Shown one piece after another: positions 1-64,000 of a stretch of 64,000 nucleotides of DNA. A program made the position numbers and the translations under genes. The DNA is from Curtobacterium salicis (GTDB lineage: Bacteria; Actinomycetota; Actinomycetes; Actinomycetales; Microbacteriaceae). The stretch lies in NCBI RefSeq assembly GCF_011759505.1, contig NZ_JAAOYO010000003.1, forward strand, positions 1 through 64,000. The letters are read 5' to 3'. Numbering within the stretch: position 1 is the stretch's first letter; every line of letters starts with the position of its first letter. The notes beneath the pieces were generated by a model. That model was not told the origin of the DNA and made no database searches. It was given only the letters and a program-made list of their open reading frames with translations.

Positions 1-219
1 CCGACCAGCCAAAGCCGACCGGGCACGAGGTCAATAAAATTGGCATTGACAATGTGCACGCTGTTGAGTTCTCAAGGACCAGACGCACTCCCCACATCAC
101 ACCACGAAGATGATCCGCCAGAGAGGCTGTCGTTCTCGAACCCACCGATGTCGTCGGACCCAACCACACAACCGTGCAACCAGACCCAGTGGCTCATCCC
201 GAAGGAGAGAACCGGTGGA
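1..219 (-). promoter_or_regulatory. 5' leader of a ribosomal RNA operon; 16S gene lies beyond the left edge
   Basis: Read on the minus strand this stretch follows a promoter and contains the actinobacterial rRNA-leader signature CTTGAGAACTCAACAG. The same signature also occurs in 16S-23S spacers, but here tyrS with its terminator lies immediately upstream and no 16S sequence intervenes, so the leader reading fits best. An rRNA operon downstream of tyrS is known from mycobacteria (rrnB). It carries no plausible protein gene. No 16S sequence is visible inside the window. Confidence 0.75.
61..79 (-). promoter_or_regulatory. BoxA-like rRNA antitermination site
   Basis: On the minus strand the sequence GTCCTTGAGAACTCAACAG matches the conserved BoxA-type core (TTGAGAACTCA) of actinobacterial rRNA leaders and spacers, where NusB/S10 antitermination complexes load. 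It lies about 150 bases after the predicted rrn promoter. Function is inferred from similarity. Confidence 0.7.
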
Positions 220-225
220 GTAGTC

Positions 226-254
226 ATCCTAAGCGTCGAAGCGAACCAGCACAA
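226..254 (-). promoter_or_regulatory. Predicted rRNA operon promoter
   Basis: Minus strand: -35 TTGTGC (254-249), a 17-base spacer and -10 TAGGAT (231-226). The geometry is that of a housekeeping sigma promoter, pointing toward the rRNA leader. Only one clear promoter is seen; the remaining sequence between here and the tyrS terminator shows nothing else I can support. Confidence 0.6.
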
Positions 255-440
255 GGCCAGATCTGAACTCCAGTGGAGGATGGTCCCGCTTGAGGGCCGA
301 CGTGCTCTGGGCTTTCGCTCCAGCCGCTCCGCCGCACCTTTGGGGTGACGAGGGATTACTTTACGCAGCCCCCACCCCCACCACCAACCCACCCCACATC
401 CCGGGCGTGTCGCACACTGCAACACACGCCGGGGAACGAC

Positions 441-473
441 GAACGCCCGGTCCTCCACCAGGACCGGGCGTTC
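441..473 (-). terminator. tyrS terminator hairpin
   Basis: A perfect 14-bp stem (441-454 with 460-473, arm GAACGCCCGGTCCT) closes a 5-base loop 19 bases after the tyrS stop codon. There is no U-tract, as is usual in high-GC actinobacteria. It separates tyrS from the rRNA promoter. Confidence 0.75.
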
Positions 474-491
474 ACCGGGGGCAGTGCGGCG

Positions 492-1805
492 TCAGGACAC
501 CGTCACTCCGGCGAGGGTCTTCTTCCCCCGACGGAGGACCAGCACGCCGGCCGGCAGTGCGAGGGACGCCAACGTCGCCGCCGGGTCCTCGGCTCGCTCG
601 TTGTTCACGTAGACACCGCCCTGGGTGATCGCGCGCCGCGCTTCACCGAGGGACTTGACGAGTTCCGTCTCGACGAGGGCACGGGCGAGATCCGCCGTCC
701 CCTCGATCGCGACGGACCCGGGCAACTCGGCGATCGCGGACCGGAGGGTCTCCGCGTCGAGCGCCGCCAGGTCACCGTTGCCGAACAGCGCCGCCGACGC
801 ATCGATCGTCGCCTGCGTCGCGTCAGCGCCGTGGACCAGGGTGGTGACCTCCACTGCCAGGGTGCGCTGGGCCTCCCGTCGGAACGGCTCGTCGGCCACC
901 GCCCGCTCGAGACGCTCGATCTCGGCGCGCGACAGGAACGTGAACTCGCGCAGGCGCGCGATCACGTCGGCATCCGCCGTGTTGAGCCAGAACTGGTAGA
1001 AGGCGTAAGGCGACGTCATCGTCGCGTCGAGCCAGATCGCGTTGCCCTCGCTCTTGCCGAACTTGGTGCCGTCGGAGTTCGTGATGAGCGGCGTGCCGAG
1101 CGCATGGGCGGCCACACCCTCGGTGCGACGGATCAGTTCCGTGCCCGAGGTCAGGTTGCCCCACTGGTCGGAACCACCGGTCTGCAGCGTGCACCCGTAC
1201 TGCCGGTACAGCTCGCGGAAGTCCAGCCCCTGCAGGATCTGGTAGCTGAACTCGGTGTAGCTGATGCCCGCGTCGGAGTTCAGTCGTGCTGCGACGGCGT
1301 CCTTCTTGAGCATCGAGTTCACGCGGAAGTACTTGCCGATGTCGCGCAGGAAGTCGATGGCGGACAGCGGTGCGGTCCAGTCGAGGTTGTTGACCAGCCG
1401 GACCCCGTTCTCACCGTCCGCGCTGAGGAAGCGGGAGACCTGGGCCTGCAGACGGCCGACCCACTCGACCACGGTCTCGCGGGTGTTCAGCGTGCGTTCG
1501 GCCGTCGGGCGCGGGTCACCGATCAGGCCGGTCGACCCACCGACGAGCGCGAGCGGCATGTGCCCGGCGAGCTGCAACCGGCGCATGGTGAGGAGTTGCA
1601 GCAGGTTGCCGCAGTGCAGCGACGGAGCCGTCGGGTCGAATCCGCAGTAGTACGTCACCGGTCCGGCATCGAGGGCCGCTTTGAGTGCGGTCTCGTCGGT
1701 CGAGACGTGCACCAGACCACGCCAGCGCAGCTCGTCCCACACCGAGGCGAAGGTGGGGTCGTTCTGCTGGCGCGTCAGGACATCGGGAGCGGTATCACTG
1801 GACAC
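492..1805 (-). CDS. tyrS: Tyrosyl-tRNA synthetase
   Basis: Class I tyrosyl-tRNA synthetase charging tRNA-Tyr in the cytoplasm. From the GTG start the product is 437 residues, normal for the family. The HIGH-type signature is HCGN (about 64-67) and the KMSKS equivalent is KFGKS (about 248-252); the ATP/tyrosine-site block YYCGFDPTAPSLH precedes it. The C-terminal 70 residues form an S4-like tRNA-binding domain. A longer reading starting with ATG at 1838 overlaps the upstream glycosylase stop (ATGA). I prefer GTG 1805 because TACGAT lies 6 bases upstream and the family N-terminus fits, implying a leaderless transcript initiated inside the end of the preceding gene. Confidence 0.95.
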   Translation of the reverse strand: MSSDTAPDVLTRQQNDPTFASVWDELRWRGLVHVSTDETALKAALDAGPVTYYCGFDPTAPSLHCGNLLQLLTMRRLQLAGHMPLALVGGSTGLIGDPRPTAERTLNTRETVVEWVGRLQAQVSRFLSADGENGVRLVNNLDWTAPLSAIDFLRDIGKYFRVNSMLKKDAVAARLNSDAGISYTEFSYQILQGLDFRELYRQYGCTLQTGGSDQWGNLTSGTELIRRTEGVAAHALGTPLITNSDGTKFGKSEGNAIWLDATMTSPYAFYQFWLNTADADVIARLREFTFLSRAEIERLERAVADEPFRREAQRTLAVEVTTLVHGADATQATIDASAALFGNGDLAALDAETLRSAIAELPGSVAIEGTADLARALVETELVKSLGEARRAITQGGVYVNNERAEDPAATLASLALPAGVLVLRRGKKTLAGVTVS

Positions 1806-1811
1806 TCCGCC

Positions 1812-1817
1812 ATCGTA
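1812..1817 (-). promoter_or_regulatory. -10 box of a probable leaderless tyrS promoter
   Basis: TACGAT on the minus strand ends 6 bases before the GTG start, so transcription would begin at or next to the start codon. No convincing -35 box is visible. Confidence 0.45.
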
Positions 1818-1837
1818 CCGGCGCAGCACCCGACGCA

Positions 1838-2503
1838 TCAGTCGACGGCGCCCTTGTGCCGGCGGTACGACGACACGGTCGGGTCGTCCCGCAGCCAGAA
1901 CCGCCAGGGGAAGGAGGCGCCACCAGCGACGCCACCGACACCGGTCCGTGGTCCGCGGGCGACGGAACCGTCGGCCAGGAGGGCGTCGACGACCGCAGCC
2001 GGTGTGGCGGCGGTGAGCCGGGCCTCCAGATCGGGTGCCAACGTGAGTCGGTACGGTCCGGAACCGTCGAGGACCGACGTCCCGTCGTCCTCGCCGAGGA
2101 CCGCGCCCAGCGCGACACCGAGGTTCCCCGGCCCACGCGCGAGCGCGACGTCGGCGACCGACGGGCCACGCCGCTGCCGTGCGGTCTCCAGCCCGGCGAT
2201 GACCTCGGCTCCGCGGAGCAGGGACCCCGACGACACGCCATCGGGTCCGCTCACGATGTTGACGCAGGTGTGGATGCCGTACGACCGGTACGCGTACAGG
2301 GTGCCGGGCGGACCGAAGAGGTGCCGGTTGCGTGCGGTCATCCCGCGGTGCCCGTGCGACCCGGGGTCGATGAGGCCCGAGTACGCCTCGACTTCGGTGA
2401 TGCGGAGGGTGACGCCCTTGCCGGTGATCGTCGCACCGAGGAGCGCCGGCGCGGCGACCGGGGCCGGCTCGGCCAGCAGGGTGAGCAACGCGGACGCCGT
2501 CAT
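1838..2503 (-). CDS. DNA-3-methyladenine glycosylase (AAG/MPG family)
   Basis: Monofunctional glycosylase of the mammalian-type AAG fold that removes alkylated purines in base-excision repair. The 221-residue length and the conserved blocks fit: EVEAY (37-41) carrying the catalytic glutamate region, then SHGHRGMTARN and FGPPGTLYAYRSYGIH (63-78), which line the DNA-intercalating active site. It follows argH by 39 bases and its stop overlaps an upstream ATG for tyrS, so it is probably read with the arg cluster transcript. The family is clear; substrate range is not readable from sequence. Confidence 0.9.
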   Translation of the reverse strand: MTASALLTLLAEPAPVAAPALLGATITGKGVTLRITEVEAYSGLIDPGSHGHRGMTARNRHLFGPPGTLYAYRSYGIHTCVNIVSGPDGVSSGSLLRGAEVIAGLETARQRRGPSVADVALARGPGNLGVALGAVLGEDDGTSVLDGSGPYRLTLAPDLEARLTAATPAAVVDALLADGSVARGPRTGVGGVAGGASFPWRFWLRDDPTVSSYRRHKGAVD

Positions 2504-2542
2504 CGCTCCGTCACCACCACCGCCACGATCCGACCAACCTGG

Positions 2543-5318
<2,776 letters not shown>

Positions 5319-5344
5319 GAGTGTTCTCCTTGCTGGGGTGGTTG

Positions 5345-6316
5345 TCAGTTGCCGGTGGTCGCCGCGTCGGTCGTCGCGGATGCGGCGGCCGTCGTGTTGG
5401 CGGCGAGGAGCCAGGCGAGCAGGGCCTTCTGGGCGTGCAGGCGGTTCTCCGCCTCGTCCCAGATGATGCTGCGGGGGCCGTCGATGACCTCGGCCGTGAC
5501 CTCGTAGCCGCGGTCAGCGGGCAGGCAGTGCATGAACACCGCGTCGTCGGCCGCGTGCGCGAGCAGCTCGTCGTCGACGCGGTAGCCGTGGAAGACCTCG
5601 AGGCGCTGCTGCTTCTCTTCTTCCTTGCCCATCGACACCCAGGTGTCGGTGACGACGACGTCGGCGCCGGCGACCGCTGCGACCGGGTCGGTCACGACGA
5701 GCACCGAGCCGCCGGTCTCCGCGGCCCGGGCTTCGGCGTCCGTGACGACCTGTGCGGCCGGGGCGAACTCGGCCGGGGCGCCGACGCGGACGTGCATGCC
5801 GGCGGTCGCGCAGGCCAGCAGGTACGAGTGCGCCATGTTGCTGGCCCCGTCACCGACGAAGGCGATGGTCTGGCCGGCGAGTGCACCGCGGTGCTCGCGG
5901 ATGGTCAGCAGGTCGGCGAGCAGTTGGCAGGGGTGGAAGTCGTCGGAGAGGGCGTTGACCACGGGCACGGTGGTGCTGGCCGCCATCTCCTCGAGCCCGG
6001 CCTGGCCGTAGGTGCGCCAGACGATCGCCGACACCATGCGCTCGAGCACGCGGGCGGTGTCGGTCGGGGTCTCCTTGCCGCCGAGCTGGCTGTTGGCGGT
6101 CGAGATGATCAGCGGGCTGCCACCGAGGTCGCTGATGCCGACGTGGAAGGACACCCGGGTCCGGGTCGACGACTTGTCGAAGATCACGGCGACGCTCTGC
6201 GGACCGGCGAGCGGCTTCGCGGCCCAGCGGTCGCGCTTCATCTCGACGGCGAGGTCGAGGATCGCGGACTGCTCCGCCTGGCTGAGGTCGTCGTCCCGGA
6301 GGAAGTGGCGGGTCAT
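5345..6316 (-). CDS. argF: Ornithine carbamoyltransferase
   Basis: Transfers the carbamoyl group of carbamoyl phosphate to ornithine, giving citrulline. At 323 residues it shows the carbamoyl-phosphate site STRT (50-53), HPCQ (128-131), the ornithine-binding SMG (228-230) and the active-site HCLP (263-266), all intact. Its ATG overlaps the argD stop (ATGA), indicating translational coupling. Confidence 0.97.
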
Positions 6317-7539
6317 GCGGTGGTCTCCTGATCGGCGCCCGCGACGGCCGCCATGCTCTGGGCGAGGATCGCGAGGAACTCGTCGATCTCGTCGTCGGAC
6401 ACGATGAGCGGCGGCGCGATGCGCAGGCTCGACTCGTTCGGGGCGTTGATGATGAGGCCGCGGTCGAGTGCCGCGGCGGACACGGCCGCCGCGACCGGCA
6501 GCCGGAGACCGACGCCGACGAGCAGGCCGCTCCCGCGCACCTCTTCCACCAGGTCGGAGCCGAGGGCGGTGATGCCCGCGCGGATACGCTCGCCCTTGAC
6601 GACGGCGTTCTCGACGAGCCCGGCCCGTTCGATCTCGGCCAGGACCGCGTTGGCGACCCGCGTGCCCAGCGGGTTGCCGCCGAAGGTCGAGCCGTGCTGG
6701 CCGGCCGAGAACAGGTCGGACGCCGCACCGAAGGTCACGAGGGCGCCGATCGGGAACCCGCCGGCGATGCCCTTCGCCACCGTGATGGCATCGGGGGTCA
6801 CGCCGGTGTTCTGGAACGCGAACCAGGCTCCGGTCCGGCCGATGCCGGTCTGGATCTCGTCGAGGATCAGCAGGGCGCCGTGGGTTTCGGTCAGCGTCCG
6901 AGCGGCCTGCAGGAAGCCCTCGGGCAGGTCGACCACGCCGGCCTCGCCCTTGATCGGCTCGAGGATGAGTGCCGCGACGGTGTCGTCGATCGAGCGCTCG
7001 AGCGCCTCGATGGAGGTCTCGATGTGTTCGACGCCCGGGATCATCGGCAGGAAGTCCTCCTGCAGTGCGGGCTTGCCGGTGAGCGCGAGCGCCCCCATCG
7101 TCCGGCCGTGGAACGCCTGCTGCAGCGCGAGGATGCGGGTCTTGCGACCGTCCGCGCCGCGGTTGAGGCGCGCGAGCTTGAAGGCCGCCTCGTTCGCTTC
7201 GGCTCCGGAGTTGCCGAAGTACACGCGGCCCGCGTCGCCCGCACCGGAGATGCGCTTGAGGCGCTCGGCCAGCTCGAGCTGCGGCGGGGTGGCGAAGTAG
7301 TTCGACACGTGCACGAGCTTCGCGGCCTGGTCGCTGATCGCCTCGACCAGTGCCGGGTGGGCGTGGCCGAGCGAGTTCACGGCGATGCCCGCCAGGAAGT
7401 CGAGGTACTCGTTGCCGTCGACGTCCCAGACGCGGCAGCCCTGGCCACGCTCGAGCATGATCTTCGGCGGGGTCAGGGATCGCATGAGCGACGCCCCGAA
7501 CCGGTCGTTCCAGGTCTCGGTCTGCGTCTCGGTGCTCAC
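6313..7539 (-). CDS. argD: Acetylornithine aminotransferase
   Basis: PLP-dependent class III aminotransferase converting N-acetylglutamate semialdehyde to N-acetylornithine. From the GTG start the product is 408 residues; DEIQTGIGRTG (227-237) precedes the Schiff-base lysine near 256 in ITVAKGIAGG. A longer frame runs upstream, but GTG 7539 is chosen because it overlaps the argB stop by four bases (GTGA), follows a purine-rich stretch and gives the family N-terminus. Confidence 0.96.
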   Translation of the reverse strand: MSTETQTETWNDRFGASLMRSLTPPKIMLERGQGCRVWDVDGNEYLDFLAGIAVNSLGHAHPALVEAISDQAAKLVHVSNYFATPPQLELAERLKRISGAGDAGRVYFGNSGAEANEAAFKLARLNRGADGRKTRILALQQAFHGRTMGALALTGKPALQEDFLPMIPGVEHIETSIEALERSIDDTVAALILEPIKGEAGVVDLPEGFLQAARTLTETHGALLILDEIQTGIGRTGAWFAFQNTGVTPDAITVAKGIAGGFPIGALVTFGAASDLFSAGQHGSTFGGNPLGTRVANAVLAEIERAGLVENAVVKGERIRAGITALGSDLVEEVRGSGLLVGVGLRLPVAAAVSAAALDRGLIINAPNESSLRIAPPLIVSDDEIDEFLAILAQSMAAVAGADQETTA

Positions 7540-8564
7540 CGTGGTGTGCCCTTCTCGTCGTGGTGCGGGGTGTCGTGGTGCGGGGTCGCGTGGTCGCCGG
7601 CGGCGCGACGGCCGATCTCGGCGTGGGTGTTCTGGTTCTCGGTCCGACGGCTGGGGTCCGGGATCACCTCGGTGCCCGCACCCCGCAGGGTGAAGACCTC
7701 GAGCAGGATCGAGTGCGGGATGCGACCGTCGATGATGGTCGCACCGCCGACCCCGCCGACCACGGCGTCGAGGCACGCGGTCATCTTCGGGATCATCCCC
7801 GACTCGAGCGAGGGCAGCAGCTGCCGCAGTTCCTCGACCGCGATGAGGTCGATGATCGAGTCGCGGTCGGGCCAGTTGCGGTACAGCCCCGGGACGTCGG
7901 TCAACATCATCAGCTTCGACGCGTTCAGGGCGATCGCCAGCGCGGCCGCAGCGGCGTCGGCGTTCACGTTGAGCGCCTGGTCCGGGTGTGCGTCGTCGAT
8001 CGCGATGCTCGACACCACCGGGATCCGGTCGGCGCGGATCGCCGCGAGGACCCCGGACGGGTCGACGTGCGTGATGTCGCCGACGTGGCCGAGGTCGAAG
8101 TGCTCGCCGTCCACGACGACGCCCTTCTTCTCGCCGGTGAACAGCGACCCGCCGTCACCGAACACGCCGACGCCGAGGCCGGGCCCGTGCTCGTCGATGA
8201 GGTCCACGATCTCGCGGTTCACCTCGCCGGCCAGCACGTCGCGGACGACGGTGATCGCCTCGGTGGTCGTGACGCGGTAGCCGCCGCGGAACTCGGACTC
8301 GATGCCCTGTTCCTTCAGCGCCGCCGAGATCTGCGGTCCGCCGCCGTGCACGACGACGGGGTGCAGGCCGGCGTACCGGAGGTAGACCATGTCCTCGGCG
8401 AACGCCCGCTTGAGGTCGTCGTTCACCATCGCGTTGCCGCCGAACTTGACGACGACGATCTTGCCCGAGAACCGCTTCAACCACGGCAGGGACTCGATGA
8501 GGGTCGCGGCCTTGACGGTCGCGAGCTCGTGCTCTTCTTCCTTCGAGAGGTCCGGATCGTTCAT
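7536..8564 (-). CDS. argB: Acetylglutamate kinase
   Basis: Phosphorylates N-acetylglutamate, usually the arginine-inhibited control step. The amino-acid kinase core is complete: KFGGNAM (40-46) for phosphate binding and HGGGPQI (73-79) for the substrate. The 342 residues include roughly 35-40 extra C-terminal residues that are polar and histidine-rich (HATPHHDTPHHDEKG), beyond the usual family end near 300. The tail ends where argD begins (GTGA), so it may be a read-on extension rather than a functional domain. The start ATG overlaps the argJ stop. Confidence 0.95.
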   Translation of the reverse strand: MNDPDLSKEEEHELATVKAATLIESLPWLKRFSGKIVVVKFGGNAMVNDDLKRAFAEDMVYLRYAGLHPVVVHGGGPQISAALKEQGIESEFRGGYRVTTTEAITVVRDVLAGEVNREIVDLIDEHGPGLGVGVFGDGGSLFTGEKKGVVVDGEHFDLGHVGDITHVDPSGVLAAIRADRIPVVSSIAIDDAHPDQALNVNADAAAAALAIALNASKLMMLTDVPGLYRNWPDRDSIIDLIAVEELRQLLPSLESGMIPKMTACLDAVVGGVGGATIIDGRIPHSILLEVFTLRGAGTEVIPDPSRRTENQNTHAEIGRRAAGDHATPHHDTPHHDEKGTPR

Positions 8565-9796
8565 CAGCTGGAGTACGCGCTGTTCTCGTGGACGTAGTCG
8601 TGCGTCAGGTCGTTCGTCAGGATCGTGGCCGCGTACGGTCCGACGCCGAGGTCGATGAGCACGTGGGTGTCCCGCGGGGTGAGGTCGACGCTGTCGCTCG
8701 GCTGGTCCGGGGCGCCGGCGTGGCAGACGCGGATCCCGTTCATCGAGACGTCGACCGCGTACGGGTCGAACTCTGCCTCGGTCGTCCCGATCGCGGCGAG
8801 GACGCGGCCCCAGTTGGGGTCGTTGCCGAAGACGGCCGCCTTGAAGAGGTTGTTCCGCGCCACGCTCCGGCCGACCGTGACCGCGTCGTCTTCGCTCACG
8901 GCACCGATCACCTCGATCGCGATGTCGTGCGCGGCACCCTCGGCGTCCTGCTGGAGCTGCCGGGCGAGGTCGGCGCAGACGGCGGTCAGGGCCTCCTGGA
9001 AGTCACCGACCTCGGGAGTCGTGCCAGACGCACCGGACGACATCAGCACGACGGTGTCGTTCGTCGACATGCAGCCGTCCGAGTCGACACGGTCGAAGGT
9101 CACCCGGGTCGCGGCGCGCAGTGCCTGGTCGAGTTCGTCCGAGGTCAGCGCCGCGTCGGTCGTGATGACGACGAGCATCGTCGCCAGCCCGGGTGCGAGC
9201 ATCCCCGCACCCTTCGCCATGCCCCCGACCGTCCAGCCGTCGACGGTCACGACGGACTGCTTCGGCTTCGTGTCGGTCGTCATGATCGCGGTCGCGGCGT
9301 CCGGTCCGCCGCCGTCGGTGAGGGCGTCGGCGGCGAGCGTCACCCCGCGGAGCACGCCGTCCCGGAAGGTCTGGTCGCCGACCCCGATGAGGCCGGTGGA
9401 GCAGACGACCACGTCACCGGCGCCGATCCCGAGGGCGTCGCCGACCGCTTCGGCGGTCAGGTGCGTCGTCTGGAAGCCGAACGCCCCCGTGAAGCAGTTC
9501 GCGCCTCCCGAGTTGAGCAGGACGGCTCGCGCCACCCCGTCCCCCACGACCTGGCGGGACCAGATCACCGGGTGCGCCTGGGCGCGGTTCGAGGTGAAGA
9601 CGGCGGCCACGGCGTCGGACGGGCCGTCGTTGACGACGAGCGCCACGTCCGGCCTGCCGCTGGTCTTGAGGCCCGCGGTGACGCCGGCGGCGCGGAAGCC
9701 CCGAGCGGCGGTGACGCCCTGCAGTGCTCCGCTGTCGGACAGGAGGTTCGTGGTCGCGTCGTCCGGACCGGGCCCGTCACTGGTGCTGTCGGTCAC
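8564..9796 (-). CDS. argJ: Bifunctional glutamate N-acetyltransferase / ornithine acetyltransferase
   Basis: ArgJ recycles acetyl groups from acetylornithine to glutamate. The protein self-cleaves before a threonine that becomes the nucleophile; here the site is [11 protein letters not shown] with Thr at about 206, preceded by KGAG. At 410 residues it is full length and includes a polar N-terminal 25 residues. The GTG start overlaps the argC stop (GTGA). With ArgJ present, arginine synthesis here uses the cyclic acetyl route; whether ArgJ is bifunctional or monofunctional cannot be read from sequence. Confidence 0.95.
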
Positions 9797-10890
9797 GGGG
9801 CGACTCCGTCCACGCTGAGGCCGAGGGTCTCGGGGAAGCCGAGCGCGATGTTCGCGGACTGCACGGCGGCACCGCCCGTCCCCTTGGCGAGGTTGTCGAG
9901 GGCGGAGACGGCGACGACCCGACCGGCCGCTTCGTCGACCGCGATGCCGACGAGGGCAGTGTTGGCGCCGATGGTGTCGGCGACCCGCGGGAAGACCCCC
10001 TCGGGCAGCAGGTGCACGAACGGTTCGTCCGCATAGGCCTGCTCCCAGGCGAACCGGACGTCGTGCGCGGTCACCCCGGGGGCGAGGCGTGCGGTGGTCG
10101 TCGCCAGGATGCCGCGGGACATCGGCACGAGCACGGGGGTGAACGAGATGCGGACGTCAGCGGCCCCGGCGACGCGGAGGTTCTGCTGGATCTCCGGCAC
10201 GTGCCGGTGCGAGCCGCCGACGGCGTACGCGCTGGCGGAACCCATGATCTCGGCGGCGAGGTAGGTCGGCTCGAGCTTCTTGCCGGCACCGCTCGGGCCG
10301 ACGCTCAGCACGGCGACGATGTCGTCGGACTCGACGAGGCCCGCCTGGACACCGGGCTGGATGCCGAGCGTGACCGCGGTGACGTTGCAGCCGGGGACGG
10401 CGATGCGCTTCGTCGCCGCCAGCTCGGTGCGCTGTCGGCCCTGGGCGACGATGTCGTCGACGTCCCGCCACTCGTCCGCCGCACCGGGTGTGGGCGGCGC
10501 GTGCAGGAGTTCCGGCAGACCGTAGGTCCACGCGCCGTGGTACTCACCGCCGTAGAAGGCCGCCCAGGCGCTCTCGTCGGTCAGACGGTGGTCCGCGCCG
10601 CAGTCCACCACGAGGGTCTCCGCGTCGAGTTCGGCGGTGATCGCACCGGACTGACCGTGCGGCAGCGCGAGGAACACCACGTCGTGACCACGGAGGTTCT
10701 CGGCCGTCGTCTCCACCAGGGTCAGGTGGGCGAGCGACCGCAGGTGCGGCTGCGTCGCGACGAGCGGCTGTCCGGCGTTCGAGTACGCCGTCACCGTCCT
10801 GACGTCGAACTCGGGATGAGCGGAGAGGATGCGCAGCAACTCGCCACCCGCGTAACCGCTGGCTCCCGCCACGGCGACGGATACGGACAT
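9793..10890 (-). CDS. argC: N-acetyl-gamma-glutamyl-phosphate reductase
   Basis: NADPH-dependent reduction of N-acetylglutamyl phosphate. The 365-residue product starts at ATG 10890 after an AAAGGTGG site, and the N-terminus carries the Rossmann motif [10 protein letters not shown] (9-18). The catalytic cysteine is near 168 in VPGCNVTAV. It begins 73 bases after pheT on the same strand; that gap holds no obvious ARG-box palindrome, so the arg genes may share the phe transcript or use an unrecognised promoter. Confidence 0.96.
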
Positions 10891-10963
10891 GGGTTCCACC
10901 TTTGGTCGGACTGGTCGTCGAGAGAGTCGGAGGCGGCGACCCCGGGCGGTGATCCGTCGTGGA

Positions 10964-13456
10964 TCAGTCGCGCAGGGTCGCCCCGAATCGCTCGCCGGCA
11001 CGTCGGACAGCGCCGTCACGGGCCTCGGAGGCCTCGGCAGCGGTCAGCGTGCGGTCCGTGGCGCGGAAGCGCAGGGCGAACGTCAGGGACTTCTGTCCCT
11101 CGTCCACGCCGGCACCGCGGTAGTCATCCACGAGCCGAGCATACTCCAACAGGTCTCCGGCACCAGCGCGCACCTCGGTCAGGACGTCGCCCGCGGGCAC
11201 CGTGACGTCCACCACCAGCGACAGGTCCTGGGTCGCGGCCGGGTAGGACACGATCGCCGAGACGTCGACGAGCTCGGGAGCCGCGGCGACCATCGCGTCG
11301 AGGTCGAGCTCGACGACGGCGACCACCCGCGGCAGGTCGGCGTCCGCGGTGCGCTCCGGCAGCAGCTCCCCCGCGACGCCGACGACGACGTCACCGACGA
11401 GCAGCGAGGCCGCACGTCCGGGGTGCAGCGACGGGTGGCTCGTCTGCGCGACGGTCAACTCGACGCCGACGGCCCACGCCACGGTCCGGGCGACGTCGAG
11501 GGCGTCGGCGATGCCGAACGGCTCGACCGCGGTGCCGGGCTGCTTGAGCACGGCGTTGCCGAGGAGCAGCGCGCTGACGTGGAAGGGCTGCGGCGGCAGG
11601 GCGGCGTCGAGGGCCGCGAGGGCCTCGGACGTCGGACGCCGGGCACCCGCGGGGACGTCGACCGTGCCGAGCTCGATGCCGGGCTCGGGCAGGAACACCC
11701 GGGACGTCTCGTACACGGCGACGTCGACCAGGCCGCGGGACACGTTCCGACGGGCCACGTCGACGAGGGCCGGCAGACCGCTGCGTCGCAGGTGGTCCTG
11801 CGCGCTGTCGAGTGCGTTCGCGAGGACGACGCTCGGACCACCCGCGGCGTCGATGCCCGGGTACGCGGCAGCCGTGGCAGCGGACACGAACGGCGCCGTG
11901 ACGACCTCGGTCAGTCCGGCCGCGGCGAGGGCGGCGGACACCCGACGGCGGGCCTGCTGGTGCCGCGTGAGCCCACGGCCGGGAGGCGCGACCGGCAGCA
12001 CGCTCGGGATCCGGTCGTACCCGACGACGCGGGCGATCTCCTCGACCAGGGAGACGTCGTCCACCAGGTCGGGGCGCCAGCTCGGCGGGGTCACGGAGAG
12101 CAGGTCACCGTCGACGTCCACGGTCGCCCCGATCGCGCGGAGCGTGTCGAGCACCTCCGCGTCGGTGTACTCGACACCGATCAGTGCGGCGGCCCGGCCG
12201 AGGCGCATGGTCACGGTGGGACGAGGTGCTGCGTCGACCAGGGTCGAGCCGAGTGCGTCCGGCGCGCCACCGGCCAGGTCGACGAGCAGCTCGACAGCGC
12301 GGTTCGCCGCGGCCTCGGCGACGAGCGGGTCGACACCACGCTCGAACCGGCGCGATGCCTCGCTCGGCAGCTTGTGCCGGCGCGCGGTCCGCGCGATGGA
12401 CACCTGGTCGAAGCCGGCGGCCTCGATCAGCACGTCGGTCGTCTCCGCGGTGATCTCGGTCCGGGCACCGCCCATGACACCCGCGAGACCGACCGGCCCC
12501 GCATCGTCCGCGATGACCAGGTCCTCGGTGTCGAGGGTTCGTTCGACGTCGTCGAGGGTGGTGAGACGCTCCCCCACGGTGGCCCGTCGGACGGTGAGCC
12601 CGCCCTGCAGCTTGCCGAGGTCGTACCCGTGCAACGGCTGGCCGAGTTCGAACATCACGTAGTTGGTGATGTCGACGGGCAGCGAGATCGACCGGACGCC
12701 GGCGAGCGACAGACGCGCGACCATCCACGCCGGTGTGGGGCGGCTCGCGTCGACGCCGCGGACGACCCGGGTCACGAAGGTGCTGGCGCCGACGCGGCCA
12801 CGGATCGGGGCGTCGTCGGCGATCGTGACCGGGAAGCCCTCGCCGGCGCGCGGCAGGACGCGGTCGACCGGGTCCGAGAAGGTCGCACCGGTGGCGTGCG
12901 CGTACTCACGAGCGACCCCGCGCATGCTCATCGCGTAGCCGCGGTCCGGCGTCACGTTGATCTCGACGGCGGCGTCGTCCAGGCCGAGCAGCGCGATGGC
13001 GTCCGCACCGACCGCTGGTTCCATGCCGAGGTCGGCGAAGCGGAGGATGCCGTCGTGCTCGTCGCCGAGTCCGAGTTCGCGCGCGGAGGCGATCATGCCG
13101 TCGGAGACGTGGCCGTAGGTCTTGCGCGCGGCGATCGGGAACGGCCCGGGCAGCACGGCGCCGGGGAGCGTGACGACGACGAGGTCACCGACGTCGAAGT
13201 TGTGCGCGCCGCAGACGATGCCGCGGGGTTCGGCGTCGCCGACGTCCACCTGGCACCAGTTGATCGTCTTGCCGTTCTTCTGCGGCTCCGGGACGCGCTC
13301 GAGCACCCGGCCGACCACGACGGGTCCGGTCAGGTCGGGGGCGTGCACGGCTTCTTCTTCGAACCCGACCGACACCAGTGCGGCGTGGACGTGCTCGAGC
13401 GAGACGTCGTCGGGCAGGTCGACGGATTCGCCGAGCCAGCGGAGTGGGACGCGCAT
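10964..13456 (-). CDS. pheT: Phenylalanyl-tRNA synthetase beta chain
   Basis: Large subunit of the (alpha-beta)2 enzyme; it holds the tRNA-binding and editing modules. The 830 residues show an EMAP-II-like tRNA-binding domain (about 45-155, with [11 protein letters not shown] and [11 protein letters not shown]), a central B3/B4 editing region, the B5 domain and a C-terminal anticodon-binding ferredoxin-fold domain (about 735-830). Its ATG shares a base with the pheS stop (TGATG), so the subunits are coupled. Confidence 0.97.
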
Positions 13457-14496
13457 CAGACCACCGTTCCGAACTGCTGCGAGAAGCGGAGGTCGCCCTC
13501 GAGGAAGTCACGCATGTCGTTCAGGCCGTTGCGGAACTGCAGCGTCCGCTCGATGCCCATGCCGAAGGCGAAGCCCTGGTACTCGTCCGGGTCGATGCCG
13601 GCGGCGCGCAGCACGTTCGGGTTGACCATGCCGCAGCCACCCCACTCGACCCAGCGTGCGCCGCCCTTGGCATTCGGCTGCCAGACGTCCATCTCGGCGC
13701 TCGGCTCGGTGAACGGGAAGTAGTTCGGGCGGAGCCGGATCTGCGCCTCGGCGCCGAAGACCTGGCGTGCGAAGTGCTCCAGCGTGCCACGGAGGTGCGC
13801 CATGGTCAGGCCCTTGTCGATCGCGATGCCCTCGACCTGGGTGAAGACCGGCAGGTGCGTGGCGTCGAGTTCGTCGGCGCGGTACACGCGGCCCGGGGCG
13901 ATGACGTAGAGGGGCAGGTCGCGGGACAGCAGCGACCGCACCTGGACGGGTGAGGTGTGCGTGCGCATCAGCAGGTGCCGGTCCACGGGCTCGACGAACA
14001 CCGTGTCCGCCATGGCCCGCGCCGGGTGGTCCTGGTCGAAGTTGAGCGCGTCGAAGTTGAACCACTCGTGCTCGAGCTCGGGACCTTCCGCGACTTCCCA
14101 CCCCATGCCCACGAAGATGTCCGCAACGGTCTCGTTGAGCACCGACAGCGGGTGCCGGGAACCGGGTGTGCGACGCGACGGCAGCGCGGTGACGTCCACA
14201 CGCTCGGCGTCGAGGCGTGCGCGTTCCTCGGACTCGGCGAGCACCGATTCCTGCGCGGCGATCGCCTGGTTCACCTGGCCGCGCGCCTGACCCACGAGCT
14301 TGCCCGCGGCGGCCTTCTGCTCGGGCGGGACGCTGCGCATCGACGCGTTCATCCGGGCGAGCGTCGACTGCTCGCCGGTGTGCTCGGCACGGGCCTGCTT
14401 CAGCTCGGCGACGGTCGTCGTGGCGCGGACGGCGGCAAGGGCCGCTTCCACGGCGCCGGCGACCGCCGATTCGCTGATCTCGAGAGGTTCTGACAC
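13456..14496 (-). CDS. pheS: Phenylalanyl-tRNA synthetase alpha chain
   Basis: Catalytic class II subunit that activates Phe. Motif 2 is in GRVYRADELDATHLPVF and motif 3 in GFAFGMGIERTLQFRNGL; the N-terminal about 90 residues form the tRNA-binding coiled coil. I choose GTG 14496 (346 residues, N-terminus SEPLEISES) over a TTG three codons upstream, because it gives the expected family N-terminus and TAGGCT sits 8 bases before it. No good ribosome site is visible, consistent with a leaderless or very short-leader mRNA. Confidence 0.96.
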   Translation of the reverse strand: MSEPLEISESAVAGAVEAALAAVRATTTVAELKQARAEHTGEQSTLARMNASMRSVPPEQKAAAGKLVGQARGQVNQAIAAQESVLAESEERARLDAERVDVTALPSRRTPGSRHPLSVLNETVADIFVGMGWEVAEGPELEHEWFNFDALNFDQDHPARAMADTVFVEPVDRHLLMRTHTSPVQVRSLLSRDLPLYVIAPGRVYRADELDATHLPVFTQVEGIAIDKGLTMAHLRGTLEHFARQVFGAEAQIRLRPNYFPFTEPSAEMDVWQPNAKGGARWVEWGGCGMVNPNVLRAAGIDPDEYQGFAFGMGIERTLQFRNGLNDMRDFLEGDLRFSQQFGTVV

Positions 14497-14504
14497 GAGA
14501 GCCA

Positions 14505-14510
14505 AGCCTA
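14505..14510 (-). promoter_or_regulatory. -10 box of a probable pheS promoter
   Basis: TAGGCT on the minus strand, 8 bases before the GTG start, would give a leader of one or two bases. No clear -35 box. Confidence 0.4.
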
Positions 14511-14565
14511 CCGGCCGACGGGATACCGCCGCCCTGCACCGGTCGGACTGTGGAAGGGGAACGCG

Positions 14566-15423
14566 TCAGTCGGTGGCTGTGGAGGAACGGGTCCGCTGGG
14601 CGAACGCGCTCTCGTAGAGGCACACCGACGCCGCGGTCGCGAGGTTCATCGACTCGGCACGGCCGTAGATCGGGACCTTCACCGCACGGTCGACCAGCGC
14701 GAGGTCCTCGGCCGTCAGCCCGCGGGCTTCGTTGCCGAACACCCAGACGGTCGGGCCGTCGAGCATGCCGTCGGCGCGGACGTCCGGCAGGTCGTCGCCC
14801 GACACGTCCGCCGCGAGGATCGTGTAGCCGAGCCCGCGTGCCCGCTCGATGGAGTCGACCAGGGTCACGCCGACCGAGACCGGCACGTGGAACAGCGAAC
14901 CGGTGGTGGAGCGGACGACCTTCGGGTTGTACGGGTCGACGCTGCGTCCGGTGAGCACGACGGCGTCAGCACCCGCGGCGTCAGCGGCGCGGATGATGGT
15001 GCCGGCGTTGCCCGGGTCACGGACCTCTTCGAGGATGGCGACCAGTCCGGGGAGGACGCCGGGCTCGGCGGTGTCGACACGCGCCTCCAGACGGGCGTCC
15101 GGGAAGACGTCCTTGACGGACGTCGGGAACTGCTGGCAGACCGCGACCACGCCCTGCGGCGTCACCGTGTCGGCCATCGCGTCGAGCACCTGCTCGGTGA
15201 CGAACCAGGTGTCCACCGGGGCGTCGTCGAGACCGTGGCGCGCCGCCGCGGTCGGGGTGACGTAGAGCTCGCGGAGGAGCTCCGGGCGGTACTCGATCGC
15301 CTCGCGGACGGCCTGCGGGCCCTCGAGCAGGAACAGCCCGGTCTCGGCACGGACGTCCTTCTTGGCCAGGGCGGCCACGGCCTTGACTCGACCGGCACGG
15401 GGGTTCTCGAGGAGTTCGCTCAC
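14566..15423 (-). CDS. SpoU-family RNA 2'-O-ribose methyltransferase
   Basis: SPOUT-class methyltransferase acting on rRNA or tRNA. The 285 residues comprise an N-terminal L30e-like substrate-binding domain (about 1-110) and the knotted SAM domain with motif 1 RDPGNAGTIIRAADAAG (135-151), motif 2 FGNEARGL (229-236) and motif 3 PIYGRAESMNLATAASV (251-267). TsnR/RlmB-type members modify 23S rRNA; the exact target cannot be assigned. The family often lies between rplT and pheS, as here. The GTG start has TAGACT 6 bases upstream and no ribosome site. Confidence 0.9.
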   Translation of the reverse strand: MSELLENPRAGRVKAVAALAKKDVRAETGLFLLEGPQAVREAIEYRPELLRELYVTPTAAARHGLDDAPVDTWFVTEQVLDAMADTVTPQGVVAVCQQFPTSVKDVFPDARLEARVDTAEPGVLPGLVAILEEVRDPGNAGTIIRAADAAGADAVVLTGRSVDPYNPKVVRSTTGSLFHVPVSVGVTLVDSIERARGLGYTILAADVSGDDLPDVRADGMLDGPTVWVFGNEARGLTAEDLALVDRAVKVPIYGRAESMNLATAASVCLYESAFAQRTRSSTATD

Positions 15424-15429
15424 GGGCCC

Positions 15430-15435
15430 AGTCTA
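15430..15435 (-). promoter_or_regulatory. -10 box of a leaderless promoter for the SpoU methyltransferase
   Basis: TAGACT on the minus strand ends 6 bases before the GTG start, lying just after the rplT terminator. This is one of the clearest leaderless configurations in the window. Confidence 0.5.
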
Positions 15436-15491
15436 GGAACCACCGGCTGCCCGGCACGACCGGAGGGCAGATGCCCGACGCCGGGAACGAC

Positions 15492-15523
15492 GGAACCCCC
15501 ACTCCACAGGGAGCGGGGGTTCC
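15492..15523 (-). terminator. Terminator of the infC-rpmI-rplT operon
   Basis: A 14-bp stem with one mismatch (GGAACCCCC... with ...GGGGGTTCC) and a 4-base loop lies 20 bases after the rplT stop. Confidence 0.7.
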
Positions 15524-15542
15524 GGTGCACGGGTGACGTGGC

Positions 15543-15926
15543 TCAGGCTGCCTTCGGCGCCGAGGTGTCGGCCGGCAGGGCCTTCTTGGCGGTCTCGACG
15601 AGCGCGGCGAACGTCTCGGCGTTGTTGATCGCGAGGTCCGCGAGGATGCGACGGTCGACCTCGACGCCGGCCAGGGCGAGACCCTGGATGAGGCGGTTGT
15701 AGGTCAGGCCGTTCGCACGCGACGCAGCGTTGATGCGCTGGATCCAGAGGCGACGGAACTCGCCCTTCTTCGCGTGACGGTCACGGTACGCGTAGACGAG
15801 GGAGTGGGTGACCTGCTCCTTCGCCTTGCGGTAGAGGCGCGACCGCTGGCCGCGGTAGCCCTCTGCGCGCTCGAGGATGACGCGACGCTTCTTGGCGGCG
15901 TTGACCGCTCTCTTGACTCTTGCCAT
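15543..15926 (-). CDS. rplT: 50S ribosomal protein L20
   Basis: The 127-residue basic protein has the L20 N-terminus ([20 protein letters not shown]), [17 protein letters not shown], and the C-terminal domain that contacts 23S rRNA and, in some bacteria, its own mRNA. It is last in infC-rpmI-rplT, 29 bases after rpmI. Confidence 0.98.
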
Positions 15927-15955
15927 TGATCTGTTCCTTTACGATCCGGGTCGAC

Positions 15956-16150
15956 TCAGTGGCCGAGGAGCTTCTTGACGGCCTTGACGTCGGCCTTCGC
16001 GAGGACCTGGTCCTCGTTGAGGCGGGCCTTGCGCTTGGAGGACTTCACCTCGAGGTTGTGGCGCATACCGGCCTGCTGCTTCATGATCTTGCCGCTGCCG
16101 GTGATCTTGAAGCGCTTCTTCGACCCGGAGTGGGTCTTCTGCTTGGGCAT
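15956..16150 (-). CDS. rpmI: 50S ribosomal protein L35
   Basis: A 64-residue, strongly basic protein beginning [20 protein letters not shown], the diagnostic L35 N-terminus. The frame is open far upstream, but ATG 16150 with its GAAAGG site gives the correct protein. It sits 61 bases after infC in the standard order. Confidence 0.98.
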
Positions 16151-16211
16151 CGTGGTGCCTTTCCGTGGGGTGGATGGGGACCGCGTCGAGCGCGGATCGG
16201 CCTGGGAGGAC

Positions 16212-16871
<660 letters not shown>

Positions 16872-17140
16872 GCGGAGCTCCTTCAATCAGGTGGTGGCCG
16901 TCCGGGGCGTTTGCCCGGGACGACGGCACGAGAGAGGAGATCTGACGCACGGATCGGGACCCGTTCGGCAGCCGCCCGACGCCGACCCGCTCGATCCGGC
17001 TTGCGCCGGTCTTCGTGGTCCGGCCTGCCGTTGCCCACGTGGTGGACCCCGGCGGAGCGGTGGTGACCCGGTAGCCTTGGTGCAGCCGCGGGTGGGAGGA
17101 ACTCCTCTTTCGTGACGCTGTCCTGATCCGGGCCATCCCG

Positions 17141-17180
17141 GGTGCAACCGGAACGATCCGTGTGCGACCGGAAGGATCCG
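17141..17180. repeat. Two tandem 20-base repeats in the infC leader
   Basis: Units 17141-17160 and 17161-17180 agree at 17 of 20 positions (core GTGCnACCGGAAnGATCCG). A weaker, partial match (shared GATCCG/ATCCCG ends) precedes them. They lie within the predicted infC leader, where tandem copies may form alternative pairings. Confidence 0.7.
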
Positions 17181-17208
17181 GGCGCGCGGACAGTGTCTGC
17201 CGTCGGCG

Positions 17209-17214
17209 AGTCTA
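17209..17214 (-). promoter_or_regulatory. Candidate -10 box for the infC operon
   Basis: TAGACT on the minus strand, the only TAnnnT of good quality near the top of the leader. The matching -35 would fall inside the start of the DUF1844 gene and is weak. Confidence 0.35.
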
Positions 17215-17227
17215 GCAGAGGAGCACC

Positions 17228-17614
17228 GTGACCGACACCCCGAGCAACCCGGCCCCCACGTTCGACGACCTGGGCGTCGACGGATCGGGATCCGACGAGG
17301 CCGCGCGCGACATCGCCGAGGTCCCCGCGATCGAACTCATCAACACCGTGGCCGTCCACCTGCTCAGCGCCGCCGCCGTGAAGGTCGGCCTGGCGGACGA
17401 CCCCGAGCAGCAGACCGACCTCGACGAGGCGCGGAAGCTCATCACCTCGCTCGCCGGTCTCGTCACCGCCGCCGCGACCGAGATCGGCGACCAGCACGCG
17501 CGTCCGCTCCGTGACGGGCTGCGGTCGGTACAGCTGGCGTTCCGCGAGGCGTCGGCGATCCCGGACGCACCGGGCAAGGGTCCGGGCGAGAAGTACACCG
17601 GACCCGTCAACTAG
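17228..17614 (+). CDS. DUF1844 family protein
   Basis: A 128-residue acidic protein of unknown role, commonly found divergent from infC in actinobacteria, as here. The helical core VPAIELINTVAVHLLSAAA through LITSLAGLVTAAATEIG (about 37-100) is the DUF1844 signature; both ends are polar and likely disordered. It starts at GTG after GAGGAG and ends at a 20-bp bidirectional terminator. No catalytic motif is visible. Confidence 0.88.
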   Translation: MTDTPSNPAPTFDDLGVDGSGSDEAARDIAEVPAIELINTVAVHLLSAAAVKVGLADDPEQQTDLDEARKLITSLAGLVTAAATEIGDQHARPLRDGLRSVQLAFREASAIPDAPGKGPGEKYTGPVN

Positions 17615-17627
17615 CGGTCCGCACGAT

Positions 17628-17671
17628 CGGACGGGAGGCCCGTGGCGGAGTCGCCACGGGCCTCCCGTCCG
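17628..17671. terminator. Bidirectional terminator, palindrome family copy 1
   Basis: A perfect 20-bp stem (17628-17647 with 17652-17671) and 4-base loop between convergent genes. The arm CGGACGGGAGGCCCGTGGCG is the archetype of a palindrome repeated elsewhere in this window. Confidence 0.85.
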
Positions 17672-17706
17672 TCATCGGGTCGCGCTGCGTCCGCAGCCGA
17701 CGGCGG

Positions 17707-19026
17707 TCAGCCCGCCGAGCGCGCGACCAGGCGGTCGACCGCCGCGACCGGGATGCCCACCCAGGTGGGTCGGTTCCGCGCTTCGTAGACGACCTCGTAG
17801 ACCGCCTTGTCGAGCTCGAACGCGTCGAGCAACGCGCGGTGCACGCGCAGGTCGGACCCGCTGCCCCGCTCGTACCCGTCGAGGAACGCGTTGCGCGCCT
17901 CGTGCGCCCAGTCGCCCGTCTCCACGGGATCGTCCTCGTGCGCGAGTGCACCGGCGACGTAGTCGAAGGACCGGAGCATCCCGGCGACGTCCCGGAGTGC
18001 GACGTCCGGCCGCGACCGCTCCGGCATCGGGCGGAGCGGTTCGCCCTCGAAGTCGAGGAAGACCCATCCGCGGGGCTCGGGCGCCGACAGGACCTGACCC
18101 AGGTGCAGGTCGCCGTGGATGCGCTGCATGGTCGGCCACGGCACCGTGGCGGCCCGGTCGTACACGCGACCCACGGCGGCGGCGTGCTCGGCGACCTGCG
18201 GCACCTCGGCAGCCGCGGTGTCCAGCCGGCGACGCATCGTCGCGATCGCCTCGTCCACCTGGTCCGGACCGGACGTCGCCGTGGGCATCGCACCGGCGAG
18301 GACCGTGTGCACCTCGGCGAGCGCCGCACCGAGCCGGTCGGCGGCGCTGGCGAAGGACTCACCGTTCCGCGCGGCGGTCACGGCGACGCGCCAGGCGTCC
18401 TCGAGACCGGGCAGGAACTCCTGCGCGAAGGCGAGGTGGCCGTGTGCGGTGCCGCCGGGCTGGCCGGCGTCCGGCCACTCGCCGGTGAGGGCACCGAAGG
18501 TGCGCGGGACACGGACCGAGCCGGCGCTCGACAGCGCCCGCTGGGTGGTGACGTCCGGGTTCTCGCCGTCGTGCAGGACGCGGAAGACCTTGGTGATGAC
18601 CTGGCCGTTCTCGGCGGTGCCGCAGATCACGGACGTGTTCGACTGCTCACCGCTGAGGACGCGGGCGTCGGTGACCGGCCCGATGTGCTCGCCGTCGGCC
18701 TCGATCCGGCCGAGCAGCCACCGCGCGTAGGCGACGTCGTGCGGAGCGTCGTAGACCGCTGCGCCGTCGAGTTCGGTGACCAGGGCGTGCGCGAGCTCGG
18801 GGACCGCCGCCGGACGGACGGTGAGCGGCACCTGGTAGAGGACGGGACCGGTGGGGGCGTCGTCGAGGACGAAGAGGGTGCGGATCGTCGCGTCCGGGGT
18901 GGTGTCGGTCTGTTCGGCGACGACCCGGATGCTGGGGGTCCCGCCCTTGGCGGCGTACCACCGTTGGTCGGCCATCCAGCCGGCGACGGCGGTCTCGAAG
19001 GGGTCGGCGTGCACAGCGTCGGTCAT
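17707..19026 (-). CDS. Maltokinase-like phosphotransferase
   Basis: Probable maltokinase (Mak/Pep2), which makes maltose 1-phosphate for the GlgE alpha-glucan pathway. The 439 residues have the Mak-type N-terminal cap (WMADQRWYAAKGG, 17-29) and an APH-like kinase core with LSGEQSNTS (124-132), catalytic HGDLHLGQ (304-311) and metal-binding DFEGEP (325-330). No glgE, treS or glgB is in the window, so the partner enzymes must lie elsewhere; another sugar kinase role is possible. The ATG has TAGCGT 7 bases upstream and no ribosome site. Confidence 0.82.
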   Translation of the reverse strand: MTDAVHADPFETAVAGWMADQRWYAAKGGTPSIRVVAEQTDTTPDATIRTLFVLDDAPTGPVLYQVPLTVRPAAVPELAHALVTELDGAAVYDAPHDVAYARWLLGRIEADGEHIGPVTDARVLSGEQSNTSVICGTAENGQVITKVFRVLHDGENPDVTTQRALSSAGSVRVPRTFGALTGEWPDAGQPGGTAHGHLAFAQEFLPGLEDAWRVAVTAARNGESFASAADRLGAALAEVHTVLAGAMPTATSGPDQVDEAIATMRRRLDTAAAEVPQVAEHAAAVGRVYDRAATVPWPTMQRIHGDLHLGQVLSAPEPRGWVFLDFEGEPLRPMPERSRPDVALRDVAGMLRSFDYVAGALAHEDDPVETGDWAHEARNAFLDGYERGSGSDLRVHRALLDAFELDKAVYEVVYEARNRPTWVGIPVAAVDRLVARSAG

Positions 19027-19033
19027 GTCGGGG

Positions 19034-19039
19034 ACGCTA
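19034..19039 (-). promoter_or_regulatory. -10 box of a leaderless maltokinase promoter
   Basis: TAGCGT on the minus strand ends 7 bases before the ATG, so the transcript should start at the A of ATG. No clear -35 box. Confidence 0.45.
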
Positions 19040-19126
19040 CCCGTCACTGCTGCGCCGGTCCGCGGGATCGCGCACACGGGCGGTCCTCCTCCTGCACAGG
19101 ACGGCGGCGGACGGGAGGCTGTCCAC

Positions 19127-19159
19127 ACGTCCCCGGGACCGGTCCGGTCCCGGGGACGT
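19127..19159 (-). terminator. Terminator after the beta-helix operon
   Basis: A perfect 14-bp stem (ACGTCCCCGGGACC, 19127-19140, with 19146-19159) and 5-base loop, about 120 bases after the stop of the last gene of the GT2/beta-helix operon. GGACGGGAGGC of the repeated palindrome family occurs just before it as an unpaired half. Confidence 0.7.
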
Positions 19160-19279
19160 CCGGTCGACACTGGTCCGCATGCACGAACCAGACAACTTGC
19201 GACGCTCCGGACGACGGTCGGCCGTCAACTCGCCGACCGTCGGTCCGGACCGGGACGGACGGTGCTCACCCGCCTCTGA

Positions 19280-20500
19280 TCAGGACGTGCACTTCGTGGT
19301 CGAGAACTCGTTCGAGCCGACCACGTCGTTGTCGCAGGACACCGTGTTGCCGAGGACCGGGCGGAAGGCGAATGCCACCCCGTCGCTGTTGCCCAGGTCC
19401 ACGGTGTTGCCGGAGAACGTGTTGTCCGTTCCCCACCCGTCGAGCAGTTCGTGTGTCTGGAACCCGTCGAGGATCGAGTGCACCCCGCGGTTCCCCGTGA
19501 CGCTCCAGCCGTTGCCCTTCACGTCCACCCAGGAGTCCGCGTGGTTCTGACCCTGCATGCCTGCGCCGTCGAAGGAGTTGTCCGACAGCACGCCGCCGGT
19601 GGTCCCCTCCTTGATGTCGACGTTCTCGGCCGCGGTGTCGGTGATCGTGTTCTCCGTCACCACGTTCCGGTCGCTGCGGTCCGGCTTGCAGTCGGAGACG
19701 TCGCACCAGTTGTTCTTCGACGAGCCGATGTAGATGCCCTCGCCGAACTTCGGCTTCCGGAGACCGGTGTCGGAGACGTGGTTGCCGCGCACGGTGTTGT
19801 CGCTGCTGTTGCCGCGGACGTGCATGGCCTCGTCGCCGATCTTCCGGACCGTGAGACCCTGCAGCACCGAGTGCTGGGTGTCGTCGAGCATCACGCCCTT
19901 CTGCCCGTTCTGCACGGTGAAGCCGGACAGCGTCCAGTACGCGCCGCCGTCGAGGTGCATGACGTACCCGTCGGTCGGGTCGCCGCCGTCGAGGACGGCA
20001 CCGCTCCCACCGCACAGGGCGATGGGCTTGCTCGCCGTGCCCGTCGCCGTTCCCTCGAAGTTCCCGTCGTAGGTGCCGTCAGCGAGGGCGATGACGTCAC
20101 CGGGCGCGGCGTCCTCGAGCGCGGACGTGAGCGCGTCAGCGGTGCTGACCCGTCGGGTCGGCGAGGAGCACGCGGCTGCCGGGGCAGCCGTGGCCGTCCC
20201 GGTGGAGCCGGCTGCCGTGCCGCTCGACGTCCCGCTGCCCTCGTCACCGCCCTTGCCGTCGGATCCGCCGTCGCCACCCAGGGTGCCGAGCTCCGGGGTG
20301 CGACTGGCACTCGGTGCCCGGCCGGGGTCGGCCGTCGCCGAGGAGCTCGGTGTCTGGGGGGCTGCGAGGGTCTCGGGGCCGCGCACGGCGGCACTGACAC
20401 CCCAGATCCCGCCGACGAGCACGGCTCCGGCCACGAGCCCCACGGCGCCGGACAGGATCTGCACGCGATGTCGTTCGAACAGGTTCGTCATCCGCGTCAC
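19280..20500 (-). CDS. Membrane-anchored right-handed beta-helix protein (small)
   Basis: Predicted extracytoplasmic polysaccharide-acting or -binding protein. The 406 residues comprise a short basic N-terminus, one membrane segment (about 13-38), a Ser/Thr/Gly/Pro-rich linker (about 45-108), then a parallel beta-helix with recurrent N-x-[VI]-x-x-N coils (ENTITDTAAENVDIKEG, NVVTEN, NTFSGNTVDLGNSDG). Such folds occur in polysaccharide lyases and epimerases, but no catalytic set is identifiable. The GTG start overlaps the upstream stop (GTGA); an ATG 9 bases in is an alternative. Four cysteines suggest disulphides in the secreted domain. Confidence 0.8.
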   Translation of the reverse strand: MTRMTNLFERHRVQILSGAVGLVAGAVLVGGIWGVSAAVRGPETLAAPQTPSSSATADPGRAPSASRTPELGTLGGDGGSDGKGGDEGSGTSSGTAAGSTGTATAAPAAACSSPTRRVSTADALTSALEDAAPGDVIALADGTYDGNFEGTATGTASKPIALCGGSGAVLDGGDPTDGYVMHLDGGAYWTLSGFTVQNGQKGVMLDDTQHSVLQGLTVRKIGDEAMHVRGNSSDNTVRGNHVSDTGLRKPKFGEGIYIGSSKNNWCDVSDCKPDRSDRNVVTENTITDTAAENVDIKEGTTGGVLSDNSFDGAGMQGQNHADSWVDVKGNGWSVTGNRGVHSILDGFQTHELLDGWGTDNTFSGNTVDLGNSDGVAFAFRPVLGNTVSCDNDVVGSNEFSTTKCTS

Positions 20501-22509
20501 CGGCCCGTCGCGGCGAGCGCCGCGTCGACGTCGGTGCCGTCGGACCGGGCGGCGTGGGCTGCGCGCCGGCTGCCGTCCTGGTCGGCCTGGAGCTGTCCGG
20601 CCTCGGCCATCGGCGACGACACCGGCGAGGCCGGCAGGCCCAGCGTGGTCGGGTCGATGACACCGCGGGTGAAGGAGGACAACGGCGCGAGCTTGGCGTA
20701 CGGGTGCTCACGGGCATCGCCGCGGCGACCGCGGATGACGCCACCGATGGCCGCGACCACGACGATCAGCAGCAGGATCAGCCACAGCACGGTGAGGGGC
20801 TGGAAGATGCCGCGGAGCGTCACGAGCAGCGGCTTGGTGGAGTGCCAGCCGGTCGTGGTGTTGCCGTGTTGAACGGCATCGTCGGAGCGTGCCAGGTCGA
20901 TCGCACTCGGTCCGCGCCCGGAGACGGAGTTGTCCGTCACGGTCGTGCCCTTCGATGCTCCGACCACCGTGACGCCGTGGGTCCGCGCGCCGGAGATCTC
21001 GTTGCCGTCGACGTCGGCGTCCGACGCACGGCTGTAGATCCCGATGTCGGCGCCCGCGATCGTGTTGTCGCTGACCTCGGAGGACCGGACACCGTCCAGC
21101 ACCGAGATGCCGTTCTGCAGCGAGCCCTTGATGACGTTGTTGCGCACGGTGGTCTTCACGGCGTCCTGACCGACGACGATGCCCATCCGGTTGCCGTCCA
21201 TCGTGGAGCCGCTCACCTTGACGTTCTCGCCACCGAGCACCTCGACACCGTACCGCCCGTTGTCGGACGCGGTGCTGTCGGTCAGCGAGTTGTTGCCGTA
21301 GTCACCCGTCGGCATGCCGACGGCGTTCGGACCGTCGGCGAGCGCTCCGCCGTTGAGGGTGATGCCGTTGCGGCCGTTGCGGTTCGCGGTCACCTGGCTG
21401 AGCACGATGCCGGTGGAGGCCCGGGTCATCTTGATCCCGTCCACCCCGTTGTCGTGCGAGTCGACCGAGGACAGCGTGCTGTTGGTCACGTAGCGGTGCA
21501 GGACGAGACCGTCGATGAGCGAGTTCTCGATGGTGGAGTCCGACATCACGACGCCGTCGGCGCTCGTGAGGAACAGGCCGTACGCGTTGCCGTCGAACTC
21601 GGTGTGCTGGATCTTCGCCGAGACGAAGCTGTAGGACCCGGCCGCCGTGCTCTCACCCGGGGTGGTCCCGTCGACGGCACCGGTCGGCAGCAGCGTGGTG
21701 CCGAAGACGTCCTTGGTCGTGCGCAGGGTCTTCGCCGCCTGGGTGCCGGAGGCTGCGTCGAGCGTGGACAGGTCGGTGCCGGTCAGGGACACGCCGCCGG
21801 TCGTGCCGCTCCAGAAGCCCAGGTCGCGGAACGACGCGTAGTTCAGGGTGGCGGTCCCGCCCTGGACGCGGACGTACGCGCGGCCGTCGGTGGTGTCCGT
21901 GTCGACCTTGCCGGCCTGCGGGTCCCACGAGTCGATGATGACGGGGGCCTTGCCGGAACCGGCGATCTGCAGCGCTCCGGCCTGTGTGACGATCGACACG
22001 AAGCCGCGGTCGTCGCTCTCCATGTGGATGTGCAGGCCGTCGGGGCTCGCGAGCTGCAGGGTCGCGCCGTTCTCCACGACGATGTTCTCGCTGAGCAGGT
22101 ACGACCCGTCGGGCTGCTTCACGAACGTCGACGGTGCGAGCTGCTTCAGGTCGTTGACGGTGTAGGCCGAGCCGCGTGCGACGAGCACCAGGGTGTAGGA
22201 GCTGCCCGTGGCGAGTCGGTACGGCTTCGTGGTCACGAGGCCGCTCCACCGGGCAGCCGAGGCCAGCGCCCGCACGTTGTAGATGCGTTCGTTCTCGGCG
22301 GCGACGAGCTTGGCCTCCTTGTTCGGGCTGCCGGGGTAGGCCTTGCCCGTGACGACGGTGGGCTGCCCGGCTGCCGGTGCCGTCGTCGCGGCCTGGGCTG
22401 CGGTGGGCAGCGACAGGACGCCGGCGCCGGCGAGCGTCAGGACGAGCGCGGACGCGGTCGCGATGCGGCGACGGCGGGTGGACGTGGTGCGGGTCGGGTC
22501 GGTGCTCAT
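20497..22509 (-). CDS. Secreted right-handed beta-helix protein with C-terminal membrane anchor (large)
   Basis: A 670-residue protein with an N-terminal signal (about 15-40, ending AAQAA), a domain with YLLSENIVVENGATLQLAS typical of NosD-like/epimerase-like helices, then many parallel beta-helix coils (about 290-550), a transmembrane helix (about 570-592) and a 78-residue cytoplasmic tail. Its ATG overlaps the GT2 stop (ATGA) and its own stop overlaps the next gene. The pairing with a processive glycosyltransferase recalls AlgG-type C5-epimerases, but the DPHD-type catalytic motif of alginate epimerases is not seen. Function is inferred from context only. Confidence 0.8.
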   Translation of the reverse strand: MSTDPTRTTSTRRRRIATASALVLTLAGAGVLSLPTAAQAATTAPAAGQPTVVTGKAYPGSPNKEAKLVAAENERIYNVRALASAARWSGLVTTKPYRLATGSSYTLVLVARGSAYTVNDLKQLAPSTFVKQPDGSYLLSENIVVENGATLQLASPDGLHIHMESDDRGFVSIVTQAGALQIAGSGKAPVIIDSWDPQAGKVDTDTTDGRAYVRVQGGTATLNYASFRDLGFWSGTTGGVSLTGTDLSTLDAASGTQAAKTLRTTKDVFGTTLLPTGAVDGTTPGESTAAGSYSFVSAKIQHTEFDGNAYGLFLTSADGVVMSDSTIENSLIDGLVLHRYVTNSTLSSVDSHDNGVDGIKMTRASTGIVLSQVTANRNGRNGITLNGGALADGPNAVGMPTGDYGNNSLTDSTASDNGRYGVEVLGGENVKVSGSTMDGNRMGIVVGQDAVKTTVRNNVIKGSLQNGISVLDGVRSSEVSDNTIAGADIGIYSRASDADVDGNEISGARTHGVTVVGASKGTTVTDNSVSGRGPSAIDLARSDDAVQHGNTTTGWHSTKPLLVTLRGIFQPLTVLWLILLLIVVVAAIGGVIRGRRGDAREHPYAKLAPLSSFTRGVIDPTTLGLPASPVSSPMAEAGQLQADQDGSRRAAHAARSDGTDVDAALAATGR

Positions 22510-24098
22510 GCTGCCGCCACCTCTCCGCCCTGGAGGCCCGCTGCCGGCTGCGACGCACGTTGCGTCCCCGACGTGGTGGCCGTTGCCGGCTCGGCCGCGT
22601 GGGACGCGGCCGCCGGAGCGGACTGGTCCGTGGTCGGCGCAGCCGTGGTGGCTGCGCCCGCAGGCGGTGCCGTCATCGCAGACGCTCCCGCCATCGCGGA
22701 CGCTCCAGCCATCGCCGGTGCTCCCGCCATCGCCGGTGCTCCTGCCATCGCGAAGGCCGGAGCCGCCGCCGGTGCCGATGCCGGTGCCGGTGCCGGTGCC
22801 GGGACGGTCTGCACGGCCGGACGGCTCGCCGGGCCGTCGAGGGTCGCCGCAGTCTGTCCGTCGCCGCCCATCTGGTCGGCGTGCCGGGTCAGCCAGCCCT
22901 GCTTGTTCATCGTGACGAACGAGAACACCTTGATCGGCAGCGCGATGACGATCACCACGATGGCCAGGATCGGCAGGACGAAGAGGTCGAGCGGGTGACG
23001 GCGCAGGTTCGAGAACCCGCGGACGGCACGACCGGCGAGCAGCCAGGCGATGGTGAACGCGGCACCGATGACGCTGAGCTCCAGGCGGCTGAACAGCAGG
23101 TACCACATGGTGATGCCCATGGTGACGGGGGTCAGGATGATCTGCAGGACGGTGATCTTCGTGACGAAGGGCACGCGCCAGATCCAGCCCTTGGCGATGG
23201 CCGTCAGGTAGGTCCGGTACGAGTTGCGGCTCCAGCGGATGCGCTGCTTGAAGAACGCCTTGCCGGTGGCCGGGAACATCGAGAGGGCCTTCGCGCTCTC
23301 CTGGTGCACGGTCTTGAAGCCCGAGGCCAGCACGAGCCAGGTCAGGCGGCCGTCGTCACCGGCGACGCAGCGGCGACCGAGGAAGAACTCGTTCTCCAGG
23401 TTGTCGAGCACGGGCAGCACGGCCGAGCGACGGTACGCGGCAGTGCGACCGGACAGGCACGGCACGGCACCGGCGGCGCCCATGGCGGGCACGTAGTTGA
23501 AGTACCGGAGGTTGACGAGCCAGTCGGCGATGATGCGCCAGATGCTCGAGTTGCGCTGGTAGACGTTCTGCTGCGTCCCGACCCCGCCGACGGTCGTGTC
23601 GACGAACGGCATCTGCACGTTCTCGAGCAGGCCCGGCTCCCAGCTGGTGTCGGAGTCGACGAGGACGACGACGTCGTACCGTGCGAGCCGGATGCCCTGA
23701 CCGAGGGCGCTGCGCTTGCCGACGTGGTGGAACAGGATCGGCTTCACGGTCGGGTCCCCGACGGCGACGATGCGCTGGTACGCCTCGGTGTCGGCGACGT
23801 CGAGCACGATGATGATCTCGTCGGGGTTCTGCGAGCGCCAGGAGTCGAGGCAGCGGAGCAGGATGTCGGGGTCTTCGTGGTAGCTCGGCACGACGACGGA
23901 GGTCGTCGTGCGGAAGCCGTTGACCACCGGCTTCGCCCGCGCCGACAGCACGACGCGGTAGAGCCACAGGGCCCACACGATCACACCGGCGATGCCGACG
24001 GGCACGTACTTGAGGGCTTCGTGGCCGAAGGCGACGAGCTGGTCGATGACGACCTGGGTCGATGTCTGGGATGCGGCGAGCGCGGCCAGGGTGTCCAT
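22506..24098 (-). CDS. Processive family 2 glycosyltransferase (polysaccharide synthase type)
   Basis: Membrane synthase that would polymerise a sugar nucleotide and export the chain. The 530 residues carry one N-terminal helix (about 33-52), the GT-A core with DSD (148-150), acceptor-site GDD (247-249) and QRIRW (285-289), which is the D,D,D,QxxRW pattern of cellulose, hyaluronan and alginate synthases, then about four membrane helices (310-395). The last 120 residues are Ala/Pro-rich, including AMAGAP/S repeats. No c-di-GMP PilZ domain is evident. The product polymer cannot be named. ATG follows an AAGGA site; first gene of a coupled three-gene operon. Confidence 0.87.
   Translation of the reverse strand: MDTLAALAASQTSTQVVIDQLVAFGHEALKYVPVGIAGVIVWALWLYRVVLSARAKPVVNGFRTTTSVVVPSYHEDPDILLRCLDSWRSQNPDEIIIVLDVADTEAYQRIVAVGDPTVKPILFHHVGKRSALGQGIRLARYDVVVLVDSDTSWEPGLLENVQMPFVDTTVGGVGTQQNVYQRNSSIWRIIADWLVNLRYFNYVPAMGAAGAVPCLSGRTAAYRRSAVLPVLDNLENEFFLGRRCVAGDDGRLTWLVLASGFKTVHQESAKALSMFPATGKAFFKQRIRWSRNSYRTYLTAIAKGWIWRVPFVTKITVLQIILTPVTMGITMWYLLFSRLELSVIGAAFTIAWLLAGRAVRGFSNLRRHPLDLFVLPILAIVVIVIALPIKVFSFVTMNKQGWLTRHADQMGGDGQTAATLDGPASRPAVQTVPAPAPAPASAPAAAPAFAMAGAPAMAGAPAMAGASAMAGASAMTAPPAGAATTAAPTTDQSAPAAASHAAEPATATTSGTQRASQPAAGLQGGEVAAA
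22680..22801 (-). repeat. Low-complexity tandem repeats in the GT2 tail
   Basis: About four 18-base units encode AMAGAP/AMAGAS hexapeptides, followed by a short GGTGCC-type run encoding alternating Ala-Pro. The whole tail is predicted to be disordered and on the cytoplasmic side; such repeats are prone to length change. Confidence 0.7.
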
Positions 24099-24403
24099 GG
24101 GTTCGGGTCCTTCGGACTGGCAGGGTGGATGATCCGGGGCGCTCGGTGGGTGGCCGGGCGCGGACCGGTCGGCGAGTGGGTGGCTCGCGCGACGGTCGGT
24201 ACGGCGTCGTGGTGAGGACGCTAGGTGGAGCGTCGACCGTGCGACAAGGGGCTGCGGGGCACTCTTGCGCGTTCGCGCAAGGGGCTGCGGATGTGCGGGT
24301 CACGCGCTTTCCGGACCTGTGCGTCCTGCGGGTCCCGAGGACCGCTCGTCCGTCCGGGCCCGGCGGCTGTACAACGATGTACCGCGTCCACCAGCATGGG
24401 GTC
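24099..24403. promoter_or_regulatory. Divergent regulatory region between GT2 and GH2 genes
   Basis: About 305 bases with no supported gene. It holds an inverted repeat at 24264-24281 flanked by two direct copies of CAAGGGGCTGCGG (24245-24257 and 24278-24290). No convincing -35/-10 pair was found on either strand. Confidence 0.5.
24264..24281. promoter_or_regulatory. Candidate operator, inverted repeat
   Basis: CTTGCGCG-TT-CGCGCAAG has 8-bp arms around a 2-base centre and overlaps the second of two direct repeats. It lies between the divergent GT2 operon and GH2 gene, so it could bind a dimeric sugar-responsive regulator. No regulator gene is adjacent. Confidence 0.35.
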
Positions 24404-26284
24404 ATGAACGCGCACCTCGGCAACGACGCCGCACCGGCCCTCCCGCTCGCCAGTCGTCAGGACGGCGAGTACCCGCGCCCGCAGATGATGCGGTCCCACT
24501 GGGCGGACCTCGACGGCACCTGGTCCTTCCGCAACACCGGAGACGACCCCGCCTGGCGGGACGGCTTCCCGGACCCCCGCGACATCGTCGTGCCGTTCCC
24601 GCCGGAGTCGGTCGCCTCGGGCATCGACGAGCCGGACTTCCACCCGGTCGTCTGGTACTCACGGCTGATCACCGCGGCGGACCTGGCGGCCGCGGGGCAC
24701 GGCACGGACGCACCCCGCGTGCTGCTGCACTTCGGCGCGGTCGACCACCGAGCCCGCGTCTGGGTCGACGGCCGGTTCATCGGTGAGCACGAGGGCGGCC
24801 ACACCCCCTTCACCCTCGACGTGACCGAGGCACTCGGCACCGAGCCGAGCACCGACAGCCCCGCCGCGACCGACACGAGTCCCGGCGCCGGCTCGCACAC
24901 CCTCGTGGTCCGCGCCGAGGACGACCCCCACGACCTCACCCAGCCCCGCGGCAAGCAGGACTGGCACGAGCAGGCGCACGACATCTGGTACCGCCGCACG
25001 ACCGGGATCTGGCAGACCGTCTGGCTCGAGGCCGTCCCGACCACCGCGATCCGGGCCCTCCGCTGGACGAACCTCGACCACGAGACGATGCGCCTCACGG
25101 TCCGGCTGACCGGCGAGCACCCGGCGGGGACGCGCCTCCGGGTCGAGGCGACGTGGTCGGAACACGACGAGCACCTGGCGACGGTCGAGACCACCGTCGG
25201 CCCGACCGCCCACGAGTGCGAACTCGTCGTGCCGATCGCCCGGCAGGCGAACGGCCAGGCCGAGCAGGAGCTGCAGTGGAGCCCGGACGCACCGCACCTC
25301 GTCGACGCGGTCGTGACGCTGGTGGCGCCGGAAGGGGCCGCGGTCGATGCGGTCAGCTCCTACTTCGGGATCCGCACGACGCGCATCGGCGGCGGTCGGT
25401 TCCTGCTCAACGACCGCAGCATCGACGTCCGGAGCGTGCTCAACCAGGGCTACTGGCCGGACTCCCACCTGACGGCTCCGTCACGGCAGGCCCTCCGACG
25501 CGAGGTCGAACTCATCAAGGAGCTCGGGTTCAACGCCGCCCGGAACCACCAGAAGATCGAGGACCCGCGGTTCCTGTACTGGGCGGACCGGCTCGGCCTG
25601 ATGGTCTGGGGCGAGGCCCCGGGCGCCTACGCGTTCTCCCCCACCGCGGTGCAGCGGCTCATGCGCGAGTGGATGGACGCCGTGGAGCGCGACGCCTCGC
25701 ACCCGTCGATCGTGACGTGGGTGCCCGCGAACGAGAGCTGGGGCGTGCAGCACATCGCGACCGACCCGGCGCAGCAGGCCTACGCCCGGGCCCTGGCCGA
25801 CGTCACCCGGGCGCTCGACCCGACCCGGCCCGTCATCTCGAACGACGGCTGGGAGCACCCGGACTCCGACATCCTCTCGGTGCACGACTACGAGGGCGAG
25901 GGCGACCGCCTGGCGCGGACCTACGCCGACGACGCCGCACGCACGCGGCTCCTCGCGGGTCTCGGGCCGGCGGACCGGCTGATCCTGGTGGGCGGCGCGG
26001 TCGACCGGGGGCAGCCCGTGATGCTGACCGAGTTCGGCGGCGTGAACCACCAGCCGGGTGCCCAGCGCGACGACGCGTGGGGGTACACGACGGCCGCGGA
26101 CGGCGACGACTGGATCGCCCGCATCACCGCGCTGTACGACGCCGTGCGCGCCAGCTCGTTCCTGGCCGGCAGCTGCTGGACGCAGCTCACCGACACGATG
26201 CAGGAGACGAACGGGCTCCTCAACGCGGACCGCACCCCCAAGGAACCGATCGAGCGCATCCGCCGCGCGGTCCTCGGACGCTGA
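24404..26284 (+). CDS. Glycoside hydrolase family 2 (beta-glucuronidase/beta-galactosidase-like)
   Basis: Exo-acting retaining glycosidase. The 626 residues contain the GH2 sugar-binding jelly-roll (about 30-210), an immunoglobulin-like domain (about 215-325) and a TIM barrel. The acid/base glutamate is in PANESWG (Glu about 444) and the nucleophile in LTEFGG (Glu about 543), both intact. No signal peptide is visible, so it acts on imported oligosaccharide. The preferred ATG follows GGGG; an in-frame ATG at 24377 would add nine residues. The substrate (glucuronide, galactoside or mannoside) is not decided by these motifs. Confidence 0.88.
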   Translation: MNAHLGNDAAPALPLASRQDGEYPRPQMMRSHWADLDGTWSFRNTGDDPAWRDGFPDPRDIVVPFPPESVASGIDEPDFHPVVWYSRLITAADLAAAGHGTDAPRVLLHFGAVDHRARVWVDGRFIGEHEGGHTPFTLDVTEALGTEPSTDSPAATDTSPGAGSHTLVVRAEDDPHDLTQPRGKQDWHEQAHDIWYRRTTGIWQTVWLEAVPTTAIRALRWTNLDHETMRLTVRLTGEHPAGTRLRVEATWSEHDEHLATVETTVGPTAHECELVVPIARQANGQAEQELQWSPDAPHLVDAVVTLVAPEGAAVDAVSSYFGIRTTRIGGGRFLLNDRSIDVRSVLNQGYWPDSHLTAPSRQALRREVELIKELGFNAARNHQKIEDPRFLYWADRLGLMVWGEAPGAYAFSPTAVQRLMREWMDAVERDASHPSIVTWVPANESWGVQHIATDPAQQAYARALADVTRALDPTRPVISNDGWEHPDSDILSVHDYEGEGDRLARTYADDAARTRLLAGLGPADRLILVGGAVDRGQPVMLTEFGGVNHQPGAQRDDAWGYTTAADGDDWIARITALYDAVRASSFLAGSCWTQLTDTMQETNGLLNADRTPKEPIERIRRAVLGR

Positions 26285-26351
26285 CGGACCCCGGATGCTG
26301 ACGGGCCCGGGACGCTGACGGACCCCGGACCGCCACGACGACGGCCCCGGA

Positions 26352-26406
26352 GACGACGGGACGGGAGGCGCGTGACCTGCTGGTCACGCGCCTCCCGTCC
26401 GTCGTC
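26352..26406. terminator. Bidirectional terminator, palindrome family copy 2
   Basis: Arms of about 25 bp (one bulged G) around a TGCT loop between convergent genes; the core GGACGGGAGGCGCGTGACC shares the first half of copy 1. Confidence 0.8.
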
Positions 26407-26428
26407 GGTACCGCCGCCGGTGGTCCGG

Positions 26429-27280
26429 CTACTGCGCCAGGAAGCGGAGCACCGCCTCGTTCCACTCGTCGCGGTGCGACGCGAGGACGCCGTGCGGGCC
26501 GCCCTCGATGACGTGGACCTGCGCGTTCGGGATCTTCTCGGCGGTCCGCTTGCCGGAGACCTCGAACGGCACGATCCCGTCGGCGTCACCGTGGATGACG
26601 AGCGTCGGGACGTCCACCGTCGTCAGGTCGTCGCGGAAGTCTGTGGTGGCGAACGCGACGGTGCAGTCGAGCGTGCCCTTCGGGGACGCGAGTTCCGCGA
26701 TCGCCAGGTCGTAGGCGCGCTGGTCGTCGCTGACGAGCGGCTTGTGGGTCAGCGTGGGCTTGCCGCCGGCCGTGTAGAACATGTCGACGAACTCGTGCAG
26801 GAAGGCCGGACGGTCACCGGTGATGCCGTTCGCGAACCAGTCCGCCAGGCCCTGGTCGACGCCGCCGTCCGGGTTCTCGTCCGACTTCCACAGGTACGGC
26901 GGAACGGCGCTGGCGAAGACGAGCTTGGCGACCTTGCCGGTGCCGTAGGTGGAGACGTAGCGGGCGAGTTCACCGCCGCCCATCGAGAAGCCGATGAGGG
27001 TCACGTCGGTCAGCCCGAGCTCGGTGATCAGCTTGTCGAGGTCCGCCGCGAAGGTGTCGTAGTCGTACCCGCCCCACGGCTGCGAGGACTGCCCGAACCC
27101 GCGGCGGTCGTAGGCGATGACGCGGTGGCCGGCCGCGACGAGCGCGGGGACCTGCCCCTCCCACGACCGGCCGGACAGCGGCCACCCGTGGATGAGGACG
27201 ACCGGTGCGCCGGTGCCGAAGTCGTCGTAGTGCAGGTCGATGTCGTGCCCGTTCTCGGCTCCGACGGTGATGAACGGCAT
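26429..27280 (-). CDS. Alpha/beta hydrolase, non-haem chloroperoxidase/esterase type
   Basis: A cytoplasmic 283-residue serine hydrolase. HGW oxyanion region (31-33), nucleophile Ser about 99 in GFSMGGGE, catalytic Asp in HGDADGIVP (about 230-238) and His near 263 in GGPHGV form a complete triad. The GFSMGG elbow and the overall pattern are those of cofactor-free haloperoxidases, which act as esterases or perhydrolases. ATG 27280 follows a GGAGG site. It stands alone and converges with the GH2 gene. Confidence 0.87.
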   Translation of the reverse strand: MPFITVGAENGHDIDLHYDDFGTGAPVVLIHGWPLSGRSWEGQVPALVAAGHRVIAYDRRGFGQSSQPWGGYDYDTFAADLDKLITELGLTDVTLIGFSMGGGELARYVSTYGTGKVAKLVFASAVPPYLWKSDENPDGGVDQGLADWFANGITGDRPAFLHEFVDMFYTAGGKPTLTHKPLVSDDQRAYDLAIAELASPKGTLDCTVAFATTDFRDDLTTVDVPTLVIHGDADGIVPFEVSGKRTAEKIPNAQVHVIEGGPHGVLASHRDEWNEAVLRFLAQ

Positions 27281-27396
27281 GGTGCCTCCAGGTGGTTGGT
27301 CTCCAGGGAACGCTCGCGATGCAACGCCCGGCCGCTGAGCGCGGCCTGTTGGTCGTGCGGCGAGCGGACACGCGCACGTCTGGGAGGATCGGGCGC

Positions 27397-28653
27397 GTGA
27401 CGGACCTGCTGGAGACGACCCGGACCTCCGAGCCGACCCGCCTCCGCCGGACGGTGACCGCCGTCCTGGAGGCACGCTCCAGCAGGTGGACCACTCCCCT
27501 GCTGCTGTGGCTGGCATCGCGTGTGGTCAGCACGCTCCTGCTCGGCACCGTGTACCTGCTCGCGACCGCGAACGGCTGGCACTTCGCCTCGTACCGGCGC
27601 GAGCCGTCGTTCGCCACGTTCTCCGGCTCGTGGGACGCGTCCTTCTACCGGACCATCGCGGAGCACGGCTACCCGCGGGTCCTGCCGACGGACGCTGCGG
27701 GGCACGTCGTGCCGAACCCGTGGGCGTTCCTGCCGCTGTTCCCCGGGGTCGTCCGCGCCGTCATGTCCCTGACCGGTGCCTCGTTCTGGGTGGCCGGGGT
27801 CCTGGTGGCGACGCTCTGCGGGGCCGGGGCGTGCGTCGTGCTGTTCCGACTTGTGCTCGCGGTCGCCGATGCCCGCCGTGCCCGATGGGCGACGGCGCTC
27901 TTCGCGTTCGGTGCGACGGGCTACCTGCTGCAGGTCGCGTACGCCGAGAGCATGTTCCTGCTGCTGCTGTTCGGGGCGCTGCTCGCGCTGGTCCGGCGGC
28001 GGTACGGGCTCGTCGCGGTCCTCGGCGTGGTCGCCGCGTTCACCCGGCCCGGGGTGCTGGCGCTCGCGGTGGCGGTGGCGGTGCACCTCGTCGTGCGGTG
28101 GGTCGCGGCCCGGCGTGCTGCCGGAGCGGCCGCCGTCGACGGGGAGCCGTTCCCGTGGCGGGAGCGGGTGGCGGTCGTCGTCACCGGTCTCGTCGTGGCC
28201 GCGTCCGGACTCGCCTGGCCGGTGGTGGCGTCGACCGTGACCGGGCGGCCGGGCGCGTACCTCGACACCGAGCTGTCGTGGTGGGTGGGGTTCGTCGGTC
28301 GGGTGGACTTCACACCGCTGACGCCGTGGTTCCTGATGGCCGGACGGTGGCTCGGGCCGGCGGGACTCGTCCTGGTGGTCGTCGTCCTGGTCGCCACCGC
28401 GTGGTTCCTCGGCCGGCGCGACGTCCGGTCGCTCGGGCCCGAGGTGCTCGGGTTCGTGGTCGCCTACGTGGCGTACCTCGTCGCGGTGTTCCTGCCGCAG
28501 CAGAGCCTGCCGCGGCTGCTCATGCCGGCCGCACCACTGCTGGGGTCGGACGTGTTCCTGGCGACGCGCCGACGGGCGGTCGGCTGGCTCGTCACGGGGG
28601 TGTGCCTGCAGGCCGTCGCGGTCGTGCTGCTCTGGTTCCTCGGGTTCCCCTGA
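27397..28653 (+). CDS. PIG-V-type membrane mannosyltransferase
   Basis: A 418-residue polytopic membrane protein with about nine hydrophobic segments. The first extracytoplasmic loop contains SWDASFYRTIAEHGYP, the acidic-loop signature of the PIG-V/GT-C type mannosyltransferase family, which uses lipid-linked mannose. The start is GTG 27397, after GGGAGGA. Its downstream neighbour is convergent with only four bases between stops. The acceptor (lipid, glycan or protein) cannot be told. Confidence 0.78.
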   Translation: MTDLLETTRTSEPTRLRRTVTAVLEARSSRWTTPLLLWLASRVVSTLLLGTVYLLATANGWHFASYRREPSFATFSGSWDASFYRTIAEHGYPRVLPTDAAGHVVPNPWAFLPLFPGVVRAVMSLTGASFWVAGVLVATLCGAGACVVLFRLVLAVADARRARWATALFAFGATGYLLQVAYAESMFLLLLFGALLALVRRRYGLVAVLGVVAAFTRPGVLALAVAVAVHLVVRWVAARRAAGAAAVDGEPFPWRERVAVVVTGLVVAASGLAWPVVASTVTGRPGAYLDTELSWWVGFVGRVDFTPLTPWFLMAGRWLGPAGLVLVVVVLVATAWFLGRRDVRSLGPEVLGFVVAYVAYLVAVFLPQQSLPRLLMPAAPLLGSDVFLATRRRAVGWLVTGVCLQAVAVVLLWFLGFP

Positions 28654-28657
28654 CGGA

Positions 28658-29746
28658 CTACGCGTCGAACGTGTGGAACCAGGCGGTGCCGCCCGGGTGC
28701 TGCACGGTGATCATCTCGTCGAGGTCCCGGTAGGGGCCGTCCTGGTTGTGGCTCGCCGACTTGATGCGGATCGCGCCGTCGGACTCGGTGAAGACCTCGG
28801 ACACGATCGTGGTGTGGTCCGGTGAGCCGTTCGCGTTCCAGTCGAACATGACGATGTCGCCGACCTTGACGTGCTGGCGCTCGTCCGAGGTCCTCCGGGT
28901 CAGACCGAACGTCGACGCGTTCTGGTCCAGCCAGGGGTCCATCGCGGGGCAGTAGGTCCACGTGGCCGAGTGCTCGGCGCCGCCGGCCCGGTTGTACCAG
29001 TCGTCCCGCTGCTGCCAGCCGCGCGCCTGGAGCGTCTGGTTCACGTAGTTCGCGCAGTCGCCGCCGATCGGGTTCATCGTCCCGTACTCGGCGGTGTTGT
29101 AGTCCGACCAGTGCCGCATCGCGTACTCGAGCTGCCGGTCGACGTCGGTCTTCGCCGCGTACGCCACCGTCGTCGTGGCGACGGCGGTGCCCGCGTCGGG
29201 GACCGCGGCAGCGGTCGAGGTCGGCGTCGGCGCGTCGGAGTCCTGCGTCGCACCGACCTGGCCGTCGTTCGCGGCGCTGCCGTTGCCGTCGGAGGTCTGG
29301 TTCGCGGACGCCACCGGCCGGACCGCGGTGGTGAACAGCGCGACGTCGGCCGATCCGGCGGTGTACATCGCCTGGTGCGGCGCGGTGAAGGTGACCCGCG
29401 TCGCACTGGCCGCGACGTCCCGCGCAGCGACGCCGCCGACCGTGACGCCCGCCACCGACGCGAGGCCCGTGCCGGTCACCGTCACGGTGACCCCGCCGGC
29501 GAGCGGGATCTCGGCGGGAGCGACCGACGTGGCGGTCGGCTTCGCCCCGGACCCCGACCTCGGGCTGGCCGTTCCGGACCCGGCAGCGCCGGTGCCCGTG
29601 GCACCCGAGCCGCCGGCGCCCGAGCCGCGGGGCGTCGAGGCCGATCCGGGGCCGGAGCCGTCGGAGGAGCAGGCAGCGGCGACGAAGCCGACACCGGTGA
29701 TGCCGGCGAGGGACAGGAGGGTACGGCGCGTGATCGGGGCAGTCAT
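28658..29746 (-). CDS. Secreted lipoprotein with IPT/TIG domain and amidase (CHAP-like) domain
   Basis: Probably acts on cell-wall peptides or polymers outside the membrane. The 362 residues start with a twin-arginine-like signal (TRRTLL) and a lipobox ending at Cys 26, then a Gly/Ser linker, an IPT/TIG immunoglobulin-like domain (about 74-144), a second linker and an Amidase_6-type domain (about 203-362) with catalytic Cys about 231 in GGDCANYVNQTL and His about 311 in PDHTTIVSEV. TAGCCT sits 9 bases before the ATG. Confidence 0.83.
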   Translation of the reverse strand: MTAPITRRTLLSLAGITGVGFVAAACSSDGSGPGSASTPRGSGAGGSGATGTGAAGSGTASPRSGSGAKPTATSVAPAEIPLAGGVTVTVTGTGLASVAGVTVGGVAARDVAASATRVTFTAPHQAMYTAGSADVALFTTAVRPVASANQTSDGNGSAANDGQVGATQDSDAPTPTSTAAAVPDAGTAVATTTVAYAAKTDVDRQLEYAMRHWSDYNTAEYGTMNPIGGDCANYVNQTLQARGWQQRDDWYNRAGGAEHSATWTYCPAMDPWLDQNASTFGLTRRTSDERQHVKVGDIVMFDWNANGSPDHTTIVSEVFTESDGAIRIKSASHNQDGPYRDLDEMITVQHPGGTAWFHTFDA

Positions 29747-29811
29747 GACGTGTCCAGGCTAGGCGACGCGGTCGGGAGACGGCCCGTCCGACGCGGTGCG
29801 CCGGCCGGGGA

Positions 29812-30246
29812 TCAGGCCTGCGGCTGCGCGACCGTGATGTTGACGAGCCAGGTGATGCCGAACCGGTCGGTCACCATGCCGAACTCGTCGCCCCACGGCG
29901 CCCGGGTCAGCGGCTCGAGCACCGTGCCGCCGTCGGAGAGCGCGGCGAAGTAGCCACGGAGGTCGTCGGCGTCGTCACCGTCACCGTCACCGGAGAGCGA
30001 CATCGAGATGTTGTTGGTGTCGGAGCGTCCCATCGACGCCGGGGTGTCCGACGCCATGAGCACGTAGCCCCGGTCGGTCTCGAGCTGCCCGTGCATGACC
30101 TTCTCCGCGTCGGCCGGGTCCTGGACGGCACCCATCTCGGCGAACGTCCCGATGCGCAGGTCACCGCCGAACACCGACCGGTAGAACTCGAGCGCCTGCC
30201 GGGCGTCGTCGCGGAAGCCGAGGTAGGGGTTCAGCCGTGAGGTCAT
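29812..30246 (-). CDS. VOC-fold PhnB/YjdN-like protein
   Basis: A 144-residue glyoxalase/VOC-superfamily protein: LNPYLGFRDDARQALEFYRSVFGG opens the first beta-alpha-beta-beta-beta unit and WGDEFGMVTDRFGITWLVN closes the second, the PhnB-like signature. Members are often metal-free with unknown substrate. It has an AAGGAG site before the ATG. Monocistronic. Confidence 0.85.
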   Translation of the reverse strand: MTSRLNPYLGFRDDARQALEFYRSVFGGDLRIGTFAEMGAVQDPADAEKVMHGQLETDRGYVLMASDTPASMGRSDTNNISMSLSGDGDGDDADDLRGYFAALSDGGTVLEPLTRAPWGDEFGMVTDRFGITWLVNITVAQPQA

Positions 30247-30306
30247 GGTGGGCTCCTTCGTCCGCCGCTCATGGTGCCAGCGGCCGGAGACCGCCGCAAG
30301 GTCGGA

Positions 30307-31134
30307 TCAGGTGCAGGAGACGTCGCGGTCGATGGTCGACGACCCGAAGGCGGTCTCGATCTGCGTCATGGCGATCGTGCCGCCGGACAGCGGCGTACCG
30401 GAGCAGGCCTGCCGGGCCTTCGTGATGGTGCTCTTGCCGAGGGCGATCCAGTTCGACCGGCCGTGGAGCGTGCTGCTCGACGAGACGGTGCCCGCGATGG
30501 TCTTCCACTGCGACGCGGTCGAGTAGATGCCGATCGTCCGGACGCCGCCGGCCTTCAGCCCGGAGACCATGCCCTCCATCGCCGCGCGGTTCTGGGCGGT
30601 GCTGGACTGGTACGACAGCCCGGTCTCGACGTCGAGCCACCACCGGTACGCCGACGGGCGGGCGATGCCACGAGCCGTCACGTCGTCGTAGCCGCGCGCG
30701 TAGCCGTACATGAACGAGCACGCGAGGGTCAGCTGCTTCGCGCCGCCCTTCGTCCCGCACTTCCCGAAGCGGTTCGCGGGCGCCGTGCCCTTGTAGGTGT
30801 TCGACTTCGGCCAGACCGAGGCCTGCAGGCCCGGGTTCGCGAAGAGGACGTACAGCTGGGTCTTCGGCTGCGCGGAGCCACCGACGGACTGGCCGGCCCA
30901 CGACAGCTGCTCGGCGAGGCACGGGTTCGTCGTGTTGCCGAGGTCGGCGTTGACGCCGACGATGGCGAAGGCCTGCCCGGTCGGCACCGCCTTGCCGCAC
31001 TGCGGCCACGAGATGTCCACGCCGGTCGGGGTCACGGCAGCGGAGGCCGCTCCGGTCGGGCCGGCGACGGCGAGCCCCGCGGCGACGACGACGGCTGCCG
31101 CGACGGTGGCGACGAGACGATTGAGACGGACCAT
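30307..31134 (-). CDS. Secreted glycoside-hydrolase-like protein
   Basis: A 275-residue exported protein: basic start, hydrophobic signal (about 8-32, ending ASA), mature region opening GVDISWPQCGK. The pattern (VDISWPQ, FAIVGVN near the start; YRWWLDVE in the middle; IGIYSTASQW) resembles a lysozyme-like (GH25 or DUF1906-type) TIM barrel, where the strand-end acidic residues of DIS and DVE would form the active site. Six cysteines suggest disulphides. Enzymatic activity is inference. ATG 31134 has a GGGGGAG site. Confidence 0.7.
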   Translation of the reverse strand: MVRLNRLVATVAAAVVVAAGLAVAGPTGAASAAVTPTGVDISWPQCGKAVPTGQAFAIVGVNADLGNTTNPCLAEQLSWAGQSVGGSAQPKTQLYVLFANPGLQASVWPKSNTYKGTAPANRFGKCGTKGGAKQLTLACSFMYGYARGYDDVTARGIARPSAYRWWLDVETGLSYQSSTAQNRAAMEGMVSGLKAGGVRTIGIYSTASQWKTIAGTVSSSSTLHGRSNWIALGKSTITKARQACSGTPLSGGTIAMTQIETAFGSSTIDRDVSCT

Positions 31135-31294
31135 GTTCTCCCCCTGACAGGACCCCGGTGCGGGTCGACCGCGCCGATGGCGCACCAGGAGTCTAGGAGA
31201 CAGCCTCCGACGAACACAGGCCCAGCCGACGATCGGCGGCGGACCGCCTGGTGCGCAGCCAGCCTGATGGGCGGCCAGCCCGGTGGGCAGACAG

Positions 31295-31332
31295 CAGAAC
31301 GGCCCGGAACCATGTGGTTCCGAGCCGTTCTG
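31295..31332 (-). terminator. Terminator after tRNA-Ala
   Basis: An inverted repeat with arm CAGAACGGCCCGGAACC and one internal mismatch lies just 5 bases after the CCA end of the tRNA gene in its direction of transcription. Confidence 0.7.
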
Positions 31333-31337
31333 TCACG

Positions 31338-31413
31338 TGGTGGAGCTAAGGGGATTCGAACCCCTGACCTTCTCATTGCGAACGAGACGCGCTACCAACT
31401 GCGCCATAGCCCC
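31338..31413 (-). tRNA. tRNA-Ala (anticodon CGC)
   Basis: The minus strand folds into a complete cloverleaf: 7-bp acceptor (GGGGCTA/TAGCTCC), D stem GCGC, anticodon loop TTCGCAA giving CGC, T loop TTCGAAT, and an encoded CCA. It reads GCG codons. It lies at the downstream end of the galU/rimJ/SepX-like block with its own terminator. Confidence 0.95.
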
Positions 31414-31510
31414 AAGTGCTCGACCACGATAGCACCGGGTCGCAGTGATCCGAAATCGGCCCGCAGCCCTCGGGCGCGCCGCCGTCGGTGGGACCGCGCG
31501 ACGCCGCGGA

Positions 31511-32617
31511 TCAGACCGCGCGACGCCGACGCATGATCGCGTCGAGGTCGGTCTGGCCGTACACGTCGTCGCCGATGACCCCCATGCCGGCCCAGCGGCT
31601 CGGCGTCGACGGGGTCTCGTCGGCGTCCGCGGCAGGAGCGTCGACACCGGCAACAGCACCGGCACGAGTGGGAGCAGGCGCCGCCCGCAGCCCGAGCCGT
31701 TCGGCCAGGCGCCCCTGGTCGTGCGACGACAGCGCCGCCGCGGCCTCCTCGACGTCGGCCCGCATCCGCGACACCCGGGCGAGCGACGGGTCGGACTCGG
31801 CAGCCCGGATCGCCGCGGCCTCGGCCTCCGCCTCGGCCTTCGCCTGTGCGACCCGCTCCCGCAACCGGGCGGCCAACACCGCGGACGACTCCGGCGAGGG
31901 CTCGGGGGCCGCGGGCGCCTGGACGTACAGGGGCTTCGGGACGGCGCCGGGCGTCCAGGTCCGCTCAGCGGGTGCGACGTCGGGCTGTTCGATCGACAGT
32001 GGCGGCGCCGGATCGGTCCAGGTGGTCGTCGGACGGGAGGCGCGGCGCTGCTCCGGCGCACCGGCTGCGGCCCGTCGACGGCGAGCGGTCGCGACCTGGT
32101 GCAGCTGTGCGAGCACGGCAGCGGACCCGCCGGCCGCGACGAGTCCGGCGACCGCGACGATCCAGGCGCCCGGTGCGACGACGAGGACGACGACCGCCGT
32201 GAGGAGCCCGAGGGCACCGAGCGTCGTGGCACCGAGGCGGGAGCGACGCATGCGCATCGCGGTGAGTGCGGGCACGGACGACACCTGCTCGAGGACAGGG
32301 GCCTGCGCGGCCAGACGACGGGTGATCTCGCGCTGCCGTGCGGCTTCGTGGGCGCGGACGATGGCGGCGCGCTTGGCCTCTTCCGACCGGGCGACTCGCT
32401 GCGCCTCGGCGAGGGACTTCGCGTTCATCTCGATGCGCACCTCGTCCGGCAGCTCAGCGGTCTGCGCCAGGATCCGGAGGGTCTGCTGCAGTCGGATGGC
32501 GTTCCGCTCGGTCGCCAGGTACTCACGTCTCGCCGCCCACGCCGGCATCAGGTACACGACCCAGAGCACTGCCGCCACGAGCAGCACGACGCCGCCGCCC
32601 CAGGTCCCGAATCCCAT
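31511..32617 (-). CDS. SepX/GlpR-like membrane protein (putative cell-division factor)
   Basis: A 368-residue protein with an N-terminal membrane helix (about 7-24), then YLMPAWAARREYLATERNAI, which resembles the start of the actinobacterial SepX/GlpR family, two more hydrophobic segments (about 130-170), and a long charged, Ala-rich, partly coiled-coil C-terminus. SepX/GlpR proteins help organise FtsZ-dependent division, and GlpR binds the MoeA-like Glp. Position next to rimJ and galU supports the assignment, but no glp/moeA gene is here. The ATG has TACCGT 6 bases upstream, implying a leaderless mRNA. Confidence 0.65.
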   Translation of the reverse strand: MGFGTWGGGVVLLVAAVLWVVYLMPAWAARREYLATERNAIRLQQTLRILAQTAELPDEVRIEMNAKSLAEAQRVARSEEAKRAAIVRAHEAARQREITRRLAAQAPVLEQVSSVPALTAMRMRRSRLGATTLGALGLLTAVVVLVVAPGAWIVAVAGLVAAGGSAAVLAQLHQVATARRRRAAAGAPEQRRASRPTTTWTDPAPPLSIEQPDVAPAERTWTPGAVPKPLYVQAPAAPEPSPESSAVLAARLRERVAQAKAEAEAEAAAIRAAESDPSLARVSRMRADVEEAAAALSSHDQGRLAERLGLRAAPAPTRAGAVAGVDAPAADADETPSTPSRWAGMGVIGDDVYGQTDLDAIMRRRRAV

Positions 32618-32623
32618 GGGGCA

Positions 32624-32629
32624 ACGGTA
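32624..32629 (-). promoter_or_regulatory. -10 box of a leaderless promoter for the SepX-like gene
   Basis: TACCGT on the minus strand ends 6 bases before the ATG, downstream of the terminator at 32691-32722. Confidence 0.45.
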
Positions 32630-32690
32630 GGGGGAGCGCACCGCCGGGACGCCCATTGCCGGGAGCGTGTCGAGCGAGTCGCGACGGATC

Positions 32691-32722
32691 CGCCGGACGG
32701 GGGGCGTTCCTCCCGTCCGGCG
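32691..32722 (-). terminator. Terminator after the GNAT gene, short palindrome-family member
   Basis: A 14-bp stem (arm CGCCGGACGGGGGG with CCTCCCGTCCGGCG, one G-T pair) and CGTT loop, between rimJ-like and SepX-like genes. It shares GGACGGGAGG with the dispersed palindrome. Confidence 0.7.
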
Positions 32723-32765
32723 GCGGCGTCGACGGCGTCGACGGGGCTGGCGGGTGCGTCGTCGC

Positions 32766-33425
32766 TCAGCCGCGCGGCGAGATGGGCAGCGGCACGGCCG
32801 CTTCGTCCCAGGCCTCGTCCGGCACACGGCCGGCACCGAGCGGGACCGGCCCGCGGACCCAGCGGTCCAGGACGCCGTCGCGCACCTCTTCGGCGACCAG
32901 GCCGAAACAGAAGTGGTCACGCCAGTCGCCGTTGATGTGGATGTACCGGCGCCGCAGGCCCTCGTAGCGGAAGCCGAGCTTCTCCACGACCCGGAGGCTC
33001 GGGGCGTTCTCCGGACGGATGCAGATCTCGAGGCGGTGGATGCCGACGACCCGGAAGCAGTGGTCGGTCGCCAGGGCGACCGCGGTCGGGGTCACGTTGT
33101 GACCGGCCGCGTCCTGCACGACCCAGTACCCGATCGACGCGCTCGCGAGCGAGCCGTACGTGATCCCGGACACGTTCAGCTGGCCGACGAACCGGCCGTC
33201 GAGTTCCATCGCGAACGGGAGGCCCAACCCGGCCCGGGCGTTCGCCTGCAGTGCGCGGATGCTCCCCCGCACGTCGGAGGACGCCATGCCGGAGGGGTTC
33301 GTCGCCTCCCAGGTGCGGAGCCAGGAGCGGTTGCCCGCGAGTGCGAGGTCGAGGTCGCGGGAGTCACGGACCCGGAGGGGGCGGATGGTGACCCGCCCGT
33401 GGGTGAGGGTCGGGATCGTCGTCAT
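32766..33425 (-). CDS. RimJ/RimL-type GNAT N-acetyltransferase
   Basis: A 219-residue acetyltransferase, likely acting on a protein N-terminus. The core (RVTIRPLRVRDSRD start; IGYWVVQDAAGHNVTPTA as the acetyl-CoA binding region; HRLEICIRPENAPSLRVVEKLGF) is typical of the family. ATG 33425 follows GGAGGA. An upstream in-frame ATG at 33518 overlaps the galU stop (ATGA) and would add 31 polar residues, so translation may begin there under coupling. Confidence 0.85.
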   Translation of the reverse strand: MTTIPTLTHGRVTIRPLRVRDSRDLDLALAGNRSWLRTWEATNPSGMASSDVRGSIRALQANARAGLGLPFAMELDGRFVGQLNVSGITYGSLASASIGYWVVQDAAGHNVTPTAVALATDHCFRVVGIHRLEICIRPENAPSLRVVEKLGFRYEGLRRRYIHINGDWRDHFCFGLVAEEVRDGVLDRWVRGPVPLGAGRVPDEAWDEAAVPLPISPRG

Positions 33426-33514
33426 CGCTTCTGGTTCCTCCGGTGTCCCGATGTGGTCGGGACGGGTGTCCCGCACGGGCCCGGGTTCACCGGACCCGTA
33501 CGGGATGGGTCGAC

Positions 33515-34405
33515 TCATTCGCCCGCGTTGAACTCCTTGAGCCAGGACTTGAGGTCCGGCCCGAGGTCCTCACGGTCCGAGGCGAGCTGCACGATCGCCT
33601 TGATGTAGTCGAGTTTGTCACCGGTGTCGTAGCGGCGTCCACGGAAGACGACGCCGTACACGCCCCCTGTCCATTCCTCGGCGCTCGCCATCTTCATGAG
33701 CGCGTCGGTGAGCTGGATCTCGCCGCCCTTGCCCGGCTCCTGCTTCTCGAGGACGTCGAAGACCTCGGGGCGGATCACGTAGCGGCCGATGATGGCGAGG
33801 TTCGAGGGGGCTTCGCCCTGCGCCGGCTTCTCGACCAGGCCGGTGATCTTCACGACGTCGTCGGTGTCGGTCGGCTCGACCGTGGCGATGCCGTAGAGGT
33901 GGGTCTGCGACTCCGGGACCTCGAGGAGCGCGACGATCGTCGCGTTCTTCTCGCCCTGGACCTCGATCATGCGCTTGAGCAGCGGGTCGCGGGCGTCGAT
34001 GATGTCGTCACCGAGGAGCACGGCGAACGGCTCGCGGCCGACGTGCATCTTGGCGCGGAGCACCGCGTGGCCGAGGCCGAGCGGGTCACCCTGACGGACG
34101 TAGTGCATGTCCGCGAGGTCCGTCGACTGGTTGACCTTCTGCAGCTTCTCGTGGTCGCCCTTCTTGCGGAGGGTCTCCTCGAGCTCCGACACGTGGTCGA
34201 AGTGGTTCTCGAGTGCGTTCTTGTTGCGCCCGGTGATCATGAGGACGTCGGTGAGGCCCGCGTCGACGGCCTCTTCCACGACGTACTGGATGGCCGGCTT
34301 GTCGACGACGGGGAGCATCTCCTTCGGCATCGCCTTGGTCGCGGGGAGGAAGCGCGTGCCCAGCCCTGCGGCGGGGATCACGGCCTTCGAAATCTGGAAG
34401 CCCAT
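33515..34405 (-). CDS. galU: UTP-glucose-1-phosphate uridylyltransferase
   Basis: Makes UDP-glucose for cell-envelope glycans; it could also supply the polysaccharide synthase above. At 296 residues it has the nucleotidyltransferase signature PAAGLGTRFLPATKAMPKEM (11-30) and the conserved LGLGHAVLRAK. The ATG lies 6 bases after TACGGT, and a TTGACA stands further upstream, so the transcript is probably leaderless. Divergent from the 5-FCL gene. Confidence 0.96.
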   Translation of the reverse strand: MGFQISKAVIPAAGLGTRFLPATKAMPKEMLPVVDKPAIQYVVEEAVDAGLTDVLMITGRNKNALENHFDHVSELEETLRKKGDHEKLQKVNQSTDLADMHYVRQGDPLGLGHAVLRAKMHVGREPFAVLLGDDIIDARDPLLKRMIEVQGEKNATIVALLEVPESQTHLYGIATVEPTDTDDVVKITGLVEKPAQGEAPSNLAIIGRYVIRPEVFDVLEKQEPGKGGEIQLTDALMKMASAEEWTGGVYGVVFRGRRYDTGDKLDYIKAIVQLASDREDLGPDLKSWLKEFNAGE

Positions 34406-34411
34406 GGAGCG

Positions 34412-34417
34412 ACCGTA
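34412..34417 (-). promoter_or_regulatory. -10 box of a leaderless galU promoter
   Basis: TACGGT ends 6 bases before the ATG. A perfect TTGACA lies upstream but 22 bases away, longer than the usual 17-19, with a CCCC-GGAAAA-GGGG inverted repeat in between. Confidence 0.45.
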
Positions 34418-34495
34418 TCCGATCCCCTTTTCCGGGGCATGTCAACGGATAGGGGGACACCGAGATCGGCGGGAAGCCGCATCGCCCGGCGTCGC

Positions 34496-34501
34496 TACAC
34501 T
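34496..34501 (+). promoter_or_regulatory. -10 box of a leaderless 5-FCL promoter
   Basis: TACACT ends 7 bases before the ATG at 34509; no ribosome site is present in those bases. Divergent from galU. Confidence 0.45.
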
Positions 34502-34508
34502 CGTCGCC

Positions 34509-35093
34509 ATGACCGCCGATCTCGGGAACGAGAAGCGTGCCCTGCGAGCCGACCTCCGGCAGCGGCGGCGCAGCCGGACCTCGACCGAACGTGACGCCGA
34601 CTCGTCGTCCTTGACGGCGACGTTGCAGCGGTTCGTCGAGGAGCGGCAGATCACCTCGGTCGCCGTGTACCTCTCGGCGCCCGACGAGCCCGACGTCCGT
34701 CCCTTCCTCAACTGGGCGTTCGAGCAGGGCATCCGCGTGCTCCTGCCGGTCACCCGCGAGGACGGGCTGCTCGACTGGGCGGTCGGCGACGGCGCCTCCG
34801 AGCGCGAGGGGCTGTTCGGCATGCCCGAGGTCGTCGGCGAGGTCCTCTCCCCCCTGGCGATCAACGACGTCGACGCGATCCTCACCCCCGCGGCGGCGGT
34901 CGGCCACGACGGCGTCCGGATGGGCTGGGGCCGCGGCTACTACGACAAGACCCTCGGGTCCATGGCGCGTCGCCCGCCCGTCTATGCTGTGGTGTTCGAT
35001 GCGGAGTACCTCGAGGAGGTCCCGCGCGAGCCCCACGACGAACCCGTCGACGGCATCATCACGCCGTCACGCATCATCACGTTCCGGAGTTGA
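34509..35093 (+). CDS. 5-formyltetrahydrofolate cyclo-ligase family protein
   Basis: ATP-dependent conversion of 5-formyl- to 5,10-methenyl-tetrahydrofolate. The 194-residue product has the N-terminal KRALRADLRQRRR segment and the ATP/Mg site GVRMGWGRGYYDKTL (135-149). Residue match and gene order (5-FCL, FmdB, mscL) are those seen in mycobacteria. Its stop is one base before the fmdB-like GTG (TGACGTG). Confidence 0.92.
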   Translation: MTADLGNEKRALRADLRQRRRSRTSTERDADSSSLTATLQRFVEERQITSVAVYLSAPDEPDVRPFLNWAFEQGIRVLLPVTREDGLLDWAVGDGASEREGLFGMPEVVGEVLSPLAINDVDAILTPAAAVGHDGVRMGWGRGYYDKTLGSMARRPPVYAVVFDAEYLEEVPREPHDEPVDGIITPSRIITFRS

Positions 35094-35094
35094 C

Positions 35095-35478
35095 GTGCCC
35101 ACCTACTCGTACCGCTGCACCGAGTGCGGCAACGCGTTCGACATCAAGCAGTCCTTCTCCGACGACGCCCTCACCGAGTGCCCGGTGTGCGGCGGCGTCC
35201 TGCGGAAGGTCTTCTCGCCGGTCGGCGTGACCTTCAACGGGGGTGGCTTCTACCGGACGGACTCGCGGCCGGCGCCGAAGAGCGAGGGCAGCAGCGGCTC
35301 CGGGTCGTCGAGCTCCGGCTCCGGCTCCTCCGGGTCCGGAACGTCGGGCTCCGGGTCGTCCGGGTCCGGATCGTCGGGCTCCGGCTCCTCCGGGTCGGGA
35401 TCGTCGGGCTCCGGGTCGTCGGGCTCCGGTTCCTCCACGGGCTCCTCGGGCTCGGGATCGTCGGCCTCCGGATCCTGA
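35095..35478 (+). CDS. FmdB-type zinc-ribbon protein with Gly/Ser-rich disordered tail
   Basis: A 127-residue protein: residues 1-50 form an FmdB zinc ribbon (YRCTECG and ECPVCGG, four Cys), followed by FSPVGVTFNGGGFYRTD and about 70 residues of almost pure Gly and Ser. The mycobacterial counterpart in the same gene position (Rv0991c, Ruc) is a redox-regulated chaperone with a disordered tail, so a similar role is plausible. GTG start after CGGAG, coupled to 5-FCL. Confidence 0.85.
   Translation: MPTYSYRCTECGNAFDIKQSFSDDALTECPVCGGVLRKVFSPVGVTFNGGGFYRTDSRPAPKSEGSSGSGSSSSGSGSSGSGTSGSGSSGSGSSGSGSSGSGSSGSGSSGSGSSTGSSGSGSSASGS
35288..35474 (+). repeat. In-frame Gly/Ser-coding tandem repeat
   Basis: Units such as GGCTCCGGGTCGTCG (15 bases, with related GGCTCCGGCTCCTCC forms) recur about a dozen times, all in frame and encoding SGSGS-type pentads. 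Near-identical adjacent copies make tail length prone to slippage. Confidence 0.85.
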
Positions 35479-35504
35479 CCGACGCCGCGCCTCCTGGATA
35501 GGTT
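35475..35504 (+). promoter_or_regulatory. Candidate mscL promoter
   Basis: CTGACC (35475-35480), 18-base spacer, TAGGTT (35499-35504). The transcript would begin near 35511 with the small hairpin GGCCACCG-CA-CGGTGGCC (35511-35528), about 24 bases before the GTG start. Confidence 0.4.
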
Positions 35505-35552
35505 GGAGCGGGCCACCGCACGGTGGCCGTCCACGACAGAAGGGGGGCTCAC

Positions 35553-36059
35553 GTGAAGGGCTTCAGGGAGTTCCTGCTCCGCGGCAACGTCATCGACCTC
35601 GCGGTCGCCGTCGTCATCGGTGCCGCGTTCACCGCCATCGTCACGACGATCGTGAACTCGCTCATCAACCCGCTCATCGGTGCCGTGTTCAACGCGTCGA
35701 GCCTCGACAAGGCGCTGGTCTGGGCCATCCCGACCGTGTCCGGGGGCAGCGCGCGGATCCTGTTCGGCGCGATCATCGGCGCGGTCCTGAACTTCGTCAT
35801 CGTCGCCGCCGTGGTGTACTTCGCGCTCGTGGTGCCGGTGAACCACCTCAAGAAGGTCGCCTTCGACCGGGTGAAGAACAACGACGAGCAGACGCCGCAG
35901 GACGTCCCGCCGACCGACGTCGAGGTGCTGCTCGAGATCCGCGACCTGCTCCGTCGGCAGGGTGGCGACGACGGGATCGTGTCGACGGGTGGTGGCGCAC
36001 ACGTCGCACCGTCGACCGCTCCCGAGGGCCCCGGGATCGCGGGCACGACCAAGCTGTAG
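35553..36059 (+). CDS. mscL: Large-conductance mechanosensitive channel
   Basis: A homopentameric membrane channel that opens under tension to release solutes on osmotic downshock. The 168 residues include the N-terminal helix KGFREFLLRGNVIDLAVAVVIGAAF (pore-lining TM1), a periplasmic loop, TM2 (about 73-98) and the conserved cytoplasmic helix VLLEIRDLLRR, with a longer Gly/Pro-rich end than most. GTG 35553 follows AGAAGGGGGG. Confidence 0.95.
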   Translation: MKGFREFLLRGNVIDLAVAVVIGAAFTAIVTTIVNSLINPLIGAVFNASSLDKALVWAIPTVSGGSARILFGAIIGAVLNFVIVAAVVYFALVVPVNHLKKVAFDRVKNNDEQTPQDVPPTDVEVLLEIRDLLRRQGGDDGIVSTGGGAHVAPSTAPEGPGIAGTTKL

Positions 36060-36163
36060 TCCGGCACGCGGACGCCGAGCGGGCGTGACACCCCGCCGGC
36101 CGTCCGCCGGGCGACGCAGGCTGCCGAGCGGCGTGGGCGGCGTGGGCGGCGCGAGCGGGACGC

Positions 36164-36751
36164 CTACGCCGGGGCGCGCTGCGTCCGGTGCTTCCGGGAC
36201 ATCTCGGCCGCGTACTGCAGCCCCGCCAGGACGTGCCCGATCGTCCCGAGCCAGACGAACACGAGCGCGACGTTCCGGATCCAGTGGTGGTCCGCCGCGA
36301 CCGAGGTCGACGAGAACAGCAGCACCGGCAACCCGACGAACAACAGCGCCGACCGGACCTTGCCGGTCCACGTCACGCGCAGGTCCGGGTTGCCGCGGAA
36401 CCACGCACTCGACAGGGCGAGCAGCGCCAGGTCGACGGCCACCACGATCGCGACGACGATCCACGGCAGCAGCCCGACGAGCACGAGCGACAACACGATC
36501 GCGACGATCGCCAGCCGGTCGGCGATCGGGTCGAGGGCCTTGCCGAGCGCGGACTCCTGGTGCAGCCGACGCGCCAGGAACCCGTCCGCCCAGTCGCTGA
36601 CCCCGAGGACGACCAGCGACGCCAACGCCCAGCCGGGGTGTCCGGCGACGACGAGCGCCACGTAGACCGGGATGAGGACGAACCGCACCATCGTGATGAG
36701 GTTCGGCCACGTCTGCCAGTCGGGCCGGGTCCGCCGGGAGGGCTCCGTCAT
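36164..36751 (-). CDS. CDP-alcohol phosphatidyltransferase (PgsA/cardiolipin synthase type)
   Basis: An integral-membrane enzyme of phospholipid synthesis. The 195-residue product has the exact family motif D-x2-DG-x2-AR-x8-G-x3-D-x3-D at 53-78 (DWADGFLARR...GKALDPIAD) and about five hydrophobic segments. It could be phosphatidylglycerophosphate synthase or another CDP-DAG transferase; the motif does not separate these. It starts at ATG 36751 after GGAAG. Confidence 0.88.
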   Translation of the reverse strand: MTEPSRRTRPDWQTWPNLITMVRFVLIPVYVALVVAGHPGWALASLVVLGVSDWADGFLARRLHQESALGKALDPIADRLAIVAIVLSLVLVGLLPWIVVAIVVAVDLALLALSSAWFRGNPDLRVTWTGKVRSALLFVGLPVLLFSSTSVAADHHWIRNVALVFVWLGTIGHVLAGLQYAAEMSRKHRTQRAPA

Positions 36752-36792
36752 CACACGCTTCCGTTCGGGGTTCGGGACCCTCAGCGTACCGG

Positions 36793-37116
36793 TCAGCCCC
36801 AGTGCGGCGGACGGTCGCGGAGGAGCCGGTCGTCGTTCTCGCCCGTCCCGTGCCGCGGCGGTTCGGGGGCCGGGGTGGGGTCGCTCCCCGGGACGGGGCT
36901 CGTGGTGACGCGACGGCCGGACCGGACGACGCCGACGGACGGGGCGGGCGCCGTGTCCGCGACCGTCTCCGGGACGGGAGGCTCGGCGCCGGTCGGATGC
37001 GCGCCTCCCGTTTGTGGGGTGGTCGCCTCGGGCGTCCACGCCCCGGTGAGCTGCTCCGTCGTCGGCGTGACCGGACCAGCCGGGCGCGCAGCCCGACGGG
37101 AGGGTCGACCGGTCAC
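36793..37116 (-). CDS. Small proline-rich protein, hypothetical
   Basis: A 107-residue frame between the helicase-like gene (19 bases upstream) and pgsA, same strand. It is Pro/Thr/Ala-rich with an Arg-rich start and ends with an ordered-looking GENDDRLLRDRPPHWG, resembling acidic-RxxRPPHW endings I recall from other actinobacterial small proteins. No known domain. Arms of the dispersed palindrome (36974-36982 and 37003-37011) lie inside it, which could equally mean this is non-coding. Confidence 0.45.
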   Translation of the reverse strand: MTGRPSRRAARPAGPVTPTTEQLTGAWTPEATTPQTGGAHPTGAEPPVPETVADTAPAPSVGVVRSGRRVTTSPVPGSDPTPAPEPPRHGTGENDDRLLRDRPPHWG

Positions 37117-37135
37117 GAGCGGGGAGACGCGGACG

Positions 37136-40100
37136 TCATCGGCGTGCGGGGACCGGGGGGATCGAGATCTCCTGGGTGGCGCCGCGGTCGACCCCGAGCA
37201 CCTGCGCGACCGTGTTCGCGACCCGGTCCGGGTCGGAGAACAGCTGGAACGCGTGCACGCGGACGTAGTGCCATCCGAGGCGGCGAAGGACCTCCGGCCG
37301 GAGGCGCAGCGACTCGCGCAGCGAGCCCTTCACCAGCGAGGCGTCGGTCTCGATCGTGACGCAGACCCCGCCGTGTGCGGCGACCAGACCGAGCTTGCCG
37401 CGGTGGCCGAGCGCGACCGGGATGCCGCGCATCTCGAGTCGGCGGGCCAGGTCGACGAGCAGCGGGTCGGAGTCGTCGGGTACGTACTCGGCGGTGGTGC
37501 GGGCGCGGACCTCGGCCAGGATCTCGGCGAGTGCGACGGTGCCGTGGCCCATGCGCTCGGCCTCGATGTCGGACGGCTGGAAGCACGTGACGATGACCAT
37601 CGACCGGCGCGCGCGGGTCATGGCGACGGCGAGCAGACGCTCACCACCGGGCTTGCCGAGCGGACCGAAGTCGCGGAGGACCCGGCCGTGCGGGGTGCGG
37701 CCGTAGCCGATCGAGAACACCACACGGTCGCGGCTCTGCGCCACGGACTGCTCGAGCGTCGCGACGATGAACGGCTCCGGACGGTCGCCGATGACGAACT
37801 CGGTGAGGTCCTTGTGGCCCTGCGCGGCGGCGAGGACGGCCTGCTCGACCCGGACCGCGTGCTTCGCCGAGGCCGTGATGACCATGAGCGACTCGGTCGG
37901 CCGGGTGCGGGCGTGCTCGATCACGTGGCGGACGACGCGGTCCACCTCGGCGTCCACGCTCTCGACGGCGCCGGACTCGGGGTCCGGGACGGCCTTGCCC
38001 TCGCTGACGTAGTCGAGCGCGATCGACCCGTGGCCGAGGAACGACCCGGCCCACGGCAGCGACTCGATCCGACCGCCGTAGAAACGACGGTTGACCAGCT
38101 CCGCCAGGTCCTCGCCGCCGGCCCGGTACGAGCGGGTGAGCGACAGGGTCGGCAGCAGGGTGGACAGCTTCGCCAGGGCGGAGTCGGCGTGCAGGGCGTC
38201 GAGCGTCTCCTCGTCGACCTGCAGGGCGCGGTGCTCCGGGTCGACGGCGATGCGGAACGGCGACGGTGTCTGGGTGACCGGGTCGCCGAACACGACCGTC
38301 TGGCGGGCGCGGCGGACGGCGCCGACGGTCTCGGCGATGGTGACGGCTCCGGCGTCGACGAGGATCACCGTGTCGAACGGCATCGTGTCGGCGATCTGGG
38401 CGACCTCGTACGGCGAGGCGAGCCAGACCGGGGCGATGGCGCGGGACAGGTGCGGCGCCGAGTCGTGCAGCAGACGCGAGGTGATCGCGCCGTCCTTGAG
38501 CTGGCTCTTCAGCGCGGCGGACTCCTCCGGCCAGTCGACGAGGCCGACCTTCCAGTTCTCGGCGAGCTGCCACGCGAGGCCCTGGGACACCCCGGCCGCG
38601 TGCGCGTCGTCGACGAGTCGGAAGTCGGCCTCGACGCGGTCGAGCATGTCGGTGTTCGCGCCGAGCAGTGCCCGGTCGGACTCGAGCATCGTCTCGAGCG
38701 CGGACTGCCACCAGGCGAGTTCGAGCTCGGCGGGCACCTGCACGTCGGGGACGTGCCGGTTCGCCAGGTCGGTGAGGAGCGGCTCGAGCTGCAGGTCGCG
38801 GAGCGTCTGCATGAGCTCGGTGCGCTCCTGCAGGTTGTGCAGGACGTCGGACTCGGCCGCCAGCTCGGCGATCGTCGGCACGAGGCGCTCGATCGGCAGG
38901 TTCGCGAGCTGCTGGTCACGGCTGGCGCGACCGAGCGGCTCGTCGAGGCGCGCGAGGTCCTCGACGACGTTCGAGAACAGCACCTGGACGTCGGCGATGC
39001 CGGTCGGGACCTCGGGGTTCACGCCGGCGGCGACGTAGCGCTGCCAGAGGACGCGCTGCTGCTGGACGCGGGTGAGCGCCTCGTGCAGGTCGGAGACGTG
39101 GACGCCCGGGCGGACGTACTCCCGCGCGAGCTTCTTCAGTCGACGGCGGTTGGTGCTGGACATCGGAGCGCCCTCGCCCCGGGGCGCGGTGGCGGCGACG
39201 AGTTCGGACACCGACCGGTCGAAGACGATCGGCAGGAAGCGGTCGAGGGTGTCACGGATCTCGGTCAGCAGGCGCAGGTAGATGCCGAGCTCGTTGATCG
39301 TCGTGAACTGCCGCATGTGCGTCGACCCGATGAGCTCGTGCGCACGCTGCAGGAGGGCCGGCAGCGATCCGCCGTCGAGCTCCTGCGCCGTCGCGTGGGC
39401 GCGCTGGGCACCGTCGCTCGAGTGGAACTTCGCGCCGTACCAGGGCGAGTCGTCCGGGCCGTAGCGGAACTCGCCGAGGTTGGCGGCGCTGACCATCGTC
39501 TCGGCGACCCGGGCGCGGCCGGACACCATCGAGACGACGGACTGCTTCGAGAGCCGGGCCGTGGTGGAGGGGGCGACGGGCAGCAGGGACAGCCGCGAGA
39601 GCTCGACCAGGCAGTCGAGGACGCTGACGCCGAAGTCGGGATCGGTGCGGGTGAGGGCACCGCGGTAGTCGGTGAGGACCTTGCGGAGCCGGACCAGCGC
39701 GTCGTCGACCTCCCGGAGGTTCGGGCGGCTGGCCTTCTCGTTGCGGGCGATGGCCCGGACGACGTCGCGGCGGAGGGTGCCCGGCGTGACGGCGACGCCC
39801 GGAAGGTGCACCTCGCCGAAGCGGGCCGCGATGCCCCGGAGGGTCGCGCGTCGCGGGCTGACCACGAGGACGCGCTTGTTCGCGGCGACCAGTCCGCCGA
39901 GGGCGTTCACGATCGTCTGCGTGCCACCGGTGCCGGGCAGGGTCTTCACCACGATGGAGTTGCCGGCCGTGATCTGCGCGATCACGTTCTCCTGCTCGTC
40001 GTCGGCGTCGAGCAGCAGCGTGTCCGTCTCCGGGCTGCGCTCGTCCGACGGGGTCTGCTCGACCGGGTGGTACGACTGCTCGACCTGCCACTTGGCGCTG

Positions 40101-40906
40101 GGGTTGCCGGCGAGGGCGTCGAGCACGGGGTGGGCGAGGTCGTCGGTGTCCTCGACGAGCCCGGTGGCGACCTCGGCGAAGGTCGACACCACCAGTCGGG
40201 CGTGCACCGCGAAGCCGGGGATGTGCGCGGTGAGGCCACGGAGGCGGTCGATGACCGGGTTCGGGGTGAACGAGCCGTCCTGCTGGGCGAGGGCGACGAA
40301 CGACTGCGCGTCGAGGGTCACGCCGAACTGCTCACGGAGGGCGTCGGACAGCCCGGGGTTGAGGACGGGTTCGCCGAGCAGGCGGACCTCGAAGTCGCGG
40401 CCGTGACGGCGGATCGCCAGCGGGCGGAGCAGGACGGGCCCGCGGAAGTGCTCGTCGCCGTGCTGCCAGTCGGCGATGCCGATGCCGAGCTTGACGGCGT
40501 CGATGCCGCGGACCGTCGCGAGTTCGGTGCCCTTCGCCTCGACGTGTCCGGCGGCGACGCGCGCGGCACGCAGCGCGACCTCGTCACGGATCAGGCTGGA
40601 GAGCAGCGTCGTCTTGCCGGTGATGAACTGTGCGAGGCCACCGGGGTGCGTCGTCGAGAGCTCGATGCGCCCACGCGGGTGGTCGGCGAAGTGCACGAGC
40701 GGGCTGGTGCCGCCCACGCCGGCGAGCTGCTCGCGCCAGGCGTCCCACGCGGGCTCGGCGGCGTTGCCCGCGGTGAGCCGCGGGTCGCCGAGGCTGATCG
40801 CGTGCGGGCTGGTGACCTGGAGTTCGGGGCGCAGCGCGGACCGTTCGTCGGGCAGGTCGGTGCCCTCCGCCGCGTCGCCGTCGACCGAGGCGTCGTCGTT
40901 CGTCAC
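37136..40906 (-). CDS. Large helicase-like protein with degenerate Walker motifs and nuclease-like C-terminus
   Basis: A 1256-residue cytoplasmic protein with the layout of DUF4011/UvrD-like SF1 ATPases. The P-loop position reads PGTGGTQT (324-331) where relatives have GTGKSQT, and the Walker B position reads ILVDAG (848-853) where DE is expected; downstream VVFGDPVTQTPSPF and SIGYGRTPHG...GERLLAVAMTRAR retain motif III and VI-like blocks. The last 80 residues (VTIETD, LRRLGWHYVRVHAF) resemble the VSR/MTES_1575 nuclease fold but lack part of its charged set. GTG 40906 follows GAGGAC. The role is unknown: a non-hydrolysing scaffold is possible. Confidence 0.75.
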   Translation of the reverse strand: MTNDDASVDGDAAEGTDLPDERSALRPELQVTSPHAISLGDPRLTAGNAAEPAWDAWREQLAGVGGTSPLVHFADHPRGRIELSTTHPGGLAQFITGKTTLLSSLIRDEVALRAARVAAGHVEAKGTELATVRGIDAVKLGIGIADWQHGDEHFRGPVLLRPLAIRRHGRDFEVRLLGEPVLNPGLSDALREQFGVTLDAQSFVALAQQDGSFTPNPVIDRLRGLTAHIPGFAVHARLVVSTFAEVATGLVEDTDDLAHPVLDALAGNPSAKWQVEQSYHPVEQTPSDERSPETDTLLLDADDEQENVIAQITAGNSIVVKTLPGTGGTQTIVNALGGLVAANKRVLVVSPRRATLRGIAARFGEVHLPGVAVTPGTLRRDVVRAIARNEKASRPNLREVDDALVRLRKVLTDYRGALTRTDPDFGVSVLDCLVELSRLSLLPVAPSTTARLSKQSVVSMVSGRARVAETMVSAANLGEFRYGPDDSPWYGAKFHSSDGAQRAHATAQELDGGSLPALLQRAHELIGSTHMRQFTTINELGIYLRLLTEIRDTLDRFLPIVFDRSVSELVAATAPRGEGAPMSSTNRRRLKKLAREYVRPGVHVSDLHEALTRVQQQRVLWQRYVAAGVNPEVPTGIADVQVLFSNVVEDLARLDEPLGRASRDQQLANLPIERLVPTIAELAAESDVLHNLQERTELMQTLRDLQLEPLLTDLANRHVPDVQVPAELELAWWQSALETMLESDRALLGANTDMLDRVEADFRLVDDAHAAGVSQGLAWQLAENWKVGLVDWPEESAALKSQLKDGAITSRLLHDSAPHLSRAIAPVWLASPYEVAQIADTMPFDTVILVDAGAVTIAETVGAVRRARQTVVFGDPVTQTPSPFRIAVDPEHRALQVDEETLDALHADSALAKLSTLLPTLSLTRSYRAGGEDLAELVNRRFYGGRIESLPWAGSFLGHGSIALDYVSEGKAVPDPESGAVESVDAEVDRVVRHVIEHARTRPTESLMVITASAKHAVRVEQAVLAAAQGHKDLTEFVIGDRPEPFIVATLEQSVAQSRDRVVFSIGYGRTPHGRVLRDFGPLGKPGGERLLAVAMTRARRSMVIVTCFQPSDIEAERMGHGTVALAEILAEVRARTTAEYVPDDSDPLLVDLARRLEMRGIPVALGHRGKLGLVAAHGGVCVTIETDASLVKGSLRESLRLRPEVLRRLGWHYVRVHAFQLFSDPDRVANTVAQVLGVDRGATQEISIPPVPARR

Positions 40907-41066
40907 GTCGTCCTCATCGCCGGTCGTCCTGTCCACTCGCCACACACGCCCACTGTAGGCGGAAGCGTCGTGGCACCCCGGCAATGAGCGCGCGGTTCCG
41001 GGTTTTCGCCCGATCGGGCCGACCGCCGCGCCGGGCCCGGACGCGTGCGTGTGGTACCAACGGTGC

Positions 41067-41939
41067 ATGGCCATCGACGACCGACCCGCTCCGTCCACCC
41101 CTGCCGTCTCCCGGCGTCGATCGGTCCCCGCCGAGATCTCGCGCTCGTGGCTGCTGGTCGCCGGCACCGCCGAGGACCGGTTCGACGGCGCCACCCGCTC
41201 GCGTGCCGACCAGGTGATCCTGGACATCGAGGACGCCGTCGACCCGGCCGCGAAGCCCGCCGCCCGGTCCACCGTCGCCGCCTGGCTCGCGGGCTCCGGC
41301 GAGGCCTGGGTCCGGGTCAACGACGTGACGACGGACTTCTGGGAGGACGACCTCGAGGAACTCCGCGGCCTGCCGGGCCTGCAGGGCGTGATGCTCGCGA
41401 AGACCGAGAGCCCCGCCCAGGTCACCGACACCTGGCACCGTCTCGGCGGCCACACACCGGTGATCGCGTTGGTCGAGTCCGCCGTCGGGATCGAGGAGGC
41501 GACGAGCATCGCGAAGGCCCAGGGCGCGTTCCGCCTGGCGTTCGGCAGCGGCGACTACCGCCGTGACACCGGCACGAGCGCGGACACCCTGGCGATGGCC
41601 TACCCCCGCTCGCGTCTGGTCGTGGCGTCCCGCGTCGGTGACCTGCCCGGCCCGATCGACGGCCCGACGGTGGGGTCGTCGCACCCGATCCTCCGCGAGC
41701 AGTCGCAGGTCGCGGTCTCCCTCGGCCTGACCGGCAAGCTGTGCCTGGACACCGAGCAGTTGCCCGTCATCAACGAGGTCATCTCCCCCACGCCGACCGA
41801 CGTCGCCTGGGCGCAGGACTTCCTCGACGACTTCGAGGCCCGGGGACGGGTGATCCGCGACGGTTCCGACCTGCCGCGCCTGGGTCGCGCGCAGAAGATC
41901 CAGCGCCTCGCTCAGGCGTTCGGGGTGGAGGCCCGGTAG
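41067..41939 (+). CDS. HpcH/HpaI aldolase - citrate lyase beta-like family protein
   Basis: A 290-residue TIM-barrel lyase of the CitE type acting on a CoA-thioester or 2-oxoacid. RSWLLVAGTAEDRFDGA (start), ADQVILDIEDAVDP with the metal-binding Asp/Glu, and ALVESAVGIEEA are the conserved blocks. It is not near citrate lyase alpha/gamma genes, so a stand-alone CitE-like role (for example malyl- or citramalyl-CoA lyase) is more likely. The ATG has TACCAA 6 bases before it, a weak leaderless candidate. Divergent from the helicase-like gene. Confidence 0.85.
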   Translation: MAIDDRPAPSTPAVSRRRSVPAEISRSWLLVAGTAEDRFDGATRSRADQVILDIEDAVDPAAKPAARSTVAAWLAGSGEAWVRVNDVTTDFWEDDLEELRGLPGLQGVMLAKTESPAQVTDTWHRLGGHTPVIALVESAVGIEEATSIAKAQGAFRLAFGSGDYRRDTGTSADTLAMAYPRSRLVVASRVGDLPGPIDGPTVGSSHPILREQSQVAVSLGLTGKLCLDTEQLPVINEVISPTPTDVAWAQDFLDDFEARGRVIRDGSDLPRLGRAQKIQRLAQAFGVEAR

Positions 41940-41948
41940 GACGGTCCC

Positions 41949-42479
41949 ATGACCTGGTCGAACGTCCCCGGATCCGGACCCGAGCACGACCGCGCGCGCC
42001 AGGAGCGTGCCGCGCTGCACGACACGGCGTCGGGACCGCACTTCACCGACGCCGAGCGCACCGCGTGGGAGCAGGGCGCGACCTCGCTGTTCCCGGCCGG
42101 CAGGATCGCGGACCGGGTGTCCACCGTGCTGCTCCTGGTGGCGACCGCCGTCCTCACCGCGGTCGCGGCCGTCGCCGGCGTCGTCGCGGTCGCGTCCGCG
42201 GCGACGTCCTGCGGCACGAGCGCGTCCTGCACGGCGGGCGGGCTGGTCGGCGGCGCCGTCCTGGCCGTCGGCGGCGCGTTCGTGGTCGGCGTCGTGACGC
42301 TGGTGTTCGCGGTGCGGGCCTGGATCCGTCGGCGGACGTCGTGGTGGATCGCCGGGATCGGGTTCGTCCTGGCCGTGGCCGCCGTCACCTGGGGGACCGT
42401 GCTCTTCGTGCACACCCTCGACGAGCAGGGTGTCGGTCGGGACGCCGGGGTCGCGACCGCGCAGCTGCCGACCGACTGA
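41949..42479 (+). CDS. Hypothetical membrane protein
   Basis: A 176-residue protein nine bases after the CitE-like gene. A polar, acidic 55-residue N-terminus is followed by three transmembrane helices (about 57-82, 93-115 and 128-150) and a short acidic tail. Two Cys (TSCGTSASC) lie in the first loop. I do not recognise the family. Confidence 0.7.
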   Translation: MTWSNVPGSGPEHDRARQERAALHDTASGPHFTDAERTAWEQGATSLFPAGRIADRVSTVLLLVATAVLTAVAAVAGVVAVASAATSCGTSASCTAGGLVGGAVLAVGGAFVVGVVTLVFAVRAWIRRRTSWWIAGIGFVLAVAAVTWGTVLFVHTLDEQGVGRDAGVATAQLPTD

Positions 42480-42480
42480 C

Positions 42481-42508
42481 CGCTCGGCGCTCGGCGCTCG
42501 GCGCTCGG
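42481..42508. repeat. Four tandem heptamers CGCTCGG
   Basis: Four exact 7-base copies lie right after the stop of the membrane-protein gene and before the convergent phosphotransferase stop. There is no hairpin here, unlike most convergent gene pairs in the window. Confidence 0.85.
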
Positions 42509-42533
42509 CGGGAGTGCGGGAGTGCGCCGTTCC

Positions 42534-43568
42534 TCAGCGGGCGTCGGCGGCCCCGAGCACCGCCCGGAGCCGCGGTTCCACGAGCGACGCCGACCCGACG
42601 GGCGACAGCACGCCGAGGAACACCCGCAGCCCCTCGGCCCGGTCGGCGGCCGTCCCGGTGAGCGCCGCCTCGGCCGACGAGGTCAGGTCCTCGAGCGCAC
42701 GCACGCTCGCCGACCGCACCAGGAGGGTCTCGTCGAGGTCGACGGGCCCGTACCCGGTGCGGAACGCCGCGAGCTCATCGGCACCGGTCGGGCGGAACAG
42801 CACGCTGAACTCGACGAGGTGCAGGTCGAGTTCGCGGGGCGCGACCACCGCCTCGTCCCAGTCGATGAGCCGCAGCGCCCCGTCCGGACCGACGAGCACG
42901 TTGCCGAGGTGCGGGTCGCCGTGGCACGGCACCGGGGCCGCACCCGGTGCGGACGGGAGGCGCGCCCCGCGTGACAGGAGCGCGATCCGTGGACGGGCCT
43001 CCCGCCAGGCGTCCAGCACGACGCGACGCACGTCGTCGTCGGGAGGAGTCGGGTCGGCGGCCTGCGCGTCGAGCGCGCGCAGCTGCGCCCGGTAGGGGCG
43101 TCGCCGACGACGGATCCCCCGTCGTGCCCCGCGCCGCTGGTCCGGCTCCTGCCCGCTGTGTGCATGCACCGCCGCGAGCAGCTCGCCGTAGCGGCGCCAC
43201 CCGTCGAGGTCGAGTCCGACGGTCGCGGCGTCCTGCCCGTCGGACCAGCGCGTGACGCTGAGCCGTCCGCCCCGCCGTCGACTGCGTGCGTCGCCGTCGG
43301 TGGTCAGTCGGGCGGCGGGGACCCCGTCGAGGCCGGTCGCGGTGATCGCGGCGACGAGCCGGGTGCCCGTCCGAGTGCGTCGGGTGGTCCACTTCGCCGC
43401 CCAGACGGCACCGTCGACGTCCACGACCCGCCAGACGACTGCCGCAGGGTCGGCGCCGCCCTCGGTCTCGGCCAGGTCGGCGACCGTGATCCCGAAGTCG
43501 CGGGCGAGCCAGTGTCGGGCGTCCTCGGGCGTCGGCCGGACGGCCACGACGGTGTCGGGCCGGCTCAC
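42534..43568 (-). CDS. Phosphotransferase of the APH (aminoglycoside/choline kinase-like) family
   Basis: A 344-residue kinase with catalytic HGDPHLGN (216-223) and metal-binding IDWDEA (235-240). The GTG start overlaps the permease stop (GTGA), so it is the last gene of the sugar ABC operon and may phosphorylate the imported compound; antibiotic resistance is not implied. Residues 143-158 contain an Arg-rich loop. A partial copy of the palindrome arm (42954-42961/42997-43004) lies within the coding region. Confidence 0.83.
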   Translation of the reverse strand: MSRPDTVVAVRPTPEDARHWLARDFGITVADLAETEGGADPAAVVWRVVDVDGAVWAAKWTTRRTRTGTRLVAAITATGLDGVPAARLTTDGDARSRRRGGRLSVTRWSDGQDAATVGLDLDGWRRYGELLAAVHAHSGQEPDQRRGARRGIRRRRRPYRAQLRALDAQAADPTPPDDDVRRVVLDAWREARPRIALLSRGARLPSAPGAAPVPCHGDPHLGNVLVGPDGALRLIDWDEAVVAPRELDLHLVEFSVLFRPTGADELAAFRTGYGPVDLDETLLVRSASVRALEDLTSSAEAALTGTAADRAEGLRVFLGVLSPVGSASLVEPRLRAVLGAADAR

Positions 43569-44470
43569 CGCAGGCCGCTCCGGGACAGCCCCTCGACGAA
43601 GTACCGCTGGAACCCGAGGAACAGCGCCACGATCGGCAGGATCATGAGCAGGTTGACGGCCATGATCGCGCCGTAGTCGGACGTGTACTGGCCCTGCAGG
43701 GTGCCGACGATGCCGATCGGCACCGTGAACAGGTCCTGGTTGCCGGAGAGCGCCACGAGCGGCCAGCCGAAGGCGTTCCACTCCCCCATGAAGGTCAGCA
43801 GGACGAGGACGGCGAGCAACGGCCGGCAGAGCGGCAGCACGACGGACACGAACGTGCGGAAGCGGCCGGCGCCGTCGAGCTGGGCGGCCTCGATGAGCTC
43901 GTCGGGCACCGCCAGGAAGAACTGTCGGGCGAGGAACACCCCGAAGATCGCCGCGGCCTCGGGCAGGATCACGGCCCAGAGCCCGCCGTACAGGTGCAGG
44001 CCGATCGAGATGAAGAACTGCGGCACGATGATCGCCTGCGGCGGGATCATCAGCGTCGACAGCAGCACCAGGAACAGGGCGTTCCGGCCACGGAACCGCA
44101 GCTTGGCGAAGGCGTACCCGGCGAGCAGGTTGCACACGACGGTGATCGCGGTGACGACGACGGACACCAGCAGCGAGTTGCCGAACCACCGCCACACCGG
44201 GAACTCCTGGAACGGCCGGACGAAGTTCTGCACCGTGAAGTGCTGGGGCCAGAGCTGCAGGCCGGGGGCGTACAGGTCGGCCCGGGTGGAGAACGCGGTG
44301 AGCAGCATCCAGTACAGCGGGAACGCCATCACGACGGTGACGACGACGGCGACGGTCAGGCGCAGCCACAGCAGGCGTCCCCGGCGGCGTCGCGGCGAGC
44401 GCGTGGCGGTCGAGGTGGCGGCAGCGGGCGCGGATCCGGCGACACCGGCGTCCCATGAGGTCGAGGTCAT
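43565..44470 (-). CDS. Carbohydrate ABC transporter permease (MalG type)
   Basis: A 301-residue inner-membrane component with six helices and the EAA loop (PDELIEAAQLDGAGRFRTFVS) that contacts the ATPase. N-terminal 30 residues are polar and Arg-rich. Its ATG shares a base with the upstream permease stop (TGATG). Confidence 0.92.
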   Translation of the reverse strand: MTSTSWDAGVAGSAPAAATSTATRSPRRRRGRLLWLRLTVAVVVTVVMAFPLYWMLLTAFSTRADLYAPGLQLWPQHFTVQNFVRPFQEFPVWRWFGNSLLVSVVVTAITVVCNLLAGYAFAKLRFRGRNALFLVLLSTLMIPPQAIIVPQFFISIGLHLYGGLWAVILPEAAAIFGVFLARQFFLAVPDELIEAAQLDGAGRFRTFVSVVLPLCRPLLAVLVLLTFMGEWNAFGWPLVALSGNQDLFTVPIGIVGTLQGQYTSDYGAIMAVNLLMILPIVALFLGFQRYFVEGLSRSGLR

Positions 44471-45429
44471 CAGTCGGTCTGGTCCCGTCCGGCGGTGAAC
44501 CGCCACTGCACTCCGGTGATGAGCAGGGTGACGAGGTAGATGACGATGCCGACCGCGGCGCCGTACCCGAGCAGCTGCGGACCGTGCTCGTCGAAGGCGA
44601 CCCGGTACGCGTACGACACCACGGTCGTCGTGCCGTAGCCGGGCCCGCCGCGGGTCATCGCCCAGACCGTGTCGAACACCTGGAACGAGTAGATCAGGTT
44701 CATCACGAGCAGGAAGAACGTCGACGGGCCGAGCAGCGGGAACGTGATGAGCCGGAAGCGCTGCCAGCCGCTCGCGCCGTCGGTCGTCGCGGCCTCCTGC
44801 ACAGCGGGGTCGACGCCCTGCAGCCCCGCGAGGTAGATGAGCATGTCGAAGCCGATGCGCTGCCACAGCGTCATGAGGATGACGGCGGTCATCGCCCAGC
44901 CGCCGCTCGACTGCCACTGCACGGCCGGCAGCCCGAGGGCCGTGAGCAGGTCGTCGACGAAGCCGTTGTTCTGGTCGAACATCCACGCGCCGAGCACACC
45001 GGTCGCGACACCGGAGACCACGAGCGGCAGGAAGACGATCGTCCGGAAGACCGCCCGCCCCGGCAGGACGCCGTTGAGCAGGACCGCGACACCCAGGCCG
45101 ATCGCCATCCCGACCGGCACCGTGAACAGTGTGAAGACGCCGGTGTTCGCGACGGACTGCCAGAAGACCGGGTCGGTGACGAGCCGGGCGTAGTTGCCGA
45201 GCCCGGCCCACGACGAGCCGCCGAGTGAGTCGAGGTCCTGGAGGCTGATGACCGCCGCGTACACCAGCGGCAGCAGCGTGAACACGACGATGAGCACGAC
45301 GTTCGGCACCAGGAACGCGCTCGCCGCGGCACCGCTGGAGGCGCGGAACCGGCCGGCGGTCCGCCGTCGGCCGGGCAGGGGGCCGGCACTCGCGGTCGCG
45401 CCGCCGATCCGCTCGGTCGCGCTCGTCAC
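44470..45429 (-). CDS. Carbohydrate ABC transporter permease (MalF type)
   Basis: A 319-residue permease with six helices and the EAA loop (VDPAVQEAATTDGASGWQRF). It forms a heterodimer with the MalG-type protein encoded next. Its start overlaps the binding-protein stop. Confidence 0.92.
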   Translation of the reverse strand: MTSATERIGGATASAGPLPGRRRTAGRFRASSGAAASAFLVPNVVLIVVFTLLPLVYAAVISLQDLDSLGGSSWAGLGNYARLVTDPVFWQSVANTGVFTLFTVPVGMAIGLGVAVLLNGVLPGRAVFRTIVFLPLVVSGVATGVLGAWMFDQNNGFVDDLLTALGLPAVQWQSSGGWAMTAVILMTLWQRIGFDMLIYLAGLQGVDPAVQEAATTDGASGWQRFRLITFPLLGPSTFFLLVMNLIYSFQVFDTVWAMTRGGPGYGTTTVVSYAYRVAFDEHGPQLLGYGAAVGIVIYLVTLLITGVQWRFTAGRDQTD

Positions 45430-46775
45430 GAGGCCACCGCCGCGTCGACGGCCGCGTTGGTCGCCCGGACTGCGGCGTCGGTGCCGCGGCCGTGGAAGGC
45501 GAGCTCGAGCTGGTCCTGCAGGGCCGTGTTCACCGAGGCGAACCCCGGCACGACGGTCTCGCGCACCGCGGTCTCGGTGATGGTCGTCGCCTGCTGCGTG
45601 AAGACGTCCATCACGTCGGGGCGGACGGCGTAGTCGAGCTGCACGTCGGCCAGGCTCCGCAGGGTCGGCAGTTCGTTGGCGCGCTGACAGAAGTCACGCA
45701 TCTGCTCCTCCTCGACCAGGAACTTCAGGAACGCGGCGGCGAGCTCCGGGTTCTCGGTGTCCCGCGTCGCGACGACCGCGTTCCCGCCGAGGTCCGACGC
45801 CGCCGCGACGTCGCGGGGCATGTACGTGGTGGTCCAGTCGCCGCCCTGGTACCCGTTCGTCCCGTCGGCGAGCTCCGGTACCAGGAAGTCCCCGACGAAG
45901 GTCATCGCGACGGTCTGGTTGAGGAAGAAGTTGTCCGAGTACACGGTCGTCTTGATCGTGTTGTTCGCCGGGACCCAGCGCTCGTCGAAGAACCGCTGCG
46001 TGAACGCCATCGCCTTGCGCCCCGGGTCGGAGTCCACAGCCGCGTGCCGCAGGTCCTCGCTGAGCAGTGACCCACCGGCCTGGTACACGAAGCTGCCCCA
46101 CCGGTAGGCGCCGGCGGCGGTCCAGTCGTAGGCGAACGGGTACTTGTCGTCCGGCAGGGTGCGGCGGAGCTTCGTCGCGACGTCCGCGAACTCCTGCCAC
46201 GTCCACGCGTCGTCGAGTCGGTCCGGCACCGCGCCGATGCCCGCTTCGTCGAGGGCGGCGCGGCTGAACGCGATGGCCGAGGTGTCCGTCTGGTGTGGCA
46301 CGCCGTACGTCCGCCCCTCGAACCGGACCGCGTCCCGCAGGGCCGGCAGGAACGCGTCCGTGTCGGCGTCGGTCAGGTACGGCGACAGGTCGAGCAGCAC
46401 CCCGTGCGAGGTGTACTTGCCGATGCTCGTGTAGTCCACGCGGAAGACGTCCGGAGCGGTGCGTGACAGGATGCCCCGGTCGATCCCGGAGAAGAACCCG
46501 TCGTACGGCAGGGTCTGCAGCTCGATCGTGGCCTCCGGGTGTCGGGCCTCGAAGCCCTTCTTCGCCGCCGCGAACCCGGCGTTCTCACCGTCGCTGCCGC
46601 CCCAGAACGCGAAGCGCAGCGTACCGGCGACCGCACCGATGTCGGCCTTCGACCCGGCCGCAGCGGGGTCCGGCCGCGGACCGTTGTTCGCCACGCACGA
46701 GCTCAGGGCGCCGGCGGCCGCGACACCGAACGCTCCGACGAGCAACGAGCGGCGAGAGATCGGGGACCCGGACAC
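45426..46775 (-). CDS. Sugar ABC transporter substrate-binding lipoprotein
   Basis: Family 1 extracellular solute-binding protein, 449 residues from GTG 46775. The signal has a twin-arginine-like SRRSLLVGAFG and a lipobox LSSC with the lipid-modified Cys about 27. The mature part shows LRFAFWGGSDGENAGFAAAKKGFEARHP, typical for sugar binders. An ATG eight codons upstream is possible, but TAGCGT lies 7 bases before the GTG. No ATPase gene follows; a shared MsiK-type ATPase elsewhere is the known solution in actinobacteria. Confidence 0.9.
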   Translation of the reverse strand: MSGSPISRRSLLVGAFGVAAAGALSSCVANNGPRPDPAAAGSKADIGAVAGTLRFAFWGGSDGENAGFAAAKKGFEARHPEATIELQTLPYDGFFSGIDRGILSRTAPDVFRVDYTSIGKYTSHGVLLDLSPYLTDADTDAFLPALRDAVRFEGRTYGVPHQTDTSAIAFSRAALDEAGIGAVPDRLDDAWTWQEFADVATKLRRTLPDDKYPFAYDWTAAGAYRWGSFVYQAGGSLLSEDLRHAAVDSDPGRKAMAFTQRFFDERWVPANNTIKTTVYSDNFFLNQTVAMTFVGDFLVPELADGTNGYQGGDWTTTYMPRDVAAASDLGGNAVVATRDTENPELAAAFLKFLVEEEQMRDFCQRANELPTLRSLADVQLDYAVRPDVMDVFTQQATTITETAVRETVVPGFASVNTALQDQLELAFHGRGTDAAVRATNAAVDAAVAS

Positions 46776-46782
46776 GAGCGCG

Positions 46783-46788
46783 ACGCTA
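46783..46788 (-). promoter_or_regulatory. -10 box of a leaderless sugar-ABC promoter
   Basis: TAGCGT ends 7 bases before the GTG start on the minus strand. No -35 box is recognisable. Confidence 0.4.
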
Positions 46789-46897
46789 GTCCCGGGCATG
46801 GTCGGTGGTGGCGGCGGTGATCGAAGCGTGCCGCCGAGTGCGTTCCGTGGCCTGCTCCCCTGGACGTCGGACGCATCGGCGGGCGCATGCTGGGCGG

Positions 46898-47779
46898 ATG
46901 AAGCAACGAGTCATCGGAGACACGTCCGTCAGCGCCATCGGACTCGGCGGCATGCCGATGTCCATCGAGGGGCGGCCGGACGAACGGCGCTCCGTCGCCA
47001 CCATCCACGCCGCCCTCGAGGCCGGCGTGACCCTCATCGACACCGCCGACGCCTACCACCTGGCCGCGCACGACGAGGTGGGGCACAACGAGGAGCTCAT
47101 CGCGAAGGCCGTCCGGCAGTACTCGGGCGACACCTCCGCGGTCCTCATCGCGACCAAGGGCGGGCACCTCCGTCCCGAGGCCGGTGCCTGGGCGCAGAAC
47201 GGCGACCCGGCGTACCTCAAGGAGGCGGCCAAGGCCTCGGCGCAGCGCCTCGGCGTCGACGCGATCGGCCTCTACCAGTTCCACCGCCCGGACCCGGCCG
47301 TGCCGTACGCGGACTCGGTCGGCGCACTCGCCGAGCTGCTCGACGAGGGCGTCATCCGGATGGCCGGCATCTCGAACGCCACGGTCGACCAGATCCGCGA
47401 GGCCAACGAGGTCCTCGGTGGCCGACTCGCCTCGGTGCAGAACCGGTTCTCGCCGGTGTTCCGCTCGAGCGAGGCGGAACTCGAGCTCTGCGACGAGATG
47501 GGCATCGCGTTCCTGCCGTGGAGTCCCCTCGGCGGCATCGGAGGTGCAGCGGACCTCGGCACCACCGCGGAGGAGTTCGCGATCCTCGCCCGGGAGCGCG
47601 ATGTCACCCCGCAGGTCATCGCGCTGGCGTGGGAGCTCGCGAAGAGCGACGTCGTCGTCCCGATCCCCGGGGCGTCGCGTCCGCAGTCGATCCTCGACTC
47701 CGTCACGGCGGCCACGGTGAAGCTGCGGCCCGAAGAGGTCGACCGACTCGACGCGTCGCGACCGGACCAGGCGGCCTAG
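46898..47779 (+). CDS. Aldo/keto reductase
   Basis: A 293-residue NADPH-dependent oxidoreductase of the AKR TIM-barrel superfamily: GLGGMPMSIEG, LIDTADAYH (catalytic Asp and Tyr), TKGGH (catalytic Lys), YQFHRPDP (His) and a C-terminal VPIPGASRPQSI for NADP. Substrate unknown. Divergent from the sugar ABC operon, which could suggest a sugar or polyol substrate. Confidence 0.9.
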   Translation: MKQRVIGDTSVSAIGLGGMPMSIEGRPDERRSVATIHAALEAGVTLIDTADAYHLAAHDEVGHNEELIAKAVRQYSGDTSAVLIATKGGHLRPEAGAWAQNGDPAYLKEAAKASAQRLGVDAIGLYQFHRPDPAVPYADSVGALAELLDEGVIRMAGISNATVDQIREANEVLGGRLASVQNRFSPVFRSSEAELELCDEMGIAFLPWSPLGGIGGAADLGTTAEEFAILARERDVTPQVIALAWELAKSDVVVPIPGASRPQSILDSVTAATVKLRPEEVDRLDASRPDQAA

Positions 47780-47795
47780 TCGGCCGGCGGGACCA

Positions 47796-47842
47796 CGCAC
47801 CACGGGCCTCCCGGCTGTTCCGGCCGGGAGGCCCGTGGTGCG
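47796..47842. terminator. Bidirectional terminator, palindrome family copy 3
   Basis: A perfect 20-bp stem with a 7-base loop between convergent genes. Here the arms are in the opposite order (CCACGGGCCTCCCGG first). Confidence 0.85.
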
Positions 47843-47885
47843 TTCGGTGTCCGGCCGGCGGCCCGTCAGGGGCGCCCGCCGCGCG

Positions 47886-48401
47886 TCAGGAGGCGCAGGT
47901 CGAGTCGAAGTCGGTGCCGGCCTTCTGGACCGCCGAGGCGGAGTCCTGGAACGCGGAGAGGTCGGCGGACTTCGGGTCCTTCGTGATCGCCTCGAGGCGG
48001 GTGACCATGTCGCCGTAGGCGCTCTGGAACGCTTCGGCCTTCCCCTTCACCTCGGTGTTCGACACCGCCGCGACACCGTCGTCGATGCTCGAGTCGAGTT
48101 CCTTGAGCTTCGCGACCGCGGCGGCGGGGTCGGACTGCAGCTTCGCGGCCTGGGACTGCAGCCCCTCGGCAGCGGAGCGGACCTTGGTCTCGAAGGCCTG
48201 GCACGCGTCCGCCTTCGACTGGGTACCGGACGCCTCGGCGGCCTTCGTCGGCGCGCTCGAGGAACCGTTCGAGCCCGCACCCGTCGTCGCCCCCTGCGAC
48301 GCCGTGTCCGTCCCCGTCGAGGTGCCACCCGCGGAACAGCCGGTGAGCAGGACCGCGGCGAGCGCGGCGGTCGCGAGGACGGTGAGGTGCTTCGTGGACA
48401 T
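47886..48401 (-). CDS. Hypothetical secreted lipoprotein
   Basis: A 171-residue protein with a signal peptide and lipobox LTGC (Cys about 22), a Ser/Thr/Gly linker (25-55) and a helical, Ala/Lys-rich domain (about 58-171) with two cysteines. It resembles no enzyme I know. ATG follows AGGGGGA. Confidence 0.8.
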   Translation of the reverse strand: MSTKHLTVLATAALAAVLLTGCSAGGTSTGTDTASQGATTGAGSNGSSSAPTKAAEASGTQSKADACQAFETKVRSAAEGLQSQAAKLQSDPAAAVAKLKELDSSIDDGVAAVSNTEVKGKAEAFQSAYGDMVTRLEAITKDPKSADLSAFQDSASAVQKAGTDFDSTCAS

Positions 48402-48502
48402 GGGATCCCCCTGGGTTCGCGACGCGTCCCTGATCGGACACGTTCGCGGCCGACAGTACCGACGACGCCGTCCGGGCGGCCGGGTGGCTGTCCACGGGCG
48501 CG

Positions 48503-48508
48503 TACGAT
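48503..48508 (+). promoter_or_regulatory. -10 box of a leaderless quinone-oxidoreductase promoter
   Basis: TACGAT ends 6 bases before the ATG at 48515; the intervening CGAGGG is too close to the start to serve as a normal ribosome site. Confidence 0.45.
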
Positions 48509-48514
48509 CGAGGG

Positions 48515-49492
48515 ATGCGTGCCATCACCTTCTCCCAGCCCGGCGACGTCGACGTCCTGACCCTCGGCGAGCTCCCCGACCCGGTCCCCGGCGCGGGCGA
48601 GGTCCTCGTCGAGGTCGCGGCCGCCGGCGTCAACAACGCCGACCTGCAGCAGCGGCAGGGGAACTACCCGCCGCCGCCCGGCGCGTCGGACGTCCTCGGG
48701 CTCGAGGTGTCCGGCACGATCCGGAGCCTCGGCGAGGGCGTCACCGACTGGTCCGTGGGCGATCGGGTCTGCGCACTCCTCAGCGGTGGTGGGTACGCCT
48801 CGCTCGCCGTCGTCCCCGAGGCACAGCTGCTGCCGGTGCCGGACGACCTGGACCTGGTGTCGGCCGCCGCGCTCCCGGAGGCCGCGTGCACGGTGTACTC
48901 GAACATCGGGATGCTCGCCGGGCTCCGACCGGGGCAGACCCTGCTCGTGCACGGTGGGACCGGCGGCATGGGCTCGCACGCGGTGCTCTGGGCGAAGGCT
49001 CTCGGCGCCCGGGTGATCGCGACCTCCGGCGGCGACCGGAAGGTCCGGGCCTCCCGCGAACTCGGAGCGGACCTCGTCGTTGACCACCGGGAAGAGGACT
49101 TCGTCGAGCGGGCGCTGGCGTTCACGGACGGCGTCGGCGTGGACGTGGTCCTCGACGTGGTCGGCCCCGCGTACCTGCACCGCAACCTCGAGGTCCTCGC
49201 GCCGAACGGCCACCTGGCGATCATCGCCGCGGGTGCCGGACCGGACGCGACCCTGCCGATCGGGCAGCTGATGCGGAAGCGCGCGACCGTGAGCGGGACG
49301 ACGCTCCGGGCACGCCCCGCTGCCGAGAAGGCCGAGATCGTGGCGGCCGTCCGGCGTGACGTCTGGCCGTTCGTCGTGGACGGCCGGGTGCGTCCGGTGA
49401 TCGACGCCGTGCTGCCGATCACGGAGGCGGCCGAGGCACACCGACGTCTGGCATCCGGCGACGTCGTCGGGAAGCTGCTGCTGGCGCTGTAG
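48515..49492 (+). CDS. NAD(P)H:quinone oxidoreductase, zinc-free MDR family
   Basis: A 325-residue medium-chain reductase similar to quinone oxidoreductase/PIG3: the N-terminal domain lacks the zinc ligands and has NNADLQQRQGNYPPPPG; the Rossmann motif is VHGGTGGMGSHAVLWAKALG (about 149-168). Twelve bases separate its stop from the convergent ABC ATPase stop. Confidence 0.9.
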   Translation: MRAITFSQPGDVDVLTLGELPDPVPGAGEVLVEVAAAGVNNADLQQRQGNYPPPPGASDVLGLEVSGTIRSLGEGVTDWSVGDRVCALLSGGGYASLAVVPEAQLLPVPDDLDLVSAAALPEAACTVYSNIGMLAGLRPGQTLLVHGGTGGMGSHAVLWAKALGARVIATSGGDRKVRASRELGADLVVDHREEDFVERALAFTDGVGVDVVLDVVGPAYLHRNLEVLAPNGHLAIIAAGAGPDATLPIGQLMRKRATVSGTTLRARPAAEKAEIVAAVRRDVWPFVVDGRVRPVIDAVLPITEAAEAHRRLASGDVVGKLLLAL

Positions 49493-49503
49493 TCCCGCTG
49501 CCG

Positions 49504-50250
49504 CTAGGCGTGCACCCGGGCCAGGAACGCCTGGAGGGCGGGGTGCTGCGGGTCGTCGAGGACGGCCGCGGGAGCGCCCTGCTCGACGACCTCACCGCGG
49601 TGCAGGAACACGATCCGGTCGGCGACGTTCCGCGCGAACTGCATCTCGTGCGTCGTCATGAGGATCGTCGAGCCCTGCTGCTTGAGTTCGGTCACCAGGT
49701 CGAGGACCTCGCCGACGAGCTGCGGGTCGAGCGCGCTGGTCACCTCGTCGAGCAGGAGCAGCTCCGGGTCGGACGCGATGGCGCGGACGATCGCGACACG
49801 TTGCTGCTGTCCGCCGGACAACCGGTCGGGGAACGCGCCGGCGAAGTCGCCGAGCCCGATCCGGTCGAGCAGGCGGCGCGCGGTCGTCTCGGCTCCGGCA
49901 CGGGGGGCGCGGTGCACCTTCCGGGAGGCCAGGGTCACGTTGTCGAGGACGCTCATGTGCGGGAACAGGTTGAACTGCTGGAAGACGACGCCGATCCGGG
50001 CGCGGGTCGCGTCCACGTCGACGCGGGGGTCCGAGATGTCCTCGCCCTGGAGCAGCACCTGCCCGTCGTTGATCCCCTCGAGCAGGTTCACGGTCTTCAG
50101 CAGCGTCGACTTGCCCGAACCGGATGCCCCGATGACGCAGATCACCTCGTGGCGGTGCACGGCCAGGTCGATGCCGCGCAGGACCTCCTGGTCACCGAAG
50201 GACTTGCGGAGGCCCCGCAGTTCGAGGACGGGAGCGGTCGTGTCGGTCAC
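49504..50250 (-). CDS. Polar amino acid ABC transporter, ATP-binding protein
   Basis: A 248-residue ATPase with Walker A GASGSGKS (41-48), Q-loop QQFNLF, signature LSGGQQQR (144-151), Walker B LLLLDE (164-169) and the H-loop TTHEM, all intact, of the GlnQ type. The GTG overlaps the permease stop (GTGA). Confidence 0.94.
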   Translation of the reverse strand: MTDTTAPVLELRGLRKSFGDQEVLRGIDLAVHRHEVICVIGASGSGKSTLLKTVNLLEGINDGQVLLQGEDISDPRVDVDATRARIGVVFQQFNLFPHMSVLDNVTLASRKVHRAPRAGAETTARRLLDRIGLGDFAGAFPDRLSGGQQQRVAIVRAIASDPELLLLDEVTSALDPQLVGEVLDLVTELKQQGSTILMTTHEMQFARNVADRIVFLHRGEVVEQGAPAAVLDDPQHPALQAFLARVHA

Positions 50251-51125
50251 ACCGCGCCTCCGATCTGTTCGCGCTGCTGCTGCTTCCGGGCGATCGCGTC
50301 GGTGACCCGGATGAGCGGCAGGCTGATGAGGACGAAGAGCAGGCCGGCGACCAGGTACGGGGTGAAGTTCGTCTGCTCCGCCTGGGCGATCTGGGCGCTG
50401 CGGACGGCGTCGACGGCACCGAGGATCGAGACGAGCCCGACGTCCTTCTGCATCGAGACGAAGTCGTTCATGAGCGCGGGCGTGACCTTGCGGATCGCCT
50501 GCGGCAGCACGACCAACCGGAGCGTCTGCGCGTGGGACAGGCCGAGCGACCGGGCGGCCAGGCGCTGGGACGGGTGCACGGCCTCCATCCCGGCCCGGAG
50601 CACCTCGGCGACGTAGGACGAGTACGTCAGCACGATCGCGATCGTGCCCCAGAACTCGGGCGCGAGCCGCGGGAAGACGCCGAGGCCGGGCAGGCCGAAG
50701 CCGACCAGGTACAGCACGATGATGAGCGGTAGGCCGCGGAACAGGTCCGTGTAGCCGGTCGCGAGCATCCGGAGCGGGAAGAAGACGGGGTTGCGGAGGC
50801 CCCGGACGACGGCCAGCAGGGTGCCGAGCACGGCGACACCGATGCTGGCGAAGAACAGGATCCGCACGTTCAGCCAGAGGCCGAGCAGGATGTCCGGCAG
50901 GGTCTCCCAGGCGACCTGCGGGTCGAAGAACGACCGTTGGACGGCCGCCCACCCGGGGGTGTTGACGATGCCGATCCAGACCAGCGCGACGACCACCAGG
51001 GTCGAGACGACGGAGACGGTGACCGACCGACGACCGCGCTGTCGGCGGTAGAGCTGGCGTTCGCGCTCGACCTGGCTCGGCGCCGGCATGACCAGCGGTG
51101 TGCCGGCCCCTGCGGGAGAGGTCAT
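50247..51125 (-). CDS. Polar amino acid ABC transporter, permease
   Basis: A 292-residue His/Glu/Gln/Arg-type permease with a basic N-terminus, about five helices and the EAA loop (AGMEAVHPSQRLAARSLGLS). It begins 7 bases after the binding-protein stop and probably acts as a homodimer, since there is only one permease gene. Confidence 0.93.
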   Translation of the reverse strand: MTSPAGAGTPLVMPAPSQVERERQLYRRQRGRRSVTVSVVSTLVVVALVWIGIVNTPGWAAVQRSFFDPQVAWETLPDILLGLWLNVRILFFASIGVAVLGTLLAVVRGLRNPVFFPLRMLATGYTDLFRGLPLIIVLYLVGFGLPGLGVFPRLAPEFWGTIAIVLTYSSYVAEVLRAGMEAVHPSQRLAARSLGLSHAQTLRLVVLPQAIRKVTPALMNDFVSMQKDVGLVSILGAVDAVRSAQIAQAEQTNFTPYLVAGLLFVLISLPLIRVTDAIARKQQQREQIGGAV

Positions 51126-51132
51126 GCCCGCG

Positions 51133-51954
51133 TCACTTCAGGACCGGGGTGTTCGTCTCGGAGGACAGCCACTTCGTCTGCAGGTCCTGCAGCGTGCCGT
51201 CGTCGTCGAGCGACTTGAGTGCCTTGTCGACCTCCGGCGTGAGCTTCGAGTCCTTCGGCAGGACGATGCCGAACTGGTCGCCCTGGCCGTCGGCCGGGAA
51301 CTGCGCCGACACCGTGCCGCCGTCCACCTGGGATGCGGAGATGTAGAAGGCGGTCGGCAGGTCGGTGACGATCGCGTCGATCTGGCCGGACTGCAGCGCC
51401 AGGACGGCGTCGTCGTTGGAGTTGAACACCTGCGGGGTGACGCCGAGCACGTCCTTGACGCTCTGGATGCTCGTGGAGCCGGCCGCGACACCGATGGTGT
51501 CCTTCGCGAGCGCGGCGACGGTGGTGTCATCGGCGGCGGCCGACGACTTCTTCGTCACGACCGCCTGCGTGGTCGTGTAGTACGCGGACGACATGTCCAC
51601 GGCCTTCTTGCGCTTGGCGTCGATCGAGAACTGCTGCAGGTTGAGGTCCCAGTCCTTCGCACCGGGCGCGATGGCACTGTCGAAGGTACTGCGCTTCCAG
51701 ACCACGTCATCCTTGCTGTAGCCCATCTCCTTCGCGACGGCGTACGCCAGGGCGGCCTCGAAGCCCTTGCCGGACTGCGGCTGGTCGTCCTCGACCCAGG
51801 GCGAGTACGCGGGCTGGCCGGTGGCGATCGTGAGCTTGCCGTCGGTCACGGTGCCGGCGGCGTTGTCACCACCGCCGGACGAGCAGCCGGCGAGGGCGGT
51901 CGCGGCGACGAGGGCCGTGGCGATGGCGATGGTCAGGCGGAGGGGACGGGTCAC
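51133..51954 (-). CDS. Amino-acid-type ABC transporter substrate-binding lipoprotein
   Basis: Family 3 solute-binding protein, 273 residues from GTG 51954, with a signal and lipobox LAGC (Cys about 24). The mature part has GKGFEAALAYAVAKEMGY and DAVLALQSGQIDAIVTDLPTA, typical of polar amino acid or opine/methionine-like ligands; the ligand is unknown. A palindrome 34-49 bases upstream may be its operator. Confidence 0.92.
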   Translation of the reverse strand: MTRPLRLTIAIATALVAATALAGCSSGGGDNAAGTVTDGKLTIATGQPAYSPWVEDDQPQSGKGFEAALAYAVAKEMGYSKDDVVWKRSTFDSAIAPGAKDWDLNLQQFSIDAKRKKAVDMSSAYYTTTQAVVTKKSSAAADDTTVAALAKDTIGVAAGSTSIQSVKDVLGVTPQVFNSNDDAVLALQSGQIDAIVTDLPTAFYISASQVDGGTVSAQFPADGQGDQFGIVLPKDSKLTPEVDKALKSLDDDGTLQDLQTKWLSSETNTPVLK

Positions 51955-51987
51955 GGTCTGGCCTTCGTCAGAGGGGAACAGGGCAGG

Positions 51988-52003
51988 TCGAAGTGTACTT
52001 CGA
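51988..52003. promoter_or_regulatory. Candidate operator overlapping a -10 box
   Basis: TCGAAGT-GT-ACTTCGA is a 7-bp inverted repeat. On the minus strand it contains TACACT, a TAnnnT -10 for the transporter operon, so a bound dimer would block the promoter. It lies between the cupin gene and the transporter. Confidence 0.45.
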
Positions 52004-52054
52004 TGTGGGATACCAGCGCGAAGCGGATGACGCGGTACGACGGCCGGCGCCGGC

Positions 52055-52552
52055 TCAGTCGGCGAGGGTGAAGTCCTCGAACGAGAACCCGGGCGACACC
52101 AGGCAGCTGAGGAGCACCTCGCCCTCGTGCGGGATCGTCCGCTGCCAGACGCCACCGCGGACGAACGCCTGCGCGTCGTTGACCCGGTCACGGCCGGCGT
52201 CCGGGCCCAGGGTGATCCGCGCGCCCGGCTCCGGCTGGTCGCCCGACCCACCGAGTTCGAGCTCGACGGCGTCCGGGCCGTGCCACATCCAGATCTCGTC
52301 GCTCGTGACCCGGTGCCAGGCCGAGGCCTCGCCCGGGGGCAGCAGGAAGTGGATGAGGGTCGCGGCGGGACGCTCCCCCGCCGGCGTCTGCACCGCCGCG
52401 GACGACGTCCAGGTCCGGACGTACCAGCCGCCCTCGGGGTGCGGCTCCATCCCGAGCGCGCGAGCCCGGGTCGGGACGTCGAGCCACTCGACGAGTTCGC
52501 CGGAGACGGTCCGTCGTGCGGCCATGCCGGGTCGGGGGGCGGTGTCGGTCAT
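52055..52552 (-). CDS. DUF985-type cupin protein
   Basis: A 165-residue single cupin domain: PHPEGGWYVRTW, THFLL-like TLIHFLLPPGEASAWHRV and DEIWMWHGPDAVELEL match the DUF985 (RmlC-like) family. Its ATG overlaps the amidohydrolase stop (ATGA), so it is part of the SAHH-like operon. Possible roles are ligand binding or isomerisation; no function is proven for the family. Confidence 0.88.
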   Translation of the reverse strand: MTDTAPRPGMAARRTVSGELVEWLDVPTRARALGMEPHPEGGWYVRTWTSSAAVQTPAGERPAATLIHFLLPPGEASAWHRVTSDEIWMWHGPDAVELELGGSGDQPEPGARITLGPDAGRDRVNDAQAFVRGGVWQRTIPHEGEVLLSCLVSPGFSFEDFTLAD

Positions 52553-53985
52553 CGGGACTCCTTGCTGGGGGTGACGAGCGGTGCGGTGGCAGAGGTCGTG
52601 CTGGTGGAGGTGCCCGGTGGCACCCGGGCGGCGTCGGCGGTCCGGACGACCCCGCGGATGACGGTCGCAGCGGCACGCCCACCGCCGTCCTCGACGAGTT
52701 CGGCGAGCGCGTCGGGCACCGTCCGCGAGTCGACGTCGAACACGGCGAGGTCCGCGCGGGCACCGACGGCCAGGTGTCCGATGCGGTCGGGGCCGACGGC
52801 CAGCCCCATCGCGTGCGCCCCGCCGAGCGTCGCCGCGGCGAGCAGCCGTTCGTGCAGGTCACGCCCGGTGTACCCCTGGGCGCGGGCGATCCGGTGCAAT
52901 GCGGTGACGTCGGCCATCGGGTCGAGGGACGGCGACGACGACAGCGAGTCGGTGCCGACGGCGATCGGGCTGCCCTCCCGCAGGTAGTCGGCGACGGGCG
53001 GCGGATCGAGGCCGATGACGGCGTTCGAGCGGGGGCAGAGCGCGACGGCGGTGCCGCGGGCCCGGAGCAGTGCCCGGTCGGCGGCGGTCATGTAGACGCC
53101 GTGCGCGATGTGGCAGTCCGGGCCGAGGACACCGAGCCGGTCGACGAACGACGTCGCGCTCGCCCCGAACCCGAGGGCCCGCATCGCCCGGAACGACGGC
53201 ACGTTCGCCAGGTGCCAGTCCGCGCCGTGGCCGACGCCGGCGACGCCCTCCAACCCGGGGACCGGCTCGACGGCGGTCCGCTCCCCCTCGAAGGCGGCCT
53301 CGCCGAGGTGCAGGTGCAGCCGCAGCCCCCGCTGCCGCACGATGTCGGGCAGTTCGAGCAGCGGTGCCACGTCGAGCGAGTAGGGCGCGTGCGGTGAGAG
53401 TCCGGCACCGGGGGTGGTCGGGACGCGTGCGAGTTCGTCGAGGACCTGGTCGCGCCCGTGCTGCTGCCAGGCCGCGTTCTCCCAGTCCATCACCTCCCAG
53501 TAGGCGATCCCACCGAGGCCGGCGTCCTGCAGCGCGGTGGCCGCGTCCAGGTCGGTGACGACGTCGGCGATGCTCGTCACCCCGGCGGCGATCGACTGCA
53601 CGGCGCCGGCGGCAGCCTCGGCCCGCCAGTCGTGCGGCTCGGCGTAGACGGTGTTGAACGCGGACGCCCAGTCCTCGAATCCGTCGTACTGGTCGCGCCC
53701 GACACTGGCCATGCCGGTGTACTGGAGGTGCGTGTGTGCGTTGACGAGCCCGGGCAGCAGGGCGCCGCGCCACCGTCGCTCGGTGAACGGGCTGCCGTCG
53801 AGTTGGTCCACCACCCAGGAGCGTTCGCCGACGTGCAGGATCCGTCCGTCACGCACCGCCACGGCACCGTCGGCGATCGGCGGCGCGGTCATCGGCACGA
53901 CGATCCGCGCCGAGTGCACGGTCGTCGTCGAGCCGGTCGGTGCCTGCCCGGCCACGACCGGCAGAGCCGCCCGCTGGTCGGTCAC
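52549..53985 (-). CDS. Amidohydrolase of the SAH/MTA deaminase type
   Basis: A 478-residue metal-dependent hydrolase. Ligands follow the deaminase pattern: NAHTH (82-86), HLGEAAFE (226-233), HGV (His 295) and GTDS (Asp 346); SPHAPYSL is conserved in SAH/MTA deaminases and guanine-type deaminases. The GTG overlaps the stop of the SAHH-like gene and it overlaps the cupin, implying one translated unit. Deamination of an adenosyl or related nucleoside thioether is the best guess; chlorohydrolase or aminofutalosine deaminase relatives remain possible. Confidence 0.85.
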   Translation of the reverse strand: MTDQRAALPVVAGQAPTGSTTTVHSARIVVPMTAPPIADGAVAVRDGRILHVGERSWVVDQLDGSPFTERRWRGALLPGLVNAHTHLQYTGMASVGRDQYDGFEDWASAFNTVYAEPHDWRAEAAAGAVQSIAAGVTSIADVVTDLDAATALQDAGLGGIAYWEVMDWENAAWQQHGRDQVLDELARVPTTPGAGLSPHAPYSLDVAPLLELPDIVRQRGLRLHLHLGEAAFEGERTAVEPVPGLEGVAGVGHGADWHLANVPSFRAMRALGFGASATSFVDRLGVLGPDCHIAHGVYMTAADRALLRARGTAVALCPRSNAVIGLDPPPVADYLREGSPIAVGTDSLSSSPSLDPMADVTALHRIARAQGYTGRDLHERLLAAATLGGAHAMGLAVGPDRIGHLAVGARADLAVFDVDSRTVPDALAELVEDGGGRAAATVIRGVVRTADAARVPPGTSTSTTSATAPLVTPSKESR

Positions 53986-55709
53986 GCCGGGTCCCCGAAC
54001 CGTCGGGTCCGGACGTCCGGACCACGGTCGGCGGGCTGGGCTGCGGTCGGTCCGGCGGTTCCGGGACCGCCGGGAGGCGCGACCACCGTCCCGAACGCGG
54101 CGAGCGCCGCGCGGGCGGTCACCGCGTCCACCTCGGGGTCGATCGGCACGACCGCGCGGTCGAGTTCGTCGCCGTGCTCGACGAGCATCCGCACCGCCCC
54201 GAGCTGCGCGGCGAAGGACAGGTCCATGATCTCGATCGGGTTGCCCTCGGCAGCGGTGATGTTGATGCAGCCGCCGCCGTCGAGCAGGAGCACGTCGGGC
54301 CCGTCCGGGATGGCCACGCGTTCGACCTTCCGCCCGATCGTCGTGCGGACCGCTCCGGCGGCGAGCGCGTCGTCCACGGCGACCTCCTGGTCCACCCCAC
54401 CCGCCACCGAGACGACCGCTCCGGGGGCGCAGGCCCGCAGCACGGCGAGGCTGATCGTGTCGGGCACGCCGGAGGCGCTCATCACCAGGTCGGCGGTGCG
54501 GACGGCCTCGGTGAGCGGGGCGACTGCGTACCCGGCGAACAGGGCCTGCAACGCGCGGACCGGGTCGGGGTCCGCGACGGTGACCCGGAACCCGAGCGCG
54601 CGGAGCACCAGGGCGACCCCCTCACCGACGTGACCGAACCCGGCGACGACGGCCGAGCCTCCCCCTGCCGGCACGAGCACCGGCGACGGGTCGTCGAGGC
54701 CCTCGAGCAGGTCGAGCGTGGCGAACACCGTCGACTGTCCGGTCCCGTACCGGTTGTCGAAGAACGTCTTGGTGCGGGCGTCGTTCACCGCGACGACCGG
54801 GATCCCGAGCTGGCCGCGCGACACCATGACGCGCAGCGGGCGGAGGCCGCTCGTGGTCTCCTCCGCGGCGCCGAGCATCGTCGGCAGCAGGTCCGGCCGT
54901 TCCTGGTGCACGAGTCGGATGACGTGCGACCCGTCGTCGACGAGCACGTGCGGCCGGGTGTCGAGCATCGCGAGCGCCAGGTCCCGCTGTTCCGACACGG
55001 TGGCCGTGCTGCTCGCGTGCACCGGGAGGCCCGCGCGGCGGAGGACGTCCGCCACGGCGTCGTCGGTCTCGTCCGCGTGGGCGTAGACGACGACGTCGGC
55101 GCCGGCGTCCCGCAGCAGCAGGGCGAGCACCGCGGTCTTCGGCTCGAGGAACAGGCTGACGCCGATCCGGGTGCCGCGGAGCAGGCCGCCCTGCCGGAGC
55201 TCGTCGGCGAGGGCACGGGAGACCGGCATCGAGCGCCGCGCCCAGCGGATCCGGGCCTCGGCGGCGGGGTCGTCCTCGGCGTCCCGGCCGGTCGAGACGA
55301 GGAACACGTCGTCGGAGGTCATCGGCACGCCGAGCACCCCGGGCCGCGCGAGCGTCGTCGGCCCGAAGGCGTCCTCGTCGACGGCGGGGACGTGGCGGCC
55401 GGCGTCGACGACGAGCAACGTCGATCCGCGCGGCCGGTCGGCGGTGGCCTGCTCGACGGCGGCGACGGACTCGTCCGGCGTGCCGAGGCACCAGAGCTGG
55501 TCGACGTGCGCGCCGTCCTCGGCATGGCGGGCACCGAGGCCCGTCAGCAGGTCGCGGAGGACCGCCGCATCGCGGGCGTCACCGCCGACGATGCGGAAGC
55601 GCCGGGCGGCGACGAGCATGTTCGTCACCCGGGCGGTGTGCCGCACGGCGGCGGAGGCCCAGGCCAGCAGCGCCGGATCGGCGCGGGCTGTCGGGTCGGC
55701 GCTCGGCAT
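53982..55709 (-). CDS. Divergent S-adenosylhomocysteinase-like protein
   Basis: A 575-residue SAHH homologue with an extra N-terminal 160 residues. Kept: EETTSGL (283-289), NDARTKTFFDNRYGTGQS (309-326) with the lysine/aspartate/asparagine region, NAD loop GFGHVGEGVA (357-366) and GNPIEIMDLSFAAQ near the end. Changed: the substrate-side CLHIEKKTA block reads SLFLEPKTA, the NPLSTQDD block reads HADETDDA, and the GHFD loop reads GGVDQE, losing its His. This suggests another substrate or lost hydrolase chemistry. ATG 55709 has TACGAT 6 bases before it. First gene of the operon. Confidence 0.82.
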   Translation of the reverse strand: MPSADPTARADPALLAWASAAVRHTARVTNMLVAARRFRIVGGDARDAAVLRDLLTGLGARHAEDGAHVDQLWCLGTPDESVAAVEQATADRPRGSTLLVVDAGRHVPAVDEDAFGPTTLARPGVLGVPMTSDDVFLVSTGRDAEDDPAAEARIRWARRSMPVSRALADELRQGGLLRGTRIGVSLFLEPKTAVLALLLRDAGADVVVYAHADETDDAVADVLRRAGLPVHASSTATVSEQRDLALAMLDTRPHVLVDDGSHVIRLVHQERPDLLPTMLGAAEETTSGLRPLRVMVSRGQLGIPVVAVNDARTKTFFDNRYGTGQSTVFATLDLLEGLDDPSPVLVPAGGGSAVVAGFGHVGEGVALVLRALGFRVTVADPDPVRALQALFAGYAVAPLTEAVRTADLVMSASGVPDTISLAVLRACAPGAVVSVAGGVDQEVAVDDALAAGAVRTTIGRKVERVAIPDGPDVLLLDGGGCINITAAEGNPIEIMDLSFAAQLGAVRMLVEHGDELDRAVVPIDPEVDAVTARAALAAFGTVVAPPGGPGTAGPTAAQPADRGPDVRTRRFGDPA

Positions 55710-55715
55710 GCGCCC

Positions 55716-55721
55716 ATCGTA
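55716..55721 (-). promoter_or_regulatory. -10 box of a leaderless promoter for the SAHH-like operon
   Basis: TACGAT ends 6 bases before the ATG on the minus strand; no ribosome site is present. Confidence 0.45.
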
Positions 55722-55738
55722 GGGCGCTCCGGCAGCCG

Positions 55739-56704
55739 TCAGCGGAGCGGGTGCGGCGGCGGCGATCCGGCCCAGGCGCCGAGCGCCAGGTCACGTCGGG
55801 CATCGAGGCGCCGGGCCTGACGACGGTAGTGCAGCAGCACGCCGACCAGGACGGCGACACCGATCACCGACACGACGGCGAGCCCCGCGATGTACAGCGA
55901 CGTGACGACGCCGGCCAGGGACGAGGGCACGTACCCGTTCTGCGCGGCGGAGAACGGCGTGCCGGTCAGCACGAACGCCAGCAGGGTCGAGATCGTCGAG
56001 TTCGAGTCCCAGAGCCCGTGCAACACCGCGACGACGACGTACGCGACGAGGATCTGCCACGCCCACCGGAACGTCGGCCGCCCGTGCGCCACCCCGAACA
56101 GCACCGCCCCGAGGATCGCCGTCCAGAGCACGTGGCCGACCGGGGACAGCACGGCGCGGGCGACCTCGGTCTGCAGCAGCGAGGACAGGTCGATGCCGCG
56201 CGTGGTGATCGCGGCGTTGAAGGCGTACCCGGCGGACTCGAACGCCGAGAACCCGGCCCCGACGGTCGCGCCGAGGAGCGCCCCCTGCCGTGCGGTCTTC
56301 GGTCGGACCCGCCACCCCACGACGACGAGCAGGATGCCCTTGACCAGTTCCTCGACGAAGCCGACGAGCAGGTACAGCCCGGCACCCGGACGCAGGTCGG
56401 ACTCGAGCAGCGACGCCCCGAGGACACCGAGCACCCCGCCGACGAAGAACGCGGTGACGAGCTGCATGGTGCTGACCGTGCCGGTCACGCGTTCGATGAC
56501 GAACAGCACCACGGTGAACGGCACCAGGAAGCTGCCGATGAGGATGATCGTCGGCACCAGGTTCGTGTTCTGCGTGGCGATCGTCACGATGATCGTCACG
56601 ACCCACAGCAGGAACCCGCCGAGCAGGGTCTTCCACCACCAGCCGTGCCGGTGGTGCGGGTGGGCGCTGACCTGCGCCTCGGTCTCGAGCGTCATGCGGC
56701 CCAT
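55739..56704 (-). CDS. PrsW-family intramembrane metalloprotease
   Basis: A 321-residue protein with eight or so helices. The PrsW motifs are complete: VEELVK (117-122), FSAFESAGY (152-160), GHVLW (His 191) and LHGLWD (His 229, Asp 233). PrsW cleaves the anti-sigma factor RsiW in Bacillus; here no sigma/anti-sigma pair is nearby, so the target is unknown. I choose ATG 56704, which follows GGGAG; ATG 56695 is an alternative. Confidence 0.88.
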   Translation of the reverse strand: MGRMTLETEAQVSAHPHHRHGWWWKTLLGGFLLWVVTIIVTIATQNTNLVPTIILIGSFLVPFTVVLFVIERVTGTVSTMQLVTAFFVGGVLGVLGASLLESDLRPGAGLYLLVGFVEELVKGILLVVVGWRVRPKTARQGALLGATVGAGFSAFESAGYAFNAAITTRGIDLSSLLQTEVARAVLSPVGHVLWTAILGAVLFGVAHGRPTFRWAWQILVAYVVVAVLHGLWDSNSTISTLLAFVLTGTPFSAAQNGYVPSSLAGVVTSLYIAGLAVVSVIGVAVLVGVLLHYRRQARRLDARRDLALGAWAGSPPPHPLR

Positions 56705-56770
56705 CGTGCTCCCGCGCACACCGAGCCGGTCACCGGGAATACGGAAGGCGCGGCGGACGTAGTGACCGAC

Positions 56771-57034
56771 ATGACTGACGAGACGTTCGACAAGGTGACC
56801 ATGTTCGGCGCGGACTGGTGCCGCGACTGCCGCCGTTCCAAGGCGCTGCTCGACCGACTGGGCGTGGACTACGAGTACGTCGACGTCGAGGCGGACCTGT
56901 CGGCGGCCGACCGCGCCGAGGCGATCAGCGGGCGCAAGAACATCCCCGTCGTCGTGCTGCCGAACGGCAAGCACTTCGTCGAGCCGTCCGACGCCGAGCT
57001 GCAGAGCGAGCTGGAGTCCTCGGGCGCTCTCTGA
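56771..57034 (+). CDS. Glutaredoxin-like protein
   Basis: An 87-residue thioredoxin-fold protein with active site WCRDC (16-20), the conserved NIPVVVLPNG cis-Pro turn, and an acidic end. Similar to NrdH/mycoredoxin-type redoxins that reduce disulphides or mycothiol adducts; which one cannot be told. Divergent from the PrsW gene. Confidence 0.88.
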   Translation: MTDETFDKVTMFGADWCRDCRRSKALLDRLGVDYEYVDVEADLSAADRAEAISGRKNIPVVVLPNGKHFVEPSDAELQSELESSGAL

Positions 57035-57174
57035 CCCCGACCGGGCGCACCGTCCGGGCCGGAGTCCGGCGTTCCTGGTGACACGCTGAGCCGATCTGGT
57101 GTTCACTCGGACCTCGGCCCTGAGCTCGGTGATCCGCCGCAGCCTCGGACCGGCCGTAGAACAAGGAGAACACC

Positions 57175-57459
57175 ATGGGCGTACTCGGCCTCATCATCAG
57201 CTTGATCGTCATCGGCCTCATCGCCGGTGCACTCGCCCGACTGATCATCCCCGGCAAGCAGAACATGTCGATCCTGATGACCATCGTCCTCGGCATCGTC
57301 GGCTCGTTCGTGGGTGGCCTGCTCGGTTTCCTCATCTTCCAGCACGACCCGACGGACGGCTTCTTCCAGCCGGCCGGCATCATCGGGTCGGTCATCGGCG
57401 CGGTCATCGTGCTGTTCCTCTACACGCGCTTCGCGGGTCGTGGCACGAACCGTCGCTGA
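57175..57459 (+). CDS. GlsB/YeaQ/YmgE family stress-response membrane protein
   Basis: A 94-residue transglycosylase-associated-type protein with three hydrophobic, Gly-rich helices (LGLIISLIVIGLIAGALARL, SILMTIVLGIVGSFVGGLLGF, GIIGSVIGAVIVLFLY). Induced by stress in several bacteria. A perfect AAGGAG lies before the ATG. Confidence 0.92.
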   Translation: MGVLGLIISLIVIGLIAGALARLIIPGKQNMSILMTIVLGIVGSFVGGLLGFLIFQHDPTDGFFQPAGIIGSVIGAVIVLFLYTRFAGRGTNRR

Positions 57460-57498
57460 CCAGCGACCTCGCGTCGGCGCCTGACGCGCTGACCACCC

Positions 57499-57536
57499 AC
57501 GGGAGGCCCGGTACCAGCTGGTACCGGGCCTCCCGT
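57499..57536 (+). terminator. Terminator, palindrome family copy 4
   Basis: A perfect 17-bp stem (arm ACGGGAGGCCCGGTACC) with an AGCT loop, 39 bases after the YeaQ-like gene; here between two genes on the same strand. Confidence 0.8.
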
Positions 57537-57602
57537 CCGTCACGTGGCGGGTGCGGTGCGGAGCACGTCCCCCGTGTCCGGAACGCGCGCAGGCGCGGCG
57601 CG

Positions 57603-57608
57603 TACGGT
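57603..57608 (+). promoter_or_regulatory. -10 box of a leaderless promoter for the small acidic protein
   Basis: TACGGT ends 7 bases before the ATG at 57616 with no ribosome site between. Confidence 0.45.
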
Positions 57609-57615
57609 CCACGTC

Positions 57616-58029
57616 ATGACTGACGAGAACGACACCCGTCGCCCGGAGCAGGACGCAGCCCGACTCGGGCTGGTCGTGGTCGGTGAGGCCGCGGCCCTGC
57701 AGTCCGGTGACGAAGAAGCGCTGGACGCGAGCGAGGCGAACATCCGCGACGCCGTCGACGAACTGGTCGACGTCCCGCTCACCCCGCGCCAGGAAGAGGT
57801 CGTGGAGCGGCTCGCGCAGGCCGGCGGCACGCTGACCGCCGGCCTCAGCGGAGCGCTCGCGGCGCAGACCGGCCACCCGGTCGAGGACGTCCTCGAGGGA
57901 GCGGCACGCAGCATCCTCTGGCAGGAACGTCTCGCGAACGAGGACCTCGGGCACCAGGACGACGACCGGCAGGACGCCGGGCACCCGGACTCCGACCGTG
58001 ACGGACGCGGCGACCGCGACCAGGCCTGA
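57616..58029 (+). CDS. Hypothetical acidic protein
   Basis: A 137-residue acidic, helix-rich protein with no membrane segment or Cys. The middle (LTPRQEEVVERLAQAGGTLTAGLSGALAAQTG) looks amphipathic; the last 30 residues are Asp/Gln/His-rich and likely disordered. I recognise no family. Confidence 0.65.
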   Translation: MTDENDTRRPEQDAARLGLVVVGEAAALQSGDEEALDASEANIRDAVDELVDVPLTPRQEEVVERLAQAGGTLTAGLSGALAAQTGHPVEDVLEGAARSILWQERLANEDLGHQDDDRQDAGHPDSDRDGRGDRDQA

Positions 58030-58037
58030 CGCCACCA

Positions 58038-58090
58038 CGGACAGACAGGAGGCTCGCCACCGGACCGGTGGGGAGCCTCCTGTCTGTCCG
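58038..58090. terminator. Bidirectional terminator, palindrome family copy 5 (variant)
   Basis: A 23-bp stem with one mismatch and a 7-base loop between convergent genes; the arm CGGACAGACAGGAGGCT has ACAGGAGGC where other copies have ACGGGAGGC. Confidence 0.8.
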
Positions 58091-58101
58091 CCTGCCGGCG
58101 G

Positions 58102-58929
58102 TCACGCCGTCGCGTGCCACCACTCGTCGAACGGCGACGCCGGGACCTGACGCTTGTGCTCGGTCGCGCGGTAGCGGGCTTCGATCGCCTCGGCGACCTC
58201 GACCGGCACGTCGTGGCCCTGCAGGTACGCGTCGAGCTCGGCGTACGTCAGGCCGAGGTTCGCCTCGTCCGTCTGTCCGGGCAGGTCGTCGAGCAGGTCC
58301 GCGGTCGGTGCCTTCTCGTACAGGCGGGCCGGAGCGCCGAGGTGCTCGAGCAGCTGGCGCCCCTGGCTCTTCGTCAGACCGGTCAGCGGGGTGAGGTCGA
58401 CACCGCCGTCGCCGTACTTCGTGAAGAACCCGGTCACGGCCTCGGCCGCGTGGTCCGTGCCGACGACCAGGTAGCCGCGCTGGCCGGCCACGGCGTACTG
58501 CGCGACCATCCGCATCCGGGCCTTGACGTTGCCCTTGACGAAGTCGCTCAGGGCGACACCGGCGTCCGCCGTGTCCTGGACGACCCCGTCGACCCCGTGC
58601 TCGATGTTGACGACGATGCCCGGGTCGGCGGCGATGAACTGCAACGCGAGTTGCGCGTCGTCCTCGTCGGCCTGCACGCGGTACGGCATCCGCACGGTGG
58701 TGAACTCGGCCGCATGACCGTCAGCGCGGAGCGACTCGATCGCCAGCTGCGTGAGACGGCCGGCCAGGGTGGAGTCCTGCCCGCCACTGACGGCGAGGAC
58801 GTACCCCTTCGCGCCGGTGGTCAGCAGGTAGTCGCGCAGGAAGCCCACGCGCCGGGCGACCTCCTGCTCGGGGTCGATGGTCGGCTGGACGTTGAGGTCC
58901 GCGGCGATGGCGGCTTGGAGTTCTCGCAC
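58102..58929 (-). CDS. nadE: Ammonia-dependent NAD synthetase
   Basis: Amidates deamido-NAD to NAD. The 275 residues (from GTG 58929) contain the P-loop-like SGGQDS (48-53), [20 protein letters not shown] and [17 protein letters not shown], all typical of short, ammonia-using NadE without a glutaminase domain. Upstream in-frame GTG/ATG codons at 58965/58959 would add up to 12 residues; I prefer 58929, whose first residues ([11 protein letters not shown]) match the family and which lies 6 bases after GATACT. Confidence 0.93.
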
Positions 58930-58935
58930 TCCCCC

Positions 58936-58941
58936 AGTATC
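58936..58941 (-). promoter_or_regulatory. -10 box of a probable leaderless nadE promoter
   Basis: GATACT ends 6 bases before GTG 58929; it deviates from TAnnnT only at the first base. Confidence 0.35.
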
Positions 58942-59015
58942 CGCCTGCACCACCGTCATCCGCACGGGTTCTCGGCACCTGCTCGGATCGGATCAGCCTG
59001 CGCGGCGGGCCCCGG

Positions 59016-59402
59016 TCACTGCTGCTGGACGGAGAACACGTTGCCAGCCGGGTCGGCGAACCAGGCGATGTCCGGCCCCATGTCCCGGGCCCGACCGCGG
59101 AGGACCTGCCGCTCGTCCGCCCACTGCCCGCCGTCGGTCGGGTGGACACCGAGCGCAGCCAGGTCGTCGAGGGCCGTGTCGATGTCGTCCACGACGAAGT
59201 TGAGCACCGTGAAGGTCGCCGGGGTGTGATCCGGTTTGCCGTACACCAGCACCGCGACGTCCGAACCCGGCAACCGGAGCTGCATCATCTGGCCGGCGAC
59301 CAGGACACGGACGTCGATGCCGAGCACCCCGGCGTAGAAGGCCACGGCGGCGTCGACGTCGTCCACGCTGAATCCGCTGTAGGCGCTGGTGGGCTGGAAC
59401 AC
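59016..59402 (-). CDS. VOC/glyoxalase-superfamily protein
   Basis: A 128-residue two-module VOC protein: SAYSGFSVDDVDAAVAFYAGVLG opens the first module and GPDIAWFADPAGNVFSVQQ closes the second. GTG 59402 follows an ideal GAGGAGG five bases upstream, and an apparent longer frame adds an unlikely Thr/Arg-rich start. Metal-ligand positions are not obvious, so activity is uncertain. Confidence 0.85.
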   Translation of the reverse strand: MFQPTSAYSGFSVDDVDAAVAFYAGVLGIDVRVLVAGQMMQLRLPGSDVAVLVYGKPDHTPATFTVLNFVVDDIDTALDDLAALGVHPTDGGQWADERQVLRGRARDMGPDIAWFADPAGNVFSVQQQ

Positions 59403-59547
59403 GGGGGCCTCCTCGTTCGGGTGCAGCAAGTGTGCACCCTCCCGGGCGAGGACAGGTCGTCGTGTGGGTGCACCACGCTCGGACGACGTGTCGCCGGGAG
59501 TGCTGGTGCTCGTCGTGAGCACCGGCACTCCCGGCGCGGGTCATCCG

Positions 59548-61170
59548 CTAGACGGTCGACGGGCTCGCCGAGATCCCGATCCCTCCGGCTGCAGCCTTGC
59601 CGGCTTCACCCGAACCGCCGGCCCACGTCCAGAGCGAACCCGAGTTCGCCCGGAGCGACACGGCGAGCTGCGTGCCCGTGACGGCGATGGACGGGCTCGT
59701 CCCCGCTGCCATCCCGACGTCGATCTTCCGCGCGACGCCACGATCGCCGGGCGCTCCGTGCCAGGTCCACAGGTCACCAGTGTTCGCCTGAGCCGCCACG
59801 GCGAGCTCGTCACCGATGAGCGTGATCGACGGGCTCGTGCCCGCCTTCATGCCCATCCCGGCCTCGACGCCGGTTCCCGATGCTCCAGGCCGGCCGGTCC
59901 AGATCCACAGCCCTCCGGTGTTGGCCTGCACCGCCACGGACACCGTCGACCCGTTCACCCGGGTGATCGACGGGCTCGTGCCGGCTTTCATGCCGACTCC
60001 GGTGCTCCGGACCTGGCCCGTCTCCGTGGGCTGGCCGTACCACGTCACCAGTGAGCGATCAGTGCCCTGGTACGCCACGGAGATCCCGGAACCGACCGTC
60101 GTGATCGAGGGGCTGGTCCCCGCGGCCATCGTGCGCCCGGTGCTCGTCGCGACACCACTCGTACCGGCGATGCCACGCCACGTCCACAGTTCCCCCGTCG
60201 TGCCCTGGAACGCCGCAGCGTAGCGTCCGTCACTGAGCGGCACGATCGCCGGGCTCGTACCCGGCATGATCCCCACGGTGGTCGCTCGAGACTGCCCCTT
60301 CTGACCGGCTCGTCCGACCCAGGTGGCGAACACGTTCCCCGTCGTGACGAGCGCGACCGCCAGGTCCGACCCGTTGAACGCGATGGCCGGCGACGTGCCG
60401 GCAGCGATCGGCACTCCGGTGTTGACGGCGAGGCCGGTCTTCGAGGCGGTGCCGTTCCAGATCCACAGGGTCCCGTTGTCGCCCGGGACCGCGACGCTCG
60501 ACGCCACTGCCGGAACGGCGTTGTAGCTGCCGTCGTACTCGAAGTGCCACGGCTCCTGTGGACTGAACCCGTCACCCTTGGGCTGCCAGCCGTACTTCGG
60601 AGCGTTGGCGTTCATCCAGGTCTTCTCGGGCGTCCCGTAGGAGTTCACTCCGCCACTGAAGTCCACCGCTCGCCCGAGACCGTGGACGGAGGTCCCCGGC
60701 TCGGCCGCCAGGTTGAAACCCGGTTCCTTCGCGATCCATCCGTCGTAGAGGTACTGCTGACGGGCCAGGTCCCGGTATGCCTCGGCGACCGTCAACGACT
60801 TGCCCAGAGCGTTCTCGAACGCGGCGCTCAACGCGCTGAACGCGGCAGCGGCGGTGTCGACGAGGTACTGGTCCCCGAGACCCGTCGTCGAGACCGCGAC
60901 GAACGCGAGTGCGGAGTCCGGGATCTGACCGTTCGGGTAGTCGGCAGCGGCGCGTACCGCGAACGACCGGTCGCGCTCGGTCGAGCTCGCATCGGGGTAC
61001 GAGGGCAGGGTCAGGTTCGAGGCCTCTGCCGCGACGGCACCTGTGGTACCCCGGAGCATGGCGACGCTGAACGCGGCTGCGCCTGCGAACAGCAGGACGG
61101 ATCGTCGACTCATCGAACTCGGCCGTGACGAAGGATCCTCCGCGTCGGACCGCTGGAATGAACTACTCAT
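59548..61170 (-). CDS. Secreted D,D-carboxypeptidase-like peptidase (M15B) fused to a seven-repeat beta-propeller
   Basis: A 540-residue exported protein. An RR-type signal (SRRSVLLFAGAAAF, about 21-50) precedes a VanY-like peptidase domain (about 75-215) with zinc motif SVHGLGRAVD (161-170) and PWHFEY (207-212), so cell-wall peptides are the likely substrate. Residues 224-540 hold seven repeats of about 45 residues built on LAVA..NTG.LWTW.G and AGTSPSI, consistent with a seven-bladed propeller that may bind wall glycans. The ribosome site GAGGGGG is partly inside a hairpin. Confidence 0.85.
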   Translation of the reverse strand: MSSSFQRSDAEDPSSRPSSMSRRSVLLFAGAAAFSVAMLRGTTGAVAAEASNLTLPSYPDASSTERDRSFAVRAAADYPNGQIPDSALAFVAVSTTGLGDQYLVDTAAAAFSALSAAFENALGKSLTVAEAYRDLARQQYLYDGWIAKEPGFNLAAEPGTSVHGLGRAVDFSGGVNSYGTPEKTWMNANAPKYGWQPKGDGFSPQEPWHFEYDGSYNAVPAVASSVAVPGDNGTLWIWNGTASKTGLAVNTGVPIAAGTSPAIAFNGSDLAVALVTTGNVFATWVGRAGQKGQSRATTVGIMPGTSPAIVPLSDGRYAAAFQGTTGELWTWRGIAGTSGVATSTGRTMAAGTSPSITTVGSGISVAYQGTDRSLVTWYGQPTETGQVRSTGVGMKAGTSPSITRVNGSTVSVAVQANTGGLWIWTGRPGASGTGVEAGMGMKAGTSPSITLIGDELAVAAQANTGDLWTWHGAPGDRGVARKIDVGMAAGTSPSIAVTGTQLAVSLRANSGSLWTWAGGSGEAGKAAAGGIGISASPSTV

Positions 61171-61179
61171 CGTGTTTCC

Positions 61180-61210
61180 CCCTCAGGGCACGCCCCTCGC
61201 ACCCTGAGGG
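61180..61210 (-). promoter_or_regulatory. Hairpin overlapping the ribosome site of the peptidase gene
   Basis: CCCTCAGGG (61210-61202, minus strand) pairs with CCCTGAGGG (61188-61180) around a 13-base loop. Its 3' arm contains part of the GAGGGGG ribosome site 9 bases before the ATG. It might instead terminate the tRNA-Arg transcript. Confidence 0.5.
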
Positions 61211-61300
61211 CACACTGTCATGCCCTCCCCGGTCCACCGGACCCCAGAACGGGGGTCAACCGCGGCCACTCGGAGTCGACACGAGCACGTCCTGGTTGCT

Positions 61301-61348
61301 GGAAGTGCCCCTGGAGGGACTCGAACCCCCAACCCTTTCCTGAGGACG
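61301..61348 (-). pseudogene. Truncated copy of the 3' part of tRNA-Arg
   Basis: This 48-base block matches 61366-61413 at 47 positions, covering the 3' acceptor strand, T arm, variable region and anticodon 3' side of tRNA-Arg plus five downstream bases. It lacks the 5' half, so it cannot fold as a tRNA. Confidence 0.85.
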
Positions 61349-61370
61349 GGACGGGACGCACCACCGGAAG

Positions 61371-61442
61371 TGCCCCTGGAGGGACTCGAACCCCCAACCC
61401 TTTCCTTAGGACGGAACTGCTCTTCCATTGAGCTACAGAGGC
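61371..61442 (-). tRNA. tRNA-Arg (anticodon CCT)
   Basis: The minus strand folds with acceptor GCCTCTG/CAGGGGC, D stem GCTC/GAGC, anticodon loop GTCCTAA (anticodon CCT, codon AGG) and T arm GGGGG-TTCGAGT-CCCTC. The first anticodon-stem pair is a G-A mismatch. CCA is not encoded. Confidence 0.9.
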
Positions 61443-61579
61443 CGGCCCGACCACTCTAGCGGGAGCCGCGGAACGCTCCCTCTGGTGCCGTTGACAACGG
61501 ACCCTGGACGCACGGCACGCTCACAGCTAGCGTCAGCCATGGCCCCCGGTCGGGGGCAGTCCCGGACCGAAGGACCCGC

Positions 61580-63271
61580 ATGCCCCTCTCCTCCACCGCG
61601 CGCCGTTCCGCCGCGGTCGCCGCCGTCACCGCGGCCGCACTCGCCGGCGCACTGCTCAGCGGGACGTCGGCGAACGCCACCACGACCGCCCACACGACGA
61701 CGGCCAGCAGCAGCGCGAGCAGCCGCGCCGACCGCCACCTCACGCCCCGCACCCACTTCACGATGGCGCCGGACGGCTCGTCGGGGAAGACCGAGGGCGG
61801 CGAGGGCATCCCGAACATCGATTCCGTCAAGAAGACGATCGCGACGTACTACGGCGACCCCGGCACCGGCATCGCGGACAAGACGGACAGCCCGTACATC
61901 CGCGAGATGCACTCGATCATCGAGAAGCAGACCCGCTCCCTGCAGAAGACCTACGACCGTGCGGTCCGGCACGGTGAGAAGCCGGCGATCGTGTTCGACG
62001 CCGACGACACCACGCTCGAGACCTACGACATGGAGGTCGCGGACATGCACTTCGTGTTCGACCCGGCCGAGCAGGACGTCTGGGTGCAGGACCAGCGATT
62101 CCCGGCGACTCCGTCCATGGTGGGCTTCGTCGCCGCCGCGCAGGAGGTCGGCTTCACGGTCTTCGGCCTGACGGGTCGGAACGACGACCAGAAGGCCGCG
62201 TCGCTCGCCAACCTGGCGAAGGTCGGCTACTCGGGCTTCACGGACGACCGCTTCTTCACGAAGTGGACCGGCAAGGGCGCCTCGCAGCAGCCGAGCTACG
62301 TCACGTGCGCCACGGCGAAGTGCACGACCGTCGAGTACAAGGCCCTCACGCGCAAGCACATCGAGCAGGACCTGGGCTACGACATCACCCTCAACGTCGG
62401 CGACCAGTGGTCCGACCTGCAGGGCGGCTTCGCCGACGACACCCTGAAGCTGCCGAACCCGACCTACTACCTCCCCTCGGCCGACCTGCCCGGTGTCCGT
62501 GAGCCCGAGCTGGCTCCGCGCACCTCGTTCCGGATGGCTGCCGACGGTTCATCCGGCCGCACGCAGGGCGGCGAACGCATCCCGAACATCGACTCGGTGA
62601 AGGCGACGATCGCCACGTACTACGGCGACCCCGGCACCGGCATCGCGGACAAGACCGACAGCCCGTACATCCGCGAGATGCGGTCGATCGTCGCCCGGCA
62701 GATCCCCACCGTCGCCGCCGCGTGCACCGCGGCCGACCGTCGTCACCGCAACCCGGCGATCGTCCTGGACGCCGACGACACGACACTGTGGACGTACGAC
62801 ATGGAGGTCGCCGACATGCACTTCGTGTTCGACCCGACCGAGCAGGACGAATGGGTGCAGGACGAGCGGTTCCCGGCCACGCCCGCGATGACGAACCTGG
62901 TGTCCGTCGCCGAGCGCTCCGGATGCACGGTCATCGGCCTGACCGGTCGCAACGAGGCGCAGCAGACCGCCACGATCGAGAACCTGCACCGGGTCGGCTT
63001 CCCGCAGTTCGCCGCCGAGCAGGACGGCAACCGCACCTACTTCACGAAGTGGACCGGCACCGGCACCTCGCAGCAGCCGTCGTACGTGCACTGTGTGACC
63101 GCCAAGTGCACGACGATCGAGTACAAGTCGCAGACGCGCGCGTACATCGAGTCGCGAGCTGGCGGCGGCTACGACGTCGTCGCGAACGTCGGTGACCAGT
63201 ACAGCGACCTGATCGGTGGTTCCGCCGACCGGTCCGTGAAGCTGCCGAACCCGACGTACTACCTGCCGTAG
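61580..63271 (+). CDS. Secreted HAD-superfamily acid phosphatase with two tandem domains
   Basis: A 563-residue exported protein: signal (about 8-33), Ser/Thr linker, then two copies of a class III/plant-acid-phosphatase-like HAD domain (about 57-305 and 314-563). Each has nucleophile motif DADDTTL (Asp about 140 and 397), TGRN and NVGDQ[WY]SDL, so both look active. The two halves are about 257 residues (771 bases) apart and share long identical stretches at DNA level. Usual relatives have one domain. ATG follows GAAGGA. Confidence 0.88.
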   Translation: MPLSSTARRSAAVAAVTAAALAGALLSGTSANATTTAHTTTASSSASSRADRHLTPRTHFTMAPDGSSGKTEGGEGIPNIDSVKKTIATYYGDPGTGIADKTDSPYIREMHSIIEKQTRSLQKTYDRAVRHGEKPAIVFDADDTTLETYDMEVADMHFVFDPAEQDVWVQDQRFPATPSMVGFVAAAQEVGFTVFGLTGRNDDQKAASLANLAKVGYSGFTDDRFFTKWTGKGASQQPSYVTCATAKCTTVEYKALTRKHIEQDLGYDITLNVGDQWSDLQGGFADDTLKLPNPTYYLPSADLPGVREPELAPRTSFRMAADGSSGRTQGGERIPNIDSVKATIATYYGDPGTGIADKTDSPYIREMRSIVARQIPTVAAACTAADRRHRNPAIVLDADDTTLWTYDMEVADMHFVFDPTEQDEWVQDERFPATPAMTNLVSVAERSGCTVIGLTGRNEAQQTATIENLHRVGFPQFAAEQDGNRTYFTKWTGTGTSQQPSYVHCVTAKCTTIEYKSQTRAYIESRAGGGYDVVANVGDQYSDLIGGSADRSVKLPNPTYYLP

Positions 63272-63370
63272 CAGGCAGAGCCCTGCCCTAGCAGGCAGAG
63301 CCCTGCCCTAGCAGGCAGAGCCCTGCCGGAGCAGGCAGAGCCCTGCCGGAGCAGGCAGAGCCCTGCCCGA
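63271..63370. repeat. Five tandem 20-base repeats
   Basis: Units begin at 63271, 63291, 63311, 63331 and 63351; each is GCAGGCAGAGCCCTGCC plus three bases (CTA, CTA, GGA, GGA, CGA). The unit contains the short inverted repeat GGCAG-AGCC-CTGCC. The first unit begins at the last base of the phosphatase stop codon. Confidence 0.95.
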
Positions 63371-63385
63371 CCGGGCGGACGACGG

Positions 63386-63425
63386 AACGGGAGGCCCGTG
63401 GCGACACCGCCACGGGCCTCCCGTT
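63386..63425. terminator. Bidirectional terminator, palindrome family copy 6
   Basis: A perfect 18-bp stem (arm AACGGGAGGCCCGTGGCG) and ACAC loop between convergent genes; the arm is nearly identical to copy 1, 45 kb away. Confidence 0.85.
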
Positions 63426-63440
63426 CGTCCCGGTGCTGGG

Positions 63441-64000
63441 TCAGACGCCCGCGGGGCGGACGAACGCCCGCTGGAACGGTGCGAGGAACCCGACCAGCTC
63501 GGCGACGTACCGCTCCGGCTGCTCGACCGGCGCGAAGTGCCCGCCCCGGGACGCTTCGGAGAGCGACACCAGGTTCGTCGTCCGCTCGAGCCACTCCCGC
63601 GGCGGCCGCACCAGGTCCACCGGGAACAGCGTGAACCCGGAGGGCACCTCCACCCGCCGGGCCTGCTCACTCCGGGGGACTTCGGCGTTGGCGTGGTACA
63701 TCCGCATCGACGAACCGATCGTGCCGGTCACCCAGTACTCGGTGAGCAGGGCGCACACGTCGTCGCGTGACCAGACCGACCACAGGTCCCCGTCGCAGTC
63801 GCTCCAGGACCGCAGCTTCTCGACGATCCACGCCGCCAGTCCGGCCGGGGAGTCGGTCAGCCCGACCGCGGCGGTCTGCGGCTTCGTCCGGTGCATGGCC
63901 GCGTAGGCGCCCTCGTCCGCGCGCCACTGCTCGGCGGTCGCCAGGAACTCCCGCTCGGCCGCGGACAGCGCTGCCGGGTCCCCGTCGTACACGGGCATGC
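63441..64000 (-). CDS. Epoxide-hydrolase-family protein, 5' end outside the window
   Basis: The C-terminal 186 or so residues of an alpha/beta hydrolase that resembles the epoxide hydrolase (EphX-like) family: DSPAGLAAWIVEKLRSWSD after the nucleophile elbow region, then FPVDLVRPPREWLERTTNLV and the catalytic-His region GGHFAPVEQPE. The nucleophile and N-terminal domain lie beyond the right edge; an internal ATG at 63998 is not taken as the start. Confidence 0.82.
   Translation of the reverse strand, partial: MPVYDGDPAALSAAEREFLATAEQWRADEGAYAAMHRTKPQTAAVGLTDSPAGLAAWIVEKLRSWSDCDGDLWSVWSRDDVCALLTEYWVTGTIGSSMRMYHANAEVPRSEQARRVEVPSGFTLFPVDLVRPPREWLERTTNLVSLSEASRGGHFAPVEQPERYVAELVGFLAPFQRAFVRPAGV

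Follow-up and report, generated by a model that had tools for sequence, protein, structure and literature searches.

Knowledge of synthase-dependent polyuronates comes mainly from the alginate of Pseudomonas and Azotobacter, whose operon comprises algD, alg8, alg44, algK, algE, algG, algX, algL and others, with AlgL belonging to PL5. Polymannuronate is made from GDP-mannuronate and not from UDP-glucuronate (UDP-GlcA). Hyaluronan synthases use UDP-GlcA and UDP-GlcNAc, and enzymes of this type work without a PilZ domain or partners. Among alginate lyases, PsAly of Paenibacillus sp. FPU-7 (PL31) has Tyr184 and Lys221 as its catalytic pair and is described as endolytic, with polymannuronate as the preferred substrate, and SjAly (PL41) lacks His154, Arg156, Asp250 and Lys252 (PMC6796002). 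The proposal that the brown-algal GDP-mannose dehydrogenase, mannuronan synthase and epimerase are of actinobacterial origin is repeated in a review (PMC8307928); as stated in a 2024 paper, support for such an origin of the algal GDP-mannose dehydrogenase is not strong, and the algal epimerases and PL41 lyases had different donors.

Layout of the Curtobacterium locus

The window, which is the whole 64,000-nucleotide stretch of Curtobacterium salicis DNA analysed here, contains a GT2 synthase gene followed by two genes for beta-helix proteins (Table 1). The minus-strand gene coordinates agree with the arrangement described in an earlier note, having a 4-base overlap of the GT2 stop with the P0002 start (via the ATGA of P0002) and another between P0002 and P0003 (via the GTGA of P0003), and the three genes may be co-transcribed. 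In 11 cassettes measured, the spacing from the GT2 gene to the next was -4 in nine and -11 and -1 in the others, and that of the second junction ranged from -14 to +83; the exact overlaps are less constant among relatives than the gene order. The promoter and terminator scan of the locus returned 0 and 0, similar to shuffled sequence.

Table 1. Features of the synthase, epimerase-like and lyase genes in the window
Feature	Position	Strand	Remarks
GT2 synthase gene, 530 aa (P0001)	22506..24098	minus	ATG start; Ala/Pro-rich C-terminal tail
DSD motif codons, residues 148-150	23649..23657	minus	
GDD motif codons, residues 247-249	23352..23360	minus	
QRIRW motif codons, residues 285-289	23232..23246	minus	
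First beta-helix gene, 670 aa (P0002)	20497..22509	minus	ATG start; AlgG-superfamily C5-epimerase-like, right-handed beta-helix
His338, at the position of the catalytic His in AlgG DPHD	21496..21498	minus	
Arg363, at the position of the AlgG Arg that lies 26 residues beyond the catalytic His (Arg345 by count)	21421..21423	minus	
Second beta-helix gene, 406 aa (P0003)	19280..20500	minus	GTG start; PL31-type (PsAly-like) polyuronate lyase, putative activity
Tyr257, equivalent of PsAly catalytic Tyr184	19730..19732	minus	
Lys297, equivalent of PsAly catalytic Lys221	19610..19612	minus	

The adjacent maltokinase gene (17707-19026) and GH2 gene (about 24404-26284) were rejected as members of the system, the two lying together with no cassette between them in all six other Curtobacterium genomes compared (four without the cassette and two with it elsewhere).

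Protein families and active-site residues

P0001 has the DSD, GDD and QRIRW motifs that the note had reported as intact in a processive GT2. The nine tabulated motif residues (D, S, D, G, D, D, Q, R, W) are identical in the 19 aligned cassette GT2s, and DSD, GDD and QxxRW, together with a WxTR motif, are invariant in all of them. Hyaluronan synthases are the nearest solved relatives by sequence and by fold, the top matches on both counts being Chlorella virus HAS, Xenopus HAS1 and NodC, with the fold comparison made on a predicted structure of medium confidence (pLDDT 64); bound UDP-GlcA and UDP-GlcNAc are named in entry titles among the fold matches. With the NodC model (NCBIfam TIGR04242), P0001 scores 128.3 bits against a cut-off of 550, which leaves it outside NodC. 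P0001 is classed, by sequence and modelled fold, as a hyaluronan-synthase-like processive GT2 with predicted substrate use, and the absence of a PilZ domain and partners is what would be expected of a GT2 of this type. Unlike the HAS and NodC systems, the cassette GT2 is encoded together with epimerase-like and lyase proteins.

By hydropathy, P0002 has hydrophobic segments at 16-38 and 561-596, the latter being the C-terminal anchor predicted earlier. Its relationship to AlgG was resolved by the family profile only, as a single-sequence PDB search was dominated by chance matches to antibodies and kinases (0.009-0.24), which outranked AlgG (0.25-0.39). At E<=0.01, nine different PDB sequences were retrieved by the profile, and the first eight of them are all C5-epimerases, namely four AlgG constructs (from 1.6e-9), 8xfq, 8ja4, AlgE4 and AlgE6. 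The comparison of beta-helix structures suggested in the note, run here for P0002, gave the mannuronan C5-epimerase AlgG (4nk6/4ozy) as the best match (Z 36.6, 1.9 A rmsd over 346 residues), followed by AlgE4/AlgE6 (33), the best non-epimerase (29.8) and NosD (29.5). The identity to AlgG is about 15%, and P0002 differs from it in the C-terminal membrane segment, in having VLHR for DPHD and in having Asp for Tyr314, a position changed in 18 of the 19 cassette members. At the DPHD position, 16 members have VLHR or VFHR, and DAHS, DLHY and DPHD occur once each; the AlgG-aligned His is kept in 19/19 and the Arg in 18/19. Because VLHR replaces DPHD, which only one of the 19 retains, P0002 is placed in the AlgG superfamily and not named AlgG. 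Its epimerase activity is not assured, since it scores 10.3 bits with the NCBIfam AlgG model (NF038177, cut-off 700); in a scan of five relatives with the same model the best score was 148.7 bits, and two gave no match at E<=0.01. From profile and modelled structure, P0002 is assigned to the AlgG/AlgE C5-epimerase superfamily, with predicted epimerase activity. A tblastn search of P0002 against plasmids gave no match.

P0003 has, by hydropathy, a single N-terminal hydrophobic segment (12-40), which agrees with the anchor assigned to it before, and matches the PL31 alginate lyase PsAly (6kfn) at E=1.9e-57, with 114 of 251 residues identical (45%). The seven invariant active-site residues of PsAly and the three ligands of its first cation site are all present. 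Among 19 cassette lyases, K128, H154, R156, Y184, K221 and K252 (PsAly numbering) are kept in 19/19 and D250 in 18/19. The differences from PsAly (PMC6796002) include His in place of Tyr244 of the second cation site and changes at the positions of Asp188, Lys191 and Tyr195, in addition to the membrane anchor and the encoding alongside a synthase. PL41 is disfavoured as the family of P0003, which has all four residues lacking in SjAly, an enzyme known here from its description only. P0003 is thus a PL31-type lyase that retains the catalytic residues, with predicted activity. A lone PL31 gene for a secreted enzyme also exists (L055), and for this reason membership of PL31 does not by itself imply synthesis.

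The note had read the locus as a synthase plus epimerase/lyase system lacking the known catalytic motifs. The first part gains from the PL31 catalytic residues, the AlgG-superfamily His and Arg, the gene order and a dehydrogenase gene linked in 13/19 genomes. The second does not hold for the lyase, which keeps the catalytic Tyr and Lys of PsAly, and holds in part for P0002, where DPHD is degenerate and the His and Arg are present. The note had named a match to a characterised family with a different role as counting against its reading; the family found for P0003, the PL31 lyases, is characterised and has the role that had been guessed.

Conservation and sugar supply

The order GT2, epimerase-like protein, lyase, whose conservation in relatives the note had left to be checked, is kept in 19 of the 20 genomes found, and in the twentieth the contig ends first. 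The cassette occurs in Curtobacterium, Streptomyces, Demequina, Quadrisphaera and two deeper lineages, with protein identities of roughly 24-71% in distant Actinobacteria, and chance does not explain the recurrence of the gene order at such distances. Pairwise distances of the three protein families correlate at 0.92-0.98, in agreement with co-inheritance, a comparison made with no control set. In the genome scans, with E cut-offs between 1e-12 and 1e-20, scoring covered just 3-6 candidates from each genome, so the rarity of the cassette is an upper-level estimate. The counts leave out a second cluster of one genome (L051 of G052; partial dehydrogenase match, split GT2 and different order) and G004 (E=6e-4, short, with an internal stop). 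Flanking genes were called by a codon model, and some flanking frames are still miscalled, e.g., L075:6704-9661. In the open PMC literature, none of the matches listed describes the actinobacterial cassette by title or abstract.

In 13 of 19 genomes the cassette continues with a fourth gene, UDP-glucose-dehydrogenase-like, whose family (UDP-glucose/GDP-mannose dehydrogenase) was assigned by Pfam test in three and by similarity in the rest. The L012 dehydrogenase matches UDP-glucose dehydrogenase at 1.5e-100 and GDP-mannose dehydrogenase at 5e-55, and that of L050 at 5.7e-114 and 9.4e-56, respectively. No dehydrogenase gene adjoins the cassette of the window, any of the 5 window-type Curtobacterium cassettes or that of G269. 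The window genome has three NDP-sugar dehydrogenases over the curated cut-off, two of them 55-61% identical to the cassette type and the third 26-30%; for L041, which belongs to the first two, the nearest PDB match is UDP-glucose dehydrogenase. The precursor of the proposed uronate polymer is probably UDP-GlcA.

Proposed function and its alternatives

Here it is proposed, as the likely reading from protein families and models, that the operon makes and tailors an extracellular polyuronate, with polymer, substrates and activities all predicted. A UDP-glucose-dehydrogenase-like enzyme would convert UDP-glucose to UDP-GlcA, encoded by the fourth cassette gene in most relatives and, in the window subtype, by one of the two such genes elsewhere in the genome. 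The hyaluronan-synthase-like GT2 would polymerise UDP-GlcA, by itself or together with another sugar, and export the resulting uronate-containing chain, of predicted linkage, via its own membrane channel. On the emerging chain, the membrane-anchored AlgG-superfamily protein would carry out C5-epimerisation, turning GlcA into IdoA in the case of a glucuronan-like chain, and the membrane-anchored PL31 lyase would trim, release or clear chains. The product probably serves as a matrix or capsule polymer. The preference described for PsAly, polymannuronate (PMC6796002), speaks against a polyuronate made from UDP-GlcA. Only tentatively can the product be specified further, as a new bacterial polymer, a glucuronan C5-epimerised towards L-iduronate, that is, an "alginate" from UDP-glucuronate made by a self-exporting HAS-type synthase with tethered AlgG-like and PL31 proteins.

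The part of P0002 is the point at which another reading has appreciable, although lesser, probability, as this protein may be a second lyase or a non-catalytic tether that binds the polymer and has taken the place of the epimerase. This would fit the altered DPHD, which is VLHR/VFHR in 16 members and DAHS or DLHY in another two, and the changed Tyr314 position; epimerase/lyases also occur in the superfamily, as 8ja4 by its entry title and AlgE7 as described (PMC4444821). However, relatives of P0002 outside Curtobacterium are 28-42% identical to the window protein, and the near-complete retention of the AlgG active-site His and Arg at such identity points to catalysis. The kinship of the GT2 to synthases using UDP-GlcA and UDP-GlcNAc and the UDP-GlcA supply implied by the linked UGD-like gene would also suit an alternating hyaluronan- or heparosan-like chain (GlcA and an N-acetylhexosamine) with an epimerase and lyase of the beta-helix type specialised for it. 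This is rather unlikely, as the PL31 and AlgG/AlgE families are known for contiguous 1,4-linked uronates, and PsAly, the PL31 enzyme described as endolytic, prefers polymannuronate (PMC6796002).

That last preference (PMC6796002), with the AlgG kinship of P0002, would instead suit genuine alginate, the GT2 being a mannuronan synthase supplied with GDP-mannuronate; yet both cassette dehydrogenases compared (L012 and L050) are much nearer to UDP-glucose than to GDP-mannose dehydrogenase, the two cassette-type enzymes of the window genome include L041 with the same affinity, and a by-eye reading of the flank ORF lists recognised no Alg44, AlgX or AlgK, which makes alginate improbable. Least probable by far is an accidental cluster whose beta-helix proteins have no part in polymer tailoring (a NosD-like metallo-maturation partner or an adhesin). 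P0002 does exceed the cut-off of the NosD Pfam model (67.8 vs 23.6 bits), and the NCBIfam NosD model matches both beta-helix proteins far under its own (39.5 and 33.7 vs 300 bits); nevertheless, the gene order and catalytic residues are conserved over large distances and AlgG ranks above NosD in both fold and profile search, and a NosD function was rejected as the main reading.

Taken as a polyuronate operon, the cassette is best explained, by analogy, as the logic of the alginate operon on a different chassis. Both would join an NDP-sugar 6-dehydrogenase, a GT2 synthase, an AlgG-superfamily beta-helix protein and a lyase in one cluster. The cassette differs in its hyaluronan-synthase-like synthase, in the UDP-glucose type of the dehydrogenases compared, there being no counterpart of AlgD (GDP-mannose dehydrogenase) in L012 or L050 or beside the window copy, in a PL31 lyase instead of AlgL, in the changed DPHD motif and membrane anchor of the epimerase-like protein, and in its actinobacterial hosts. 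A by-eye reading of the flank ORF lists brought up neither Alg44/PilZ, AlgX, AlgK or AlgE nor an outer-membrane pore. With the cassette, the known polyuronate systems would gain one that works with neither outer membrane nor copolymerase. For the question of algal origins, it offers concrete, expressible actinobacterial genes (synthase, AlgG-superfamily protein, lyase and often a dehydrogenase), and a simple link to the algae is weakened by the findings of the 2024 paper, the PL31 lyase and the UDP-glucose type of dehydrogenase. New gelling polymers, and epimerases and lyases that come as matched pairs, might also be obtained from the cassettes. The epimerase-like protein with the full DPHD is that of Quadrisphaera, which matches AlgG at 2e-16.

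Gene organization and distribution of the cassette

The window is part of contig C3 of the Curtobacterium salicis genome (G000, 3.49 Mb) and contains three genes arranged head to tail, encoding a GT2 synthase (P0001), an epimerase-like beta-helix protein (P0002), and a second beta-helix protein of the PL31 lyase type (P0003). The 4-base overlaps that an earlier note had claimed at both junctions are ATGA and GTGA, and the motifs and anchors it listed were found to be correct from the sequence of the three proteins and the cassette alignment.

Location of the cassette genes, their neighbor and related clusters
Feature	Location	Strand or orientation	Length
GT2 synthase P0001	window, 24098-22506	minus	530 aa
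Beta-helix protein P0002	window, 22509-20497	minus	670 aa
Beta-helix protein P0003	window, 20500-19280	minus	406 aa
GH2 family enzyme	window, about 24404-26284	divergent from cassette	
Variable genes in the maltokinase-GH2 interval of other Curtobacterium genomes	L074-L079; L032:5979-7346		
Second synthase operon of the same genome	L040:7391-11968 (G000:C1)	minus	
Rearranged variant cluster	L051:11-6325 (G052:C402)		
Stand-alone PL31-like gene	L055:7398-8357 (G146:C12)		

The genes for a maltokinase and a GH2 family enzyme flank the cassette, and they occur together in all six other Curtobacterium genomes examined, adjoining each other whether or not the genome has a cassette; where the gene calls allow a clear count, 0-2 other genes separate them. 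No cassette gene was found by tblastn between the two in any of the six; two of these genomes have a four-gene cassette elsewhere. The intact pair indicates that the cassette has probably come or gone as a single unit, to which its neighbors do not belong. The interval, which holds variable genes in other Curtobacterium genomes, looks like a variable spot.

A scan of named genomes found seven loci, in Curtobacterium sp. MCPF17_052 (L009), four Streptomyces, one Quadrisphaera MAG, and Demequina, all seven having the three genes in order. L009 and L033 lie on the same contig and were counted once, and a stretch of the Curtobacterium genome G034 is identical to L009 over 15,212 bases. P0003 was matched in 10 of 40 Curtobacterium genomes; leaving out G004, with its short and weak match, the nine remaining genomes all keep the order. 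Across the phylum, the P0002 profile matched 3 of 396 genomes (the window's own, G052, and G269) and P0003 matched 4 of 296 (the same three and G146); the cassette is present in G052 and G269, and in G146 the PL31-like gene stands alone, with no cassette GT2 nearby. The genus of G146 is taken to be Streptomyces, since the cassette GT2s found in this genus share 83-87% identity with the GT2 of the named locus L012. The epimerase-like gene was found in 3 of its 199 genomes, two with all four genes and one on a contig that ends past this gene. In total, the epimerase-like gene comes after the GT2 in 20 genomes, with the lyase also in place in 19 and a contig end in the other; the gene order, whose conservation the earlier note had proposed as a check, is kept. 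The cassette is rare and scattered, and outside Curtobacterium the identity to the window proteins is 52-67% for the GT2, 28-42% for the epimerase-like protein, and 39-50% for the lyase.

Synthase, lyase, and epimerase-like proteins

Among proteins of known structure, P0001 is closest to hyaluronan synthases (2.9e-19 with the single sequence, 1.8e-33 with the profile), and its nearest NCBIfam model is NodC (128 bits, under the cut-off of 550). Its structural model, of medium confidence (pLDDT 64), has hyaluronan synthases as the first 13 Foldseek matches, followed by a mannosyltransferase and cellulose and chitin synthases. Hyaluronan synthases export their own product, which would account for the absence of a PilZ domain and other partners.

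The earlier note had described the beta-helix proteins as lacking known catalytic motifs; however, P0003 matches PsAly, an alginate lyase from Paenibacillus sp. FPU-7 with a crystal structure (6kfn), at E=1.9e-57. The two are identical at 114 of 251 aligned positions, and P0003 has the catalytic and active-site residues of PsAly. PsAly, a PL31 member (PMC8286568), is described in PMC6796002 as having Tyr184 and Lys221 as catalytic residues, seven invariant active-site residues (K128, H154, R156, Y184, K221, D250, and K252), and two cation sites (E181, E216, and D219; Y244, D246, and Q276). The invariant and first-site residues are all present in P0003 (10/10), and in the second site Tyr244 is replaced by His, with the D246 and Q276 equivalents kept. 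Across the 19 aligned cassette members, the equivalents of K128, H154, R156, E181, Y184, E216, D219, K221, and K252 are conserved in all and that of D250 in 18, the exception being L049, whose lyase also lacks those of D246 and Q276.

As a single sequence, P0002 gave generic beta-helix and NosD matches, and AlgG was weakly matched (0.19 among NCBIfam models; 0.25-0.39 in the PDB, ranked under chance matches). A family profile of 14 relatives (A1) matched nine PDB sequences at E<=0.01, the best eight being C5-epimerases (four AlgG constructs, from 1.6e-9, together with 8xfq, 8ja4, AlgE4, and AlgE6) and the ninth NosD. The AlphaFold model, built with 8 sequences (overall pLDDT 72, at least 90 in most ten-residue beta-helix blocks), has AlgG as its best fold match (Z 36.6, 1.9 A over 346 residues), compared with Z 33 for AlgE4/AlgE6, 29.8 for the best non-epimerase, and 29.5 for NosD. 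According to PMC4444821, proton abstraction in AlgG is probably carried out by the His of DPHD, while the carboxylate is neutralised by an arginine and a water molecule is held by Tyr314. In the profile alignment, H338 of P0002 aligns with this His and R363 with the AlgG Arg 26 residues past it (Arg345, counting from D317 in the 4nk8 title). The His is present in 19/19 cassettes and the Arg in 18/19; the DPHD position reads VLHR in 15, and VFHR, DAHS, and DLHY in one each, with the full DPHD only in L013 of Quadrisphaera, whose protein matches AlgG at 2e-16. At the position of Tyr314, all of the 19 but L013 have Asp, His, or Glu, and P0002 fails both the AlgG motif and the cut-off of the AlgG NCBIfam model. 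With AlgG ranked first by profile and fold, His and Arg kept, and DPHD changed, P0002 is placed in the AlgG superfamily, with an altered active site, and this VLHR form may still act as a C5-epimerase.

Dehydrogenase gene and predicted polymer

The gene after the lyase can be seen in 19 genomes, and in 13 of them it belongs to the UDP-glucose/GDP-mannose dehydrogenase family (L010-L015, L036-L039, L050, L059, and L061; family assigned by Pfam in L012, L015, and L036); such a gene is missing from this position in the five window-type Curtobacterium cassettes and in G269. The L012 and L050 enzymes resemble UDP-glucose dehydrogenases far more closely than they do GDP-mannose dehydrogenase. Three NDP-sugar dehydrogenases encoded in the window's genome score above the family cut-off, two of them 55-61% identical to the cassette type, and one short match falls under it.

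The co-occurrence of a synthase, an AlgG-superfamily protein, a PL31 lyase, and a UDP-glucose-dehydrogenase-like enzyme makes it rather likely that the cassette produces a uronate-containing extracellular polymer, modified while leaving the membrane. Judging from sequence, candidates would be a homopolymer (glucuronan or iduronan), an alternating polymer, or true alginate; the dehydrogenase type argues for UDP-GlcA as the precursor, and the family of the lyase points to contiguous 1,4-linked uronates.

In the open PMC literature, no account of this actinobacterial cassette was found by title or abstract among the matches listed. The passages of an operon survey (PMC7112194) place alginate operons mostly in Pseudomonas and mention none from actinobacteria. 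A proposed actinobacterial origin of the GDP-mannose dehydrogenase, mannuronan synthase, and epimerase of brown algae is reported in PMC8307928; a 2024 paper found such an origin of the algal GDP-mannose dehydrogenase not strongly supported and apparently different donors for the algal epimerases and lyases, which argues against a simple link between algae and the cassette.

Related clusters

The second synthase operon of the window's genome (L040), whose neighbors look by eye like glnA/glnE genes, has genes overlapping head to tail for a GT2 (32% identity to P0001), a GH26-domain protein that appears to carry a membrane segment at its N-terminus, and a UDP-glucose dehydrogenase (UGD)-like protein, a synthase, hydrolase, and dehydrogenase layout parallel to the cassette. 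G052, in addition to its ordinary cassette L050, has a rearranged variant (L051) with a beta-helix/PL31-like gene, a partial UGD gene, a GT2 gene that this assembly shows as split, and a pair of AlgG-like genes, of which one has DPHT (148.7 bits with the AlgG NCBIfam model) and the other lacks the catalytic His. The product of the stand-alone PL31-like gene of G146 (L055) has no anchor and what looks like a signal peptide, and is probably a secreted degradative lyase.
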